DNA of 64,000 nt, taken from assembly GCA_023252195.1 (NCBI GenBank), contig JAHEXI010000002.1, forward strand, positions 248,001 through 312,000, in the 5' to 3' direction. The notes under the pieces are model-generated. The model was not told the DNA's origin, ran no database searches, and saw nothing but the letters and a program-made list of their open reading frames with translations. Below are positions 1 through 64,000 of this stretch, one piece after another. Within the stretch, counting starts at the first letter, position 1, and each line of letters opens with the position of its first letter. Source of the stretch: Pseudonocardiales bacterium. Lineage in GTDB: Bacteria > Actinomycetota > Actinomycetes > Mycobacteriales > Pseudonocardiaceae. Made by a program: the position numbers and the translations under genes.

Positions 1-284
1 GCTCGGTGCCGCGCAATGACCTCTGCGGTCGCTTGCTCCAGGCCAGGCCGGGTGAAGTACATCTGCTGAGACCGGGTGAACTTCAGGTAGGCGCGGCGAC
101 GTAGCTCATGCTGACCAAGGGCTGCGGTGACCAGCTCCGTCGGGTAGTCGCGGCGCAGCAGCGCACCGACCCGCAGCTCTGTCTCCGGTGTCACCTCCAG
201 CCGCGCCAGCCGATCCAGCAACTCCCGGCCGATCGGTGAGACCAGCGCATCCAACTGCGAAGCGACCTGTTCAGGGCCGCTCAT
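1..284 (-). CDS. THUMP-like class I SAM-dependent methyltransferase, N-terminal part
   Basis: The gene reads leftward from an ATG at 284 and leaves the window after 94 codons, so only the N-terminus is visible. The fragment begins MSGPEQVASQLDALVSPIG and continues through a helical region with REL LDRLARL and an RRRAYLKF segment before FTRPGLEQATAEVIARHR. This layout (a short helical leader, an R-rich helix ending in K/F, then a P-x-L-EQAT-x2-VA-x-HR stretch) is how actinobacterial methyltransferases with a C-terminal THUMP-like domain begin. The SAM-binding fold itself lies outside the window, so the assignment rests on resemblance of the leader alone. It is divergent from rsmD, with about 400 bases between them. 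Confidence 0.55.
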   Translation of the reverse strand, partial: MSGPEQVASQLDALVSPIGRELLDRLARLEVTPETELRVGALLRRDYPTELVTAALGQHELRRRAYLKFTRSQQMYFTRPGLEQATAEVIARHR

Positions 285-495
285 CGAGGGATTCTGCTGT
301 CAGCCGGGCTGGGCGAGCTTTCCGGCGAGGGCGTCGGAGAGCAGGGCTGGCAGATTAGGCGGCAGGAGTCTGTCTGTGCAGGCGGCGAGTTCGAATTCAC
401 TCCACCAATGGTGGCCGAGAAGTCCCGCTTTCTCGTTGACGGGTGCGCATGGGTCGCATGGTGGGCTCGGTGTTGGTGATGCGAGTGACTCACGA

Positions 496-567
496 CGGTG
501 GTGCTCCCACCGCGGTGATCACCGTTGTGTGTCGCGGGCGACATCTGATGTCGCCTACGGCACACAA
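496..567. repeat. Run of three inverted repeats upstream of rsmD
   Basis: Three palindromic units follow one another. The first has arms CGGTGG/CCACCG (496-501, 507-512). The second is the perfect 12-bp palindrome CGGTGATCACCG (513-524). The third is a 20-bp imperfect stem (525-544 with 548-567, 17 of 20 positions paired, CTG loop) whose inner part GGCGACAT/ATGTCGCC is perfect. They sit in the 400-base gap between the divergent methyltransferase gene and rsmD. I see no convincing gene in that gap. They may form a structured leader, operator or intergenic repeat. The role is unknown. Confidence 0.6.
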
Positions 568-684
568 ACCGCGATCATGGTGGACGGACCGCGAGATCGC
601 GCTACTCACGCCCGAGTCGTGGCCTCGCCCGCGAAAGCTTGACTCACGGTCCCAGACGTGGGGTCCGAGCTGGTCGGCGGCATC

Positions 685-1248
685 ATGGGCACTGTGGTGC
701 GGATCGTGGCGGGAGTGGCGGGGGGGCGGCGGCTGGCCGTGCCGCCGCACGGCACCAGGCCAACCTCAGACCGGGTGCGGGAAGCGGTGTTCAGCGCGCT
801 TGCGGCACGTCGGGACCTCGAAGGGGCCCGGGTACTCGACCTCTACGCCGGATCCGGCGCGCTGGGGTTGGAGGCGCTGTCCCGCGGAGCGGTGCACGTC
901 CGCTTCGTGGAATCCGATCAGCGTGCCGCCGCGGTGCTGCGCCGCAACATCGAGGCGCTCGGGCTGCCCGGTGCGCAGGTGACTGCCGCGGATGTGCCTG
1001 CGGTGTTGCGGGGCAACCCGGGACAGCCCTATGACCTGGTACTCGCCGACCCCCCGTACGCACTCGACGACTGCGCGCTGGACAAGGTGTTGAGCGCCCT
1101 GGCCGGCGGCGCCTGGTTGGCACCGGCCGCCCTGCTCGTGGTGGAACGCCCAGCCAAGGCGCTGCCGCCAACCTGGCCGGATAATGTGTTTGCGCTCACT
1201 CATCGGCGGTATGGAGACACCGCGGTGTACTACGGTTGCGCGCCATGA
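685..1248 (+). CDS. rsmD: 16S rRNA (guanine966-N2)-methyltransferase RsmD
   Basis: RsmD methylates G966 of 16S rRNA in the assembling small subunit. The protein (187 aa from the ATG at 685) starts with the family hallmark IVAGVAGGRRLAVPP and then TRPTSDRVREAVFSAL. It carries the SAM-binding motif LDLYAGSGALGLEALSRGA and the catalytic N-methyltransferase motif DPPYA near residue 120. GTG codons at 658, 694 and 697 are alternative starts; the 697 start would match the usual short leader. Its stop overlaps the coaD start (ATGA at 1245-1248), so the two are translationally coupled, as in most actinobacteria. Identification is firm; only the exact start is uncertain. Confidence 0.93.
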   Translation: MGTVVRIVAGVAGGRRLAVPPHGTRPTSDRVREAVFSALAARRDLEGARVLDLYAGSGALGLEALSRGAVHVRFVESDQRAAAVLRRNIEALGLPGAQVTAADVPAVLRGNPGQPYDLVLADPPYALDDCALDKVLSALAGGAWLAPAALLVVERPAKALPPTWPDNVFALTHRRYGDTAVYYGCAP

Positions 1249-1727
1249 GGCGCGCCGTCTGTCCCGGCTCTTATGATCCCGCCACCAATGGGCACCTCGA
1301 CATTATTGAGCGGGCAGCGAGCCAATTCGACGAGGTCGTCGTCGCAGTCTTGATCAACAAGACCAAGAACTGCCTTTTCGAGGTCTCTGACCGGATGGCG
1401 ATGCTCAAGGAGATCACCGAGCATCTACCCAACATCCGCATTGATTCCTGGCACGGGCTGCTCGTGGACTATTGCACGGTCAACGGGATCGCCACGATCG
1501 TCAAGGGGCTGCGGGCGGTCAGTGATTTCGACTACGAGTTGCAGATGGCCCAGTTGAACTACCAGCTGTCCGGCGTGGACACGATGTTGTTGCCGAGCAA
1601 ACCGCACTACAGCTACCTGTCCAGCTCAGTGGTCAAAGAGGTTGCTACCTACGGCGGTGACGTCGGCCACCTGTTGCCGGCCACTGTGCACCAGCGCCTG
1701 ATCAACCGCCTCGCCGAACGGCGCTGA
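1245..1727 (+). CDS. coaD: Phosphopantetheine adenylyltransferase
   Basis: CoaD transfers AMP from ATP to 4'-phosphopantetheine, the penultimate step of coenzyme A synthesis in the cytoplasm. The 160-aa protein has the expected length. It opens with AVCPGSYDPATNGHLDII, which contains the nucleotidyltransferase (T/H)xGH signature as TNGH. Further on it has KGLRAVSDFDYELQMA and the C-terminal YSYLSSSVVKEVA segment that stands for the ISSTxxR nucleotide-binding motif of the family. The start ATG overlaps the rsmD stop in an ATGA. The rsmD-coaD pair is conserved across actinobacteria. Confidence 0.96.
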   Translation: MRRAVCPGSYDPATNGHLDIIERAASQFDEVVVAVLINKTKNCLFEVSDRMAMLKEITEHLPNIRIDSWHGLLVDYCTVNGIATIVKGLRAVSDFDYELQMAQLNYQLSGVDTMLLPSKPHYSYLSSSVVKEVATYGGDVGHLLPATVHQRLINRLAERR

Positions 1728-1821
1728 ACGCGGGACACGCCGACCAGTCGCGTGCTCCCATATCTGGGCTGCCCGAGCGTTCACACTGTCACCTGTGGAT
1801 GGTGACCGCGAGGAGGGGCTG

Positions 1822-2529
1822 GTGTACCGGGTTTTCGAAGCACTCGACGAGCTCGTGACCACTCTCGAAGAAGCCCGTGGAGTGCCGATGACCTCCAGTT
1901 GCGTGGTACCCCGCGGGGACGTTCTGGAACTGCTCGACGACGTTCGCGATGCGATTCCGGCAGAGCTCGATGACGCTCAGGACGTGTTGGATCATCGCGA
2001 CGAGCTGGTGGAGACCGCGCGGCAGGAGTCGCAGCGCCAGCGCGACGACGCTCGCACCGAGTCAGACAAGATGGTGACTGAGGCCCGCGACGAGGCTGCG
2101 CGCTTGGTCGCTGAGGCCCGTACCAGCGCCGAGTCGCTGGTCGCCGGCGCGCAAGCCGAAGCTGACCGCATGGCGATCACCGGACGGCGGGAGTATCAGG
2201 AGCTCACCGGGCGCGCCGAGGCCGAGGCGGAACGGATGACCGCGGCCGGGCGGACGGCCTACGAGCGGGCTGTCGCCGACGGCCGAGCCGAGCAGGCCCG
2301 GCTGGTCGAGCAAACCCAGGTGGTGCAAGCGGCCCGTGCTGAGGCCAAGCGAATTCACGACGAGGTGAGCGCCGAGGTGCACCGGCTGCGTTCGGAATGC
2401 GACGCCTACGTCGAAGGCACCCTCGCGGAGTTCGAGGATCTACTCAACCGCACCTTGCGCGCCGTCGGGCGCGGCCGCGTCCATCACAGTGGACCGGTGG
2501 CTGCAGGAGTGGGTGAGTACCCTCGGTGA
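1822..2529 (+). CDS. sepIVA: SepIVA-like DivIVA-domain septation protein
   Basis: The gene encodes an Ala/Glu-rich coiled-coil protein (235 aa) of the family of mycobacterial Rv2927c/SepIVA, a septation factor with a short DivIVA-like head. The head YRVFEALDELVTTLEEARG followed by VVPRGDVLELLDDVRDAIP and LDDAQDVLDHRDEL is characteristic. Residues 70-210 are one long coiled coil with repeated EA-x-RL and EAERM heptads. I place the start at the GTG at 1822, because an AGGAGG-like site at 1811-1816 precedes it and homologues begin with YRVFEAL; an upstream GTG at 1795 is possible. The block with DUF177, rpmF and rnc downstream is the mycobacterial order. Division function is inferred from the family. 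Confidence 0.82.
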   Translation: MYRVFEALDELVTTLEEARGVPMTSSCVVPRGDVLELLDDVRDAIPAELDDAQDVLDHRDELVETARQESQRQRDDARTESDKMVTEARDEAARLVAEARTSAESLVAGAQAEADRMAITGRREYQELTGRAEAEAERMTAAGRTAYERAVADGRAEQARLVEQTQVVQAARAEAKRIHDEVSAEVHRLRSECDAYVEGTLAEFEDLLNRTLRAVGRGRVHHSGPVAAGVGEYPR

Positions 2530-2591
2530 GCGTGCCGGGCTCGGTGTCGCGGCATCGTCGGTTCGGGCCAGGGCCTACCCTGAGAACCCTG

Positions 2592-3122
2592 ATGCCTCGC
2601 AAGACCGCTGCCGCCAGACCCGATCCGACCGCTGCCTGGGTGATCGACACCCGTGAGCTGGGCAGGCGTCCCGGGTCGATGCGTTCCTACCACCGTGATG
2701 TCCCGCTGTCGGTCGGGATCGGGCTGGACGTGATCGGGATCCCCGCGGGAGACCAGGTGTCCCTGGACTTGCGGCTCGAGTCGGTCATGGAGGGAGTGCT
2801 GGTATCGGGCACGGCATCGGCGCCGGTCACCGGTCAGTGCGCCCGGTGCCTGGATCCGCTGGTCGATCGGCTTGAGGTCGAGCTGGTCGAACTGTTCGCC
2901 TACCCCGACACGGCGACCGACGAGACTACGGATCCTGACGAGGTCAGCCGGGTCGTCGACGACCTCGTCGACCTCGCGCCGGTCGTTCGTGACGCGATGC
3001 TACTGGCTTTGCCGCAGGCACCCTTGTGCAGCGAGAACTGCCTCGGCCTGTGCCCGGAATGTGGCGGTAAGCGGGCGGAACTCGGTACGGATCACCGGCA
3101 TGAGAGAATGGACCCGCGCTAG
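2592..3122 (+). CDS. DUF177/YceD family metal-binding protein
   Basis: This is the YceD-type protein encoded directly upstream of L32 in most bacteria; plant and bacterial members are linked to 23S rRNA accumulation. The sequence has [15 protein letters not shown] at its start, the conserved CARCLDPL motif mid-protein, and a C-terminal [14 protein letters not shown] with the other cysteines, consistent with metal binding. I choose the ATG at 2592 (176 aa), preceded by TACCCT at 2576-2581. A GTG at 2526 overlapping the sepIVA stop would add 22 residues unlike the family. rpmF follows after 60 bases. The precise biochemical role is not established from sequence. Confidence 0.85.
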
Positions 3123-3182
3123 ACCGTCCAGAGACAAAACTGAAGCAGCGGTTGCGCGGAAGCGAATAGGAGAACGAGTAAC

Positions 3183-3365
3183 GTGGCTGTCCCCAAGCGC
3201 AGGATGTCGCGGTCCAACACCCACTCGAGGCGGTCCCAGTGGAAGGCCACCGCACCGACTCTGGCGGCGTGTTCGAACCGGGCCTGCAGGCAGCCTAAGC
3301 CGCCGCACACGGTCTGCCCGCACTGCGGGAAGTACGACGGTCGCCAGATCGTCCGGTCAGCCTGA
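3183..3365 (+). CDS. rpmF: 50S ribosomal protein L32
   Basis: L32 is a small protein of the large ribosomal subunit. The 60-aa product starts [20 protein letters not shown], the standard L32 leader. It keeps the four zinc-ligand cysteines, as a CSNRAC pair and a CPHCG pair, so it is the zinc-containing form rather than a zinc-independent paralogue. A GTG start lies 9 bases downstream of AGGAGA (3168-3173). It stands between DUF177 and rnc, the usual order. Confidence 0.97.
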
Positions 3366-3384
3366 CGCCGGACGCGACGAACCC

Positions 3385-4128
3385 TTGGGAAATCGGTCTC
3401 CGCGGGATCACCCGTCGGATCTGACCCCGCTACTCAGCGCGCTCGGCGTTGATCTCGACGCCGAGCTGCTGACTCTCGCCCTCACCCACCGCTCGTATGC
3501 CTACGAAAGCGGTGGGTTGGAACCCAACGAGCGGCTGGAGTTCCTCGGCGACGCGGTGCTCGGTGTGGTCGTCACCGACCACTTGTTTCGCACCCACCCC
3601 GATCTACCCGAAGGGCAGCTCGCCAAGCTGCGGGCCAGCGTGGTGAACATGCATGCGCTGGCCGGGGTCGCTCGCGGGCTGGCGACCAATGGCCTGGGCG
3701 AATACGTCTTACTGGGTCGGGGCGAGGAGCTCACCGGGGGCCGACACAAGTCCAGCATTCTGGCCGATACCACCGAGGCACTCATCGGTGCGGTGTACTT
3801 ACAGCACGGCATGGACGTCGCCCGCACTGTGGTGCACCGGCTGTTCGACCAGCTCATGGTGATGGCTCCGCTGTTGGGCGCCGGGCTGGACTGGAAGACC
3901 AGCCTGCAGGAGCTCACCGCCAGCCGAGAGTTAGGCGTGCCCGAGTACCGGATCACCGAGGACGGGCCAGACCATCTCAAGGAGTTCACCGCGACCGCCG
4001 TGATCGCCGGCGTGGACCGGGGGACCGGGCGGGGCCGGACCAAGAAAGAAGCCGAGCAGCGGGCCGCCGAGACCGCCTGGCGCTCGCTGTCCGAGTTGGC
4101 CAGCGGGAACGCTCCGCCGGCGGGGTAG
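3385..4128 (+). CDS. rnc: Ribonuclease III
   Basis: RNase III cleaves double-stranded RNA during rRNA and mRNA processing. The endonuclease domain shows [13 protein letters not shown] and the catalytic signature [20 protein letters not shown] (conserved E, D and E positions). It also has [17 protein letters not shown], which supplies the second acidic pair. The C-terminal third is the dsRNA-binding domain, with [20 protein letters not shown] and [18 protein letters not shown]. The reading frame is open far upstream through rpmF. The only reasonable start near the domain is the TTG at 3385, giving 247 aa, a normal length. This start is weaker evidence than the identity. mutM follows after 6 bases. 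Confidence 0.93.
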
Positions 4129-4134
4129 CGCAGC

Positions 4135-4989
4135 ATGCCGGAGCTGCCCGAGGTCGAGGTCGTCCGGCTGGGCCTCGCCGAACACGTCACCGGGCGCACG
4201 GTGGCTGCCGTCGAGGTGCGCCACCCCCGCTCGGTGCGTCGCCACCTCGCCGGAGAGCTGGACTTCGCCGCCCGGCTGGCTGGTCGGCAGATCCTCGGTG
4301 TTCGCCGCCGCGGAAAGTACCTCTGGCTGGATCTGGGTGGTGAGGAGGCGTTGCTGGCTCATCTCGGGATGAGCGGTCAGATGCGCATCCAAGAGCCTGG
4401 GTCGGCCGACGAGGCCCACTTGCGGGTGCGACTACAGTTCGCCGACGGGGGTTCTGAGCTGCGCTTTGTCGACCAGCGCACGTTCGGTGGCCTGTCCCTG
4501 GAGGACGTGGTCGACGGCCTGCCCATCCCGGTCGCGCACATCGCGCGGGACCCGATGGACCCGTGTTTCAATCCTGATGCGGTGATCGCCGGGATCCGGC
4601 AACGGCGAACGGCCCTCAAACGTGCGCTGCTGGACCAGACGCTGGTGTCCGGAATCGGCAACATCTACGCCGACGAAGCGCTGTGGCGGGCTCGGCTGCA
4701 CGGGGCGCGGCTCACCGCGACGCTGACCCGAGCGCAAGGACGCGCCGTGCTGACCGCCGTCACGGAGGTGATGACGGAGGCGCTCGCCGCCGGTGGCACC
4801 TCGTTCGACGCGCTGTACGTCAATATCAATGGCGCGTCAGGCTACTTCGACCGTTCACTGGCTGCCTACGGCCAGGACGGCCGGCCGTGTCCACGATGCG
4901 GCACCGCGATCCGGCGCGAGTCCTTCATGAACCGCTCCTCCCACACCTGCCCCCGCTGCCAGCCCCGACCCCGCCACCCCCACCCGTGA
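4135..4989 (+). CDS. mutM: Formamidopyrimidine-DNA glycosylase (Fpg/MutM)
   Basis: MutM removes 8-oxoguanine and formamidopyrimidines from DNA and nicks the abasic site. The mature N-terminus [13 protein letters not shown] carries the catalytic N-terminal proline and the glutamate next to it. The helix-two-turn-helix region with [19 protein letters not shown] is intact. The C-terminal zinc finger is present as CPRCGTAI...CPRCQ, with MNRSSHTCP between. Length (284 aa) is typical. It follows rnc closely, as in mycobacteria. Right after the stop codon comes a long palindromic repeat (4996-5059). Confidence 0.97.
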
Positions 4990-4995
4990 AGACTG

Positions 4996-5059
4996 GTCGT
5001 GAACTCGACAGCACGGACCTTTTCGCCGACGAGAATGTCGGTCGTGTCGAGTTCACGAC
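4996..5059. repeat. Intergenic palindromic repeat, copy A (after mutM)
   Basis: Perfect 15-bp inverted arms GTCGTGAACTCGACA (4996-5010) and TGTCGAGTTCACGAC (5045-5059) enclose 34 bases. It begins 7 bases after the mutM stop. The right side (5037-5060) is nearly identical to the right side of a second element after rlmN (46477-46500). The two are therefore copies of one repeat family rather than chance hairpins. It could also act as a transcription terminator for mutM; there is no T tract. Confidence 0.75.
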
Positions 5060-5081
5060 GCCGAGCGGCGGGAGGGGGGTT

Positions 5082-5357
5082 ATGGGACGGGTGCGGATGA
5101 CGGTTTGGGTGCATGGTCGCGTTCAGGGGGTGGGGTTTCGCTGGTGGACCCGTTGTCGGGCGCTCGAGCTGGGCCTGGTCGGTCACGCGGCCAACCTGTC
5201 CGATGGAAGGGTCGAGGTAGTCGCAGAGGGGCCGCGAGACACCTGTGTGAAGTTGCTCGCCGCGCTACGCTCCGGGTCCACGCCCGGGCAGGTGAAGCAG
5301 GTGAACGAGCGGTTCGACGACGCCCTGGGCGGCTTGACCGGTTTCGTCGAGCGCTGA
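5082..5357 (+). CDS. acyP: Acylphosphatase
   Basis: Acylphosphatase hydrolyses carboxyl-phosphate bonds such as in acetyl phosphate. The 91-aa product has the fold signature RMTVWVHGRVQGVGFRWWTR, with the catalytic arginine in GFRWW. The second motif appears as GHAANLSDGRVEVVAEG, which holds the catalytic asparagine (ANLSDGRVE). The ATG at 5082 has a purine-rich GGAGGGGG site 3-10 bases upstream. In most actinobacteria acyP is followed immediately by smc; here pabAB lies between them. Confidence 0.95.
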   Translation: MGRVRMTVWVHGRVQGVGFRWWTRCRALELGLVGHAANLSDGRVEVVAEGPRDTCVKLLAALRSGSTPGQVKQVNERFDDALGGLTGFVER

Positions 5358-5363
5358 GCACTC

Positions 5364-7451
<2,088 letters not shown>

Positions 7452-7515
7452 GCACAGGTACCCTGCTCGGGCATGTGACAGCAGTTGGCGAGCAGCGAGG
7501 AGGGTCCGGCGCACC

Positions 7516-10500
7516 GTGCACTTGAAGAGCCTGACGCTGAAGGGCTTCAAGTCCTTCGCCTCGGCCACGACGCTGCGCTTCGAGCCCGGCATCACCTGCG
7601 TCGTGGGTCCCAACGGCTCGGGTAAGTCCAACGTGGTGGACGCGCTGTCGTGGGTGATGGGAGAGCAGGGCGCCAAGGTATTGCGCGGCGGCAAGATGGA
7701 GGACGTCATCTTCGCCGGCACCGCCGGTCGCCCCCCGCTGGGTCGCGCCGAGGTCACGCTGACCATCGACAACACCGATGGTGCACTGCCCATCGACTAC
7801 ACCGAGGTGTCGATCACTCGGCGGATGTTCCGGGACGGCGCCAGCGAATACGAGATCAACGGCAGCGCGTGCCGGCTGCTGGACGTCCAGGAGCTGCTGA
7901 GCGACTCCGGGATCGGCCGCGAGATGCACGTCATCGTCGGGCAGGGCAAGCTTGACTCGATCTTGCAGTCTAAGCCCGAGGAGCGCCGCGCATTCATCGA
8001 GGAAGCCGCGGGCGTCCTGAAGCACCGCAAGCGCAAGGAAAAGGCGTTGCGCAAGCTGGAGGCGATGCAGGCCAACCTGACCCGGCTGTCAGACCTCACC
8101 GCCGAGCTGCGCCGCCAGCTCAAGCCGCTGGGCAAGCAGGCGGAGATCGCTCGGCGTGCCCAGGCCGTGCAGGCCGATCTGCGGGACGCCCGGCTGCGGC
8201 TGCACGCCGACGACCTGGTGACACTGCGTGCGGCATTCGCTCGGGACGAGGCTGACGAGGTCGTTGCCAGGGCCCGGCGGGTGGAGGTGGACAACGCCCT
8301 GGCTGCGGCCCGCGCGCAACAGTCCCGACTGGAGGAACAGCTCGACGCCACGACGCCGCGGCTGTCGGTGGCGCAGGACACCTGGTACCGGCTCTCGGCG
8401 CTGGCCGACCGGCTGCGCGGCACGGTGCAGCTGGCGGAGCAGCGCGTCCGGCACCTGTCCGCACCCGCCGAGGCGCTCCGACCCGGTCGGGACCCCGACG
8501 AGCTGGAGCGCGAGGCTGCAGCTGTCGAGGCTTCGGAGGCCGAGCTGCACGCGGTGGTGGAAGAGGCCAGGGCAGCGCTGTCTGAGGCCGTGGACCGGCG
8601 CGGCGAGCTGGAGCAGGCCGTCGGCGACGCGGAGCGGGCACACCTGGCCGCGGTCCGCGCCGTCGCCGATCGGCGCGAGGGGCTGGCCCGGCTCGCCGGT
8701 CAGGTCGAGGCGCTGCGGTCCACGTCGGGCGCCACTGCGGAGGAGATCGAGCGGCTGTCGGGGGGTCTGGCCGACGCCAGGGAGCGGGCCAGCAGCGCGC
8801 AGCGGGAATTCGAGGAGCTGCAGCATCAGCTCGACGCCCTGCATGCCGGCGAGGTCGGGCTCGACGAGCGGCATGAGGCAGCGGCGGCCGCGCATGTCAC
8901 CGCTGCGGCGCGCAGCGCCGAGCTCACCGCTGCACACCGGGAGGCCGAGCAGCAGCGGGCGTCCTGGCGGGCCCGGGTGGAGGCGCTGTCGATCGGCCTG
9001 GCCCGCAAGGACGGCTCGCAACCGTTGCTGGCCGCGGGGCTACCGGGCCTAGCCGGCACGGTTGCCGCGTTGCTCACCGTGCAATCCGGCGCGGAGGCCG
9101 CCGTGGCTGCCGCCTTGGGTGCTGCGGCGGACGCCCTGGTGGTGTCCGATGTGGACGTCGCGGCCAGTGCGCTGTCCCTGTTGCGGGCGCAGGACGCTGG
9201 CCGCGCCGGCCTGCTCGTCGGCGGTGCGCCGGCTTCGGTAGACCGCGCAACCTGGCCGGAACTGCCGCCCGGTGCGCGGTGGGCGGTGGACCTGGTGGTG
9301 GCCCCGGAGACACTGAGTTCCGCGCTACATCGGCTACTGGAACGCACCGCGGTAGTCGAGGATCTCGACGCCGCCCGCACATTGGTCACCGCACAACCGA
9401 GTGCGCGCGCGGTGACCGTCGACGGTGACCTACTCGGCGGCGATTGGGCGCACGGCGGATCGGGCCGCAGCCTGAGCGTCATCGAGGTGCAGGCCGCCGT
9501 CGACGACGGTCAAATCCGGTTAGCTGAATCGGAAACGCGCGTGCAACGGCTGGCCGCTGAGCTCCAGGAGGCCAGTAAGGAGGAAGCCGACCGGGCCGAG
9601 GACGTCGACAACACCCTGGCAGCTCTGCACGAATCGGACGCGGAACTAGCCGCGGTTGCTGAGCAGCTCGCCCGGCTTGGCCAGGCGTCCCGTTCCGCGT
9701 CCGGCGAGGCCGACCGGCTGCACCGCCAGCGTGACGAGATGCAGGAGCGCCGGGCCGCTGCGCTGACCAGCCTGGCTGAGCTGGACGAGCGGTTGCGGCT
9801 GGCTGCCGACGACTCGGTGGATGCCGAACCCGACACCTCCTACCGGGACGAAGCCGTGGCGGCGCTGGGTACCGCGCGCAGCGAGGAGGTCGAGGCGCGG
9901 CTGGCGCTGCGCACCGCTGAGGAGCGCGCCCGGGCGCTGGCCGGTCGTGCCGACGTGCTGCGTCGCAACGCCCAGGTGGAGCGAGTGGCCCGGCAGCGAG
10001 CTGCGGACGCGGCAGTGGCCCGTCAGCGCGGCGCCGCGGTGGCCGCGGAAGTGGTGCGGGCGGGGCAGATCGCGTTGCGCTCCATCGAGATATCGGTGCA
10101 GCGAGCCGCGGCGGAGCGCGACGCGGTGGTCGTCGAGCGGGCCCAGGACGAGCACGGCGTGGTGGAGGTCCGGGCCCGGGTTCGGGAGCTCGCCGAGCAG
10201 CTGGACAAGCTCACCGACACGGTGCATCGCGACGAGCTGTTGCGCGCTGAGCAGCGGTTACGCATCGAGCAGCTCGAGATCAAGATCTCTGACGACTTCG
10301 GCATCGGCCTGGATGACCTCATCGCGGAGTACGGACCCGCGGTGCCGGTGCCGCCGCTTGCGGCCGAGGTGGCCGAATATGAGCTGATGACGCAGCGCGG
10401 CGAGCAGGTCAGCGCCCCGAAGCCGGCTCCCTACGACCGGGCCGTGCAGACCCGCCGCGCCCAGAGCGCTGAGCGCGATCTGGCCCTGCTCGGCAAGGTC

Positions 10501-11109
10501 AACCCGTTGGCACTGGAGGAGTTCGCCGCGCTTGAGGAGCGCTACAAGTTCCTGTCCACCCAGCTCGAAGACCTCAAAGCCAGTCGGCGTGACCTACTCA
10601 CCGTCGTCGGCGAGGTCGACGAGAAGATCCTCGAGGTCTTCACCGTGGCCTTCCACGACGTGGCAAGGGAATTCGAGATCGTCTTCGCCACCCTGTTCCC
10701 CGGTGGCGAGGGCAGGTTGCTGCTCACCGAGCCCGACGACCTGCTCACCACGGGCATCGAGGTCGAGGCCCGCCCGCCCGGCAAAAAAGTCAAACGGCTG
10801 TCACTGCTGTCCGGCGGGGAGAAGTCGCTCACCGCGGTGGCCATGCTGGTCGCCATCTTCCGGGCTCGCCCGTCGCCGTTCTACGTGCTCGACGAGGTGG
10901 AGGCGGCGCTGGATGACACCAATCTCAGCCGCCTTATCGCGCTGTTCGAGCTGCTGCGAGACCGCTCGCAGCTGATCGTGATCACCCACCAGAAGGCGAC
11001 GATGGAGGTTGCTGACGCGTTGTACGGGGTAAGCATGCGCGGTGACGGCATCACCACCGTGATCTCGCAACGGCTGCGCGGCGGCGCTGACTCGGCCGGT
11101 GCCGCGTAA
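7516..11109 (+). CDS. smc: Chromosome segregation protein SMC
   Basis: SMC is the large ATPase of the SMC-ScpAB condensin, which compacts and segregates the chromosome. The 1197-aa protein starts LKSLTLKGFKSFASAT and has the Walker A motif GPNGSGKSNVVDALSWVMGE. Two long coiled coils surround a hinge around residues 510-650 (for example GTVAALLTVQSGAEAAVAAALG). The C-terminal head has the ABC signature LSGGEKSLTAVAML and Walker B FYVLDEVEAALDDTN. The GTG at 7516 is chosen because it yields the standard leader; the frame is open 120 bases further upstream. The next gene, a condensation-like acyltransferase, is not the usual ftsY. Confidence 0.98.
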   Translation: MHLKSLTLKGFKSFASATTLRFEPGITCVVGPNGSGKSNVVDALSWVMGEQGAKVLRGGKMEDVIFAGTAGRPPLGRAEVTLTIDNTDGALPIDYTEVSITRRMFRDGASEYEINGSACRLLDVQELLSDSGIGREMHVIVGQGKLDSILQSKPEERRAFIEEAAGVLKHRKRKEKALRKLEAMQANLTRLSDLTAELRRQLKPLGKQAEIARRAQAVQADLRDARLRLHADDLVTLRAAFARDEADEVVARARRVEVDNALAAARAQQSRLEEQLDATTPRLSVAQDTWYRLSALADRLRGTVQLAEQRVRHLSAPAEALRPGRDPDELEREAAAVEASEAELHAVVEEARAALSEAVDRRGELEQAVGDAERAHLAAVRAVADRREGLARLAGQVEALRSTSGATAEEIERLSGGLADARERASSAQREFEELQHQLDALHAGEVGLDERHEAAAAAHVTAAARSAELTAAHREAEQQRASWRARVEALSIGLARKDGSQPLLAAGLPGLAGTVAALLTVQSGAEAAVAAALGAAADALVVSDVDVAASALSLLRAQDAGRAGLLVGGAPASVDRATWPELPPGARWAVDLVVAPETLSSALHRLLERTAVVEDLDAARTLVTAQPSARAVTVDGDLLGGDWAHGGSGRSLSVIEVQAAVDDGQIRLAESETRVQRLAAELQEASKEEADRAEDVDNTLAALHESDAELAAVAEQLARLGQASRSASGEADRLHRQRDEMQERRAAALTSLAELDERLRLAADDSVDAEPDTSYRDEAVAALGTARSEEVEARLALRTAEERARALAGRADVLRRNAQVERVARQRAADAAVARQRGAAVAAEVVRAGQIALRSIEISVQRAAAERDAVVVERAQDEHGVVEVRARVRELAEQLDKLTDTVHRDELLRAEQRLRIEQLEIKISDDFGIGLDDLIAEYGPAVPVPPLAAEVAEYELMTQRGEQVSAPKPAPYDRAVQTRRAQSAERDLALLGKVNPLALEEFAALEERYKFLSTQLEDLKASRRDLLTVVGEVDEKILEVFTVAFHDVAREFEIVFATLFPGGEGRLLLTEPDDLLTTGIEVEARPPGKKVKRLSLLSGGEKSLTAVAMLVAIFRARPSPFYVLDEVEAALDDTNLSRLIALFELLRDRSQLIVITHQKATMEVADALYGVSMRGDGITTVISQRLRGGADSAGAA

Positions 11110-11143
11110 CCCGTGCCGCGTAACGCATCAGGAGAAATTCGCT

Positions 11144-12475
11144 GTGCTGTACCCGTCGTCACTGCCACCGGCGTCGCTCTCGTCCACCATGTTGGACGAA
11201 TCGCTGCTCGTGCTGCAGGAGACCCGCGCGACGGTGAACGTCCAGCTCGAGCTTGGCACCCACCATCGCCTGGATGAGGCCAGGTTGCATCAGGCGGTGC
11301 TGATCTGCTGCCGACGGCACCCGATGGCTCGCGCTCGCTTAACCCCTACACCGCAGGGTGAGACCTCGTACCGGTGGGACTTCGCCGAGGAGACCGATGC
11401 TGATCCATTTCGGGTGGTGGATTGCTCGGACGATGCCGCGCTGGACAGGCTGCGGACCGAGCTGTACGCCCCACTCATCCCGCTGGACACCTCTCCGGGA
11501 TTTCGGATCGCCTTGGCCCGGCGACCCGGCGGAGATCTCTTACTGCTGGCTGCGAGCCACATCGTCGCCGACGGCGTCGGTGCCGTGCGCCTGCTGCAGA
11601 CCATTGTCCGGGCCTATCGGGGTGAGCCTGACGCAGCGGATCCCCTACCGCTCGCCCAAGCCCGCGACCTCGGCTCATTCCTGGCGCCCAAGACCCGAAG
11701 CGAGAGGTGGGCGCGCCACCTGGAAGGCCTGCGGCGAGTGTGGGAGGCGTTCGATCCGCCGAGCCGGATCGCGGTGCTCGGCGGCACGGACGGGGATGGT
11801 TTCGGATTCGCCTTTCGTGTCCTCGACATCGGTGAGACCACCACACCGGGGTTAGTGCAGCGGGCCTCCGGCACGACGATCAACGACGTTCTGGTCGCCG
11901 CGCTGCACCTCACCGTGCAATCCTGGAACACCAAGCACGGCGCGACGGCTGATCGGATCGGAGTCCAGATGCCGATCAATATCCGCCCTGCGGACCGCTT
12001 GTGGGATGTCGTCAGTAACCTCACGTCGATGGTTTCCGTGTCGACTGAGCCAGCCGATCGAGCGGACCTGGCCACGGCAACTGCCGCGGTGGCCGAGCAG
12101 ACCTACGAGATGCGACGAAACAATCGTGCCTATGGATTGTACGATCTCCTCCGAGCCACCAAGAAAGCGCCGCTGGCGGTCAAGCGAGCTGTGCCCAGAC
12201 TGATACACCTCACCGGTGATCGATTCGTCGACACCGCGATGCTGTCGAACCTGGGCCGCATTCCTGAGCCGCCAACGTTCGCCGACTCGGGGTCACCGGA
12301 GCTGTGGTTCTCCCCACCGTGCGACCCAACCTGCAGAGTCTCTATCGGCGTCGCCACCAGCGGACAGCGGCTCGGCCTGGTCACCCGCTATCGTGACGAA
12401 CAATTCGACGCCGATGCGGCGGAAGAATTCACCGATCTGCTGATAGCGCAATTCGCTCCCCAGCGTGCTTGCTGA
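11144..12475 (+). CDS. Condensation-domain/acyltransferase-like protein
   Basis: This protein of about 443 aa resembles the chloramphenicol-acetyltransferase/condensation superfamily, which includes NRPS condensation domains, PapA acyltransferases and wax-ester synthases. The catalytic HxxxDG motif is visible as SHIVADGVGAVRLLQT near residue 145. A DFGW-like late region and the INDVLVAALHLTVQSWN segment fit the second lobe, and MPINIRPADR and TAMLSNLGRIPEPPTF match condensation folds. It stands alone, without adenylation or carrier domains, so it is more likely a free-standing acyl/aminoacyl transferase. I choose the GTG at 11144 behind AGGAGA (11130-11135) rather than a GTG overlapping smc. 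It separates smc from ftsY. The substrate is unknown. Confidence 0.72.
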   Translation: MLYPSSLPPASLSSTMLDESLLVLQETRATVNVQLELGTHHRLDEARLHQAVLICCRRHPMARARLTPTPQGETSYRWDFAEETDADPFRVVDCSDDAALDRLRTELYAPLIPLDTSPGFRIALARRPGGDLLLLAASHIVADGVGAVRLLQTIVRAYRGEPDAADPLPLAQARDLGSFLAPKTRSERWARHLEGLRRVWEAFDPPSRIAVLGGTDGDGFGFAFRVLDIGETTTPGLVQRASGTTINDVLVAALHLTVQSWNTKHGATADRIGVQMPINIRPADRLWDVVSNLTSMVSVSTEPADRADLATATAAVAEQTYEMRRNNRAYGLYDLLRATKKAPLAVKRAVPRLIHLTGDRFVDTAMLSNLGRIPEPPTFADSGSPELWFSPPCDPTCRVSIGVATSGQRLGLVTRYRDEQFDADAAEEFTDLLIAQFAPQRAC

Positions 12476-12499
12476 TCGGGCGTGGGTATATCTTTTTGG

Positions 12500-13227
12500 C
12501 CTCGGGACATGGGTGGTCGCGGATTGCGGAGCAGCCGCTTGAACCCGGTGCCGAGGGCGGTGTCGCCGTAGGTCACCTTCACCCCACCCGTCCGGAGGAG
12601 TTTCTCCCAACCGACTCGGCCGTACAGGGCTAGGAGCCACGAGACCGCATCACCCGAAGGCGGCAGTCGACGGGGCTGTTTTCGGACAGGTCGATACTGA
12701 CCGTGCCGTCGCAGAATCGGGCTATGACGCTGGGGCCACCATCTACGGCGAGCTCGTAGCTGGCAGCGATCCCCTTGGTGGCCTCGCTGTCGACGAAGAG
12801 GGGCACGAGAGGCAGGCAGGTGTGAACGACCAGCCGGGCGGGTTCGGCCTCGATGGGCCACTAGGCGACCAGTGTCTGGGCCATGCCGTACCCGTGGAGG
12901 AGCTGCTCGCCGAATTAGCAGAGCGGTCATGCTGATGCAAGACAGCGAGCCCACGTGCCAAGGCAACAGATCCTCGGTGGCGCGCCCCTTGCTCGCGTCG
13001 CGGAAGGCATCGATGCCGAGTTGGAGCTCGGTATCCAGCGCAGTGCGATCCCTTTGCATAATCGACGCCAGGTCGTCGTGGCTTCCGGCCGTAGCGGCCT
13101 GGTTGATCCGATAGCACCGCTGCGCGCCCCTGACATGCTCGGAGTAGTCCCTCGCTCCGAAGACCAGGTGGGCCGCGGACTCCCGAGAGTCCAGTCTGAA
13201 CTTGAGATCGGAACGGCCTGCTGGCAA
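12500..13227 (-). pseudogene. Broken mycothiol-dependent maleylpyruvate isomerase-like (MDMPI/SCP2) gene
   Basis: Read leftward, three different frames together resemble one gene. The N-terminal part has VRGAQRCYRINQAATAG, MQRDRTALDTELQLGIDAF and ASKGRATEDLL. After a frame change comes FGEQLLHGYGMAQTLVA followed by an in-frame TAG, then LVVHTCLPLVPLFVDSEATK and GGPSVIARFCDGTVSIDL. After another frame change comes GDAVSWLLALYGRVGWEKLL and GFKRLLRNP. The order (DinB-like N-terminus, then an SCP2-like C-terminus ending in RNP) matches mycothiol-dependent maleylpyruvate isomerase relatives. One stop and at least two frame changes argue for a dead gene unless there are sequencing errors. The family call comes from recognition alone. 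Confidence 0.55.
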
Positions 13228-13283
13228 TCGTGGTGCATGGTCTGGCGAGCGATCCCGCTTTGTCGGGGTCGTGTTGTAGCGTG

Positions 13284-15065
13284 ATGTTCGTGATCGTTCG
13301 GCAGCTGATTCCCGTGGGCTTGGCGGATATTGCGCCGGGTCCGGAATTGGCGGGTGTCCTGGCGGGGATTGAGCTGTCTCGGTTGTCGGGTTATGACTGT
13401 GTCGAGGTGCTCAAGGCACGGTACCGGCAGGTAAATCATGAACGGGCCCGGTTGATGGCCACTATGGTCGAGGTCGGGTTGTGTGGTATCGGTCCGGATG
13501 ACGAGTTGCCCCGTATAACCGGACCTGATGAGTTCTCCGCGGATGAGATCCGCGCCGCGCTGGTTTTCACTCGCCGGGCGGCCGATGTGCAGTTCTGGTT
13601 GGCGCATGATCTGGTGACGCGGCTGCCTGCCGTTCATGCCGCGATGGATGCAGGGACCCTGGATGAGCCACGGGCCCGGGTGCTGTCGGAGTGGACTGTC
13701 GAGCTGAGCCCCGAACAGGCCCGCGCATTGTGCGCTGAGCTGCTGCCCCGGGCGCCGGGCTTGACTACCGGACAGCTCATTGAGCAGATCAAGAAACTGG
13801 CCATAGCCCTGGATCCGGAGTGGGCCCAGCGCCGCTATGAACAAGCCGTAGCCGACCGCAAGGTGGTCGGTTACCGCAACCCCGACGGCTCGGCGAATCT
13901 GTCCGGGCTCAACCTGCCCGTCGACCGGGTCGCCGCCGCCAGCGGGCACATCGACGCGCTGGCCAAAGCCGCCAAACACGCCGGGGATTGCCGTCCCATC
14001 GACCATATCCGCGCTGATCTCTTTCTCGGCATGACCGACGGCACCTACGCCGGGCTCGACGATACGGCGATCCTCGACCACCTCCGCAGCGCTCAAGGGG
14101 ACGAGGACGGTCCCAACGACCAAGCTGCCGAGCCCGGGGACCAAGCCGGCGCATCTGACGATGAGACCGTCAGACCCGATGACGGGGGCGAGATCGTTGA
14201 GAATGTCCCGGCGGATGACCTGACGAAAAGCGGCTCGGGAATGGAACTGCGGGTGCGGCTATCCACGCTTCTCGGGTGCGACCAGTACCCGGGTGAGCTG
14301 GCCGGCTGGGGACCCGTACATGCCAAACTGGCCCACGAGCTGGCCACCACCCTGGGTGGCGCCCAGTGGCGGTTCGCGATCACCGACGAGCACGGGCAAC
14401 TACGCCACTGCGGGATCACCTCGGCGCGGCCCACCGGCACATGCACCCGGATAGTGGGTTGTCGAGCGATCGTAGAACTGCAAGTCTCGACGGCCACTTT
14501 ACACGCTTTGGGCCAGCACCTCGCCGGCCTGGGAGCCTGGGCTGATGTGGTGGCTGACCTTGTTCGCCGGCTCGAAGCGGGCGCCGCCGGTGCGGACCGC
14601 TTCGCAGGCGACGCTCGCCGGCGGGCTCCTGGTGCCGCGCTGAGCCGCTATCTGGAGATCCGCGACCGGTCCTGCATCATGATCGGATGCCGGGCTCCCG
14701 CCCGAACTGCTGACAAGGACCACACCAGCGACCATGGCTGCGGTGGATCCACCACCGACGACAACCTCGGCAGCGCCTGTCGACATGACCACCGGCTCAA
14801 GCACGAAGGCGGCTGGCGGTTGCACCAGCCCCAACCTGGCCACTTTCGCTGGACTAGCCGCCTAGGCCACAGCTACCAGCGGCGGCCACCCCCGATCCTC
14901 GAACCGCTACCGGATCCTCTCGACCGGGGTCGGCCACCATTCCCGCTGCTGATTCCGACGGACGCCGGCTGGGAGGACTCTGAGATCTGGGCAAAGCCGC
15001 CACCGGAACCGCAACCACCACCGGAAGCGCAACCAGGCGTCGACCAAGAGCCTCCGCCCTTCTAA
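13284..15065 (+). CDS. DUF222 / HNH endonuclease domain protein (13E12 repeat family)
   Basis: Members of this family are multicopy in actinobacterial genomes and are often treated as mobile or domesticated nucleases. The N-terminal DUF222 part runs from LAGVLAGIELSRLSGYDCVE through the DEIRAALVFTRRAADVQFWL and LDEPRARVLSEWT segments. A low-complexity acidic insert lies around residues 275-325. The C-terminal HNH-type region has CIMIGCRAP, TADKDHTSDHGCGGSTTDDN and ACRHDHRLKHEGGW, with the Cys/His/Asp pattern of the nuclease. A proline-rich tail ends the 593-aa protein. The ATG at 13284 is preferred over a GTG at 13230. It borders a pseudogene, which supports a recombination-prone spot. Confidence 0.85.
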   Translation: MFVIVRQLIPVGLADIAPGPELAGVLAGIELSRLSGYDCVEVLKARYRQVNHERARLMATMVEVGLCGIGPDDELPRITGPDEFSADEIRAALVFTRRAADVQFWLAHDLVTRLPAVHAAMDAGTLDEPRARVLSEWTVELSPEQARALCAELLPRAPGLTTGQLIEQIKKLAIALDPEWAQRRYEQAVADRKVVGYRNPDGSANLSGLNLPVDRVAAASGHIDALAKAAKHAGDCRPIDHIRADLFLGMTDGTYAGLDDTAILDHLRSAQGDEDGPNDQAAEPGDQAGASDDETVRPDDGGEIVENVPADDLTKSGSGMELRVRLSTLLGCDQYPGELAGWGPVHAKLAHELATTLGGAQWRFAITDEHGQLRHCGITSARPTGTCTRIVGCRAIVELQVSTATLHALGQHLAGLGAWADVVADLVRRLEAGAAGADRFAGDARRRAPGAALSRYLEIRDRSCIMIGCRAPARTADKDHTSDHGCGGSTTDDNLGSACRHDHRLKHEGGWRLHQPQPGHFRWTSRLGHSYQRRPPPILEPLPDPLDRGRPPFPLLIPTDAGWEDSEIWAKPPPEPQPPPEAQPGVDQEPPPF

Positions 15066-15240
15066 AGCTGCAGAAGCGGGCGCGGCCCTTGGTCGCCCTC
15101 ACGAGCCCTTGCATGGGCAGATGAGCGCAACATCTCGAGGGCGCCCAAAACGTCCGCATGAGTACCTGATGAGCGGTTTATACGGGACCGGTGGCTGACC
15201 GGAGCTGCTCACCAGCGCGACCGGATGCCAGGATGGTCTG

Positions 15241-16944
15241 GTGTCTAGCGTGATCTGGATCTCCGTCGCCATCGCGGTGGCGTTGTTGGTCGCGCTGGCC
15301 GTGGGCCTGTTGCTAGCTCGCCGCCGGCGGATCAGCATCGCCGAGAAGCCCGACCAGCAGGTGGAGGCGCCGCCTCCGGCACCTCGCCGTTATCAGGCTG
15401 GCGGCTCTATCAGCTTCTCCTCCGGCGGAGGTGGTCCACCGGCACCACCGCAGGCTCCGGCACCGCCGCAGGCTCCGGCACCACCGCAGGCTCCGGCACC
15501 ACCGCAGGCTCCGGCACCACCGCAGGCTCCGGCACCGCCGCAGGCTCCGGCACCGCCGCAGGCTTCGGCTCCGGCACCGCCGAAGCCGCCCGCGCAGGCG
15601 CCCCCTGAGGTTCCTGTGCGGCCGCAGGCTTCTGCTCCGGCGCCGCCGAAGCCGCCTGCGCAAGCGCCGTCGGCCCCCGCCCCGCCCAAACCGCAGGCTT
15701 CTGCCCCAGCGCCGCCGAAACCGCCTCGGACAACCAAGTCGAAGCGGAAACCAACAGCGCCACCGCCGCCTACGCGTGTCGCTGGACCGGCTCCGACGAA
15801 ACAACGACCTGTCGCACCCGCTCCCACCAAGCCGACTCCTCCCAAGCCGGCTCCGGCTGAATCAGCACCGGTACAACCGGCTCCTCCCAAGCCGGCTCCG
15901 GCGAAACCGGCTCCGGCGAAACCGGCTCCGGCGCAACCGGCTCCAGCGCAACCGGCTCCGGCACAACTGGCTCCGGCAGAACCGGACGCCGCGCTGGTCG
16001 AGCCGATCGACGCCCCTGCCGGTCGGCTGGTGCGGTTGCGCGGTCGGCTGGCGAAGTCCAGATCGGCATTCGGGCAGAGCCTGTTGGGTCTACTCGGCGC
16101 TGGCGATCTCGACGAGGATTCCTGGACCGACGTGGAGGACACTCTGTTGCTGGCCGATCTCGGCGCGGCCACCACTACCGAGATTGTGGACAGGCTGCGC
16201 GCCGAACTCGCTGCGCGCGCCGTGCGGACGGCCGAGCAAGCCCGGGCGGCGCTGCGCGACGTGCTGATCGAAGCACTTCGTCCGGAGCTGGATCGTGCGG
16301 TGCGGGCATTGCCGCACAACGGTGCCGATGGCGTGAGTGTCCCCGGTGTGGTGCTGATCGCCGGGGTGAACGGCACTGGTAAGACCACCACCACCGGCAA
16401 GCTGGCCCGCGTGCTGGTCGCCGACGGGCGACGGGTGCTGCTCGGCGCAGCCGATACCTTCCGGGCCGCCGCCGTCGAGCAGCTATCCACCTGGGGGGAG
16501 CGCGCCGGCGCGGAGGTCGTCCGAGGCGCCGAGGGCGCCGACCCGGCCAGCGTGGCGTTCGATGCGGTCAAGCGGGGCAGCGTGGACGGCGTGGATACGG
16601 TGTTGATCGACACCGCCGGCCGGCTGCACACCAAGACCGGCCTGATGGACGAGCTGGGCAAGGTCAAGCGGGTGATCTCCAAGCAGACCGAGGTGGATGA
16701 GGTGCTGCTGGTGCTCGACGCCACCACCGGTCAGAACGGGATTATGCAGGCCAGGGTGTTCCGCGAGGTCGTCGATATCACCGGCATCGTCTTGACCAAG
16801 CTGGACGGGACCGCCAAGGGCGGCATCGTCTTCCACGTGCAGCGCGAGCTTGGGGTGCCGGTCAAGCTAGTGGGCCTCGGCGAAGGTGTAGACGATCTCG
16901 CGCCATTCGAGCCCGCTGCGTTCGTGGACGCCTTATTGGACTGA
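15241..16944 (+). CDS. ftsY: Signal recognition particle receptor FtsY
   Basis: FtsY is the membrane receptor that docks SRP-bound ribosomes to the translocon. The 567-aa protein starts with a membrane-spanning helix (residues 4-26). A very long Pro/Ala-rich linker (about residues 40-255) follows, built from tandem repeats. The NG GTPase is complete: GVNGTGKTTTTGKLA (P-loop), DTFRAAAVEQLSTW, DTAGRLHTKTGLMDEL and TKLDGTAKGG. The GTG at 15241 starts just before the membrane helix. smc-ftsY-amtB-glnB-glnD-ffh is the ancestral order, with extra genes inserted after smc here. The linker is unusually repetitive for the protein. Confidence 0.97.
   Translation: MSSVIWISVAIAVALLVALAVGLLLARRRRISIAEKPDQQVEAPPPAPRRYQAGGSISFSSGGGGPPAPPQAPAPPQAPAPPQAPAPPQAPAPPQAPAPPQAPAPPQASAPAPPKPPAQAPPEVPVRPQASAPAPPKPPAQAPSAPAPPKPQASAPAPPKPPRTTKSKRKPTAPPPPTRVAGPAPTKQRPVAPAPTKPTPPKPAPAESAPVQPAPPKPAPAKPAPAKPAPAQPAPAQPAPAQLAPAEPDAALVEPIDAPAGRLVRLRGRLAKSRSAFGQSLLGLLGAGDLDEDSWTDVEDTLLLADLGAATTTEIVDRLRAELAARAVRTAEQARAALRDVLIEALRPELDRAVRALPHNGADGVSVPGVVLIAGVNGTGKTTTTGKLARVLVADGRRVLLGAADTFRAAAVEQLSTWGERAGAEVVRGAEGADPASVAFDAVKRGSVDGVDTVLIDTAGRLHTKTGLMDELGKVKRVISKQTEVDEVLLVLDATTGQNGIMQARVFREVVDITGIVLTKLDGTAKGGIVFHVQRELGVPVKLVGLGEGVDDLAPFEPAAFVDALLD
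15442..15567 (+). repeat. 18-bp tandem repeat in ftsY (seven copies)
   Basis: Seven consecutive copies of an 18-bp unit of the form GCACCGCCGCAGGCTCCG encode the hexapeptide APPQAP. Copies differ only at single third positions (CCA/CCG) and, in the last one, TCG for CCG. The near identity at DNA level suggests recent expansion or contraction by slippage. Confidence 0.9.
15826..15990 (+). repeat. 15-bp degenerate tandem repeats in ftsY linker
   Basis: A second repeat type follows, units of the form GCGAAACCGGCTCCG encoding AKPAP. Five or six close copies lie at 15886-15975, with degenerate KPTPPKPAP-like copies before them. The units drift from Lys to Gln to Glu in the variable position. It forms the last part of the flexible linker before the NG domain. 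Confidence 0.8.
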
Positions 16945-17021
16945 AACTTTCCAATGCACCAAAGCGACTGGGCTACCCCATCCACATCGGCAACCCCGAC
17001 GTAACAGTAGGGCCCCCACAG

Positions 17022-17059
17022 TTAACGTGGCGGAAACATACTGTGCCGCCCCCCGAAAC
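17022..17059 (+). promoter_or_regulatory. GlnR-type operator upstream of amtB
   Basis: The site reads TTAAC-n6-GAAAC-n6-TGCCG-n6-GAAAC, with GAAAC at 17033-17037 and 17055-17059, exactly 22 bases apart. This matches the spacing of the actinobacterial GlnR box (GTnAC-n6-GAAAC, repeated). The first half is close to consensus; the second GTnAC position is degenerate. An extra GTAAC lies at 17001-17005. It sits 71 bases before the amtB start. GlnR control of amtB-glnK/B-glnD is established in streptomycetes and mycobacteria; that it acts here is inferred. Confidence 0.65.
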
Positions 17060-17129
17060 ACCCACTGTTCACTCTTTTCACACGCACCACCCGATCGTGA
17101 TGCGTGTCTCGACACAGAGGAGTGAACCC

Positions 17130-18850
<1,721 letters not shown>

Positions 18851-18894
18851 CGTTCTCTGGCTGTGCCGTTCCACAGCTGTGACGTGCTGATCTC

Positions 18895-18935
18895 CTGGCG
18901 GGGTACCGGTGTGCATCTCACCGGTACCCCGCCAG
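18895..18935 (+). terminator. Strong hairpin after glnB
   Basis: The arms CTGGCGGGGTACCGGTG (18895-18911) and its exact complement (18919-18935) form a perfect 17-bp stem around a 7-base loop. It lies 44 bases after the glnB stop and 149 bases before glnD. There is no T tract, as is usual for GC-rich actinobacterial terminators. It suggests that amtB-glnB transcripts end or are attenuated here before glnD. Confidence 0.8.
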
Positions 18936-19083
18936 TAGGTGATCTGCTCGAAACCTGTTTGTAACGTACCAGCGGTCGCTGCGTTACAAGGCTCGCGAAC
19001 CCTCAAGGCGACCGACGTCGCCGGGCGGATGCCAGCACCGGACGGCATCAAACCGGCGACCTTTGGCACGGAAGGGCAGCGCG

Positions 19084-21522
19084 ATGAAGCGGCCAGGAGC
19101 CCTCTCCCGTCCCGGTGGCTCGGACACCCCAGCAGACGATCTCGTCAGGGCCCGCGCTGCACTTCTCGGCGACAATCCCCGGCAGCGCCAGCTCAGCGCA
19201 CCAGCGCTGCGGGCAGCGCTTGCGGACCTCTACGAGTTGTGGCTCACCTCTCGTTGCACGGCGGTGGGCCTTGGTGGCGGCAGCGCATTGATCGCGGTCG
19301 GTGCGCTGGGTCGTCGAGAGGTGGTGCCGTACTCGGATCTCGACCTGGTCCTGCTGCATGACGGCAAGCGCGACGTGGCCGAGCTCGCGAACTCGTTGTG
19401 GTACCCGCTGTGGGATGCCGGCATCGATCTTGACCACAGCGTGCGAACGGTCGGACAGGCTGTCCAGGTGGCAGCCACCGATCTGCGCGCCGCGCTGGGG
19501 TTGCTCGATGCCCGCCTGATGGCGGGGGACGAGGAGTTGTTCACCGCGATGGACACCGCCGTGCGGCGCGCGTGGCGCAGTGGCGTCCGCGGCCGTCTCG
19601 ACGAGCTTGTTGAGTCAACGCGACAGCGCTGGCAGCGCAGTGGTGACATCGCGCACCGGGTTGAACCCGATCTCAAGAACGGCCACGGTGGGTTGCGGGA
19701 CGTGCAGTTGCTGGATGCGCTGTCCGCTGGCCAACTCGTCGACCGGGCTGGGCCCGACGTGCGCGAAGCGCGCGATTTGCTGCTCGATGTGCGCACCGAG
19801 CTGCACCGGTTCGCTGGCCGGGGCCGCGACGTGCTCCGTGCCCAGGAGGCCGACCAGGTCGCCGCGGCGCTGGCGCTCGGGGACCGCTTCGAGCTGGCCA
19901 GGCGCCTTTCCGGAGCGGCGCGGACCGTTGCCTATGCAGTGGACGTCGGGTTGCGCGCCGCGCGGGCCGCAGTGCCCGCGTCCCGCGGTCGCGCCCGGCT
20001 GCCCGGGTTGCGCAGCCTCACTCGCGGACCGGTACGCCGTCCGTTGGATGAGGGCGTCGTCGAGCACGGTGGCCAGGTGGCGCTGGCCCGCGACGCAAAC
20101 CCGGCGCGGGACCCGGCGCTGGCTCTGCGGGTCGCGGCGACGGCGGCCCGAACCGGTATGCCGGTCGCTACCGGCACGTTGGCCACCCTGGCTGAGACCG
20201 CGCCGGAGCTGCGTCGACCATGGCCGCGGCCAGCGCTGGAGGAGCTACTGTCGCTGCTCGGCGCCGGCCCGGCGGCGGTGGATGTCATCGAGGCGATGGA
20301 CCGCACCGGACTGTGGGGACGGCTATTCCCGGAATGGGGTGCGGTCCGTGACCTACCACCGCGGGATCAGGCACACATCTGGACCGTGGACCGGCATCTA
20401 GTGGAGGCCGCGGCGCAGGCGGCTCGGCTGACCACCACGGTCGCCCGCCCGGACCTGCTGCTGCTCGGCGCGCTGCTGCACGACCTGGGCAAGGGCCGCG
20501 GCGGCGACCACAGCGTCGTCGGCGCCGCTCTCGCCGAGCAGATCGGGCACCGGCTCGGGCTGTGGCCCTCGGACGTCGAAACGCTCTGCGCGATGGTGCG
20601 CCACCATCTGCTGCTACCCCACACCGCGACCCGCCGAGACCTCGACGACCCCACCACCGCGCAGCGAGTTGTCGACGCCCTCGGTGGTGACCCGACGCTG
20701 CTGGAGCTGCTGGTCGCGCTGGCCGAGGCGGACAGCCTTGCCACCGGCCCTGGCATCTGGACCGAATGGCGCGCCGGCCTGATCTCCGACCTCGCCGAGC
20801 GCTGCCGTGCGGTGCTGGCCGGCCGACCGCTACCGGTTCCGGAGCCGCTCACCGAGGAGCACCGTGCGCTGGCGCTGCAGTTTGTCAGGTCCGGCGCGCT
20901 GCACGTCACTGCGAGCGGCGCTACCGGGCCGGATGCGATGACCACCATCACGATGGTGGCGCCTGGCCGGCCGGGGGTGCTCGCCCTGGCAGCCGGGGTA
21001 CTCGCGCTGCACTCGCTGCGGGTGCACTCGGCGGACATCCGGGTCGTGGAGCTGCCCGGTGGTTGCGCTGCGGTGCAGAGCTTCACCGTCTCGCCGCGTT
21101 TCGGTCGGCCGCCGGACGTCGCGCTGCTACGCCAGGATCTGGGGCGGGCATTGGATGGCTCACTGCAACTGGCGGATGCGCTGGCGGCCAAGGAACGCGA
21201 CTACGGCGAGATCCCAGCGTCCACGGCGGGGTTGTCCGACATCGAGACCAAGGTGCTGTGGTTTGACGACGAGGCCACCGGCGCGGTGGTCCTTGAGCTG
21301 CGCACTACCGACCGGATCGGTTTGCTGCACCGGGTAGCCGCGGCGTTGGAGTGCAATTCGGTCACCATCCGGTGGGCGCGGGTCGTCACCATGGGCGGCT
21401 CGGCGGTGGACTCGTTCTGCCTGACTGTCCCCGGTGGTCACAGTGCTCCCGATGGTCACACCGCACTGCAGCCCGAGGTACGCGACCGGATCGAACGCAC
21501 GGTGCTCAGCGCGGCCCGGTAA
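19084..21522 (+). CDS. glnD: [Protein-PII] uridylyl/adenylyltransferase GlnD
   Basis: GlnD modifies and demodifies PII in response to nitrogen status (adenylylation in actinobacteria). The 812-aa protein has the nucleotidyltransferase motif GGGSALIAVGALGRREVVPY followed by SDLDLVLLHD with the catalytic aspartates. GHGGLRDVQLLDAL is the conserved GlnD-type segment after it. The HD domain follows (AHIWTVDRHLVEAA, LLGALLHDLGKGRGGDHS). Two ACT domains close the protein (TMVAPGRPGVLALAAGVLAL and LELRTTDRIGLLHRVAAALE). The ATG at 19084 lies 8 bases after GGAAGGG; a TTG 21 bases upstream is less likely. A small inverted repeat TTGTAACG/CGTTACAA (18959-18966, 18982-18989) lies upstream and may belong to its promoter. 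Confidence 0.95.
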   Translation: MKRPGALSRPGGSDTPADDLVRARAALLGDNPRQRQLSAPALRAALADLYELWLTSRCTAVGLGGGSALIAVGALGRREVVPYSDLDLVLLHDGKRDVAELANSLWYPLWDAGIDLDHSVRTVGQAVQVAATDLRAALGLLDARLMAGDEELFTAMDTAVRRAWRSGVRGRLDELVESTRQRWQRSGDIAHRVEPDLKNGHGGLRDVQLLDALSAGQLVDRAGPDVREARDLLLDVRTELHRFAGRGRDVLRAQEADQVAAALALGDRFELARRLSGAARTVAYAVDVGLRAARAAVPASRGRARLPGLRSLTRGPVRRPLDEGVVEHGGQVALARDANPARDPALALRVAATAARTGMPVATGTLATLAETAPELRRPWPRPALEELLSLLGAGPAAVDVIEAMDRTGLWGRLFPEWGAVRDLPPRDQAHIWTVDRHLVEAAAQAARLTTTVARPDLLLLGALLHDLGKGRGGDHSVVGAALAEQIGHRLGLWPSDVETLCAMVRHHLLLPHTATRRDLDDPTTAQRVVDALGGDPTLLELLVALAEADSLATGPGIWTEWRAGLISDLAERCRAVLAGRPLPVPEPLTEEHRALALQFVRSGALHVTASGATGPDAMTTITMVAPGRPGVLALAAGVLALHSLRVHSADIRVVELPGGCAAVQSFTVSPRFGRPPDVALLRQDLGRALDGSLQLADALAAKERDYGEIPASTAGLSDIETKVLWFDDEATGAVVLELRTTDRIGLLHRVAAALECNSVTIRWARVVTMGGSAVDSFCLTVPGGHSAPDGHTALQPEVRDRIERTVLSAAR

Positions 21523-21532
21523 GTACCGGGGC

Positions 21533-21538
21533 TACCAT
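21533..21538 (+). promoter_or_regulatory. Putative -10 box, leaderless start of the coiled-coil gene
   Basis: TACCAT lies 8 bases upstream of the ATG at 21547. It fits TANNNT and the spacing expected for transcription starting at or next to the start codon. No ribosome-binding site is visible. Confidence 0.4.
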
Positions 21539-21546
21539 CCGGCGAC

Positions 21547-22512
21547 ATGCACGGAACCCGGGACGAGGCCGTTCCCTTACCCCCGCCCTTCGAGATCGTG
21601 TTGCGTGGATTTCACCGTCAGCAGGTTATTGACCACGTCACCGCTCTCAAAGCTCGCGTTGCCACCATCGGAACTGAACGCGACGTTGCGCTGCAGCGGG
21701 CCGGCGACCTCAACGACCAAGTAGAAACGCTGCAGCGGGAAGCGGCGGAGGCGACCAGGCAGCTAGATCGGCTGCGGCAGGAGGCCTCGGCGACGGCCGC
21801 TGAGCTGGATCGCCTGCAGCGGTCCCCGTTGACCGGCGCGACCGGGCGGATCCAGCGGATGCTGCAGATAGCCGAGGACGAGGCCGCCGAGCTGACGGCT
21901 GCCACCGAGCAGCAGACCACCTCGCTGCGGGAGAGCACCCGGGCCGAGGCCGATCGGCTGCTGACCGAAGCCAGACAGCGATGCGAGCGCCTAGAGGCGG
22001 AATCCAACGCCCGGCGTCAGGCCGTGGAAGCTGAATCCGCAGCCCGACACCAGCGGGCGGAGGAGCAGGCCGAGCGCGATATCGCCAGGCGCGAGGCCGA
22101 GACCGACGCCTGGATCCGCGATTATCAGACCCACAGCGTCGCCGCGCTGCATCTGATCATGCGGATGGCGGGCGAGCGGCTGAGCAATCGGGTGCTGAAG
22201 GTCACCCGGCAGGTGGCCGCGGCCAGGCAGCTGCGGTCCGAGGTCACCGGTCAGCTGTCCGAGGTGCACCGCCTGCTGGTCGGCGCGCTCGGCGTGGCCG
22301 ATCAGCTCACCCCCGCTGAGCAGGCCGGGCTAGCGGAGCAGGTCGGGCTAGAGGCTGAACTGGCTGAGCAGGCGGAACTGGCTGCGCAGGTTGGGCTAGC
22401 CGAGCTGGCCGGGCAGACCAATGGCGCCAAGCCCCCGGCTGCCGCACCCACGCTGGAGCATCGGCCTGAGCAGTCAGATCAGGCCACGGCCAGATTCGGG
22501 TTGCATCCGTAG
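21547..22512 (+). CDS. DivIVA-like coiled-coil protein
   Basis: The 321-aa protein begins with a short DivIVA-type head, FEIVLRGFHRQQVIDHVTAL, where other DivIVA proteins have an F-x3-RGYD-x2-QVD-type membrane-recognition loop. Residues 50-210 are continuous coiled coil rich in Ala, Glu, Arg and Gln. Residues 260-290 consist of short degenerate repeats EQAGLAEQVGLEAELAEQAE that could lengthen the coil. The tail is Pro/Ala rich. Wag31 and SepIVA relatives act in polar growth and septation; whether this protein does is unknown. Start ATG 21547 has a TACCAT box at leaderless distance. It lies between glnD and ffh. Confidence 0.75.
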   Translation: MHGTRDEAVPLPPPFEIVLRGFHRQQVIDHVTALKARVATIGTERDVALQRAGDLNDQVETLQREAAEATRQLDRLRQEASATAAELDRLQRSPLTGATGRIQRMLQIAEDEAAELTAATEQQTTSLRESTRAEADRLLTEARQRCERLEAESNARRQAVEAESAARHQRAEEQAERDIARREAETDAWIRDYQTHSVAALHLIMRMAGERLSNRVLKVTRQVAAARQLRSEVTGQLSEVHRLLVGALGVADQLTPAEQAGLAEQVGLEAELAEQAELAAQVGLAELAGQTNGAKPPAAAPTLEHRPEQSDQATARFGLHP

Positions 22513-22843
22513 TCAAGTAGTCCTACCTAGTCGGGTTGCGGGTATTCACGCTCCCCGGCGCGGGCTGGTTTCGACAGGCTGGTCGGGTGGCTCGGCGCGG
22601 AGGTCGGGCGGACGCCAGGTTGCTGCCCCGGCCGGAGACTCGGGCGGCAGCTATGTGTGTGCCGACCGTAGGAGCCCATCCCGGACCGCCGGCGCAACCC
22701 AGGGTGGGGCCTGGGCCGCCGGTGGTTGCGGCTGGCGGACGTCGGGCCAGGTCCGGCCAGATGCTCGACGCGGCTACGCTGGCGTTGAAGCAGTCAGACT
22801 CCGGGGCCACCACCCCGCCGGATCCCAAGGGAGTGCGACGGGC
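22513..22843. other. Intergenic region upstream of ffh
   Basis: This is a 331-base gap between the coiled-coil gene and ffh. The ffh reading frame stays open through it, but the translated text is Arg/Gly/Pro rich and unlike any SRP54. I see no convincing gene or RNA. A TACGCT at 22776-22781 could be a -10 box for ffh with a leader of about 60 bases. Confidence 0.4.
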
Positions 22844-24376
22844 GTGTTCGACACCCTCTCCGACCGGCTCACGTCAGCGTTGGCCGGTCTGCGCGGCAAG
22901 GGCAGGCTTTCCGATGCCGACATCGATGCCACCGCCCGCGAGATCCGCATCGCGCTGCTGGAGGCTGACGTCGCGCTGCCGGTGGTCCGCCAGTTCGTCG
23001 CACAGATCAAGGAGCGCGCCAAAGGCTCTGAGGTCTCCGGTGCGCTGAATCCCGCCCAGCAGGTCATCAAGATCGTCAACGAGGAGCTCATCGGCATCCT
23101 GGGTGGGGCCACCCGACGTCTTGAACTGGCCAAGGTTCCCCCGACTGTGATCATGCTGGCGGGATTACAGGGTTCCGGCAAGACGACGCTGGCCGGCAAG
23201 CTCGCCCTCTGGTTGCGCAGTCAGGGCCATACCCCACTGCTCGTCGCCGCGGACCTGCAGCGACCCAACGCGGTCACCCAGTTGCAGATTGTCGGCCAAC
23301 AGGCCGGGGTACAGGTGTACGCGCCAGAGCCGGGCAACGGTGTCGGCGACCCGGTCGACGTATCCCGCCGCGGGGTAGCCGAGGCCCGGGCCCGCCACTA
23401 CGACATCGTCGTGGTGGACACCGCCGGACGGTTGGGTATCGACGCCGAGATGATGCGCCAAGCCGTCGATATCCGCGATGCGGTGCGACCCAACGAGATC
23501 CTGTTCGTCATCGACGCCATGATCGGCCAAGACGCAGTGTCAACCTCCGAGGCGTTCCGCGACGGCGTCGGCTTCAGCGGCGTCGTGCTGACCAAGCTTG
23601 ATGGTGACGCGCGCGGTGGCGCGGCGCTGTCGGTGCGGCAAGTCACCGGTGCGCCGATCCTGTTCGCCTCCAACGGGGAGAGATTGGAGGACTTCGATGT
23701 CTTCCATCCGGACCGGATGGCCAGCCGGATTCTGGGCATGGGAGATCTGCTCACCCTGATCGAGCAGGCCGAGCAGGCCTTCGACGCCGAGCAGGCTGAG
23801 CAGACCGCCGCCAAGATCGGCAGCGGCGACCTGACCCTGGAAGACTTCCTCGAGCAGATGCTGGCCATCCGCAAGATGGGCCCGATCGCCAACCTGCTCG
23901 GGATGCTGCCCGGCGCGGCGGGGATGAAAGAGCAGCTCGCCCAGGTCGACGACAAGCAGCTGGACCGGCTCCAAGCCATCATCCGCGGCATGACGCCCGC
24001 CGAAAGGGCCGATCCGAAGATCATCAACGCGTCCCGGCGGCAGCGCATCGCCCGGGGCTCCGGAGTGGCCGTCAGCGAGGTGAACCAGCTGGTAGAGCGA
24101 TTCTTTGAGGCTCGCAAGATGATGCAACAGATGGCCGGCCGGTTCGGCTTCGGGGCCGGACCCGGTCGCCGTGGCCGCAAGGCACGCAAAGGCGGTAAGA
24201 AAGGCAAGGGACGCGGCCCGACGCCGCCTCGGACGCCCCGGGCGCTGCCCGGTGGCCTGCCGGCAGGGCTACCAGGAGGGTTGCCCTCGGGCATGCCCGA
24301 CCTGTCCGAGCTGTCCGGCCTGGACCAGCTACCGCCTGGGTTCGACCCGTCGAAGCTGAGGTTTCCCAAGAAGTGA
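22844..24376 (+). CDS. ffh: Signal recognition particle protein Ffh (SRP54)
   Basis: Ffh binds 4.5S RNA and signal sequences of nascent chains and hands them to FtsY. The 510-aa protein starts FDTLSDRLTSALAGLRGKGR. Its G domain has GLQGSGKTTLAGKLALWL, DTAGRLGIDAEMM and TKLDGDARGG. The M domain has DFLEQMLAIRKMGPIANLLG and the RNA-binding core ASRRQRIARGSGVAVSEVNQ. The C-terminus is a basic then Gly/Pro/Leu-rich tail (GGLPAGLPGGLPSGMPDLSE). The GTG at 22844 is taken because it gives the family leader. It overlaps the next gene (GTGA). Confidence 0.97.
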   Translation: MFDTLSDRLTSALAGLRGKGRLSDADIDATAREIRIALLEADVALPVVRQFVAQIKERAKGSEVSGALNPAQQVIKIVNEELIGILGGATRRLELAKVPPTVIMLAGLQGSGKTTLAGKLALWLRSQGHTPLLVAADLQRPNAVTQLQIVGQQAGVQVYAPEPGNGVGDPVDVSRRGVAEARARHYDIVVVDTAGRLGIDAEMMRQAVDIRDAVRPNEILFVIDAMIGQDAVSTSEAFRDGVGFSGVVLTKLDGDARGGAALSVRQVTGAPILFASNGERLEDFDVFHPDRMASRILGMGDLLTLIEQAEQAFDAEQAEQTAAKIGSGDLTLEDFLEQMLAIRKMGPIANLLGMLPGAAGMKEQLAQVDDKQLDRLQAIIRGMTPAERADPKIINASRRQRIARGSGVAVSEVNQLVERFFEARKMMQQMAGRFGFGAGPGRRGRKARKGGKKGKGRGPTPPRTPRALPGGLPAGLPGGLPSGMPDLSELSGLDQLPPGFDPSKLRFPKK

Positions 24377-25461
24377 GCCTGCCTCCGGCCGCGGCCGCGA
24401 TGCACCTGCGCGGAGTCCTGCTTCCTGCTGGTGAACCCGGCGACCTATGGGTCGCTCATGGGGTGGTCTGTGCCGAGCCGGTACCAGATGCGGTCACTGT
24501 CAGTGATGGCGGCTACGTACTCCCCGGACTGGTCGACGCGCACTGTCACGTCGGTATCGGCGCTGGGGGGCCGGCGACCCTCGCCGACGCCGCAGAGCAG
24601 GCCGCCACCGACCGGGACGCCGGCACCCTGCTGATCCGGGATTGCGGAACCCCGATCGACTCGCGGCCGTTGCAGGCCCGCGACGACCTGCCGCGGATCA
24701 TCCGGGCGGGTCGGCACCTAGCCCGCCCCAAGCGTTACATCCCGACCATCGGCGTGGAGCTCGACGATCCCGCGCTACTTCCGCAGGCCGTGCAGGAACA
24801 GGCGGCGGCTGGGGACGGCTGGGTCAAGCTGGTCGGTGACTGGATCGACCGTGAAAGCGGTGAGCTTGCCCCGCTGTGGCCCGATCACGTGCTGGTCGAG
24901 GCGGTCGCCGCCGCGCATGCCGCCGGGGCCAGAGTCACCGCGCACGTCTTCGGTGCCGATGCGCTGCCAGGTTTGATCGCCGCCGGGATCGACTGCATCG
25001 AGCACGGCACCGGCCTGTCCGCCGAGACCATCACCGAGATGGCCGCACGCGGCACCGCGCTGGTGCCCACCCTGATCAACATTGAGACGTTCCCGGCGAT
25101 CGCGCAGCGCGCGGGCAAGTACCCGCGTTACGCCGCGCAGATCCGGGAATTGCACGCCCGGGTGCAGGACACCATCGGGGCCGCCGTCGAGGCGGGAATT
25201 TCGATCTACGCCGGTAGTGACGCCGGCGGTGGTATCCGGCACGGTCGGCTGGTTGACGAGATCGCCGCGTTGCGAACGGTCGGGCTCACCGGCTCGCAGG
25301 CGCTGGCGGCGGCGAGCTGGGCAGCCCGCGACTGGCTGGGCGTTCCCGGCCTGGCGCCCGGTGCGCCGGCGGACCTGCTCGTCACGCGCACCGACCCGCG
25401 GCTGGACCCAGACGCTCTCCGGAACCCGACGTTGCTGATGTTGCGCGGGCGGGTGCTGTGA
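24373..25461 (+). CDS. Amidohydrolase family protein
   Basis: A metal-dependent hydrolase of the amidohydrolase superfamily (362 aa). The metal ligands are visible in order: LPGLVDAHCHVGIG (HxH), WVKLVGDWID (lysine), VTAHVFGADAL (His), DCIEHGTGLS (His) and IYAGSDAGGG (Asp). The final APADLLVTRTDPRLDPDAL strand is the usual beta-sandwich closure. Homologues sit between ffh and rpsP in many actinobacteria, but the substrate is unknown; imidazolonepropionase- and prolidase-like relatives are close in sequence. The GTG at 24373 overlaps the ffh stop and its own stop overlaps the next gene, so it is in the ffh operon. Confidence 0.85.
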   Translation: MSLPPAAAAMHLRGVLLPAGEPGDLWVAHGVVCAEPVPDAVTVSDGGYVLPGLVDAHCHVGIGAGGPATLADAAEQAATDRDAGTLLIRDCGTPIDSRPLQARDDLPRIIRAGRHLARPKRYIPTIGVELDDPALLPQAVQEQAAAGDGWVKLVGDWIDRESGELAPLWPDHVLVEAVAAAHAAGARVTAHVFGADALPGLIAAGIDCIEHGTGLSAETITEMAARGTALVPTLINIETFPAIAQRAGKYPRYAAQIRELHARVQDTIGAAVEAGISIYAGSDAGGGIRHGRLVDEIAALRTVGLTGSQALAAASWAARDWLGVPGLAPGAPADLLVTRTDPRLDPDALRNPTLLMLRGRVL

Positions 25462-26207
25462 CCACTGTCCTGCGTGATACCCGCCGTGGCTGGCTGATGC
25501 TCATCTGCTTCGTGGTCGCGGAGGTGACCTTCCTGGCGGTCTCGGTGCTGGTGCTGGTGCCCTTCGCGGTGACCTTGCGGCACGGGACCGCGGGCACTCA
25601 CTTGCCCGGCGGGGCGTTGGTTGCGGCACTCCTGGTGCCCACTGTGGCCGCTGGTGTGGTCGCGGCCACCGGTGCCGCGCTGCTCGCCCAAGGCAACCTG
25701 CTGGAACGGTTACACAGCCAGCTGTCGGTGCGGTGGCGGCTGCAAGACGCCGGCCTGGGGCTGGCTCTGGGTGTCGTGGGGTTAGTGGTCACGGTGCCGG
25801 CTTCGGCGTTGTGGGCGCACTGGGTCGGCCAGAGCCACGCGAATTCAGCGGTGGGGGAGGTGTTCGACGGTCTGCGGCTGCCACTCGGGCTGGGCCTGCT
25901 GCTGTTCTTCGCGGTGTGGTTGATCGCGCCGGTATGCGAGGAGGTGCTCTACCGCGGCGTGCTGTGGCGGGCGATGGAGTACTGGCGGTGGAACCGCTGG
26001 GTCATTTTCGGATTAACCACCGTGCTGTTCTCCTGCGCGCACTTGGAGCTGCTGCGTACCCCGCTGCTGGTGGTGATCTCGTTGCCGATCGCGCTGGCTC
26101 GATTGCTCACCGGCAACCTGCTGGGCAGCATTGTCGCCCATCAGGCGAACAACTTCCTGCCTGCAGTCGGACTTCTGCTGATCACCCAGGGGGTGATATC
26201 CGGCTGA
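25458..26207 (+). CDS. CPBP-family intramembrane metalloprotease
   Basis: A 249-aa integral membrane protein with about six to seven hydrophobic helices. Three short motifs of the CPBP/Abi (CAAX-protease-like) family are present: APVCEEVLYRGVLWRA (EExxxR), FSCAHLELL (FxxxH) and VAHQANN (HxxxN). Together these form the putative active site. Bacterial members act in protein processing, bacteriocin immunity or unknown roles. The start GTG at 25458 overlaps the amidohydrolase stop, indicating co-translation. Its substrate cannot be inferred. Confidence 0.85.
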   Translation: MTTVLRDTRRGWLMLICFVVAEVTFLAVSVLVLVPFAVTLRHGTAGTHLPGGALVAALLVPTVAAGVVAATGAALLAQGNLLERLHSQLSVRWRLQDAGLGLALGVVGLVVTVPASALWAHWVGQSHANSAVGEVFDGLRLPLGLGLLLFFAVWLIAPVCEEVLYRGVLWRAMEYWRWNRWVIFGLTTVLFSCAHLELLRTPLLVVISLPIALARLLTGNLLGSIVAHQANNFLPAVGLLLITQGVISG

Positions 26208-26239
26208 GTTGACGGGCGATACGTCAGCGGCCGGGACGG

Positions 26240-26250
26240 TCTGGCACAAT
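26240..26250 (+). promoter_or_regulatory. Putative rpsP promoter -10 region (TCTGGCACAAT)
   Basis: TCTGGCACAAT occurs 140 bases before rpsP. The same string with one change (TCTGGCACACT) precedes rplS at 28484-28494, and TCTGGCACTCT precedes the GNAT gene at 52691-52701. The last six bases are taken as the -10 element. I do not see a clear -35. Confidence 0.4.
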
Positions 26251-26390
26251 AGGCGCCTGTTGTCGCGTCCGATCCGCTCATCGCGCCGTGACGGCAAACA
26301 TTGACCTCGCGAGCATCGTCGGTCCGTGCCCCACCATGGGCCGTGCGCGCTCACCGTGAACCTCGCGCGTTGACAGGAGTAGCTCGACCC

Positions 26391-26888
26391 GTGGCTGTCA
26401 AGATCAAGCTCATGCGGCTCGGCAGAATTCGCCAGCCGTACTACCGGATCGTCGTCGCCGATGCTCGTACCCGCCGTAACGGCAAGGCGATCGAAACGAT
26501 CGGCAAGTACCACCCCAAAGAGCACCCCAGCGTCATCGAGGTCGACTCAGAGCGGGTGCAGTACTGGCTCGGAGTCGGGGCCCAACCCACCGACCCGGTC
26601 CAACACCTGCTCCAGATCACTGGGGACTGGCAGCGGTTCAACGGTCTGCCGGGTGTCGAGGGCACCTTGCAGCGAGCTGAGCCCAAGCCGGACAAGGCCG
26701 AGCTGTTCAATCGGGCGTTGGCTCAGGCCGGCGAGATGCCGACTACCGAGGCGACCACGCCACGAAAGAAGTCAGCCAGGGGTTCCCAGCCGGCTCCAGC
26801 AGCGGTGCCGGAGAAGGCACCAGATAGCGCGCCGGTCGCAGCCGACGATCGGGAGGACACGGCGACGGTCGCGGACGGCCAGGTGTGA
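26391..26888 (+). CDS. rpsP: 30S ribosomal protein S16
   Basis: S16 is an early-assembling small-subunit protein. The product starts [20 protein letters not shown] and continues [20 protein letters not shown], the S16 signature. The core is about 115 residues. The remaining 50 form an Ala/Pro/Asp-rich tail (residues 115-165), a tail type often seen in actinobacterial S16. The GTG at 26391 follows AGGAG at 26375-26379. The stop overlaps the KH gene start. It begins the rpsP-KH-rimM-trmD-rplS operon. Confidence 0.97.
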
Positions 26889-27124
26889 GCATGCTGGCGG
26901 ACGCGCTCGAACACCTCGTGCGGGGAATCGTCGACAATCCCGACGACGTGCGCGTTCAGCTGGTGACCACGCGGCGGGGGCGCACCCTTGAGGTGCACGT
27001 CCACCCCGATGACCTCGGCAAGGTGATCGGTCGTGGCGGGCGTACTGCCACGGCGCTGCGCACGGTGATGGGCGGTATAGGCGGGCGTGGGGTACGCGTC
27101 GACGTCGTCGATACCGACCGCTGA
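26885..27124 (+). CDS. khpA: KH-domain RNA-binding protein (KhpA type)
   Basis: A 79-aa single KH-domain protein between S16 and RimM. The RNA-binding loop is [19 protein letters not shown], with the GxxG motif as GRGG. The N-terminal [20 protein letters not shown] is typical of the family. KhpA proteins bind RNA broadly and affect cell division in some Gram-positives. Its GTG start overlaps the rpsP stop. Confidence 0.93.
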
Positions 27125-27129
27125 ACACA

Positions 27130-27678
27130 GTGGCGCAGGTGTCGATCGTGCAGCCGGGCAGTGACCCTTTAGGGAAGCAGTCCAAAAGGGTGGTTGGCCG
27201 GATCGGTAGACCGCATGGCCTCCGGGGGGAGGTTGCGGTACAGGTGCGCACCGACTTCCCCGAGCAACGCTTCGTCGTCGGCGCGCACCTCGGTGGTGAT
27301 GGCGGCCGCACGTTCACGGTGGAGGCCGTGCGCCCGCACAGTGGTGTCCTGCTCGTCCGATTCGCGGGGGTGGCCGATCGTGCTGCCGCCGCACAACTGA
27401 GCGGCCTCGTGTTGACCGCTGACGTCACCGCGCTGCCCGAGCTCGACGATCCCGACGAGTTCTACGATCACCAGCTCGAGGGCTTGGCCGCGGTAGGGCC
27501 AGACGGCGCGGTGCTGGGCACGGTGCGGGAGGTCGTACACGCTCCGGCCAGCGACCTGCTGGTGCTGGCGACGGACCACGGCGAGGCGCTGGTGCCCTTC
27601 GTGCGAGAGATCGTTCCCGAGGTGGACCTGGCTGGTGGTCGAGTGGTGCTCGATCCACCCCCAGGGTTGCTCGACTGA
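27130..27678 (+). CDS. rimM: Ribosome maturation factor RimM
   Basis: RimM helps assemble the 30S head domain together with S19. The protein (182 aa) has the N-terminal [20 protein letters not shown] motif (family signature GxxHGLRGEV). The PRC-barrel half has [14 protein letters not shown] and [20 protein letters not shown] start at 27130 comes 5 bases after the KH gene, and trmD follows 8 bases after its stop, so all three are in one operon. Confidence 0.96.
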
Positions 27679-27686
27679 GGACAGCT

Positions 27687-28439
27687 GTGCGCATCCAGAT
27701 CGTCACGATCTTTCCCGAGTACCTGACACCGGCTCGGGAGGCCCTGCTCGGCCGGGCCATCGACCGCAACCTGATCGACTTCTCGGTGCATGACCTGCGG
27801 GACTGGACCCACGACGTGCACCGGTCGGTGGACGACGCGCCGTACGGTGGTGGACCCGGCATGGTGATGCGGCCCGACGTCTGGGGCGACGCGCTGGATG
27901 ACGTACTCGCCGGCGAGCCGGCACCCCGGTTGGTGGTGCCCAGCCCCGCCGGACGGCCCTTCACCCAGCAGCTGGCGGCCGAGCTGGCTGCGCAACCACG
28001 GCTGGTTTTCGCCTGCGGCCGCTACGAGGGAATCGATCAACGGGTGATCGACGACGCGGCCGACCGGGTCGCCGTCGAAGAGATCTCCATCGGCGACTAC
28101 GTGCTCGTCGGTGGTGAGGTCGCAGTGCTGGTGATGGTTGAGGCGATTGCCCGGCTGCTGCCCGGAGTGCTGGGCAACCCTGCCTCGGCGACCCAGGACT
28201 CGTTTTCCGACGGCCTTCTGGAGGGGCCGTGCTATACCCGTCCGGAGGTGTGGCGCGGACGGGAGGTCCCGGCCGTGCTCCGCTCGGGGAACCACGCCGC
28301 GATCGCCCGTTGGCGTCGCGACCGCGCTGTTGAGCGCACCGCGGCGCGGCGTCCCGATCTGCTGGCGTCGTTGCCAGCCGGTGCGCTGGATGGAGTCGAC
28401 CGCGCCGTACTCGAGGGCCTGGCTACTCCGCGCGGATGA
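27687..28439 (+). CDS. trmD: tRNA (guanine37-N1)-methyltransferase TrmD
   Basis: TrmD makes m1G37 in tRNAs and prevents +1 frameshifting. The 250-aa protein has the SPOUT trefoil-knot features: [32 protein letters not shown] and [39 protein letters not shown] is the conserved linker to the C-terminal domain. The length is normal. The GTG start is 8 bases after rimM. A further ATG overlaps its stop (28436) in frame with rplS, but I regard the real rplS start as downstream. Confidence 0.97.
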
Positions 28440-28483
28440 ACGCCACCCCAGGTCAGCTCCCGGTTTCAGCGCCAACTGCAACG

Positions 28484-28494
28484 TCTGGCACACT
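28484..28494 (+). promoter_or_regulatory. Putative rplS promoter -10 region (TCTGGCACACT)
   Basis: This is the same 11-base pattern as before rpsP, with one substitution, in the 191-base gap between trmD and rplS. It suggests that L19 has its own promoter with a leader of roughly 130 bases. No -35 is evident. Confidence 0.4.
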
Positions 28495-28630
28495 GGATCG
28501 GTTGCTACAGCGCAGCATGGCAGGGACGGCCCCCAGGGCGGAAGTTTTTGCCATCACCGACGCCGCTGTTCGCGCTCACCCGGGCGCTCCAAACCGTGCA
28601 CAGCACACGAATGACGAGGATGGACTTGCG

Positions 28631-28990
28631 ATGAACACCCTGGACGCCCTGGACGCGAAGTCGCTGCGGTCGGACATCCCGGATTTCCGGCCTGGTGACA
28701 CGCTCAAGGTGCACGTCCGCGTCATCGAGGGCTCCCGCCAGCGGGTGCAGATATTTCAAGGCGCGGTCATTCGCCGGCAGGGCGGCGGAGCGCGGGAAAC
28801 CTTCACGGTACGCAAGGTGTCCTTCGGGGTTGGCGTGGAACGCACTTTCCCGGTGCACACGCCGAACATCGCCAAGATCGAGATCGTCACCCGCGGGGAT
28901 GTCCGGCGCGCCAAGCTGTACTACCTTCGCGATCTCCGGGGTAAAGCGGCCAAGATCAAGGAGAAGCGTGAGACGCCCTCCGCGTCCTGA
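28631..28990 (+). CDS. rplS: 50S ribosomal protein L19
   Basis: L19 lies at the subunit interface. The 119-aa product has [20 protein letters not shown] and [15 protein letters not shown]. Then come [20 protein letters not shown] and [20 protein letters not shown], all diagnostic. The ATG at 28631 gives the usual leader [18 protein letters not shown]. The frame is open back to the trmD stop, but that 65-residue extension has no ribosomal protein character. Confidence 0.97.
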
Positions 28991-29015
28991 TCCCCCCGCA
29001 CCGGTCGTCTGTCGA

Positions 29016-29021
29016 TAGCCT
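29016..29021 (+). promoter_or_regulatory. Putative -10 box for leaderless lepB transcript
   Basis: TAGCCT is followed by 6 bases and then the lepB GTG at 29028. The same hexamer and spacing recur before cobN (60217-60222). No Shine-Dalgarno sequence is present. Confidence 0.45.
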
Positions 29022-29027
29022 GAGGAC

Positions 29028-29921
29028 GTGGCCCACCTGGCTCGCTCGACCGAACCCGCTCGTGGCGACGATCCCGACGATTTCCCCGTCCGCCGCGTGC
29101 ACCGGCATCGTCTGTCCAAGCGGAAGAAGGGCTCGTTCTGGCGCGAAGTACCGATCCTGGTCCTTACCGCGCTGGTGCTCACGTTCTTGATCCAGACATT
29201 TTTGGCTCGGGTTTACGTGATCCCCTCGGCATCCATGGAACCGACCCTGCACGGCTGTCCTGGATGCACTAACGATCGCGTGCTGGTCGACAAGCTGACC
29301 TACCGGTTCGGCGATCCGAGACCCGGCGACGTGGTGGTTTTCCGCGGTACCGACTCATGGGCCAGTGAGTTCACCAGCCAGCGATCGGACAACATCCTGA
29401 TCCGTGGGCTCCAGCAGGCCGGTTCACTGGTCGGTCTCGCGCCGCCGGACGAGCGCGACTTCGTCAAACGGGTGATCGCAGTCGGTGGCCAGACCGTGCA
29501 GTGCTGCGACAAGCAGAACAGGGTGATGGTCAATGGCGGTTCGCTGATCGAGCCCTACGCCGTCTTCATCGGGCACGAGCCGCAGGAGGAGTTCGGACCG
29601 GTCACGGTGCCGCAAGGAAACCTGTGGATGATGGGGGACAACCGGAACAACAGTGCGGACTCGCGACGGCACGTGTCGGATCAGCGATCGGGCACTGTGC
29701 CGGTGAGCAACGTCATCGGCAAGGCTCGGGTGATCGTACTCCCGCTATCGCGTTGGGAAGGGATCTCCGACCCTAACCCGCAGCATCCTCAGGAGCTCGG
29801 CGCGCCGGGGCCCTTCGGGCCGTCCGGACTTCCGCTGGCCGCTGGCCTGGTGCTCAGCTGGCCCGTGCGACGCAGTGGCCGGCTGCTGCGGGAGCGGGTG
29901 GTCGCCAGGAGGCGTGGCTGA
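29028..29921 (+). CDS. lepB: Signal peptidase I
   Basis: LepB removes signal peptides from secreted proteins. The 297-aa protein has a cytoplasmic basic leader and one N-terminal membrane helix ([19 protein letters not shown]). The catalytic serine is in [11 protein letters not shown]. The catalytic lysine is in [12 protein letters not shown], and [11 protein letters not shown] is the late conserved box. CPGC and CC pairs in the extracellular part are typical of actinobacterial forms. A hydrophobic stretch at the C-terminus ([13 protein letters not shown]) may be a second membrane segment. rnhB begins 6 bases later. Confidence 0.95.
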
Positions 29922-29926
29922 CGACT

Positions 29927-30724
29927 GTGCCGGCCGTGGGACGCAGCACCCATCAGGCTCTGCCGCGACCGCCGAGGGCGGTGGTGCGCAGGGACGCTGG
30001 CATGTGGGCCCTGCAGACTGTGCTGCACCGCAAGGGCTTGGGCCCCGTCGCTGGGGTGGACGAGGCCGGTCGGGGTGCCTGCGCTGGTCCGCTGGTCGTC
30101 GCCGCGTGCGTGCTCCGACCAGCCGACGCGACGGCTCTGGCCGGGCTCACCGACTCCAAGCTGCTCACCGCGGCGCGCCGGGAGCATTACCACGACCTGA
30201 TCATCATCAGGTCGGTCGCGAGGAACGTGGTGGTGATTCCACCCGACGAGGTCGACGAGCTGGGGGTGCATGTGGCCAATCTGGAAGGCATGCGCCGCGC
30301 CGTCGCCGGTCTCGCGGTGCATCCCGGTTACGTGCTCACCGACGGCTTCCGGGTGCCGGGCCTGACGGCCCCGAACATGGCAGTGATCGGCGGAGACCGG
30401 GTTGCCGCCTGCGTGGCGGCGGCTTCGGTGTTGGCCAAAGTGACCCGCGATCGGATCATGGGTGACGTCCACGAGCGGATGCCCTGGTACGGCTTCGGTG
30501 AGCACAAGGGCTACTGCACGCCCGAGCATAACGCGGCCCTACTTGCGCATGGCCCATCCGCCGAACACCGATTCAGCTACATCAACGTCGTGCTGGCGGC
30601 CCGGATGCACGGCATCACCGCGCCGCCGCGCAGCGCGCCACGGGCGAGGTTGTGGCCGATGGTGCCGCCGGTAGTGGTCCAGAATGGGGTATTGCCGAGA
30701 GCAGGAGAGGTCAGCACCCGATGA
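29927..30724 (+). CDS. rnhB: Ribonuclease HII
   Basis: RNase HII removes ribonucleotides and RNA-DNA hybrids. The catalytic DEAGRG motif is in [20 protein letters not shown]. Further conserved elements are [13 protein letters not shown], the catalytic aspartate in [11 protein letters not shown], and [15 protein letters not shown] with the [13 protein letters not shown] segment. The protein (265 aa) carries about 40 extra N-terminal residues before the core, so a start inside that leader, such as the ATG at [16 protein letters not shown], is possible. It lies downstream of lepB and upstream of DUF2469, the conserved order. Confidence 0.94.
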
Positions 30725-30743
30725 AGCGACTGATGGGCTGCCG

Positions 30744-31067
30744 ATGAGCGCCGAGGATCTCGAGAAGTACGAGACCGAGATGGAGCTGTCGCTCTACAAG
30801 GAGTACCGCGACGTCGTCGGACAGTTCGCCTATGTCGTGGAGACCGAGCGGCGTTTCTATCTGGCTAATGAGGTTGATGTCCAGGCCCGCAATGCTGACG
30901 GTGAGGTGTACTTCGAGGTGCGGATGTCCGACGCCTGGGTGTGGGACATGTACCGGCCGGCCCGCTTCGTTAAATACGTCCGAGTGCTCACGTTCAAAGA
31001 CGTCAACATCGAGGAAGTGGACAAACCGGACTTACGGCTGCCCGAAGGTACTCCCTTCGGTGGCTGA
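30744..31067 (+). CDS. DUF2469 family protein
   Basis: A 107-aa acidic protein of the actinobacterial DUF2469 family (mycobacterial Rv2901c type), always found next to rnhB. It begins MSAEDLEKYETEMELSLYKE and continues YRDVVGQFAYVVETERRFYL, with RPARFVKYVRVLTFKDVNIE near the end. The function is unknown. I take the ATG at 30744; the frame extends 60 bases upstream into rnhB without similarity. Confidence 0.9.
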   Translation: MSAEDLEKYETEMELSLYKEYRDVVGQFAYVVETERRFYLANEVDVQARNADGEVYFEVRMSDAWVWDMYRPARFVKYVRVLTFKDVNIEEVDKPDLRLPEGTPFGG

Positions 31068-31760
31068 TCCGGCGTGTGGCCAAAGAGGTGCGCCCGAAGC
31101 TGTCCTGCGCTGGATACCGCGGTCTTCCCGAGCATCGCTTTGGCGTGATCGTTGACCGTGTGCAGGGAGATATGAAGTTCGGCTGCGATCGCCTTTCGGG
31201 GCAGGCCGGTCAGCAGCCGCTGCGTGGCGTCGCCTTCCCGGCTCGTCAGTCCGTACGCCGCCATGATGAGCGGAGTAAATGTGGCGGGACTGGTCGGCTC
31301 GATTACGACGGCGACCCAGCCTCGCGTCGTCGAGGAATGAGGCATGCACCGTCAACCACCGACCCGAAAGGGCGCGGACCCGCGCTCGGGCTGGACCCGT
31401 CTCCGAGTTCCGCGGGGCGGTGAGCTGTTCGACCACGGTGAGGAAGGCCGTCGGCAGCTGGCTGTTGTGGGCGCGGTCGAGGTCGGCAAGCCAGCAACTC
31501 GCCGCTGACGCGGACTCGAGAGTTCTGTCGGCATTGAGCACGAGTACGCCGGAGCCATCCGGGTCAACGATGCTGAGGGCTTGTTCGGTCACCACCGGTC
31601 GCCAGCCGCTCGAACAGACCGTCGGCAAGGGCGGGGGTTGCCCTGGCGGTGGAGCACCACCGGACGGCGGCCCGCTCGCCCGTGCTCCGTAGAAAGGCCA
31701 CGCTGAAAAATCGCACGAGGCAGCCGTCGGCGGACTCCCTGGAACTGGGGATGGTTCGTC
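31060..31760 (-). pseudogene. LuxR-family regulator broken by frameshifts
   Basis: Reading leftward, three consecutive frames give pieces of one regulator. The first is a GAF-like end (DGCLVRFFSVAFLRSTGERA, TPALADGLFERLATGG). The second is a PAS-like segment (GSGVLVLNADRTLESASAAS, CWLADLDRAHNSQLPTAFLT, RVRALSGRWLTVHASFL). The third is a LuxR helix-turn-helix (AAYGLTSREGDATQRLLTGL, AAELHISLHTVNDHAKAML). The frame changes fall near 31570 and 31325. The HTH frame has no stop of its own and runs into the 3' end of DUF2469. The expected N-terminal part beyond about 31760 is not clear. A dead gene is the simplest reading; sequencing errors are the alternative. Confidence 0.55.
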
Positions 31761-31781
31761 AGCGCAGCGCCGAAGACCGTT

Positions 31782-32205
31782 GTGAAGATGACCCAGCTGC
31801 GTGATCACTCCAGCAGGATTGGCGTCTATCCGCCGGACGAGGAGTTGAGGGCAGCGGCGCACGCCGTGCCAGGAACGCGGACTACTCCAGGTGTCGTCAC
31901 CGCACTCGGCGGACCCGAGCTGGCCGGTCCCGAGGTTGCGGGTGCGCTGACATTGCTGCATACGACGTTCGCCGACAATGGCGGAGCCCAGCATGGCTAC
32001 CGCAAACTTCGCCGCGATCAATGAGGACTTCTGCGACCGGGGGGTCCTGCGCTGGTTGACGTTCAACGATGGGCCACACGGGTACGCGCTCGGACTGTGG
32101 GGGACAACCGACGAAGTCGCAGCGTTCATCGCGGGAAGTGCGACGCCGGACGGTGTACTGCCCACGGTGCAACACCGCCATGGCGGCCCCCGCCCGTGCG
32201 TGTAG
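31782..32205 (+). pseudogene. Possible remnant of an unidentified plus-strand gene
   Basis: Two adjacent plus-strand frames read like protein with high GC at third positions. The first (31782-32024) contains VYPPDEELRAAAHAVPGTRT and GGPELAGPEVAGALTLLHTT. The second (from about 31990 to 32205) contains NFAAINEDFCDRGVLRWLTF and PHGYALGLWGTTDEVAAFIA. A change of frame near 31995 would join them into one product of about 140 aa. I do not recognise the family. It lies between the LuxR remnant and the secreted-protein gene, on the opposite strand to both. It may be spurious. Confidence 0.25.
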
Positions 32206-32289
32206 GAACTGCAGGCAGGCACTCGACGACCCGTTTAGCGCCTGACCAACCATCACCTCAGGCGGCCGCTTGAGGCCACCGATATCACA

Positions 32290-33408
32290 TCAGTCTATGT
32301 TCGTATTGAGGAAGTCGTTCAAGGCGCCATCGTATTTCGCGGCTTGCCGTATCGCTACGATAATGCCACCGAGCACCCAGTTCCCCACCGTTATGCAGCT
32401 GCGAATCGCTACGATCGCCTCTGGAGCCGCGGCGCCGATTGCACAACCAGCTCCTGAGATGACAGCGGCAAGAGCCGGATACTTCTCCACTGCATAGCCG
32501 AGGCACCCAGCGACATCCTTAGCGTTAGTTTGGCCACAGGAGACGGCCGAGTCCAACTGATCCACGTTTTCTGCATAATTTTGCAGATAGGTCAGATAAT
32601 CGTTCCAGGTCATGTGCCCTGACGTGGCAGGGTCAGGTTTCGGGCAAAAGCGGTTGGGTGTGTCGTTTGGTCCGGTGATACATGCGAAGGGGATCTGCCC
32701 ATCACCTCCACCCGCAGACGGGTCAGCGTTATTTCCGCTGCCAGGATCGACATTATTCTTATCTTCTGCGGGATCGAGATGGATGTTAATGACGGTGGCT
32801 TCGGTCCACTGGCCGTTTACTAGGGCGCGAACCCATACCTGCAGACTACCGGGGTTGATTGCGTTGTGCCCAGGAGAGTCTGGCGCAATACCGTACTCAG
32901 TACCGGACAGCGTATGCTCGTCGTGGTAGTTTTCCCATACCGCTTTTCCGTCCTGAAAGAATCCGTAAAGGTAGCCTGAGGCGCCGTCGACGGGCTGGAC
33001 CTTGAAGAGGATCGAACCTTTATAGCCCAACGTCTGGCCATTGACCGGGTAAACGAATACCGGGCCCGGAAGTGCGCTTACTTCTCCCATCTTTCGCTCG
33101 TCGAAGCTATCAAGGCCGGCGCTACTGAGTCTGCCAGCTACGGCAGCCACATCTCCATCCGCATAATAGCGAGTTGCCTGTGGAAATGTGTCCGCCGTGT
33201 TGACGGTTGCTCCAGGTGCAGGCCCAGCGCTGGCGCTGCCCGAAGTGCCCGCTGTGCACAATACTAAGCACGCCAGAAGAGTCATGGAACGTGCGAAAAC
33301 CGACGGCCTGTGCCGCACGATTCGGATTCCCTCGCGCCGGAGTCGACAGCAAGTTTTGGCTGAGGCGATCGGGCTCTTGGTCAATCCGGTGTAGCGCATG
33401 ACATCCAC
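32290..33408 (-). CDS. Secreted protein of unknown function, AT-rich islet
   Basis: Up to 372 aa, read leftward. An Arg-rich leader (RHRPSVFARS) is followed by the hydrophobic segment MTLLACLVLCTAGTSGSASA and an Ala-x-Ala-type cleavage point near residue 61, so export by Sec is likely. The mature part has a first domain (residues 75-205; VFVYPVNGQTLGYKGSILFK, SLQVWVRALVNGQWTEATVI). An Asp/Asn/Gly linker with GSGNNADPSAGGGDG comes next, then a C-terminal domain with six cysteines and a hydrophobic Ala/Ile/Gly stretch (ALAAVISGAGCAIGAAAPEA). I recognise no family. Base composition is clearly less GC-rich than its neighbours, suggesting transfer. The start is uncertain; an internal GTG or ATG nearer the signal peptide is possible. 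Confidence 0.7.
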   Translation of the reverse strand: MDVMRYTGLTKSPIASAKTCCRLRREGIRIVRHRPSVFARSMTLLACLVLCTAGTSGSASAGPAPGATVNTADTFPQATRYYADGDVAAVAGRLSSAGLDSFDERKMGEVSALPGPVFVYPVNGQTLGYKGSILFKVQPVDGASGYLYGFFQDGKAVWENYHDEHTLSGTEYGIAPDSPGHNAINPGSLQVWVRALVNGQWTEATVINIHLDPAEDKNNVDPGSGNNADPSAGGGDGQIPFACITGPNDTPNRFCPKPDPATSGHMTWNDYLTYLQNYAENVDQLDSAVSCGQTNAKDVAGCLGYAVEKYPALAAVISGAGCAIGAAAPEAIVAIRSCITVGNWVLGGIIVAIRQAAKYDGALNDFLNTNID

Positions 33409-33808
33409 CCGTCGCCCTTGCGGGAGGGAACTCTGGTAACGTACCTATCGGTAATGAACCGTAAATTGTTACTGTGTCCTCTTTTGTCCACCAATACCTT
33501 TTTGTCCTGATCGTCAGATCTCAATAATCCCTCGCCATCGTGATTTGCCTGCGCAAACGCCAGTCCGGTCGGCTGCTCCTCAACAGTCTGCCCAACACCG
33601 AGGCAGCGTCTGGCCGAGCGGGGTGATCACTCGCCAATCAAACATGCGCTATCACGTCACCCTGACACCTCGCGTGGCCACCGGCACTGCGCGCGCTACT
33701 TGTCCACACCCGCCCGGTTGTCCACAGGCTGGCCCGCGTGACATCGACCGCGCTCCCCGGACCCGGCAGCCTGATGGCTAAAGATCGCCGAGGGACGGAG
33801 AGATCGAG
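33409..33808. other. AT-richer intergenic region between the secreted protein gene and the UPF0102 gene
   Basis: This 400-base divergent gap contains no convincing gene. On the minus strand, TTTACG and TACGTT about 16 bases apart just upstream of 33420 could be a weak promoter for the secreted protein. Toward the right end are two perfect TTGTCCACA sites. One 8-of-9 match (TTGTCCACC) is at 33484-33492. Confidence 0.4.
33700..33726 (+). promoter_or_regulatory. Pair of DnaA-box-like sites (TTGTCCACA x2)
   Basis: Identical direct copies of TTGTCCACA stand at 33700-33708 and 33718-33726, 18 bases apart start to start. TTGTCCACA is the DnaA-box form preferred in high-GC actinobacteria. The pair lies upstream of the UPF0102 and comM genes. 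Whether DnaA binds is inference. No dnaA, dnaN or clustered array is present, so this is not oriC. Confidence 0.5.
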
Positions 33809-34189
33809 ATGGAGACGACGGCGCAGCCGGCGGACCGCCGTAGCGACGAGCTGGGCAAACGGGGGGAGGACCTGGCGGCGGACTATCTCGCCGACACCGG
33901 GCTCGTGCTGCTCTCGCGTAACTGGCGGTGCCGCGACGGCGAGGTTGATCTGATCGCAACTGATGGCGAGCGCCTTGTCATCTGCGAGGTGAAGACCCGG
34001 TCGGGCAGCGGGTATGGGGAACCGGCCGAGGCTGTGACGGCGGCGAAAGCGGCTCGGATCAGGAGGGTCGCGGCGCAGTGGCTGCGCACGTATCGAGTCG
34101 GCTGGTGTGAGATCCGGTTCGACATCGTGGCGGTGATGTGTCCCCCGGACGGTCCGGTGACCGTGGAACATCTCCAAGGTGCGTTCTGA
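33809..34189 (+). CDS. UPF0102 family protein (YraN-like)
   Basis: A 126-aa protein of the YraN/UPF0102 family with a restriction-endonuclease-like fold. It has LGKRGEDLAADYLADTGLVL, then NWRCRDGEVDLIATDGERLV and CEVKTRSGSGYGEPAEAV, which supply the D-x-ExK-type active-site residues (GEVDLI...EVKTR). The function is not established; Holliday-junction resolvase-like activity has been suggested from structure. The start ATG follows GAGAGATCGAG. Its stop overlaps the comM start (TGATG), and yraN-comM-dprA is a common operon. Confidence 0.93.
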   Translation: METTAQPADRRSDELGKRGEDLAADYLADTGLVLLSRNWRCRDGEVDLIATDGERLVICEVKTRSGSGYGEPAEAVTAAKAARIRRVAAQWLRTYRVGWCEIRFDIVAVMCPPDGPVTVEHLQGAF

Positions 34190-35700
34190 TGTCGCTGGCC
34201 AGCGCTTGGGCGGTAGCGCTGCACGGGGTTGACGGGATGCTGGTGGAGATCGAGGCCGATATCGGTCCGGGACTGCCGGGGCTGCACATGGTTGGCCTGC
34301 CCGATACCGCCTTGTCCGAGGCGCGGGACCGGGTACGGGCCGCGGTGCTCAACTCGGGTGAGCGGTGGCCGTCGCGGCGGATGACCCTCGCGCTGTCGCC
34401 TGCCACCCTGCCCAAGGGCGGGAGCAGCTATGACGTCGCACTGGCGTGCGCCTTGCTGGCCGCTGACCGTCGGATTCCCGGCGAGCGGCTGTGCGGATTG
34501 GTGTTGATCGGGGAGCTGGCCCTCGACGGCCGGCTGCGCCCGGTACGCGGGGTGTTGCCCGCCGTGCTTGCGGCGCGTCAGGTCGGCATCGGTCAGGTGG
34601 TGGTGCCGACCGCCTCCCTCGCCGAGGCCTCCCTGGTGGACGGGATCCAGGTGCGCGGCGCGACGTGCCTCAAGGAGGTGCTCAGCTGGTTGCGCAACCC
34701 CACCGTCGGGTTGGCCTGCTCGGGCCCGCCGCGCCCGGCACCCTCGGTGACGGTCCCCGATCTCCGCGACGTGCTGGCACAAGGAGACGCCCGCTGGGCG
34801 GTGGAGGTCGCCGCTGCCGGGGGCCACCATCTGTTCCTCACCGGGCCGCCGGGCACGGGCAAGACCATGTTGGCGCAGCGGATGGTGGGGCTGCTGCCGG
34901 CGCTGACCGATCAGGAGGCGCTCGAGGTGACCGCAGTGCACTCGGTGGCTGGCCTGCTATCGCCGGAGACGCCGCTGATCACGCTTCCCCCTTTCGTTGC
35001 GCCACACCACACCAGCTCGGTTGCTGCGTTGGTCGGGGGTGGCTCGGGGTTGGCCAAACCGGGCGCGGTGAGCCGCGCGCACCGTGGGGTGCTGTTCCTC
35101 GACGAGGTCGCGGAGTTCGGACCGCGATCGCTGGAGGCGCTGCGCACGCCGCTGGAGGATGGCGAGATCCGGTTGGCCCGCCGGGACGGGGCGGTGCGAT
35201 ACCCGGCGCGGTGTCTGCTTGTGCTGGCGGCTAATCCGTGCCCGTGCGCTCCGCCCGACGAGCGAGACTGCACGTGCGCCCCGTCGGCGCGCAGGCGGTA
35301 CCTGGGTCGACTGTCCGGGCCGCTACTGGACCGGGTGGACCTGCGGGTGGCGATGCGTCCGGTCAAGGACATGGGTGAGTCCGACGCCGAGCCGGAGAGC
35401 ACCGCGATCGTGCGCGCACGGGTGCTCAGGGCCCGTGAAGCAGCTCGGGCGCGGTGGGTGGGCACCGGCTGGAGCACCAATGCCGAGGTGCCCGGTCCGG
35501 TGCTGCGGCGGCGGTTCCGGCTGCCGCGGGCGGTGACCGAACCGATCGCGGCAGCGCTGCATCGCGGAATGGTCACAGCGAGAGGAGCGGACCGCACTCT
35601 GCGGTTGGCGTGGACGGTGGCTGACCTGGCCGGGCGGGACCGTCCGTTGGCCGAGGACGTGAGCGCCGCGATGGGGCTGCGAGATCGGCGGGCGGCATGA
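34189..35700 (+). CDS. comM: YifB/ComM family Mg-chelatase-like ATPase
   Basis: ComM is a hexameric branch-migration helicase that helps integrate incoming DNA in naturally competent bacteria. The protein (503 aa) has the N-terminal ComM-type domain (VEIEADIGPGLPGLHMVGLP). Its AAA+ core has Walker A GPPGTGKTMLAQRMVGLLPA, Walker B GVLFLDEVAEFG, and a C-rich insertion NPCPCAPPDERDCTCAP typical of YifB. The C-terminal LRLAWTVADLAGRD helix is conserved. It is coupled to the upstream gene by TGATG, and its stop overlaps dprA. Competence has not been shown for most actinomycetes carrying these genes. Confidence 0.94.
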   Translation: MSLASAWAVALHGVDGMLVEIEADIGPGLPGLHMVGLPDTALSEARDRVRAAVLNSGERWPSRRMTLALSPATLPKGGSSYDVALACALLAADRRIPGERLCGLVLIGELALDGRLRPVRGVLPAVLAARQVGIGQVVVPTASLAEASLVDGIQVRGATCLKEVLSWLRNPTVGLACSGPPRPAPSVTVPDLRDVLAQGDARWAVEVAAAGGHHLFLTGPPGTGKTMLAQRMVGLLPALTDQEALEVTAVHSVAGLLSPETPLITLPPFVAPHHTSSVAALVGGGSGLAKPGAVSRAHRGVLFLDEVAEFGPRSLEALRTPLEDGEIRLARRDGAVRYPARCLLVLAANPCPCAPPDERDCTCAPSARRRYLGRLSGPLLDRVDLRVAMRPVKDMGESDAEPESTAIVRARVLRAREAARARWVGTGWSTNAEVPGPVLRRRFRLPRAVTEPIAAALHRGMVTARGADRTLRLAWTVADLAGRDRPLAEDVSAAMGLRDRRAA

Positions 35701-36848
35701 CACCGGGCCAGCGGGAGCTGCGGCGGGCGCGTGCCTACCTCAGCCGGGTCGCCGAGCCGCCGGCCCCCGCGCTCTGCGAGCTGATCAGCGATGCAGGTCC
35801 GGTGCGGGCGGCCCAGCTGGTGACCGCGGGACAGGTATCCGCCCGGGTGGCCGCGGAGACGGCAGCCCGCCGAGCAGACGATCGGGCCGAAACCGACCTT
35901 TCGGCCGTCGCCACGCTGGGCGGAAGGTTGGTCATTCCCGAGGATGCCGAGTGGCCCGCCGAGGCGTTCACCTGCTTCACCACACCCGGCGCGCAGGCTG
36001 ACGATCGCTGGCGGGCCCCGGTGGCGCTCTGGATGCGGGGCGCCGGCCGTCTCGACGAGCTCGCCGAGCGGGCGGTGGCGGTGGTGGGGGCCAGGGCCGC
36101 GACCGGATACGGGGAGCACGTCGCGGCCGAGTTCGGCTACGAACTCGCCGAAGGCGGTTTTGCGGTAATCTCCGGCGCGGCGTTCGGCATTGACGGTGCC
36201 GCGCACCGGGGCGCGCTGGCCGCTGAGGGCAGCACTGTTGCGGTGCAGGCCTGTGGCCTGGACCGGGCCTACCCGGCAGGTCACCAAAGACTGCTCGACC
36301 GGATCGCTGGCAGCGGTGCGGTGATCAGCGAGTATCCACCGGGCGGTTGGCCCGCGCGACACCGCTTCCTGGTCCGTAACCGTCTGATCGCCGCGTTCGC
36401 GGCCGGCACCGTGGTCGTGGAGGCCGGTGTGCGCAGCGGCGCTCGGCGCACCGCAGCCGCCGCTGCCGCGCTCGGCCGGGTTGTGATGGCGGTGCCGGGT
36501 CCGGTCACGTCGGCGTTGTCGGTCGGCTGCCACCTGCTGGTACGTGAGGAGCAGGCGGTGTTGGTCACTCGGCCGGCAGAGGTGGTGGAGGCGGTAGGGC
36601 GGATCGGTGCGGACCTCGCACCCCTGTTGAGCGTCCCGCGCCGGTGCACCGACGGGCTGAACCCGGAACTGCTGGCGGTGTACGAGGCAATGCCGGCGCG
36701 CTCTCCCAGGCATCCTGAGCAGCTGGTACGCGATTCCGGGGTGCCGCTGCACCGGGTGCGCTCCGCGCTGCCGTTGCTGGAGCTGCAGGGTCTCGTGGGA
36801 TGCGGAACGAGTGGCTGGCACCGGGTGGTGCCCGACGGTGCTCTATGA
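35697..36848 (+). CDS. dprA: DNA processing protein DprA
   Basis: DprA loads RecA on incoming single-stranded DNA. The 383-aa protein has the Rossmann-fold core: AVVGARAATGYGEHVAAEFG, VISGAAFGIDGAAHRGAL, GLDRAYPAGHQRLLDRIAG and FLVRNRLIAAFAAGTVVVEA. A C-terminal winged-helix domain follows (SPRHPEQLVRDSGVPLHRVR). It begins inside the comM stop codon region (4-base overlap), forming a yraN-comM-dprA operon, and xerC follows. Confidence 0.95.
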   Translation: MTPGQRELRRARAYLSRVAEPPAPALCELISDAGPVRAAQLVTAGQVSARVAAETAARRADDRAETDLSAVATLGGRLVIPEDAEWPAEAFTCFTTPGAQADDRWRAPVALWMRGAGRLDELAERAVAVVGARAATGYGEHVAAEFGYELAEGGFAVISGAAFGIDGAAHRGALAAEGSTVAVQACGLDRAYPAGHQRLLDRIAGSGAVISEYPPGGWPARHRFLVRNRLIAAFAAGTVVVEAGVRSGARRTAAAAAALGRVVMAVPGPVTSALSVGCHLLVREEQAVLVTRPAEVVEAVGRIGADLAPLLSVPRRCTDGLNPELLAVYEAMPARSPRHPEQLVRDSGVPLHRVRSALPLLELQGLVGCGTSGWHRVVPDGAL

Positions 36849-36902
36849 ATGAGGGCGTGGCGGTGCTTGACGTGGCGCCGGCGGCAGCGCAGCGTCCGGC
36901 GG

Positions 36903-37844
36903 ATGAGCGAGGACCTTCCAGCGTCGGACTCGCTACCGGACGCGTTGACCGCGCATCGGGAGTGCTTCGCGGCCCATCTGAGCTCAGTGCGCGGGATGTC
37001 GCCGCATACGGTGCGCGCTTACCGCGGTGATGTCACCGCGTTGTTGCAGTATCTGGTCGATGCGGGTTGCGATGATCTCGCGGCGTTGGACCTTGCGTTG
37101 CTACGCGGCTGGTTGGGCACACAGCACCGCAAAGGTCATCGGCGTAGCACGCTGGCCCGGCGGGTGGCGGCGGTCCGGGCGTTCACTGCCTGGGCTACTC
37201 GCGCCGGTGTGCTGGACAACGACCCGGGGTGGCGGCTGGTCGCGCCGCGCCCGCAGCGAGCCTTGCCCGCGGTGCTGCATCCGCAACAGGCTGCCGCCGC
37301 ACTGGATGCTGCGCAACGCGGTGCCGCCGAGGAGGATCCGATCGCCTTGCGAGACCATGCCGTGACGGAGCTGTTGTACGCGACCGGGATTCGCGTCGCT
37401 GAACTGTGCGGTCTTGACCTTGGCGATATCGACACACAGCGGCGTCTGGTCCGGGTACTCGGCAAGGGCGCCAAGGAACGCGCAGTGCCCTATGGGCTGC
37501 CCGCGCAACGCGCGGTGCTGCGTTGGCTCGAGCGAGGGCGCCCGGCACTCGCGCAACCGCATTCAGCAGCGGCGCTGTTCCTCGGAGCGCGCGGGGGTCG
37601 AGTCGATCAGCGGATTATCCGTACCGTCGTGCACGACATAGTCGCTGCGGTGCGGGATGCGCCGGATATGGGTCCGCACGGCCTGCGGCACAGCGCCGCG
37701 ACCCATCTGCTGGAGGGCGGCGCAGATCTGCGCGCCGTTCAGGAGTTACTCGGTCACGCTACGCTCGCCACCACGCAGCTCTACACGCATGTGACTGTCG
37801 AGAGGCTGAAGGCGATCCATGACCGGAGCCACCCCCGTTCCTGA
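36903..37844 (+). CDS. xerC: Tyrosine recombinase XerC
   Basis: XerC with XerD resolves chromosome dimers at dif near the division septum. The 313-aa protein has an N-terminal SAM-like domain ([20 protein letters not shown]). The catalytic residues of the integrase fold are all visible: Arg in [16 protein letters not shown], Lys in [12 protein letters not shown], His-x-x-Arg in [14 protein letters not shown], His in [11 protein letters not shown] and Tyr in [11 protein letters not shown] take the ATG at 36903; the longer frame starting at 36849 lacks similarity. Its last 26 bases overlap the whiG start. Confidence 0.95.
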
Positions 37845-38694
37845 GTCCCCAGGGGGTCGTGACCGCGTCCTGACCGCGGTATCCACTGCCGGCTTCACGG
37901 CCGGTAGCGGGACTGCGGGCGGCAGGATCGGGGACGTAGACGCTGGCATCGTGGCGTTGTGGCAGGCCTACGGGCAGCATCGCGACGCGACTCTGCGTGA
38001 CCGCCTGCTCCTGCACTATGCGCCATTGGTCAAGTACGTGGCTGGCCGGGTTGGCACCGGACTACCCGCCCATGTCGACATCGCGGACCTGGTGCAGTCG
38101 GGCGTGTTCGGTCTCTGGGACGCCATCAGCCGGTTCGAGCCCGAGCGCGGATTGAAATTCGAGACCTACGCGATGCAGCGAATCCGGGGCGCGATCCTCG
38201 ACGAGCTGCGCGCCCAGGATTGGGTGCCCCGCTCGGTGCGCAGCCGGGCCCGTGAGGTGGAGCGCGCGCTGGAACGCTTGGAGAGCCGGTTGCAGCGTTC
38301 GGCTACTGACGCGGAAGTGGCGGTGGAGCTCGGTATCAGCGTCGCCGATCTGCGCGAGCTCTATGCCCAGCTACAGCTCACCAGCGTGATCGCGCTGGAC
38401 GAGCTGATGGCGGTGGGTCGCGGCGGCACGTCGATCGCCGAGACGCTGCCTGACGACACCGCGCAGGAGCCGGGCGCTGTGCTCGATTCCGTGGAGAGCA
38501 GGCGCCTGCTTGCTGAGGCGGTCTCGCAGCTCACCGACCGGGATCGAGTAGTGGTCTCGCTCTATTACTTCGAGAACCTCACCCTCGCCGAAATCGGCCG
38601 GGTGCTCGGCGTCACGGAATCACGGGTATGCCAGCTGCACACCAGGGCGGTACTCCGGCTCCGGAGCAAGTTACTGGAAGCGTCCGCTGGTTGA
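37819..38694 (+). CDS. whiG: RNA polymerase sigma factor, WhiG/FliA family
   Basis: A group 3 sigma factor of 291 aa. Region 2 shows [40 protein letters not shown] and [20 protein letters not shown] with DWVPRSVR. Region 3 is [20 protein letters not shown]. Region 4 is [20 protein letters not shown] followed by [19 protein letters not shown]. The family includes WhiG, which controls sporulation in streptomycetes, and FliA, which controls motility. No flagellar genes are visible here, so a developmental role is more likely. The start overlaps xerC by 26 bases, suggesting coupled translation. Confidence 0.93.
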
Positions 38695-38713
38695 GGCAGC
38701 TGCGCACCCGACA

Positions 38714-39340
38714 TCATCGCTGATCCCCCTGGTCATCGACGGGCAGCAGGCGCACCCGGGTGCCGGCGAGCAGTCGCAGTGGGTCCAGATATTGCGTGTC
38801 TTGTTCTGTATCCGGCGCTGCGCCTTCCGGCAGGCGGCGCAGGACGCCCCAGTGCAGGCAGGCGATGACGGGGCAGCCCAAGTGGCCGGGCTGCACAGTG
38901 CCGATCCGCTGACCCCTGCCTACCCGATCGCCAGCGGTGACGGTGGGGGACACCGGCTCATACGTCGTGCGCAGTCCCCCTGGATGGTCCACCGACACCA
39001 CACCGCGGCCGGCCACGATGCCGGCGAATACCACCGTGCCGGCGCCAGCGGCGAGCACCGCAGCTCCCGCCGCAGACGCGAGGTCAACGCCTCGATGTCC
39101 CGGCCCGTACCGCACCGCCGGCGGGTGGAAAGCCCGGACCACGGTCGGAGAAACGGGAAGTGGCCAGCCAAACCGGCGCCCGGGTTCGTCGCCGATGTCA
39201 TCAGCTCCGGCTTGGTGCACCACAGCGGCCAGGGCTGTGGTCGGGACTGCATGATCAGGCCACCCGGCTAGGTGGGACAGCCCCACCGGCGCACCGCAGG
39301 TAAGCGCGATGAGCACGGTGGCGACAAGGTTGCGGGACAC
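38714..39340 (-). CDS. M23 family (LytM-type) peptidase, secreted
   Basis: A 208-aa protein with an N-terminal hydrophobic segment (NLVATVLIALTCGAPVGL) for export or anchoring. The LytM domain has RYGPGHRGVDLASAAGAAVL (HxxxD zinc site) and CLHWGVLRRLPEGA (HxG/HxH site). GGLRTTYEPVSPTVTAGDRV lies between them. It probably cleaves peptidoglycan cross-bridges or has lost activity, as some LytM regulators have; both zinc motifs are present. It is convergent with whiG and divergent from rpsB, the usual arrangement in actinobacteria. Confidence 0.9.
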   Translation of the reverse strand: MSRNLVATVLIALTCGAPVGLSHLAGWPDHAVPTTALAAVVHQAGADDIGDEPGRRFGWPLPVSPTVVRAFHPPAVRYGPGHRGVDLASAAGAAVLAAGAGTVVFAGIVAGRGVVSVDHPGGLRTTYEPVSPTVTAGDRVGRGQRIGTVQPGHLGCPVIACLHWGVLRRLPEGAAPDTEQDTQYLDPLRLLAGTRVRLLPVDDQGDQR

Positions 39341-39410
39341 ACCGACAGCGTCATCGCGTTGCGGCCGGCTGCCCAGCTACCAGGCCGGTGGTTGGGGATG
39401 AAGCGGGCAC

Positions 39411-39419
39411 TGTGGACAA
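39411..39419 (-). promoter_or_regulatory. DnaA-box-like site upstream of rpsB
   Basis: TGTGGACAA is the complement of TTGTCCACA, the same perfect 9-mer found twice at 33.7 kb. A partial copy TGTGGACTG follows at 39421-39429. It lies 49-57 bases upstream of the putative rpsB -10 box, in the divergent M23-rpsB region. Confidence 0.4.
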
Positions 39420-39467
39420 CTGTGGACTGTGCGACCACCTGGACTGCGGTTGGACCTAGGCAGGTCG

Positions 39468-39686
39468 TACACTGAACACGCGACTCGCGTGCGGGTCGAC
39501 TTCGCGCGCCAGCGCTGCGCCCTACCGGGGCCTCAGCGTCCGGCGGTCCTCGTCGCGGTCTTGATCGCACGGGGTCCGGCCGCTGGCCTGGCGCCAGGAC
39601 GGCGGTCCAACCCGGCCCGCCGTGACAACCGCATGAGCGTGCTGGCGCAAGCCAACGCGCCTGACACATTGAGGTGTGCACCGGCT
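39468..39686 (+). promoter_or_regulatory. Putative rpsB promoter and long leader
   Basis: TACACT (39468-39473) is a good -10 box, with TTGGAC at 39450-39455 as a possible but too closely spaced -35 (12 bases). A leader of about 205 bases to the rpsB ATG follows, GC-rich with several small inverted repeats (for example around GGCCTGGCGCCAGG). S2 represses its own operon through the leader in other bacteria; whether this one does is unknown. The rest of the 345-base gap holds the DnaA-like site. Confidence 0.4.
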
Positions 39687-40637
39687 ATGGCCGTCGTCAC
39701 CATGAAGCAGCTGCTCGACTCCGGCGTGCACTTCGGGCACCAGACCCGCCGCTGGAACCCGAAGATGAAACGCTACATCTTCACCGAGCGCAACGGCATC
39801 TACATCATCGACCTGCAGCAGACGTTGACCTACATCGACCGAGCCTACGAGTTCATCAAGCAGACCGTGGCTCACGGCGGTTCAATCCTGTTCATCGGCA
39901 CCAAGAAGCAGGCCCAGGAAGCGATCTCGCATCACGCGCAGCGAGTCGGCATGCCCTTCGTGAACCACCGCTGGTTGGGCGGCATGCTCACGAACTTCTC
40001 CACCGTGCACAAGCGCCTACAGCGCCTCAAGGAACTCGAATCCATGGAACAGACCGGTGGTTTCTCCGGGCTGACCAAGAAAGAGATCCTGATGCGCACC
40101 CGGGAGAAGGACAAGCTGGAGAAGACGCTGGGTGGGATCCGGGACATGCAGCGGGTGCCCAGTGCGGTGTGGATCGTCGACACCAAAAAGGAGCAGATCG
40201 CCGTCGGTGAGGCCCGCAAGCTGGGCATTCCGGTGGTGGCCATCCTGGATACCAACTGCGATCCCGACGAGGTCGACTACCCCATCCCGGGCAACGACGA
40301 TGCGATCCGCTCCGCGGCGCTGCTCACTCGGGTGGTGGCCGACGCCACCGCCGACGGCTTGATGTCGCGGGGCGGACGTTCTGCCGGAGCCGATGGCTCG
40401 GACAAGCCCGAGGTCGGGGCCACTGTTCACGAGCCGCTGGCGGAATGGGAGCAGGAGCTGATGGTCTCGAGTGCCCTCGTGCCCGGCAGCCCAGTCGCTG
40501 GCAGCCCTGTCGCCGGCGGCCCTGCCTCTATCACCCCTGCCTCTATCACCCCTGCCTCAACCAACGTTGGGGAACAGGAAGCCGAGCTGTCGCCGGCGGA
40601 ACCTATGGCCGCCAACAACGGCGTGTCTCAGTCCTAA
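39687..40637 (+). CDS. rpsB: 30S ribosomal protein S2
   Basis: S2 joins the small subunit late in assembly. The protein starts [20 protein letters not shown] and contains [34 protein letters not shown] and [20 protein letters not shown]. The ATG at 39687 is chosen; a long upstream frame is not S2-like. The C-terminus (residues 235-316) is a variable Pro/Ala/Ser/Glu-rich tail. It contains two identical 15-bp copies of CCTGCCTCTATCACC (40521-40550), encoding repeated PASIT. tsf follows after 61 bases. Confidence 0.97.
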
Positions 40638-40698
40638 GAGGTCGGCTGCCCGATCTGCTTTGATCCGATAACGAAATCTCCAGGACGGTAAAGTCACG

Positions 40699-41514
40699 AT
40701 GGCGAATTACTCAGCCGCCGATGTGAAGCGGATCCGGGACCTGACTGGTTCCGGGATGATGGATTGCAAAAAGGCCCTCGAAGTATCCGAGGGCGACTTC
40801 GACCGGGCGGTCGAACTGCTGCGGATCAAGGGTGCTAAGGACGTCGGCAAGCGTGCTGAGCGCACCACTGCCAATGGGCTGGTGGCCGCCGAGGGCGGCG
40901 TGATGATCGAGCTCAACTGCGAGACCGACTTCGTGGCCAAGGGCGCCGACTTCCGGGAGCTCGCCAGCAAGATCGTCGCTGAGGCGATCCGGACCCGGCC
41001 CGGCGACGCGGAGATGCTCGCGCAGGCGCAGCTCAACGGCGGCACGGTCGATGACGCGGTGCAGGACGTCTCGGCCAAGATCGGTGAGAAGTTGCAATTG
41101 CGCCGGGTAGTGTCTTTCGACGGCGAGGTGGCCACCTACCTGCACCGCCGTGCTTCCGACCTGCCGCCCGCGGTGGGCGTGCTCGTCGAGTATGACGGCG
41201 GTTCAGCGGAGACGGCTCGAGCAGTGGCGATGCAGGTCGCCGCGATGAAGCCGCGCTATGTCACTCGGAGCGAGGTGCCGGCCGACGTGCTGGCCGACGA
41301 ACGGCGCATCGCCGAGGAGACCGCTCGTCAGGAAGGCAAGTCGGAGCAGGCGCTACCGAAGATCGTCGAAGGCCGTCTCAACGGTTTCTTCAAAGACGCC
41401 GTGTTGCTGGAGCAGTCTTCCGTGCAGGAATCCAAGAAGACCGTCAAGGCGTTGCTGGACGAGGCCGGCATGGTTGTGCGGCGCTTCGCCCGCTTCGAGG
41501 TCGGCCAGGCCTGA
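40699..41514 (+). CDS. tsf: Elongation factor Ts
   Basis: EF-Ts exchanges GDP on EF-Tu. The 271-aa protein has [20 protein letters not shown] and [20 protein letters not shown] (the EF-Tu-binding N-domain). It also has the family signatures [18 protein letters not shown] and [16 protein letters not shown], and closes with [12 protein letters not shown]. Its length is normal for actinobacteria. rpsB-tsf-pyrH-frr-cdsA is a single conserved operon. Confidence 0.97.
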
Positions 41515-41519
41515 CACCG

Positions 41520-42254
41520 ATGGTCGACCGGCTGGTGGCTCCCGAATACCGCAGAGTGCTACTCAAGCTCGGCGGTGAGATGTTCGGCGGCGGTGGAGTC
41601 GGGGTAGACCCGGAGGTAGTCAAGACTGTCGCGCGGCAGATCGCCGACGTGGTCGCCAGCGGGGTGCAGATGGCGGTGGTGATCGGCGGGGGGAACTTCT
41701 TCCGTGGCGAAGAACTCCAGCAGGGCGGGATGGAACGGTCCCGCGCTGACTACATGGGAATGCTCGGCACGGTGATGAACTGCCTTGCCCTGCAGGACTT
41801 TCTGGAACGTGAGCATAAGATCGACACCCGGGTGCAGACGGCCATCACGATGGGTCAGGTCGCCGAGCCATACATTCCGCGCCGAGCGATCAGGCACCTT
41901 GAGAAAGGCCGAGTAGTGATCTTCGGGGCCGGCGTGGGGATGCCCTACTTCTCCACCGACACCACCGGTGCTCAGCGGGCGCTGGAAATCTGTTGCGAAG
42001 TTCTACTGATGGGCAAGGCGGTCGACGGGGTGTACACCGCAGACCCGAAGATCGATCCTTCGGCCACGATGTTCACCCACATCACCCATCGCGAGGTACT
42101 CGAACGCGGCCTCAAAGTCGCGGATGCGACCGCATTCAGCCTGTGCATGGACAACAAGCTCCCGATTATCGTGTTCAATCTGCTCACCGAAGGCAACATC
42201 GCCCGGGCAGTACGTGGCGAGCCCATCGGGACCCTGGTCAGCTCTGCGGCATAA
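41520..42254 (+). CDS. pyrH: UMP kinase
   Basis: UMP kinase makes UDP from UMP and ATP, the first committed phosphorylation of pyrimidine nucleotides. The 244-aa amino-acid-kinase-fold protein shows [40 protein letters not shown] and [40 protein letters not shown] is the UMP-binding loop. It begins 5 bases after tsf with an ATG overlapping no other gene. Confidence 0.97.
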
Positions 42255-42276
42255 CGCTAGTTCACAAGGAGCAGCC

Positions 42277-42834
42277 GTGATCGACGACACCCTCTTCGAC
42301 GCCGAGGAGAAGATGGAGAAGGCCGTAACAGTGGCCAAGGAGGATCTCGCCACAGTACGGACCGGTCGGGCCAGCCCCACGATGTTCTCCAAGATCGTCG
42401 TAGACTACTACGGCTCGGCCACGCCCTTGATCCAACTGGCTAGCGTCTCGGTTCCCGAGGCTCGGATGGCCGTGATCAAGCCCTACGATCCGAGCCAGCT
42501 GCGGCCGATGGAGAAGGCGATCCGGGACTCCGACCTGGGCGTGAATCCCACTAATGACGGGATGATCATCCGGGTGCTCATCCCGCAGTTGTCTCAGGAA
42601 CGCCGCCGGGACCTGGTCAAGGTGGCGCATTCCAAGGGCGAAGACGCCAAGGTGTCCATTCGCAATATCCGTCGCAAAGCCAAGGAACAGCTCAGCCGTA
42701 TCGGTCGCGACGGCGAGGCAGGTGAGGACGACGTGGCACGGGCAGAGAAGGAACTCGAGGCCTTCACGCACCGATACGTGGGACAGATCGACGAGCTTGT
42801 CAAGCACAAGGAATCTGAACTGCTCGAGGTCTGA
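42277..42834 (+). CDS. frr: Ribosome recycling factor
   Basis: RRF splits post-termination ribosomes together with EF-G. The 185-aa protein has [40 protein letters not shown] and [20 protein letters not shown], with [20 protein letters not shown] near the end. The GTG at 42277 follows AAGGAG (42266-42271); a longer frame upstream is unrelated. Its stop touches the cdsA start. Confidence 0.97.
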
Positions 42835-43707
42835 GTGGCTGCCAACGGTTCGCCCGAGCAACCCACGTCCGCCGCGCACCCAGCGCAGCGTCTCGGTGCT
42901 CCCCGGGCGGGCCGGAACCTGTGGGCTGCGATCGCCGTCGGGGTGCTGCTGTTTTCGGGAATCCTGGTCGCGTTGTTCACGGTGCGACATGTGTTCATCG
43001 GGATCGTTGCCGCGGCCGTGGCGATATCCAGCTGGGAGCTGGCCGGCGCCATGCGCCGCGGGGGTATCGCGGTCTCATTGCCACCGGTGCTGCTCGGTGG
43101 TCAAGCGATGGTGTGGCTGGCCTGGCCGTTCGGCCGCGACGGGATACTCCTCGCATTCGTGATCACGGCGCTGGCTTGCCTGGTGTGGCGCTTTCCCAGT
43201 GGCGCGGCGGGGTATGTCCGCGACGTCAGCGCCTCGGTGTTCAGCGCGGCTTACGTGGCAGGTTTCGCCGCGTTCGCGACGTTGCTGGTAATACCGGCTG
43301 ACGGAGCGGCGCGGGTCCTGTGCCTGATGCTCGCCGCGGTGGGTTCGGACGTTGGCGGCTACGCCACCGGCGTCCTGGGCGGCCGGCACTTAATGGCACC
43401 ATTGATCAGTCCGAAGAAGTCCTGGGAGGGCTTCATCGGATCCCTGCTGGTCGGGACCGCGGCAGGTGCTCTGTCGGTGACCTTCCTGTTGGACGGGCAG
43501 CCCTGGCTCGGGGTGTTGTTCGGGGCGACGATCGTGCTCACCGCTACCGGAGGGGATCTGATCGAATCGCTGATCAAGCGCGATCTGGGCGTCAAGGATA
43601 TGGGGACCATGCTGCCCGGCCACGGTGGATTGATGGACCGCCTCGACTCACTGCTGCCTTCGGCGGTCGTGGCCTGGCTGCTGCTGAGCCTGCTCGTCCC
43701 GCTCTAG
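42835..43707 (+). CDS. cdsA: Phosphatidate cytidylyltransferase (CDP-DAG synthase)
   Basis: CdsA makes CDP-diacylglycerol, the precursor of phosphatidylinositol and cardiolipin, in the membrane. The 290-aa protein has about seven to eight membrane helices. The C-terminal signature is present: GGDLIESLIKRDLGVKDMGT followed by PGHGGLMDRLDSLLPS, which contains the catalytic Asp and Lys residues. SDVGGYATGVLGGRHLMAPL and SPKKSWEGF are also conserved. The start GTG directly follows the frr stop. The stop codons of cdsA and the convergent VOC gene overlap. Confidence 0.95.
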   Translation: MAANGSPEQPTSAAHPAQRLGAPRAGRNLWAAIAVGVLLFSGILVALFTVRHVFIGIVAAAVAISSWELAGAMRRGGIAVSLPPVLLGGQAMVWLAWPFGRDGILLAFVITALACLVWRFPSGAAGYVRDVSASVFSAAYVAGFAAFATLLVIPADGAARVLCLMLAAVGSDVGGYATGVLGGRHLMAPLISPKKSWEGFIGSLLVGTAAGALSVTFLLDGQPWLGVLFGATIVLTATGGDLIESLIKRDLGVKDMGTMLPGHGGLMDRLDSLLPSAVVAWLLLSLLVPL

Positions 43708-44543
43708 TGGTTGTGGAGGTAACCGGACTCGTCGGCGATGCTGGTCGGCGGCGGCAGGACCCGCACGGTGGGATCGATCAGTGCGAAGTTGGCCCCCGAG
43801 GGGTCGGCGACCCGCGCGATCCGACCCAACTCGGTGTCGTAGGGATAAATCTCCACCCGCCCGCCGAGATCGAGGACCCGATTGACCGTACCGTCGGTGC
43901 CGATCTGCGGGTCCACCGCGAAGTGGAGCATCCAGTGCGCGGGGATTTCGCGGGCCCAGTCCTCGTTCATCTGAAGCCTGGCCAGCATCGTCGGCCCACC
44001 CCGCGACCAGGTGGTGTAGTCCACATATCGGCCGTCACCGATCTGATGCTGCTGGTAGCCGAACAGGTTCGCGTAGAACTCGTCGGCCAGTTGGCCATCC
44101 CAGGTGTTCAACTCGGCCCAGATCAGCGACCCGGGGTCGGTGGTATGAAACATCCACGGCGGACCCGGCTCCCAGAAGCCGATCACCCCGCCGGTCGGGT
44201 CCGCCCCGATGAACACGCTGCCTTGTCCCGGCGCGTCCACCGGCCCATAGAGCACCTGCCCGCCCCACTGAGTGACCATGTCGGCGGTGTGCACGATGTT
44301 GGCACTTGCCAGATACAGCCGCCAGGCGACCGGTTGGTCTGCCTCTACCGGAACGCCTGCCAGGCCAGCCACCGGTGCACCGCCACGCAGCGCAATGGTG
44401 TAACTCCCGCTGCCAGGGTCTGGGTCGATGTCGTAGGTCCAGCCGAACAACCCAGCGTAGAAGTCGCGACTGCGGGCCGGATCAATGCTTGATACGTCGA
44501 TCCAGCAGACGAGTCCCGGAAAAAATGGTGTGTCCTCGGTCAC
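43704..44543 (-). CDS. VOC family protein with two glyoxalase-like domains
   Basis: A 279-aa protein with tandem vicinal-oxygen-chelate domains. The first starts GLVCWIDVSSIDPARSRDFY and GLFGWTYDIDPDPGSGSYTI. The second starts GSLIWAELNTWDGQLADEFY and NLFGYQQHQIGDGRYVDYTT, ending VADPSGANFALIDP. Such two-domain proteins are common in actinomycetes, and some bind bleomycin-like ligands or act in secondary metabolism. No ligand can be assigned here. The GTG at 44543 is chosen as the domain start; a very long frame upstream is antisense to the next genes. It is convergent with cdsA and divergent from the methyltransferase. Confidence 0.88.
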   Translation of the reverse strand: MTEDTPFFPGLVCWIDVSSIDPARSRDFYAGLFGWTYDIDPDPGSGSYTIALRGGAPVAGLAGVPVEADQPVAWRLYLASANIVHTADMVTQWGGQVLYGPVDAPGQGSVFIGADPTGGVIGFWEPGPPWMFHTTDPGSLIWAELNTWDGQLADEFYANLFGYQQHQIGDGRYVDYTTWSRGGPTMLARLQMNEDWAREIPAHWMLHFAVDPQIGTDGTVNRVLDLGGRVEIYPYDTELGRIARVADPSGANFALIDPTVRVLPPPTSIADESGYLHNH

Positions 44544-44584
44544 TGCGCGACAGTACAAGATTCCGGCTGGTGCTTCGCGCGCAG

Positions 44585-44590
44585 GCACAA
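44585..44590 (+). promoter_or_regulatory. Putative -10 box for leaderless methyltransferase transcript
   Basis: CACAAT in the context GGCACAATAG lies 7 bases before the GTG at 44598. The same GGCACAATAG string occurs in the rpsP promoter region (26243-26252). No ribosome-binding site is seen. Confidence 0.4.
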
Positions 44591-44597
44591 TAGACCG

Positions 44598-45326
44598 GTG
44601 ACCGATCCAGGTGTGCTGGCTAGCCCCAACATCTGGAACTGGCCTGAGGTCTACGAGCGGGAAAACCAGGCGGTCGATGCAGACGGGGCGCTGTGGGCGG
44701 CATTGGCCGATCAGATCGACTGGGGTGGCGCCGACGTCGCCGACATCGGCTGCGGGGACGGGTTTCATCTGCCTCACTTCGCCGAACGGGCTCGCAGCGT
44801 GGTCGGCGTGGAGCCACACCTTCCGCTGGTGATTAGAGGCCGCCGACGGGTTGCTGACCAGGCACGCATCCGGGTGCTCGTCGGATGCGCTCAACGGCTG
44901 CCGCTGCCCGACTCCAGCGTCGATCTGGTGCACGCCCGCGTCGCATACTTCTTCGGCCCAGGTTGCGAACGCGGACTGGGCGAGGCGCGCCGGGTGCTGC
45001 GCCCGGGCGGTACCACGGTCGTGATCGACCTGGACGGGACCAACGGCCTTTATGGCGAGTGGTTGTGCGCGGCGGCGCCCCGCTACCGACCGGCCGCCGT
45101 CGAGGCGTTCTTCGCTGCCCAGGGTTTCGACTGCCGCCGGGTGGACACCATCTGGCGGTTTCGCACTCGTGGTGACCTGGAGGACGCCCTGCGCATCGAG
45201 TTCACTCCGAAGGTGGCGGCGCGGGCGATCGCCCAGACCTCGGGATTGACCGTTCCCGTCCGCTACCGCCTGCACCTGCGCCGCGAGCCCACCGTTCTCA
45301 CCGTGGGACACTGGAAAGCGCGATGA
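44598..45326 (+). CDS. Class I SAM-dependent methyltransferase
   Basis: A 242-aa methyltransferase of the Methyltransf_11 type. The SAM-binding motif I is [20 protein letters not shown], with the acidic loop VVGVEPH after it. Motif II/III is [20 protein letters not shown], and [17 protein letters not shown] is the conserved late strand. The substrate is unknown. Homologues are found immediately before rlmN in several actinomycetes. Its stop overlaps the rlmN ATG (4-base overlap), so the two are translationally coupled. Confidence 0.88.
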
Positions 45327-46441
45327 CTGCGCTGCCCTTGGTATTCGAGGTTTCGCGCCGCGGAATGCCGCCGCGGCACCTCGCCGACCTCGACCGCGAT
45401 GAGCGTCGCGCGGTCGTGACTGAGCTGGGGGAGCCGGCATTTCGCGCCGACCAACTGGCCCGGCACTACTTCACCCGGCTGAGCACCGACCCGGCTGCGA
45501 TGACCGACCTGCCCGCGGCACGACGGGACCGGCTTGTTGCGGCGTTGCTTCCGGAACTGGCCACCCCGGTGCGGCACGTCTGCTGCGACAGCGGCACCAC
45601 CCGCAAGACGCTGTGGCGCGCGGTGGACGGGACGCTGACCGAGAGCGTGCTGATGCGCTACCCGGGCCGGGCCACGGTGTGTGTCTCCAGCCAGGCGGGC
45701 TGCGGGATGGCGTGCCCGTTCTGTGCGACCGGGCAGGCTGGGCTGACCCGCAACCTGTCTACCTCGGAGATTGTCGATCAGGTCCGCGCCGCCGCAGCTG
45801 CGATGCGCGACGGTGAGCTGACCGGTGGCCCCGGTCGGCTGTCCAACGTGGTGTTCATGGGCATGGGCGAGCCGCTGGCCAACTACCAGCGGGTGGTGAC
45901 GGCCGTCCGCCGGATCATCGACCCCGCCCCGGACGGGCTGGGGCTGTCGCAACGGTCGGTGACGGTGTCGACAGTGGGGCTGGTGCCAGCGATCCGGCGG
46001 CTGGCCGCCGAAGGACTGCAGGTCACCCTCGCGGTGTCGCTGCACACCCCGGATGACGAGTTGCGGGACACGTTGGTCCCGGTGAACCGTCGGTGGAAGG
46101 TCGCCGAAGTGCTCGATGCCGCGCGGCATTATGCCGACATCACGGGACGCCGGGTCTCCATCGAGTACGCGCTGATCCGCGACGTCAACGACCAACCCTG
46201 GCGGGCCGACCTGCTGGCCAGGCTATTGCGCGAACGCCTGGGCGCGCTGGTACACGTGAACCTGATCCCGCTCAACCCCACCCCGGGTAGCGAATGGGAT
46301 GCCAGCCTGCGCCCCGCGCAGGAGGAGTTCGTCGCGCGAGTCCAGGCCGCCGGGGTGGCCTGCACCGTCCGGGACACCCGCGGCCGCGAGATCGCCGCCG
46401 CCTGCGGCCAGCTCGCGGCATCCCAGCCGACAATGTCGTGA
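45323..46441 (+). CDS. rlmN: 23S rRNA (adenine2503-C2)-methyltransferase RlmN
   Basis: RlmN is a radical-SAM enzyme that makes m2A2503 in 23S rRNA and m2A37 in some tRNAs. The iron-sulfur cluster motif is [20 protein letters not shown] (CxxxCxxC). Other marks are [39 protein letters not shown] and [20 protein letters not shown]. The second catalytic cysteine is in [20 protein letters not shown]. The 372-aa length is normal. The left arm of the palindromic repeat copy B overlaps its stop codon. Confidence 0.96.
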
Positions 46442-46499
46442 ACTCGGCGTTACCGACGTTCGCGCTCACTTGAGAGGTCGGTCGCGTCGAGTTCACGAC
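46435..46499. repeat. Intergenic palindromic repeat, copy B (end of rlmN)
   Basis: Perfect 12-bp arms GTCGTGAACTCG (46435-46446) and CGAGTTCACGAC (46488-46499) extend imperfectly inward (GCGTTACCGAC against ACGCGACCGAC). The right part is almost identical to that of copy A after mutM, and both copies begin with GTCGTGAACTCG. In this copy the left arm contains the rlmN stop codon. It may also serve as a terminator. Confidence 0.75.
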
Positions 46500-46572
46500 G
46501 GCGTCCCGCCGGTTCCGGCGCAGCGGCACCGGCAGCGGCGCATGATCGGCGAGCGCGAGGACACTGGAGCCC

Positions 46573-47640
46573 GTGGACCTTCCCGTCATGCCGCCTGTCG
46601 CGCCGATGCTGGCCAAGCCTGCCGCCGCGATTCCCACCGGCCAGCACTATGAACCGAAATGGGACGGCTTCAGGTCGATCATTTTTCGGGACGGTGACGA
46701 GGTCGAGATCGGCAGCCGCAAGGAGCGGCCGATGACCCGATACTTCCCTGAGATCGTCGTCGCGGTGCTGGCGAACTTCCCGTCCCGCGCGGTGATCGAC
46801 GGTGAGATCATCATCGCCGATCAGGACCGCAACACCCTGGATTTCGAGGCGTTGCAGCAGCGCATCCACCCTGCCGCCAGCCGAGTCAGGCTGCTGTCCG
46901 AACAGACCCCGGCGAGCTTCATCGCCTTCGACCTGCTCGCGCTGGGCGATGACGACCTCACCCAAGAACCGCTCGCGCACCGCCGCGCGGCGCTGGAGGA
47001 GGCGCTCGCCGGCGCCGTCGCGCCGGTGTATGTCACGCCGGCGACGCAGGACCATGACGTCGCGTGCCGGTGGTTCGATCAGTTCGAAGGTGCCGGCCTG
47101 GACGGGCTGATCGCAAAGGGTCTCGATTTGCGCTACCAGCCGGACAAGCGGGTGATGACCAAGATCAAGCATGAGCGCACCGCCGACTGTGTCGTCGCCG
47201 GCTACCGGCTGCACAAATCCGGCCCGGACGCGATCGGTTCGCTGCTGCTGGGCCTCTACGACGACCGGGGTGTCCTCGTGTCGGTGGGCGTGGTCGGGGC
47301 GTTCCCGATGGCTCGGCGCCGGGAACTGCTGACCGAGCTGCAGCCGCTCGTCACCGGTTTCGACGATCATCCGTGGGCCTGGGCCCGGCAGGAGGAGGGG
47401 GAGCGCACCCCGCGCAAGTCTGAGACCAGCCGGTGGAACGCCGGCAAGGACCTGTCGTTCGTACCGTTGCGCGCAGAGCGTGTTGTGGAGGTGCGCTACG
47501 ACTACATGGAAGGCGTGCGGTTCCGGCACACCACCCAGTTCGTCCGCTGGCGCCCCGATCGCGAACCGCGTTCCTGCACCTACGACCAGCTCGAGCGCCC
47601 TGTCCGCTTCCACCTCGCCGACGTCCTCACCAGCGCCTGA
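46573..47640 (+). CDS. ligC: ATP-dependent DNA ligase, LigC type
   Basis: A 355-aa ATP-dependent ligase with adenylation and OB domains and no N-terminal DNA-binding domain, like mycobacterial LigC. The nucleotidylated lysine is in HYEPKWDGFRSIIFRDGDEV (motif I, KWDGxR). Motifs III-V are visible as VIDGEIIIADQDRNTLDFEA, ASFIAFDLLALG, LDGLIAKGLDLRYQPDKRVM and KIKHERTADCVVAGYRLH. The C-terminal VRFRHTTQFVRWRPDREPRS is the OB-fold end. LigC acts with Prim-PolC in base-excision and end repair; the polymerase gene lies next door, convergent. Confidence 0.93.
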   Translation: MDLPVMPPVAPMLAKPAAAIPTGQHYEPKWDGFRSIIFRDGDEVEIGSRKERPMTRYFPEIVVAVLANFPSRAVIDGEIIIADQDRNTLDFEALQQRIHPAASRVRLLSEQTPASFIAFDLLALGDDDLTQEPLAHRRAALEEALAGAVAPVYVTPATQDHDVACRWFDQFEGAGLDGLIAKGLDLRYQPDKRVMTKIKHERTADCVVAGYRLHKSGPDAIGSLLLGLYDDRGVLVSVGVVGAFPMARRRELLTELQPLVTGFDDHPWAWARQEEGERTPRKSETSRWNAGKDLSFVPLRAERVVEVRYDYMEGVRFRHTTQFVRWRPDREPRSCTYDQLERPVRFHLADVLTSA

Positions 47641-47661
47641 CCGTTTGGGTGCTCTCAGCTT

Positions 47662-47733
47662 CCCGAACTCCACAGCAGAGCTGTTCCACCGCCCTCGGAC
47701 AGCGCTGCTGTTTAGTTCGGGGGCAGCAGCGCT
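47662..47733. terminator. Bidirectional terminator with two competing hairpins
   Basis: In the 118-base gap between convergent ligC and the polymerase gene, CCCGAACTCCACAGCAG (47662-47678) pairs with 47705-47721 at 15 of 17 positions. The right arm can instead pair downstream, because AGCGCTGCTG (47701-47710) and CAGCAGCGCT (47724-47733) are perfect 10-bp complements. The two structures are mutually exclusive. Their location suggests termination of both genes. Confidence 0.7.
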
Positions 47734-47758
47734 GATCACACTGGGAAAACCGCCCGGT

Positions 47759-48688
47759 CTAGCGCTCGTCGCGGTCGGCCCACTCGAGGAGCGGTTCTAG
47801 CGAGAACACCGTGTCGTCGATGCCGGCGTGCACGTCGCCCAGGCGGGCGAACCGCTCGGGCACCGTGGCTAGGGTGAAGTCACCGGGTTCCGCGTCGCGC
47901 ACCTCGTCCCAGCGCAGCGGGGTGGACACCACAGCCTCGGGTACGCCGCGCACCGAGTACGCGCCGCGGATCGTGTGGTCGCGGGTGTTCTGGTTCCAGT
48001 CGACGAAAACCGCGGCGATCCGGTCTCGCTTCCACCACGCGGTGGTGACCAGCTCCGGTGCGCGCCGCTCCACTTCACGGGCGAAGGCGTGGGCCGCGCG
48101 CCGCACGTCGGTGAAGCTCCAGCGCGGCTCGATCCGCACGTAGACGTGCATGCCCCGGCCCCCCGAGGTTTTCGGCCAGCCCACCGCGCCGAGTTCGGAC
48201 AGCACCTCCTGCACCACCGCGGCCACCTGGCGGGCCTGGACGAACCCGGTGCCGGGTTGCGGGTCCAGATCGATGCGCCACTCGTCGGGGCGCTCCACTT
48301 CAGTGGCCCGAGTGTTCCACGGATGGAATTCCACAGTGCTCATCTGCACCGCCCAGATCACGTCGGCGAGATCGGTGACGCACAGCTCGTCCGCGGAGCG
48401 CCCGGAAGGGAAGTCCACCCGCACCGTCTGCACCCAGGGCGGGGCGCCGGCCGGCAGCCGCTTCTGGTGCACTTTGGGGCCGGTGACTCCGGTGGGGAAC
48501 CGGTGCAACATGCAGGGACGTCCGCGCAAGGCGCGAACGATGCCGTCGCCGACCGCGAGGTAGTAGCGCACCAGGTCGATCTTCGTCTCGCCTCGCGCGG
48601 GGAAGTACACCCGCTGCGGGTTGGTGATCCGGACGGTTCGCCGGCCGACTTCCAGCTCGACGGCGGGGGAGCCGCGGGTGCCGGCCAC
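47759..48688 (-). CDS. LigD polymerase-domain (Prim-Pol) protein
   Basis: A 309-aa free-standing primase-polymerase of the LigD polymerase family (mycobacterial Prim-PolC-like). Key segments are VRITNPQRVYFPARGETKID, VDFPSGRSADELCVTDLADV and EFHPWNTRATEVERPDEWRI. The catalytic acidic pair is in RIDLDPQPGTGFVQARQVA, followed by TSGGRGMHVYVRIEP and VDWNQNTRDHTIRGAYSVRG. Such proteins fill gaps with ribonucleotides in non-homologous end joining or base-excision repair. It lacks the ligase and nuclease domains. It is encoded opposite ligC, which probably seals its products. Confidence 0.9.
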   Translation of the reverse strand: MAGTRGSPAVELEVGRRTVRITNPQRVYFPARGETKIDLVRYYLAVGDGIVRALRGRPCMLHRFPTGVTGPKVHQKRLPAGAPPWVQTVRVDFPSGRSADELCVTDLADVIWAVQMSTVEFHPWNTRATEVERPDEWRIDLDPQPGTGFVQARQVAAVVQEVLSELGAVGWPKTSGGRGMHVYVRIEPRWSFTDVRRAAHAFAREVERRAPELVTTAWWKRDRIAAVFVDWNQNTRDHTIRGAYSVRGVPEAVVSTPLRWDEVRDAEPGDFTLATVPERFARLGDVHAGIDDTVFSLEPLLEWADRDER

Positions 48689-48698
48689 CCGCCGATCC

Positions 48699-48986
48699 TC
48701 AGCGCCGCTTGGCTTTGCGGGCCTTGAAGTGGCTGGCGATCAGCATCACCACAAGTATCGTGCCGGGGGCGACCAGGAAGAAGTCACCCACGTGACCTTC
48801 GTTGTTCCCGATCAGCATCGCGAACAGCGCGAAGGCGGTGAACCAACCAGCGATCTTGCCGGCGCGCTGCGGAGTGCCATGCCAGCCCCATGCGGCTGAC
48901 GGCTCCTCGTCCGGCTCCAAGCCGGGGATTGGCTGCACGCCGTGGGTCGAGTCCTGGTCGGCGGGGTGCTGATCAGTCACGGTCAC
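48699..48986 (-). CDS. DUF2631 family small membrane protein
   Basis: A 95-aa protein with an acidic N-terminus (DQHPADQDSTHGVQPIPGLE) and two hydrophobic segments (WFTAFALFAMLIGNN, FFLVAPGTILVVMLIASHF). The C-terminus is basic (KARKAKRR). Its SAAWGWHG-x-PQRAGKIAGW segment is characteristic of the DUF2631 family (mycobacterial Rv2876 type), usually encoded near dxr. The function is unknown. I take the GTG at 48986; an upstream in-frame start at 49007 is less likely. It is divergent from dxr. Confidence 0.85.
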   Translation of the reverse strand: MTVTDQHPADQDSTHGVQPIPGLEPDEEPSAAWGWHGTPQRAGKIAGWFTAFALFAMLIGNNEGHVGDFFLVAPGTILVVMLIASHFKARKAKRR

Positions 48987-49074
48987 GCCAACATCATCGC
49001 ATACCACCGCCCGGCCAGCGCAGACTCACCACCGTGCACGCTTAACAGCGCTGCCATCGGGAACAATGACGTAG

Positions 49075-50319
49075 ATGGACCTGTCAGATCGGCCACGCAC
49101 GGTACTGCTGCTCGGTAGCACCGGGTCGATCGGCGTCCAGGCACTGGACGTGATCCAGCGCAACCCCCGTCGCTTCCGCGTGGTTGGGCTCGCCGCTGGA
49201 GGTGCGAACCCGGAGGCGCTGGCCGCGCAGGTGCTGGCGACCGGCGCACCCGCGGTGGCAGTGGCCCGCGGCCGGGCGGCGCAGGATCTGCAGCTGGCGC
49301 TGTTCGCCGAGGCGCAGCGATGCGGGTACGACCGGGGCGGCTACCGGATGCCCCGAATCCTGGTCGGTCCCGAGGCAGCGGCCGAGCTCGTCACGACCGA
49401 GCCCGCTGACGTGGTGCTCAACGGAGTGACCGGTTCCCGCGGCCTGACGCCGACGCTGGCGGCGCTGCGCAGTGGCGCCGTCCTTGCGCTGGCCAACAAG
49501 GAGTCCCTGGTGGCTGGGGGCACCCTGGTCACCCGCGCCGCCGCGCCCGGCCAGATCGTGCCGGTCGACTCCGAGCACTCGGCGCTGGCCCAATGCCTGC
49601 GTGCCGGCAGCCGGGCGGAGGTGTCCCGGTTGGTGCTCACCGCGTCCGGAGGGCCCTTCCGCGGGCGCCACCGCGACGAGCTCGACGGAGTCACCGCTGA
49701 GCAGGCCCTGGCGCACCCGACCTGGCGGATGGGGCCGGTGGTGACGGTGAACTCGGCCACCCTGGTGAACAAGGGCCTCGAACTGATCGAGGCGCACCTG
49801 CTCTTCAGCATTCCCTACGATCGCATCGACGTCGTGGTGCACCCGCAGTCGGTGATTCACTCGATGGTCACCTTCACCGATGGTTCCACGATCGCCCAGG
49901 CCAGCCCACCGGACATGCGACTGCCGATCGCGCTGGCGCTGGGCTGGCCGGACCGGGTCGCCGACGCGGCCCCGGCTTACGACTTCGCCAAGCCGACGAC
50001 CTGGACCTTCGAACCGGTGGATACCGAGACGTTCCCTGCCATCGAGCTGGCCAAGGAGGCGGGTGCCGCCGGTGGGTGCGTGCCCGCGGTGTTCAACGCG
50101 GCCAACGAGGAGGTGGTGGCCGCCTTCCTCGAGCGCCGCATCTCCTTCCGTGAGATCGTCGACACGGTGGCGGCCGTGCTGGGTGAGGCGCAGGGGTGGC
50201 GGGCCGACCCGACTACGGTGGATGACGTGCTGGCGGCCGAGGACTGGTCTCGGAGCAGAGCCAGGGAACTGCTGGGCGGCCGACTAGCCCGGCCGGTCGG
50301 AGTCCGAAGTGAGGAGTGA
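49075..50319 (+). CDS. dxr: 1-deoxy-D-xylulose 5-phosphate reductoisomerase
   Basis: Dxr makes 2-C-methyl-D-erythritol 4-phosphate, the committed step of the MEP isoprenoid pathway, and is the fosmidomycin target. The NADPH-binding motif is [20 protein letters not shown]. Catalytic and metal segments are [40 protein letters not shown] and [19 protein letters not shown], with [20 protein letters not shown]. The length (414 aa) is normal. ispG lies two genes downstream with the site-2 protease between, the conserved dxr-rip-ispG order. Confidence 0.97.
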
Positions 50320-50322
50320 CGC

Positions 50323-51531
50323 GTGACGTTCGTGCTGGGGGTAGTGCTGTTCGCGCTGGGCATCGGGATCTCCGTCGCATTGCACGAGGCCGGCCACATG
50401 TACAGCGCGAAGGCCTTCGGGATGAAGGTGCGCCGCTACTTCATCGGCTTCGGCCCCACCCTGTTCTCCTTTCGCCGCGGAGAGACCGAGTACGGCCTTA
50501 AAGCGATCCCTGCTGGTGGTTTCTGTGATATCGCGGGGATGACCGCGATGGACGAGCTACCCGATCCGGACGACCGCAGGCGGGCATTCTTCCGGTTCCC
50601 CACCTGGCAGCGGGTGGTGGTGCTGTCGGCGGGCTCGCTGACCCACTTCGTCGTGGGCATTGTGCTGATCTACGTGATGGCGGTGTCGACCGGGCTGCCC
50701 AACCTTGACCGGGCGCCGGCCCCCGCGGTGGTGTCCAAGGTCAGTCAGTGCCTTGAGGTGCGTGCCGACAATTCTTGCCAGCCAAATTCCCCCGCGCCGG
50801 CTAAGAACGCCGGCCTGCAGCCAGGGGATCGTGTGCTGGCCGTGGCGGGCACCCCGGTGCATAACTCCACCGACCTGATCGGCGCGATCCAAAGCCGTTC
50901 GGGTCCCACCGAGTTCCGGCTCGAACGGGCCGGGCAGCAGCGCACCGTGCTGGTCGACGTGGCCCGGGTGCCGGTCTCGGCGCTGGGTGGTCAGGGCGAC
51001 AAGCTGGTCGGCGCGATCGGCGTGACACCGCAGCAACCAGACGCCGTGACGCTGCATTACGGCCCGGCGGCCGCGGTGGGTAAGACCGTCAGCTTCACCG
51101 GCACGATGTTCGCCAACACCTGGCAGGGCCTCAAGCAGTTCCCGGAGAAGATTCCTGCGCTGTTCGAACGGATCGGCGGGGAGAATCGACCCGACTCCCC
51201 GATCAGCGTGGTCGGGGTCAGCGTGCTCGGTGGTGACGCTGTCGGTTTCGGCGCGTGGTGGTTCTTCCTTTTCCTGCTCTCGGCGTTCAACCTTTTCGTC
51301 GGGGTATTCAATCTCCTGCCGTTGCTCCCGCTGGACGGCGGGCATATCGCGGTCAACCTTTACGAGAGCCTTCGCAACGCCATCCGGCGGGCCACCGGCC
51401 GCCCCAACGGGCCGCCGGTGGACTACGCGAAGCTGATGCCGCTGACCTATGCGATCGCGATCGTGTTCATCGGGGTGGGTGCTCTGACCATCACCGCCGA
51501 CATTATCAATCCGATTCGGTTGCACCCATGA
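50323..51531 (+). CDS. rip1: Site-2 intramembrane protease Rip1 (M50)
   Basis: A 402-aa intramembrane zinc metalloprotease that cleaves anti-sigma factors and other membrane substrates in mycobacteria. The zinc motif HExxH is in [20 protein letters not shown] and the third ligand in [24 protein letters not shown] domain sits between ([20 protein letters not shown]). Four hydrophobic segments frame the two halves. The GTG at 50323 lies 3 bases after dxr. The gene is always between dxr and ispG in actinobacteria. Confidence 0.95.
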
Positions 51532-51553
51532 CCGCACTCATAAGGGGGGTCTT

Positions 51554-52663
51554 GTGATGATGATTGGCATGCCCGCCATGCCGCCGCCGGTGCTCGCCGA
51601 GCGGCGCAAGACCCGACAGCTGCAGGTCGGTACCGTGGGCGTGGGCAGCGAGCACCAGGTGTCCGTGCAATCGATGACCACCACGCTCACCGCTGACGTC
51701 AACGCCACCCTGCAGCAGATCGCCGAGCTCACCGCGGCGGGCTGCGACATCGTCCGGGTGGCCGTGCCCAGTGCCGACGACGCCGACGCGCTGCCGGCCA
51801 TCGCGCGCAAGTCACGGATCCCGGTGATCGCCGATATCCACTTCCAGCCCAAGTACGTCTTCGCCGCCATCGACGCGGGGTGCGCCGCGGTGCGGGTCAA
51901 CCCCGGCAACATCAAGAAGTTCGACGATCGGGTGGCCGAGATCGCCCAGGCCGCCAAGGACGCGGGCATTCCGATCCGGATCGGAGTCAACGCGGGATCG
52001 CTAGACCCCAAGATCTTGGCCAAGTACGGCAAGGCGACCCCGGAAGCATTGGTCGAATCCGCGTTGTGGGAGGCGAGCCTATTCGCCGAACACGACTTTC
52101 ACGACGTCAAGATCTCGGTTAAGCACCACGATCCGGTGATCATGGTGCGCGCTTACGAGCAACTCGCAGCGCAGTGCGACTACCCGTTGCACCTCGGGGT
52201 CACCGAGGCCGGCCCGGCGTTTCAGGGCACCATCAAGTCGGCCACCGCGTTCGGGGCGTTGCTCAGCCAGGGCATCGGGGACACCATCCGGGTTTCGCTG
52301 TCCGCGCCGCCGGTCGAGGAGGTCAAGGTCGGCCTGCAGATCCTCGAGTCGCTGAACCTGCGGACCCGGCGGCTGGAGATCGTGTCCTGCCCGTCCTGCG
52401 GCCGAGCCCAGGTTGATGTCTACAAGCTCGCGGAGGAGGTCACTGCGGGTCTGGAAGGCATGGAAGTGCCGCTGCGGGTGGCCGTGATGGGCTGTGTGGT
52501 CAACGGACCCGGCGAGGCCCGCGAGGCCGACCTCGGAGTGGCCTCGGGCAACGGCAAGGGACAGATCTTCGTCCGCGGCAAGGTGATCAAGACTGTGCCC
52601 GAGGCGCAGATCGTCGAGACCCTCATCGAGGAGGCCTTCCGACTGGCGGAAGGTTCTCAGTGA
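51554..52663 (+). CDS. ispG: (E)-4-hydroxy-3-methylbut-2-enyl-diphosphate synthase IspG
   Basis: IspG is the iron-sulfur enzyme that makes HMBPP in the MEP pathway. The 369-aa protein has the TIM-barrel part ([52 protein letters not shown]). The cluster-binding C-terminus has [18 protein letters not shown] and [18 protein letters not shown], with the three cysteines. The start has two adjacent ATG codons, and a later ATG at 51566 is also possible. Confidence 0.97.
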
Positions 52664-52695
52664 GCGCGTTCAGTGGAAGTCATCCGCCGTTCTGG

Positions 52696-52701
52696 CACTC
52701 T
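52696..52701 (+). promoter_or_regulatory. Putative -10 box for leaderless GNAT transcript
   Basis: CACTCT within TCTGGCACTCT lies 7 bases before the GTG at 52709. It shares the TCTGGCAC core with the rpsP and rplS promoter candidates. Confidence 0.4.
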
Positions 52702-52708
52702 AGGTGGT

Positions 52709-53554
52709 GTGCTCAAGTACGCGGCTGCGCGGCTGCTGGATGACCGTGACGTGCGTAGCGTCCGTGCGGCGCTGGCCATTGACCCGGTGATGTCCTGCAT
52801 GGTGGCTGCCCGGATCGAAAACGGCGGCCTAGATCCATGGCGGCTCGGCGGGGAGCTGTGGGGTTTCGCCGATGGTCCGCAAGGAGGGCTGGACGGGCTG
52901 TGCTTTTCTGGCGCCAACCTCGTGCCGCTGTGCGGGGGACCGTCGGCGATCCGGGCATTCGCAGACCGAGCGGCGCGACGGACCAGGTGCTGCTCGTCGC
53001 TGGTGGGACCGGTCGATCAGGTGCTCGGGCTGTGGTCGGAGCTGGGTGAGAGCTGGGGACCAGCCCGCGAGGAGCGTCTGAACCAGCCGCTGCTGGTGCT
53101 TGCTGAGCAACCATGGGTGCCCGCGGACCCCCTGGTGCGGTCGGTGCGTTCCGACGAGTTGGAAAGCTACCTGCCGGCTGCGGTGGCGATGTTCACCGAG
53201 GAGGTCGGGGTCGATCCTCGACTGCCCGACGGCGGGGCCGGTTACCGGTCCAGGGTAATGGAGTTGATCGCGGCGGGCCGGGCATTCGCCCGGTTCGAGG
53301 CCGGTGAGGTGGTGTTCAAGGCTGAGATCGGCGCGATGTCGGCTACGGTGGGTCAGATCCAGGGCGTGTGGGTGCACCCGGATTGGCGTGGACATGGGCT
53401 GGCGGCGGGTGCGACCGCGGCCGTGGTGGCCCGACTACAGCAGATGGGCCGGGTCGCCAGCCTGTACGTCAACGCCTACAACCAGCCGGCCCGCGCTGCG
53501 TACCGCCGCGTCGGTTTCACCCAGGTGGGATGCTTCGCAACGGTGCTCTTCTGA
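52709..53554 (+). CDS. GNAT family N-acetyltransferase
   Basis: A 281-aa protein of the family of mycobacterial Rv2867c, always located after ispG. Residues 1-140 form a divergent half (LLDDRDVRSVRAALAIDPVM, ENGGLDPWRLGGELWGF). Residues 150-281 hold the GNAT fold, with the acetyl-CoA loop in VGQIQGVWVHPDWRGHGLAA (RGxGxG/A variant) and the final SLYVNAYNQPARAAYRRVGF. Its substrate is unknown. The GTG at 52709 is preferred over one 36 bases upstream because a -10-like box precedes it at leaderless distance. Confidence 0.87.
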   Translation: MLKYAAARLLDDRDVRSVRAALAIDPVMSCMVAARIENGGLDPWRLGGELWGFADGPQGGLDGLCFSGANLVPLCGGPSAIRAFADRAARRTRCCSSLVGPVDQVLGLWSELGESWGPAREERLNQPLLVLAEQPWVPADPLVRSVRSDELESYLPAAVAMFTEEVGVDPRLPDGGAGYRSRVMELIAAGRAFARFEAGEVVFKAEIGAMSATVGQIQGVWVHPDWRGHGLAAGATAAVVARLQQMGRVASLYVNAYNQPARAAYRRVGFTQVGCFATVLF

Positions 53555-53566
53555 ACAGTCAAGAGG

Positions 53567-53572
53567 CATACT
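53567..53572 (+). promoter_or_regulatory. Putative -10 box for the PBP gene
   Basis: CATACT lies 7 bases upstream of the GTG at 53580, a leaderless arrangement. There is no Shine-Dalgarno sequence. Confidence 0.4.
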
Positions 53573-53579
53573 CGCGCCT

Positions 53580-55388
53580 GTGTCCCGACTACGTTTGGTA
53601 GCCGTACTGCTGGTGGCCCTGATGGCCGTCCTGCTGGCGGGCTGCGGTCTGTTCGGGTCGGACCCGCGCGACGCGGCGGCTGCGTTTCTCGACGCCGTAT
53701 CGAGAGGTGACACTGCTGGTGCCGGGCGGCTCACCGACGATCCGGTCGCCGCCACTGAGCTGATCAGGCAGCTCCGCGAGGAGCTGAAACCCCAGCACGT
53801 GCAGCTCACTGTGGACGAGATCCGTTCCGGCGACCGCATCGCGTCGGCATCGTTCGCCGCGGTCTGGGACCTGGGTAGGGGCCGGCAGTGGCGCTACCAA
53901 GGCGCCTTCGAATTGGTGCCTGCGACCACCAGCGACGGTTGGCTGGTGCGATGGGCTCCAGAGGTGCTGCACCCGCGCCTGGGTGCACATCAGCTCGTGA
54001 CGCTACGCGACATACCAGCCGAACCGGCCCCGGTGGTCGACCGCGTCGGGACACCCTTGCTCACCTCGCAAACCGTGGTCACCGTCGCGCTGGACCGCAG
54101 CGCGATCCCGGACCTGGCCGCAGCGGCTGCCCAGCTGGCAACTGCGCTGGGACGTTTCGATCCCCAGATCACCCAGCAGTCGATCATCGCGGCAGCCAAC
54201 GCGGCCCCGGCGGGACAACCCAGCGCGGTGGCAATGCTGCGCGAGTCGGACTACGTAACGGTGCGGGATCAGATCGACGACCTGCCCGGTGTGAGCTTTC
54301 CCACGCAGCAGCGGCTGCTCGGGCCGGACCGGGACTTCGCCTCCCAGCTGCTGCCGGGCCTGCGCAAAGTGGTCGAGCAGCAGCTCGACAACGCCGCCGG
54401 TTGGCGGATCGTGACGGTGAACGCGATGGGGCAGGAGGTCGAAACCCTCGCCGCCGAGCAGCCACGTCCGGTGCCGACGCTGACCACCACGGTCGACCGC
54501 GGCGTGCAGGTCGCCGCCGAACACGCTGTCGACGCGGTGCCCAACCCGGCGATGATCGTAGCGGTCCAGCCGTCCACGGGGGAGATTCTCGGCGTCGCGC
54601 AGAACAGTGCGGCCGACGCGCAAGGCGCGCTGGCTCTGACCGGGCGGTTCCCACCGGGGTCCACCTTCAAGATTGTCACCGCATCGGCGGCGTTGCAGTC
54701 CCAGCAGGTCACGCCGAACTCGCCAGTGGCCTGTCCAGCGACCACGATTGTCGGGGAGCGGGTCGTGCCCAATGATCACCTCCTTGACCTGGGCACGGTG
54801 CCACTGCACATCGCCTTCGCTAACTCGTGCAACACCACGTTTGCCCAGCTAGCGGCTCGGCTAGGAACTGGCGCGTTGACCGATGCGGCGCACCAGATGG
54901 GCATCGGGATGAACTACTACATTGCCGGCGCCACTACCGTCACCGGTCAGGTTCCCCCTTCGGAGTCGATGGTGCGGCGCGCGGAGAATGGATTCGGGCA
55001 GGGTCGGGTGATGGCCAGTCCCTTCGGTATGGCGCTGGTGGCTGCAACGATCGATGCCGGTGGCCGGCTCCCCACCCCCATTCTGGTCAGGGGTATGCCG
55101 ACGCAGACCGCACTCGGACCGGTACCGCCGGTGCCACGCGATGTCGCCGACGCGGTGCGGGCGATGACGCGCGAAGCGGTGACCACCGGCACCGCGAAAT
55201 TCTTGGCCGACCAAGGCCAGCTGTTCGGGACGACCGGGACCGCGGAGGACGGCCCTACCGGCGCGGATGGCTGGTTCGTCGGTTTCCGCGGTGACGTCGC
55301 ATTCGCCACTCTCGTCGTCGGCGCCGGCTCAACCGCTCCAGCGTTGGACGTCTCTGGGCGCTTCCTGTCCGCACTCGGTGTGCAGTGA
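53580..55388 (+). CDS. Penicillin-binding lipoprotein (class B, MecA-N type)
   Basis: A 602-aa homologue of mycobacterial PBP-lipo (Rv2864c), encoded between the GNAT gene and map. The N-terminus is a lipoprotein signal with lipobox LLAGC. An NTF2-like MecA-N domain follows ([20 protein letters not shown]). The transpeptidase domain has the nucleophile S361 and K364 in [15 protein letters not shown], and S416-x-N418 in [12 protein letters not shown]. Where class B enzymes have K(T/S)G, this protein reads [10 protein letters not shown]551-T552-G553, with Thr replacing Lys. That may reduce activity or mark a subgroup. The start GTG is 25 bases after the GNAT stop. Confidence 0.92.
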
Positions 55389-55394
55389 CCGGCA

Positions 55395-55400
55395 TAGAGT
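55395..55400 (+). promoter_or_regulatory. Putative -10 box for leaderless map transcript
   Basis: TAGAGT ends 7 bases before the map ATG at 55408, and no ribosome-binding site lies between. This is consistent with transcription beginning at the start codon. Confidence 0.45.
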
Positions 55401-55407
55401 AGGCAAC

Positions 55408-56265
55408 ATGCCCGTGCGAACCCCGTTGCGTCCAGGCCGTCAGACACCGATGCGTCCGGTCCCGCCGACCATCCGGCGACCGGCCTATGTCGGCAAACCT
55501 GGACCCGGTCCGTGCACCGAACCGTTGATCCAGCCGCCCGACGTGATCGAAGCGATGCGGGAGGCGGGACGGATCGCGGCCCAGGCGCTCGCCGAGGGCG
55601 GCCGGACGGTGCGGCCGGGCGTGACCACCGATGAGGTCGATCGGGTAGTACACGAGTTCCTGGTCGACCACGGGGCGTATCCCTCGACCCTGGGTTACAA
55701 GAGCTTTCCCAAGTCCTGCTGCACGTCGCTGAACGAGGTGATCTGCCACGGCATCCCGGACTCGACCGTGATCGAGGACGGCGACATCGTCAACATCGAC
55801 GTCACCGCGTTCATCGGCGGCGTGCATGGTGATACCAACGCCACCTTCCTCGCCGGTGCGGTCACCGAGGAGGACCGGCTCCTAGTCGAGCGGACCCACG
55901 AAGCGATGATGCGCGGCATCCGCGCGGTACGACCGGGCCGGGCGCTCAACGTGATCGGCCGGGTCATCGAGGCCTACGCCAAGCGCTTCGGCTACGGCGT
56001 GGTCCGCGATTTCACCGGCCACGGCATCGGCCGCTCCTTCCATGGCAAGTTGGTCGTGTTGCACTACGACGAGCCCTCCGTGGACACCGTCTTAGAGCAG
56101 GGAATGACCTTCACCATCGAACCGATGATCACGCTCGGCACGGTCGACTACGACGTGTGGCCAGACGGGTGGACGGTGACGACCAAGGACAAGACGCGCA
56201 CCGCGCAGTTCGAGCACACTCTCGTCGTCACCGCGGACGGGGCGGAGATCTTGACCTTGCCGTAA
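55408..56265 (+). CDS. map: Methionine aminopeptidase type I
   Basis: MetAP removes the initiator methionine from nascent proteins. The 285-aa protein belongs to type Ib, with a 40-residue proline-rich leader ([20 protein letters not shown]). The metal ligands are visible in order: Asp in [16 protein letters not shown] and the second Asp in [10 protein letters not shown], His in [12 protein letters not shown], Glu in [10 protein letters not shown] and Glu in [27 protein letters not shown] is the conserved substrate-pocket segment. cobQ starts just after its stop. Confidence 0.96.
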
Positions 56266-56267
56266 TC

Positions 56268-57797
56268 ATGCCCAAAATCGTGCGCGGTGCGCTGCTGGTC
56301 GCCGGTACCACCTCGGACGCGGGCAAGAGTGTGCTGGTGGCTGGGATCTGCCGGTGGCTGGCCCGTCGTGGGATATCGGTGGCGCCGTTCAAGGCGCAGA
56401 ACATGTCCAACAACTCGGTCGTGACGCCTGACGGTGGGGAGATCGGTCGAGCTCAGGCGATGCAGGCCGCGGCCTGCGGGATTGAGCCTGAGGTGCGGTT
56501 CAACCCGGTCCTGCTCAAGCCCGGAAGCGACCGCTGCGCCCAGGTTGTGGTGCTCGGCCACGCCGCTGGCACGGTCTCTGCGGCGTCCTACCGGCACCGT
56601 AAGCCTGAGCTTCTCGACGTCGTGGTGGGCGCGTTGACCGCGCTCCGAGCCGAGTACGACGTGGTGATCTGCGAGGGCGCCGGATCGCCCACCGAGATCA
56701 ATCTGCGGGGCACCGACATCGCGAACATGGGATTGGCCCGGGCCGCTCGGCTGCCGGTCCTGGTGGTCGGCGACATCGACCGTGGCGGCGTGCTCGCGCA
56801 CCTGTTCGGCACCCTGGCTCTGCTGTCGGGCGCCGACCAAGCGCTGGTGGCCGGATTCGTGATCAACAAGTTCCGCGGCGATCCGGACCTGCTGGCTCCC
56901 GGGCTGGCTCAGTTGCGGGCGCTGACCGGTCGGCGCAGCTACGGAGTGTTGCCGTATTGCGACTCGCTGTGGCTCGATGCCGAGGACTCACTGGCGCACA
57001 TTGCCGACGGCGTGATCGGGCACCCGGCTCCCCCGGAGGGCACCCAGTGGCTGCGGGTGGCCGTGGTGCGGCTGCCACGGATCTCCAATGGCACCGATGT
57101 CGAGGCGTTGGCCTGCGAACCCGGGGTGATGGTCCGCTATGTCACCGAGCCGTCCCGGCTGGCCGACGTTGACCTGGTGGTGCTGCCCGGCTCGAAATCC
57201 ACCGTCGCGGACCTGTCCTGGTTACGCCGGACGGGGTTGGCTGACGCAGTGGTGGCACACGCCGGCGCCGGACGTCCGGTGTTGGGTATCTGCGGTGGCT
57301 ACCAGATGCTGGCGCGCCGCATCACCGATCACGTCGAGTCCGGCGTGGGTGAGGTGACAGGCTTGGGACTGCTTGATCTAGAGGTGGTCTTCGACCAGCA
57401 CAAACATCTGCGGCGTGCGGCTGGGACCGCGCTCGGTGAGCCAGTGATCGGCTACGAGATCCGCCACGGCCGGGTGGTTCATCGCGGTGACCTACCGCTG
57501 GTGTCGGGCGCCGACGACGGCTCCGACGGCGGTCACGTGCTGGGCACCCATTGGCACGGGCTGTTCGAAAACGACGCTTTTCGCCGTGCCCTGCTGCGGC
57601 GAGTGGCCACCCTCGCCGACCGGCCCGGCTTCCGACCGACGTCCGACACCAGCTTCGCCGCCTTACGGGCCGCCCAGTTGGATCTGCTCGGTGACCTCGT
57701 CTGCGCCCACCTGGATACCGATGGACTGCTCGACCTGATCGAGCACGGCCCCCCACCCGGCCTGCCTTTCGTCTCGCCAGGTGTGGGCGACCACTAG
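56268..57797 (+). CDS. cobQ: Cobyric acid synthase
   Basis: CobQ amidates four side-chain carboxylates of adenosylcobyrinic a,c-diamide, using glutamine and ATP. The N-terminal ATPase half has [40 protein letters not shown] and [20 protein letters not shown]. The glutamine amidotransferase half has [20 protein letters not shown], the nucleophile cysteine in [15 protein letters not shown] and the His in [13 protein letters not shown]. The length (509 aa) is standard. The ATG at 56268 lies 3 bases after map. cobN is 2.4 kb downstream, separated by a toxin-antitoxin/XRE stretch. Confidence 0.95.
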
Positions 57798-57885
57798 CGC
57801 GCCGGCCCACACCGCTTCTGGGAGACCAGAGCAGGTGCAGTCGGTGTGAACGGCCACCATGCTTGGTCTGGTCTGGTTGGTCAAG

Positions 57886-57891
57886 TACACT
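57886..57891 (+). promoter_or_regulatory. Putative -10 box for leaderless vapBC transcript
   Basis: TACACT lies 6 bases before the GTG at 57898. The intervening GGAGAA is purine rich but too close to act as a normal Shine-Dalgarno site. TTGGTC about 11-13 bases further upstream is not well spaced as a -35. Confidence 0.45.
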
Positions 57892-57897
57892 GGAGAA

Positions 57898-58164
57898 GTG
57901 CCCAAGCAGGTGAACATCTACGAGGCCAAGAGCACACTTTCCAAGCTGCTCGCGCAGGTGGAGGCCGGCGATGAGGTTGTCATTGCCCGCAACGGTAAGC
58001 CGATCGCACGGCTGGTGCCGTTGCCGCGCTCCCCTGTATGCCGCATGCCCGGAGGATGGAAAGGCAAGGTCTGGATATCCCCTGACTTCGATGAGCCTGA
58101 TCCGGACTTGGAGGCATTGTTTTATGACGGGCCGATCTTCCCCACTGAGGACGACCGTCTGTGA
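57898..58164 (+). CDS. vapB: Antitoxin, Phd/YefM-VapB type
   Basis: An 88-aa antitoxin with the Phd/YefM DNA-binding N-terminus: VNIYEAKSTLSKLLAQVEAG followed by DEVVIARNGKPIARLVPL. The C-terminal half (GKVWISPDFDEPDPDLEALF) is acidic and aromatic and is expected to wrap the toxin. It overlaps vapC by 4 bases (GTGA), the classic coupling that keeps antitoxin in excess. Autoregulation at its own promoter is typical of the family. An earlier ATG at 57859 would add 13 residues that do not look like the family. Confidence 0.9.
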   Translation: MPKQVNIYEAKSTLSKLLAQVEAGDEVVIARNGKPIARLVPLPRSPVCRMPGGWKGKVWISPDFDEPDPDLEALFYDGPIFPTEDDRL

Positions 58165-58535
58165 GGCTGCTGCTCGATACGAACGTCCTGATCTGGTGGC
58201 TCGCCGAGTCGCCACGGTTGAGCAAGGAGACGCGCGACGCGATCACGGCGGAGCCCGAAGTCATCGTATCGGCGGTCAGCGCATTCGAGATCGCAGTCAA
58301 GTCGGCGATCGGCAAGCTGCGGGTGCCAGGCGATCTTGAAGTGCAGATTGTGGAGCAGGCGATGACGGAACTGCCGGTAACGGTGCGGCATGGATTGGCA
58401 GTAGGACAGCTGCCCATGCATCACCGCGATCCGTTCGATCGTCTCCTTATCGCTCAGGCGCAGTGCGAGGGGCTCACGATCGTGACCGCTGATCGCACAT
58501 TCGCTGCCTACGATGTGCCGATCATGGCGGCTTGA
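58161..58535 (+). CDS. vapC: PIN-domain ribonuclease toxin VapC
   Basis: A 124-aa PIN-domain toxin. The acidic active site is complete: D6 in LLLDTNVLIWWL, E43 in SAVSAFEIAVKSAIGKL, D90 and D93 in MHHRDPFDRLLIAQA, and D111 in VTADRTFAAY. PIN toxins of this group cleave tRNA or rRNA. The open frame and conserved catalytic residues suggest it is intact. It forms a pair with the upstream antitoxin and lies in the accessory stretch between cobQ and cobN. Confidence 0.92.
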   Translation: MRLLLDTNVLIWWLAESPRLSKETRDAITAEPEVIVSAVSAFEIAVKSAIGKLRVPGDLEVQIVEQAMTELPVTVRHGLAVGQLPMHHRDPFDRLLIAQAQCEGLTIVTADRTFAAYDVPIMAA

Positions 58536-58536
58536 G

Positions 58537-58584
58537 TCAAGCGGTGAACTCGGCGTGCTTGAGGCCGATCAGGGTTGTCCAGGT
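58537..58584 (-). pseudogene. Possible tail of a DUF397 gene
   Basis: Just after vapC, on the opposite strand, a short frame ends TWTTLIGLKHAEFTA and a stop. The W-x3-IG-x-K-x2-EF pattern matches the end of DUF397 proteins, including the intact one at 59062-59304, which ends WATFIGSIKNDEFDPRD. The upstream part is not recognisable as DUF397. It may be the remains of a second copy, or chance. Confidence 0.3.
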
Positions 58585-58666
58585 TGCCCGACGCCGTGAT
58601 CCGCGGTGGCCCAGGCGCGCCGCGTTCGCCGAGATTATCGTCATACCTGCGGGCTAGTGTGCCCAC

Positions 58667-58991
58667 ATGCCTGATCCCATCCCTACTGCGTTCGTACCGC
58701 GGTTGGACAAGAACGGGCCGGCTGTCTGGGCGGCCCTCGACGGGAAGCACCGCGCCGCGTTCGAGGCCGAGTTCCGGGCCGTTCTTACTGAGGTCGCCGA
58801 GACCTTCGACGCCGACCGCCTTACCCAGGTGGTGCGCCGTTGGTGGCCTCGTGGTGCTCGACGCGCATCCCGACCCCATCGCGGAGCACATTGGGCAACG
58901 CCTCAGGGACGGTGATCAGCCAGTGCTCACCAAGACCGCCGCCGAGCTGCGCACAGAGATGGTCCGCCAGGACCAATGCGCTACGAGGTGA
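58667..58991 (+). pseudogene. DUF6247-like small protein with a frameshift
   Basis: The first frame starts at the ATG at 58667 and reads PIPTAFVPRLDKNGPAVWAA, HRAAFEAEFRAVLTEVAETF and DADRLTQVVRRWW. It then turns into Arg-rich nonsense. One base later the next frame continues LVVLDAHPDPIAEHIGQRLR and TKTAAELRTEMVRQDQ to a stop at 58991. The joined product of about 107 aa resembles actinobacterial DUF6247 proteins (F-x-x-E-[YF]-R-x-L-x-E-A-x-ET-D... followed by RWW), which often neighbour toxin-like genes. An extra C in the GGCCTC stretch near 58846 would explain the break. Confidence 0.4.
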
Positions 58992-59061
58992 ACGGCGACG
59001 AACCCGGGTGCTGTGCCGCACGGGCGACGTGGATGACAGCCTCGATCTGGCGGGCTCTCCG

Positions 59062-59304
59062 CTAGTCGCGGGGGTCGAACTCATCGTTCTTGATGCTGCC
59101 GATGAACGTTGCCCAGATGGGCTGGGCGAAGGCGAGGGCGAGGCCGTTGGGGTGGTGGCTGTGCCGCACTGCAATCCGACCGGTGTAGTCGGCCAAGGCG
59201 CCGGCCTCGACACAGCTTCCGCCGTTGTTGGGGCTGTAGCTGCTGATTCGCCAGGCGACGTCGGCCCGGGCGTCCGGGCCGAGGACCTGGCCCGCGTGGG
59301 TCAT
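59062..59304 (-). CDS. DUF397 domain protein
   Basis: An 80-aa DUF397 protein, read leftward from the ATG at 59304. It has the family core WRISSYSPNNGGSCVEAGAL, IAVRHSHHPNGLALAFAQPI and WATFIGSIKNDEF. DUF397 genes are usually paired with an XRE regulator of the DUF5753 type and often regulate development or secondary metabolism; some XRE-DUF397 pairs behave like regulator-antagonist partners. Its ATG overlaps the stop of the normal XRE frame (ATGA at 59301-59304). In the sequence as given, however, the frameshifted XRE frame runs directly into it. Confidence 0.85.
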   Translation of the reverse strand: MTHAGQVLGPDARADVAWRISSYSPNNGGSCVEAGALADYTGRIAVRHSHHPNGLALAFAQPIWATFIGSIKNDEFDPRD

Positions 59305-60096
59305 GACAGATCCTCTCCAATAGCGCGGATGAGCTGGGCGGACTCCGCCGGCCCGAGCGCGCTGTCCAGGAGACGATCGTATACCCGGACTAACCGCTCG
59401 GAGTCCGGTGGTTCGACGTAGACCGCACCCCACCGTCTCGGCAAAGCCGACGTCCATGTCTGGCTCGGCGATGGTGAAGACCAGGAAGTACCCACTGTGG
59501 CCAGCATGTGCGCCGATGCTCGCCGGGAGTACCCGGAGATCCACATGCGGCAGCTCCACGGTGGCGAGCAGGTGGGCGAGTTGGTTACGCAACACCTCTG
59601 GGCCGCCGATCTGGCGGCGCAGCACGAACTCATCGATGATCACCCTCAATCGAGGCGGTGCCTCCCGATGCAGTACGACCTGTCGGTCCATCCGCAGCTG
59701 CACCCATCGAGCGACTTGCGCCGGTTCGGCCTCCCAGTCCGCCGCGGTGATCACAGCCTCCGCGTACTCCCGGGTTTGCAACAAGCCGGTGACAACCAGG
59801 GCATCGAAGGTTCGGATGTCGGTCGCGCGAGCCTCCAACCACACGAAGTCCACGAACTGGCGCTCGACGTCGGGCTCGTACCCATCCCACCAGCCCTTCT
59901 GCCAGACGTCATCGGACAGCCGGAGCAACCCATCGCGCTTGCGGCGATCGGACACCCCGTACAGGTCGAGCAGCGCCATCAGGTCCGGGCGGCGGATCGG
60001 GTACTCGCCAGACTCGAACCGGCTCACCGTGGCGGCGTTGCGTTGCAGGAACTCACCGGCCCGGGCCAACGTCATGCCGGAACCGACGCAAGACAC
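59301..60096 (-). pseudogene. XRE regulator (HTH plus DUF5753) with a frameshift and odd N-terminus
   Basis: The frame from the GTG at 60096 carries a helix-turn-helix piece (MTLARAGEFLQRNAATVSRF followed by ESGEYPIRRPDLMALLD). It then runs through a DUF5753 effector domain (FVWLEARATDIRTFDALVVT, GLLQTREYAEAVIT, DEFVLRRQIGGPEVLRNQLA, HSGYFLVFTIAEPDMDVGFA). After ETVG the expected end GAVYVEPPDSERLVRVYDRL and SAQLIRAIGEDLS lies in another frame, displaced by one extra base in the C/G run 59428-59431. As written, the frame fuses with DUF397 to give 344 aa. The helix before MTLARA seems to survive in yet another frame (RRLVDRVLRRFR). Decay or sequence error are both possible. Confidence 0.7.
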
Positions 60097-60216
60097 GGTC
60101 CACCAACCTCCGAGGGTGTCCTATCACTGGGGATCGGGATGCGCACGCAGACGTGGGTGAACACGTCCACCCTGAACAGTCCGACCCGTCTGGTGATCGA
60201 TGTCGGCCATTGAGGT

Positions 60217-60222
60217 TAGCCT
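60217..60222 (+). promoter_or_regulatory. Putative -10 box for leaderless cobN transcript
   Basis: TAGCCT is followed by 6 bases and the cobN GTG at 60229, the same hexamer and spacing as before lepB. I looked for a cobalamin riboswitch in 60097-60228 and saw no B12-box-like core. Confidence 0.45.
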
Positions 60223-60228
60223 CGCTGG

Positions 60229-63200
60229 GTGCGGATCCTGCTGCTGTCCACTGCTGATACCGACCTGCTCGCCGCGCGGGCCTGCGGGGCCGGTTACCGG
60301 CTCGCGAACCCCGCCCGAACCGAGTCCACCGAGCTGCCCGCCCTGCTCGACGGCGTGGACGTGGTGGTGCTCCGGTTGCTCGGCGGCCGGCGGGCGTGGG
60401 AGGCCGGCCTCGAGGCGCTGCTGAGCGCTCGGCTGCCGACTGTCTGCCTGGGTGGTGAGGCGATCCCGGACGCGGAACTGATGGCGAGCTCCACGGTCCC
60501 GGCGGGGGTGGCGGCGCAGGCGCTGCGCTACCTGGTCGCCGGCGGCCCGGCGAACCTCGGCGAGCTGGCCCGCTTCCTGTCCGACACGCTGCTCCTCACC
60601 GGGGAGGGCTTCGAGCCGCCGGCCCCCACCCCGGACTATGGCGTGCACGACCCGCGTGAGCCGGAACCAAGACGCCCGACCGTGGGCATCGTGTTCTACC
60701 GGGCGCACGCGCTGGCCGGGAACACCGGTTTCGTCGACGTGCTGGCCGACGCCCTGCGCGCCGCCGGAGCCAACGCGCTGGCGGTGTTCTGCGGCTCCCT
60801 GCGGGGATTGGGCGACGCGCAGGCCGACGGGCTCCGTGCGCTGCTGGGCCGTTGTGACGCGGTGGTGACCACGGTGCTCGCCGCGGGTGGCAGCTCCGGG
60901 GCGCAGGAAGAGTCCTGGGACGCGGGCGCGTTGGCCGCGCTGGATGTCCCCGTGCTGCAGGGCCTGTGCCTGACCTCATCAAGGGCGGCCTGGCAGGCCA
61001 GTGACGCGGCGCTGTCGCCGATGGACGCCGCCATGCAGGTCGCCATCCCGGAGTTCGACGGCCGGCTGGTCTCGGTGCCGTTCTCCTTCAAGGAGGCGGG
61101 CCCGGACGGGATCCCGATCTATCTGGCTGACTCCGAGCGGGCCAGCCGGGTGGCGGGGACCGCCGTGGCACTGGCCCGGCTGCGGTCGACGCCCGCGTCC
61201 GGCAAGCGGTTGGCGATCGTGCTGTCCGCCTACCCGACCAAGCATTCCCGGATCGGTAACGCCGTGGGGCTGGACACCCCAGCGTCGGCGGTGGTCTTAC
61301 TGCGTGCGCTCGCTGAAGCCGGCTACGACCTCGGCGACCTCGACGTCGACAACCTGGAAGGCGACGCCCTGATCCACCGGCTGATCGCCGCCGGCGGCCA
61401 TGATGTGGAATGGCTCACCGAGGACCAGATGGCGAGCTCGGCCATCCGAGTGCCCACCGAGCAGTACGCCCAGTGGTTCGCCGCGCTGCCCTCGCCGTTG
61501 CGGGACAAGGTCGTGACGACCTGGGGTGAACCGCCTGGGCAGCTGTACGTTTCCCAAGGCGCCATCTACGTCGGCTCGCTGCTGTTTGGCAATGTCATGC
61601 TGCTGATCCAGCCGCCCCGCGGATTCGGTGAGAACCCGGTGGCGATCTACCACGATCCAGAGCTGCCCCCATCGCATCAGTATCTGGCCGCTTACCGGTG
61701 GCTGGAGCACTCATTCGGTGCGCACGCGATGGTGCACCTGGGCAAGCACGGCAACCTGGAATGGTTGCCGGGCAAGGGGCTCGGGCTCGCCGCGCAGGAT
61801 GCCCCGGACGCGGTTCTCGGGAACCTGCCGCTGGTGTACCCGTTCATCGTCAACGACCCTGGTGAGGGCACCCAGGCCAAGCGCAGGGCGCACGCCACCA
61901 TCGTCGATCACCTGATCCCGCCGATGGCCCGGGCGGACACCTACGGTGATCTGGCTCGTCTCGAGCAGCTGCTCGACGAGTACGCCACCATGGCGGCGCT
62001 GGACCCGGACAAGCTTCCCACGTTGCGCGGCCAGATCTGGACACTGATCCAGAGTGCCCAGCTGCACCATGATCTCGGCGCGGACGCGCCGCCGGGTGAC
62101 GACGCTTTCGACGACTTCGTGCTGCACCTCGACGGCTACCTGTGCGAGATCAAGGACGTGCAGATCCGCGACGGCCTGCACGTGCTGGGCCGCGCCCCCG
62201 AGGGTGCTGAGCTGGTCAATGACGTACTGGCGGTGCTGCGAGCGCGCCAGGTGTTCGGCTCGGGACAGCCGCTGCCGGGGTTGCGCGCGGCCATCGCGGC
62301 GTGCATCGGCTCAGACGACGAGCAGGGCTCGCTCGCTGACGTCGACCACCTGGAGGAACTGGCCCGCACGCTCGTGCAGGGCACCCTGGCAGCTGGGTGG
62401 GACCCCGCGAAGGTGCCCGCGGTGGTCGCCGAGGTGTTGGGGGAACCGGATGCCGGGGTGGTCGCCGTACTGCAGTTCGCGTGCACCGAGCTGGTCCCTC
62501 GCCTGGCCGGCACCCCGGCCGAGATCACCAATGTGCTGCGGGCCCTGGACGGCCGGTTCATCGAGCCGGGGCCCTCGGGCTCCCCGACCCGTGGTCTGGT
62601 CTCGGTGCTCCCGACCGGACGCAACTTCTACTCCGTGGATCCGAAGTCGATCCCGACCCGCAACGCCTTCGACGTGGGCACCGCGCTGGCCGATTCGTTA
62701 CTCGAGCGCCACCGCGCCGACACCGGTGACTGGCCTGCCTCAGTGGGTCTGACCATTTGGGGCACCAGCGCCATGCGTACCCAAGGCGACGACATCGCCG
62801 AGGTGCTGGCGCTCCTGGGGGTGCGTCCGACCTGGGACGACGCCTCCCGCCGGGTCACCGGCCTGGAGGTGGTCGGGCTCGATGAGCTCGGCAGGCCCCG
62901 CATCGACGTGGTGCTCCGCATCTCCGGCTTCTTCCGGGACGCGTTCCCGCACGTGGTCGCGTTACTCGACGACGCGATCGCGGCCGTCGCGAGGTTGGAG
63001 GAGCCGGCGGCGCGCAACTTCGTCGCCGCGCACTACCGGGCTGATCTGGCGGCGCACGGCGACGACCGGCGGGCCCGCACCCGGATCTTCGGTTCCAAGC
63101 CGGGCGCGTACGGCGCGGGCCTGCTGCCGCTGATCGACAGCCGGCAGTGGCGTACCGACGCCGATCTCGCCGAGGTCTACGCCACCTGGGGCGGTTACGC

Positions 63201-63798
63201 CTACGGGCGAGGGCTCGACGGTGCTGCGGCGCGTGGCGATATGGAGCACGTTTTCCGGCGCATCACGGTGGCCGCCAAGAACGTCGACACCCGGGAACAT
63301 GACATCGCCGATTCCGACGACTACTTCCAGTATCACGGCGGAATGGTCGCGATGGTGCGCTCGTTGACCGGGAGCAATCCGGCGGCCTACGTCGGTGACT
63401 CCGCGATACCGCACGCGGTGAAGACCCGTTCACTGGCCGAGGAGACCCGCCGGGTATTCCGCTCCCGTGTGGTCAACCCGCGGTGGATCGCCGCCATGCA
63501 ACGGCACGGCTACAAGGGCGCTTTCGAATTGGCCGCGACCGTGGACTACCTGTTCGGCTTCGACGCCACCGCAGGCGTGGTCGAGGACTGGATGTATCAC
63601 CAGCTCGCCGAGTCCTACATCTTCGATTCCGGCGTGCAGCAGTTCCTGCGGAAATCCAATCCGTGGGCACTGCGCGGAATGACCGAGCGGCTGCTTGAGG
63701 CCGCTGACCGGGGCCTGTGGGCCGAACCCGATCCCGCCGATCTCGACGCGCTTCGGGCGATTTACCTCGACCTCGAGGGTGATCTGGAGGGGCCGTGA
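60229..63798 (+). CDS. cobN: Cobaltochelatase subunit CobN
   Basis: CobN is the large subunit of the aerobic ATP-dependent cobaltochelatase, which inserts cobalt into hydrogenobyrinic a,c-diamide. The 1189-aa protein has an N-terminal part (RILLLSTADTDLLAARACGA) and the family segments GIVFYRAHALAGNTGFVDVL, RLAIVLSAYPTKHSRIGNAV and GNVMLLIQPPRGFGENPVAI. It also has AMVHLGKHGNLEWLPGKGLG with the metal-associated His residues, LPTGRNFYSVDPKSIPTRNA and RIFGSKPGAYGAGLLPLIDS. The end MTERLLEAADRGLW is typical. The GTG at 60229 sits at leaderless distance from a TAGCCT box. CobS/CobT are not in the window. It is convergent with the VanY gene, 4 bases apart. Confidence 0.96.
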   Translation: MRILLLSTADTDLLAARACGAGYRLANPARTESTELPALLDGVDVVVLRLLGGRRAWEAGLEALLSARLPTVCLGGEAIPDAELMASSTVPAGVAAQALRYLVAGGPANLGELARFLSDTLLLTGEGFEPPAPTPDYGVHDPREPEPRRPTVGIVFYRAHALAGNTGFVDVLADALRAAGANALAVFCGSLRGLGDAQADGLRALLGRCDAVVTTVLAAGGSSGAQEESWDAGALAALDVPVLQGLCLTSSRAAWQASDAALSPMDAAMQVAIPEFDGRLVSVPFSFKEAGPDGIPIYLADSERASRVAGTAVALARLRSTPASGKRLAIVLSAYPTKHSRIGNAVGLDTPASAVVLLRALAEAGYDLGDLDVDNLEGDALIHRLIAAGGHDVEWLTEDQMASSAIRVPTEQYAQWFAALPSPLRDKVVTTWGEPPGQLYVSQGAIYVGSLLFGNVMLLIQPPRGFGENPVAIYHDPELPPSHQYLAAYRWLEHSFGAHAMVHLGKHGNLEWLPGKGLGLAAQDAPDAVLGNLPLVYPFIVNDPGEGTQAKRRAHATIVDHLIPPMARADTYGDLARLEQLLDEYATMAALDPDKLPTLRGQIWTLIQSAQLHHDLGADAPPGDDAFDDFVLHLDGYLCEIKDVQIRDGLHVLGRAPEGAELVNDVLAVLRARQVFGSGQPLPGLRAAIAACIGSDDEQGSLADVDHLEELARTLVQGTLAAGWDPAKVPAVVAEVLGEPDAGVVAVLQFACTELVPRLAGTPAEITNVLRALDGRFIEPGPSGSPTRGLVSVLPTGRNFYSVDPKSIPTRNAFDVGTALADSLLERHRADTGDWPASVGLTIWGTSAMRTQGDDIAEVLALLGVRPTWDDASRRVTGLEVVGLDELGRPRIDVVLRISGFFRDAFPHVVALLDDAIAAVARLEEPAARNFVAAHYRADLAAHGDDRRARTRIFGSKPGAYGAGLLPLIDSRQWRTDADLAEVYATWGGYAYGRGLDGAAARGDMEHVFRRITVAAKNVDTREHDIADSDDYFQYHGGMVAMVRSLTGSNPAAYVGDSAIPHAVKTRSLAEETRRVFRSRVVNPRWIAAMQRHGYKGAFELAATVDYLFGFDATAGVVEDWMYHQLAESYIFDSGVQQFLRKSNPWALRGMTERLLEAADRGLWAEPDPADLDALRAIYLDLEGDLEGP

Positions 63799-63802
63799 GC
63801 AT

Positions 63803-64000
63803 TCAGTGCCCATTGGCGCTGAAATGCATGAAATCCACCGGCGCCGACCACCGCCCACCCCATTTCCAGCCGGCCGACTCGAATGCGGTCACCGCCACGC
63901 CGCCGTCGAGCACCATGCCTGAGCGCGCCCAGTCCCGGTCGAGATAGGACGACGCCAGCTCGGGCAACACCAGATCGCCTTTGACCGACGGGTTGTTGAA
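63803..64000 (-). CDS. D-alanyl-D-alanine carboxypeptidase (VanY/M15), C-terminal part
   Basis: The gene reads leftward and ends at 63803; its start lies beyond the window, so only the last 65 residues are seen. They read FNNPSVKGDLVLPELASSYL, DRDWARSGMVLDGGVAVTAF and GWKWGGRWSAPVDFMHFS. The W-x-WGG-x-W-x3-D-[FY]-MHF ending is diagnostic of VanY-type M15 peptidases, where the last His is a zinc ligand. Such enzymes trim D-Ala from peptidoglycan stem peptides. It is convergent with cobN. Confidence 0.8.
   Translation of the reverse strand, partial: FNNPSVKGDLVLPELASSYLDRDWARSGMVLDGGVAVTAFESAGWKWGGRWSAPVDFMHFSANGH

What the first reader, a model, noticed from the sequence alone, without database searches (positions are those of the whole stretch)
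32290..33408. Novel exported protein in an AT-rich islet
A full-length two-domain secreted protein with six mature cysteines, a Gly/Asn/Asp linker and a hydrophobic C-terminal stretch. Its base composition is clearly lower in GC than the core genes around it, and I recognise no family. The hydrophobic Ala/Ile segment flanked by cysteines could be a membrane-inserting element. It lies between DUF2469 and the UPF0102 gene, adjacent in many actinobacteria, so it is probably acquired.
Basis: partly seen in the sequence, partly recalled or inferred. Interest (0 to 1): 0.6.

Follow-up and report, generated by a model that had tools for sequence, protein, structure and literature searches.

The report
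Orphan exported protein in uncultured actinobacterium
One uncultured actinobacterial genome carries an intact-looking gene for an exported two-part protein that resembles nothing found in the collections searched; it looks like a species-specific, probably acquired gene of a kind common in bacteria, with an unproven job.

Summary
A 372-codon minus-strand frame (32290-33408) is longer than any in 500 shuffles and has the lowest third-position GC of 50 frames picked in the window (0.606; mean 0.793). The likely start is GTG 33318 behind GAGGGA, giving a 342-residue precursor with a Sec-type signal peptide (by eye), a possibly Fn3/Ig-like beta-rich part, a Gly/Asn/Asp linker and a probably helical C-terminal part with six cysteines and a borderline-hydrophobic stretch. 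No credible homologue was found in the family libraries, PDB, phages, plasmids, viral contigs or genome samples searched; the marginal hits I read look like chance, except one possible Fn3-like repeat. Not all marginal hits were opened. The gene lies in an interval (DUF2469 to UPF0102) that varies in the genus: about 400 bp in one congener, unrelated genes in five others, a broken LuxR-type regulator here. Function is not shown: both structure models were useless (mean pLDDT about 37). Best guess: an envelope-associated binding protein; a membrane-inserting toxin is less likely. Single-genome exported ORFans are common, so interest is low to moderate.

The parts
   Evidence: start chosen by reading the ribosome-binding site
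33328..33333 (-). GAGGGA, likely ribosome-binding site, 9 nt before GTG 33318
   Evidence: sequence
33226..33318 (-). Sec-type signal peptide, residues 1-31, cleavage after SASA
   Evidence: rules recalled, no predictor run
33064..33225 (-). N-terminal part of the mature protein, residues 32-85
   Evidence: no structure assigned
32767..33063 (-). beta-rich, possibly Fn3/Ig-like part, residues 86-184
   Evidence: seven strands in a low-confidence model; weak Fn3-like motif
32704..32766 (-). Gly/Asn/Asp linker, residues 185-205
32293..32703 (-). C-terminal part with six cysteines, probably helical, residues 206-342
   Evidence: helices in low-confidence models
32350..32481 (-). borderline hydrophobic stretch, residues 280-323
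31100..31249 (-). LuxR-type helix-turn-helix (GerE) of a frame-broken regulator gene; a neighbour, not part of the orphan gene
   Evidence: E 3.7e-8, above the curated cut-off; frames

Best explanation
A single-copy accessory gene, restricted to this species in the samples searched and probably acquired into a variable interval, encodes an exported protein. Shown: a long intact frame, low GC, no relatives in what was searched, an interval that varies in the genus. Inferred from sequence: Sec export; a beta-sandwich (Fn3/Ig-like) middle part; a flexible linker; a helical C-terminal part with six cysteines. Proposed mechanism, not shown: the beta part binds a surface ligand such as a polysaccharide or another cell's envelope, while the cysteine-rich hydrophobic C-terminal part keeps the protein at its own envelope, by lying on or in the membrane or by self-association. 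It would act as a surface binding or adhesion protein.
For: Frame length against shuffles; lowest GC3 of 50 picked frames; signal peptide by eye; no credible match in 10 of 10 congeners, in 296 other genomes of the family or 396 other genomes of the order (overlapping samples); variable interval; strand and helix order in the low-confidence models and hydropathy; weak Fn3-like motif (with controls 80-82); among ORFs of 60 aa or more beside it none looked like a membrane immunity protein by eye.
Against: Both models have mean pLDDT of about 37, so no fold is established. Pfam finds no Fn3 or Ig domain. No promoter-like or terminator-like site in 32000-33850 (0 found; 0.7 and 1.3 expected in shuffles). 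No sorting motif or lipobox seen by eye, so retention at the envelope is a guess. No donor or relative found. Whether the cysteines form disulfides is doubtful: no VKOR or DsbB in the genus.
Confidence: 0.3

Rival explanations
1. An exported antagonism protein (bacteriocin-like): the beta part recognises a competitor's surface and the C-terminal hydrophobic stretch, braced by disulfides, inserts into its membrane.
For: 44-residue hydrophobic stretch with cysteines in and beside it; modular layout with linker; gene in a variable interval.
Against: No immunity-like ORF of 60 aa or more next to it by eye; borderline hydropathy; no significant match in PHROGs, PADLOC, Pfam or NCBIfam.
Confidence: 0.15
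2. A native envelope protein of the genus that evolves so fast that homologues are no longer recognisable, not an acquisition.
For: Exported proteins often evolve fast (general knowledge); no relatives found, which fits either history.
Against: In G001 only 397 bp lie between the two flanking genes; in five congeners the interval holds genes that look unrelated by my reading; GC3 is atypical.
Confidence: 0.25
3. A de novo or non-functional open frame in AT-richer DNA beside a decayed regulator gene.
For: The neighbour is a broken gene; no relatives found; GC1 and GC3 nearly equal (0.60 and 0.61); no promoter-like site.
Against: Longer than any frame in 500 shuffles; coherent ribosome-binding site, signal peptide, linker and even number of mature cysteines.
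Confidence: 0.15

Closest known systems
Fibronectin type III / Ig-like beta-sandwich domains of secreted bacterial proteins (recalled class)
   Same: About 100 residues, seven strands in a low-confidence model, and an opening pattern P..G.T....F...PV.GA..Y shared with an Fn3-like repeat of another actinobacterial protein (Fn3 naming by my reading).
   Different: No Pfam Fn3 or Ig model matches; the hhalign match covers 37 columns with probability 7.6.
Saposin-like / NK-lysin membrane-active helical proteins (recalled)
   Same: Helix-rich, six cysteines, one neighbouring pair with ten residues between.
   Different: The spacings here are 11, 35, 10, 19 and 15 residues, unlike the recalled saposin pattern; no Pfam match. 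A lead only.
Lineage-restricted exported ORFans (general class, recalled)
   Same: Found in one genome only, signal peptide, atypical composition, variable locus.
   Different: Longer and more modular than a minimal ORFan.

Membership tests
Fn3/Ig-like domain | Match to a curated Fn3 or Ig profile | tested here: not met
   Pfam, whole protein and middle part alone, E up to 10
Fn3/Ig-like domain | Beta-sandwich fold | tested here: inconclusive
   Seven strands, but pLDDT of 34-42 in that region
Sec-exported protein | Basic n-region, hydrophobic core, small-residue cleavage site | tested here: met
   By eye and hydropathy; no predictor run, export itself not shown
Lipoprotein | Lipobox after a hydrophobic core | tested here: not met
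   By eye: LLAC has almost no core before it, LVLC has L at -1
Saposin-like protein | Saposin profile and cysteine spacing | tested here: not met
   No Pfam match; spacing differs (saposin pattern recalled)
Pore-forming bacteriocin | Membrane insertion | not testable with these tools
   Only hydropathy was computed, borderline
Pore-forming bacteriocin | A dedicated immunity gene nearby | tested here: inconclusive
   None by eye among ORFs of 60 aa or more
Horizontally acquired gene | Atypical composition, restricted presence, variable site | tested here: met
Horizontally acquired gene | An identifiable donor or mobile element | tested here: not met
   No match in phages, plasmids, viral contigs or genome contigs; no tRNA in the window

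The most novel reading that the evidence does not exclude
The C-terminal part founds a new family of cysteine-braced, membrane-inserting helical domains, delivered by an Ig-like receptor-binding module and used by uncultured actinobacteria against competitors.
Probability: 0.08. Interest if true: 0.55.

Novelty: new member of a known kind. Interest (0 to 1): 0.22.

Why it matters
If the protein is made and exported, it adds an unclassified module to the surface repertoire of an uncultured actinobacterial genus, and the DUF2469-UPF0102 interval becomes a convenient marker of accessory-gene turnover there. One orphan exported gene without relatives is common and teaches little until homologues appear.

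Tried and rejected
Tried without result: Pfam, NCBIfam, PHROGs and PADLOC scans, and PDB sequence searches with the whole protein and parts. The best weak lines, all taken as chance, were PF12912 (NLPC_P60 stabilising domain) at E 0.24, isocitrate dehydrogenase at 0.2 and 0.018, 'Immunity 23 family protein' at 0.67 and four PHROGs at 0.093 to 0.42. In one search a 'Conserved membrane protein' (8qox_B, E 1.2) aligned along nearly the whole middle part; not followed up. Rfam gave nothing in 31000-34200.

Weak genome hits that I opened (names by my reading): L003, an NlpC/P60-like protein matched in its signal region; L007, an AMIN-like lipoprotein; L029, a membrane protein; L032, adenylosuccinate-lyase-like; L056, inositol-monophosphatase-like (E 4.8e-5 per genome, in 394 genomes). 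These I take as chance. L058 is an Fn3-like repeat protein (E 0.007), which I keep as a hint. L005: the matching frame was not in the list, so not identified. L057: no ORF of 100 aa there. Not opened: L002, L004, L006, L026-L028, L030, L031, L034-L036, L059.

Number of hits besides the own gene, per-genome E: at 0.01, 7 in 395, 3 in 296, 4 in 393, about what chance gives; 4 in 99, above the 1 expected, two of the four read (L003 identified, L005 not) and matched mostly in the N-terminal quarter; at 0.001, 1 in 296 (L007); at 0.0001, 0 in 396. In some searches at most 6 and 5 first-look candidates per genome were scored, so sensitivity there was reduced.

Structure: both AlphaFold jobs gave mean pLDDT of about 37, so I ran no fold search. 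The Fn3 comparison is partly circular, since one of its four repeats was the search hit; three control proteins scored lower.

Considered and dropped: riboswitch control, lipoprotein, Tat signal (both by eye).

Full report
Source. The window is contig C41:248001-312000 of a 4.74-Mb genome, 97.8% complete. The six named records closest to it by the UPF0102 protein (77-86% identity) are metagenome-assembled genomes, five labelled Pseudonocardiales and one Actinobacteria. It therefore belongs to an uncultured actinobacterial genus, of which the tool holds ten other genomes.

The observation. The frame at 32290-33408 on the minus strand is present. The region's longest frame, 384 codons between stops, was not reached in 500 dinucleotide shuffles, whose maximum was 278. 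GC is 0.569 and GC3 0.606, the lowest of 50 frames that a simple coding score picked in the window, mean 0.793.

Relatives. No credible one was found. The whole protein was compared with 100 relatives, 297 genomes of the family and 397 of the order; the C-terminal part with 396 of the phylum; the middle part with 297 of the family and 394 of the class. Each count includes the window's own genome, and the samples overlap. Apart from the own gene, hits were few and weak. The best, (E 4.8e-5 for one genome), lies in an inositol-monophosphatase-like frame. I did not open all weak hits; they are listed under Tried and rejected. Phages and plasmids gave nothing at E up to 1. Scans of viral and genome contigs gave nothing, but they need shared short peptides and so exclude only close relatives. 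The own genome has no paralogue (only a chance line at E 7.9).

The locus. UPF0102 was found in 9 of 11 genomes of the genus, the window's included, and I fetched the upstream side in the other eight. Gene names here are my reading of listed frames of 80 aa or more. G001 has 397 bp between DUF2469 and UPF0102 and no gene that I could see. G007 and G010 have a cytochrome-P450-like gene. G009 and G002 have a P450-like and an amidohydrolase-like gene. G004 has a cluster of several genes. G003 has another upstream neighbour and is not comparable. In G006 the contig ends 656 bp upstream, with what looks like a LuxR-type fragment. The interval is therefore a variable site. In the window it holds a frame-broken LuxR-type regulator (GerE, E 3.7e-8) and the orphan gene. 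DNA conserved in front of UPF0102 begins near 33660.

What the protein may be. The whole-protein model has no confidence (mean pLDDT 36.6) but places seven strands in 118-210 and five helices in 268-370 of the 372-residue frame. The C-terminal part alone gives 37.2 and six helices. A weak Fn3-like opening motif is shared with repeats of another actinobacterial protein: hhalign gave P 0.0046 over 37 columns, against 0.13, 0.14 and 0.62 for three controls. One of the four repeats was chosen by the search, so this is a hint only. I commit to an envelope-associated binding protein at 0.3; that it is an exported accessory gene of any role I put near 0.75. A membrane-inserting toxin is at 0.15, because hydropathy is borderline and no partner gene is seen.

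Cysteines. Whether they form disulfides is uncertain. In mycobacteria DsbA and VKOR introduce disulfides into exported proteins (abstract of PMC12421883). VKOR was found in 0 of 11 genomes of this genus, in 8 of 8 sampled genomes of other genera of the family and in 5 of 12 of other families of the order; DsbB in 0 of 11 of the genus. A DsbA-like domain (PF13462) matches four times in the own genome, once only in part. Many of these genomes are incomplete drafts; I think 0 of 11 is hard to ascribe to gaps alone, but another, unsearched oxidant may exist.

Literature. I ran four paper searches and saw their listings, and read the abstract of PMC12421883. None of the listed papers concerned this protein by title; the searches were by topic and narrow.

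Verdict. Probably a real, species-restricted exported ORFan; ordinary in kind, unexplained in function.

Noticed in passing
window genus, genomes G000-G010: No VKOR (0 of 11) and no DsbB (0 of 11) in this genus, whereas 8 of 8 sampled genomes of other genera of the family have VKOR; DsbA-like domains are present in G000. The genus may have lost or replaced the usual re-oxidant of disulfide formation.
   Followed up: partly
window 31032-32222: Frame-broken LuxR-type regulator on the minus strand beside the orphan gene; what looks like a LuxR-type fragment lies at the same place in G006 (by eye).
   Followed up: partly
L020 (G004) 1700-5400, between DUF2469 and UPF0102: A cluster with a helix-turn-helix protein, an asparagine-synthase-like, a PqqD-like and a methyltransferase-like protein, by my reading possibly a peptide natural-product cluster.
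   Followed up: no
DUF2469-UPF0102 interval across the genus (L017-L024): Accessory-gene turnover site: near-empty, P450-like, P450-like plus amidohydrolase-like, a multi-gene cluster, or the orphan gene (names by my reading).
   Followed up: partly
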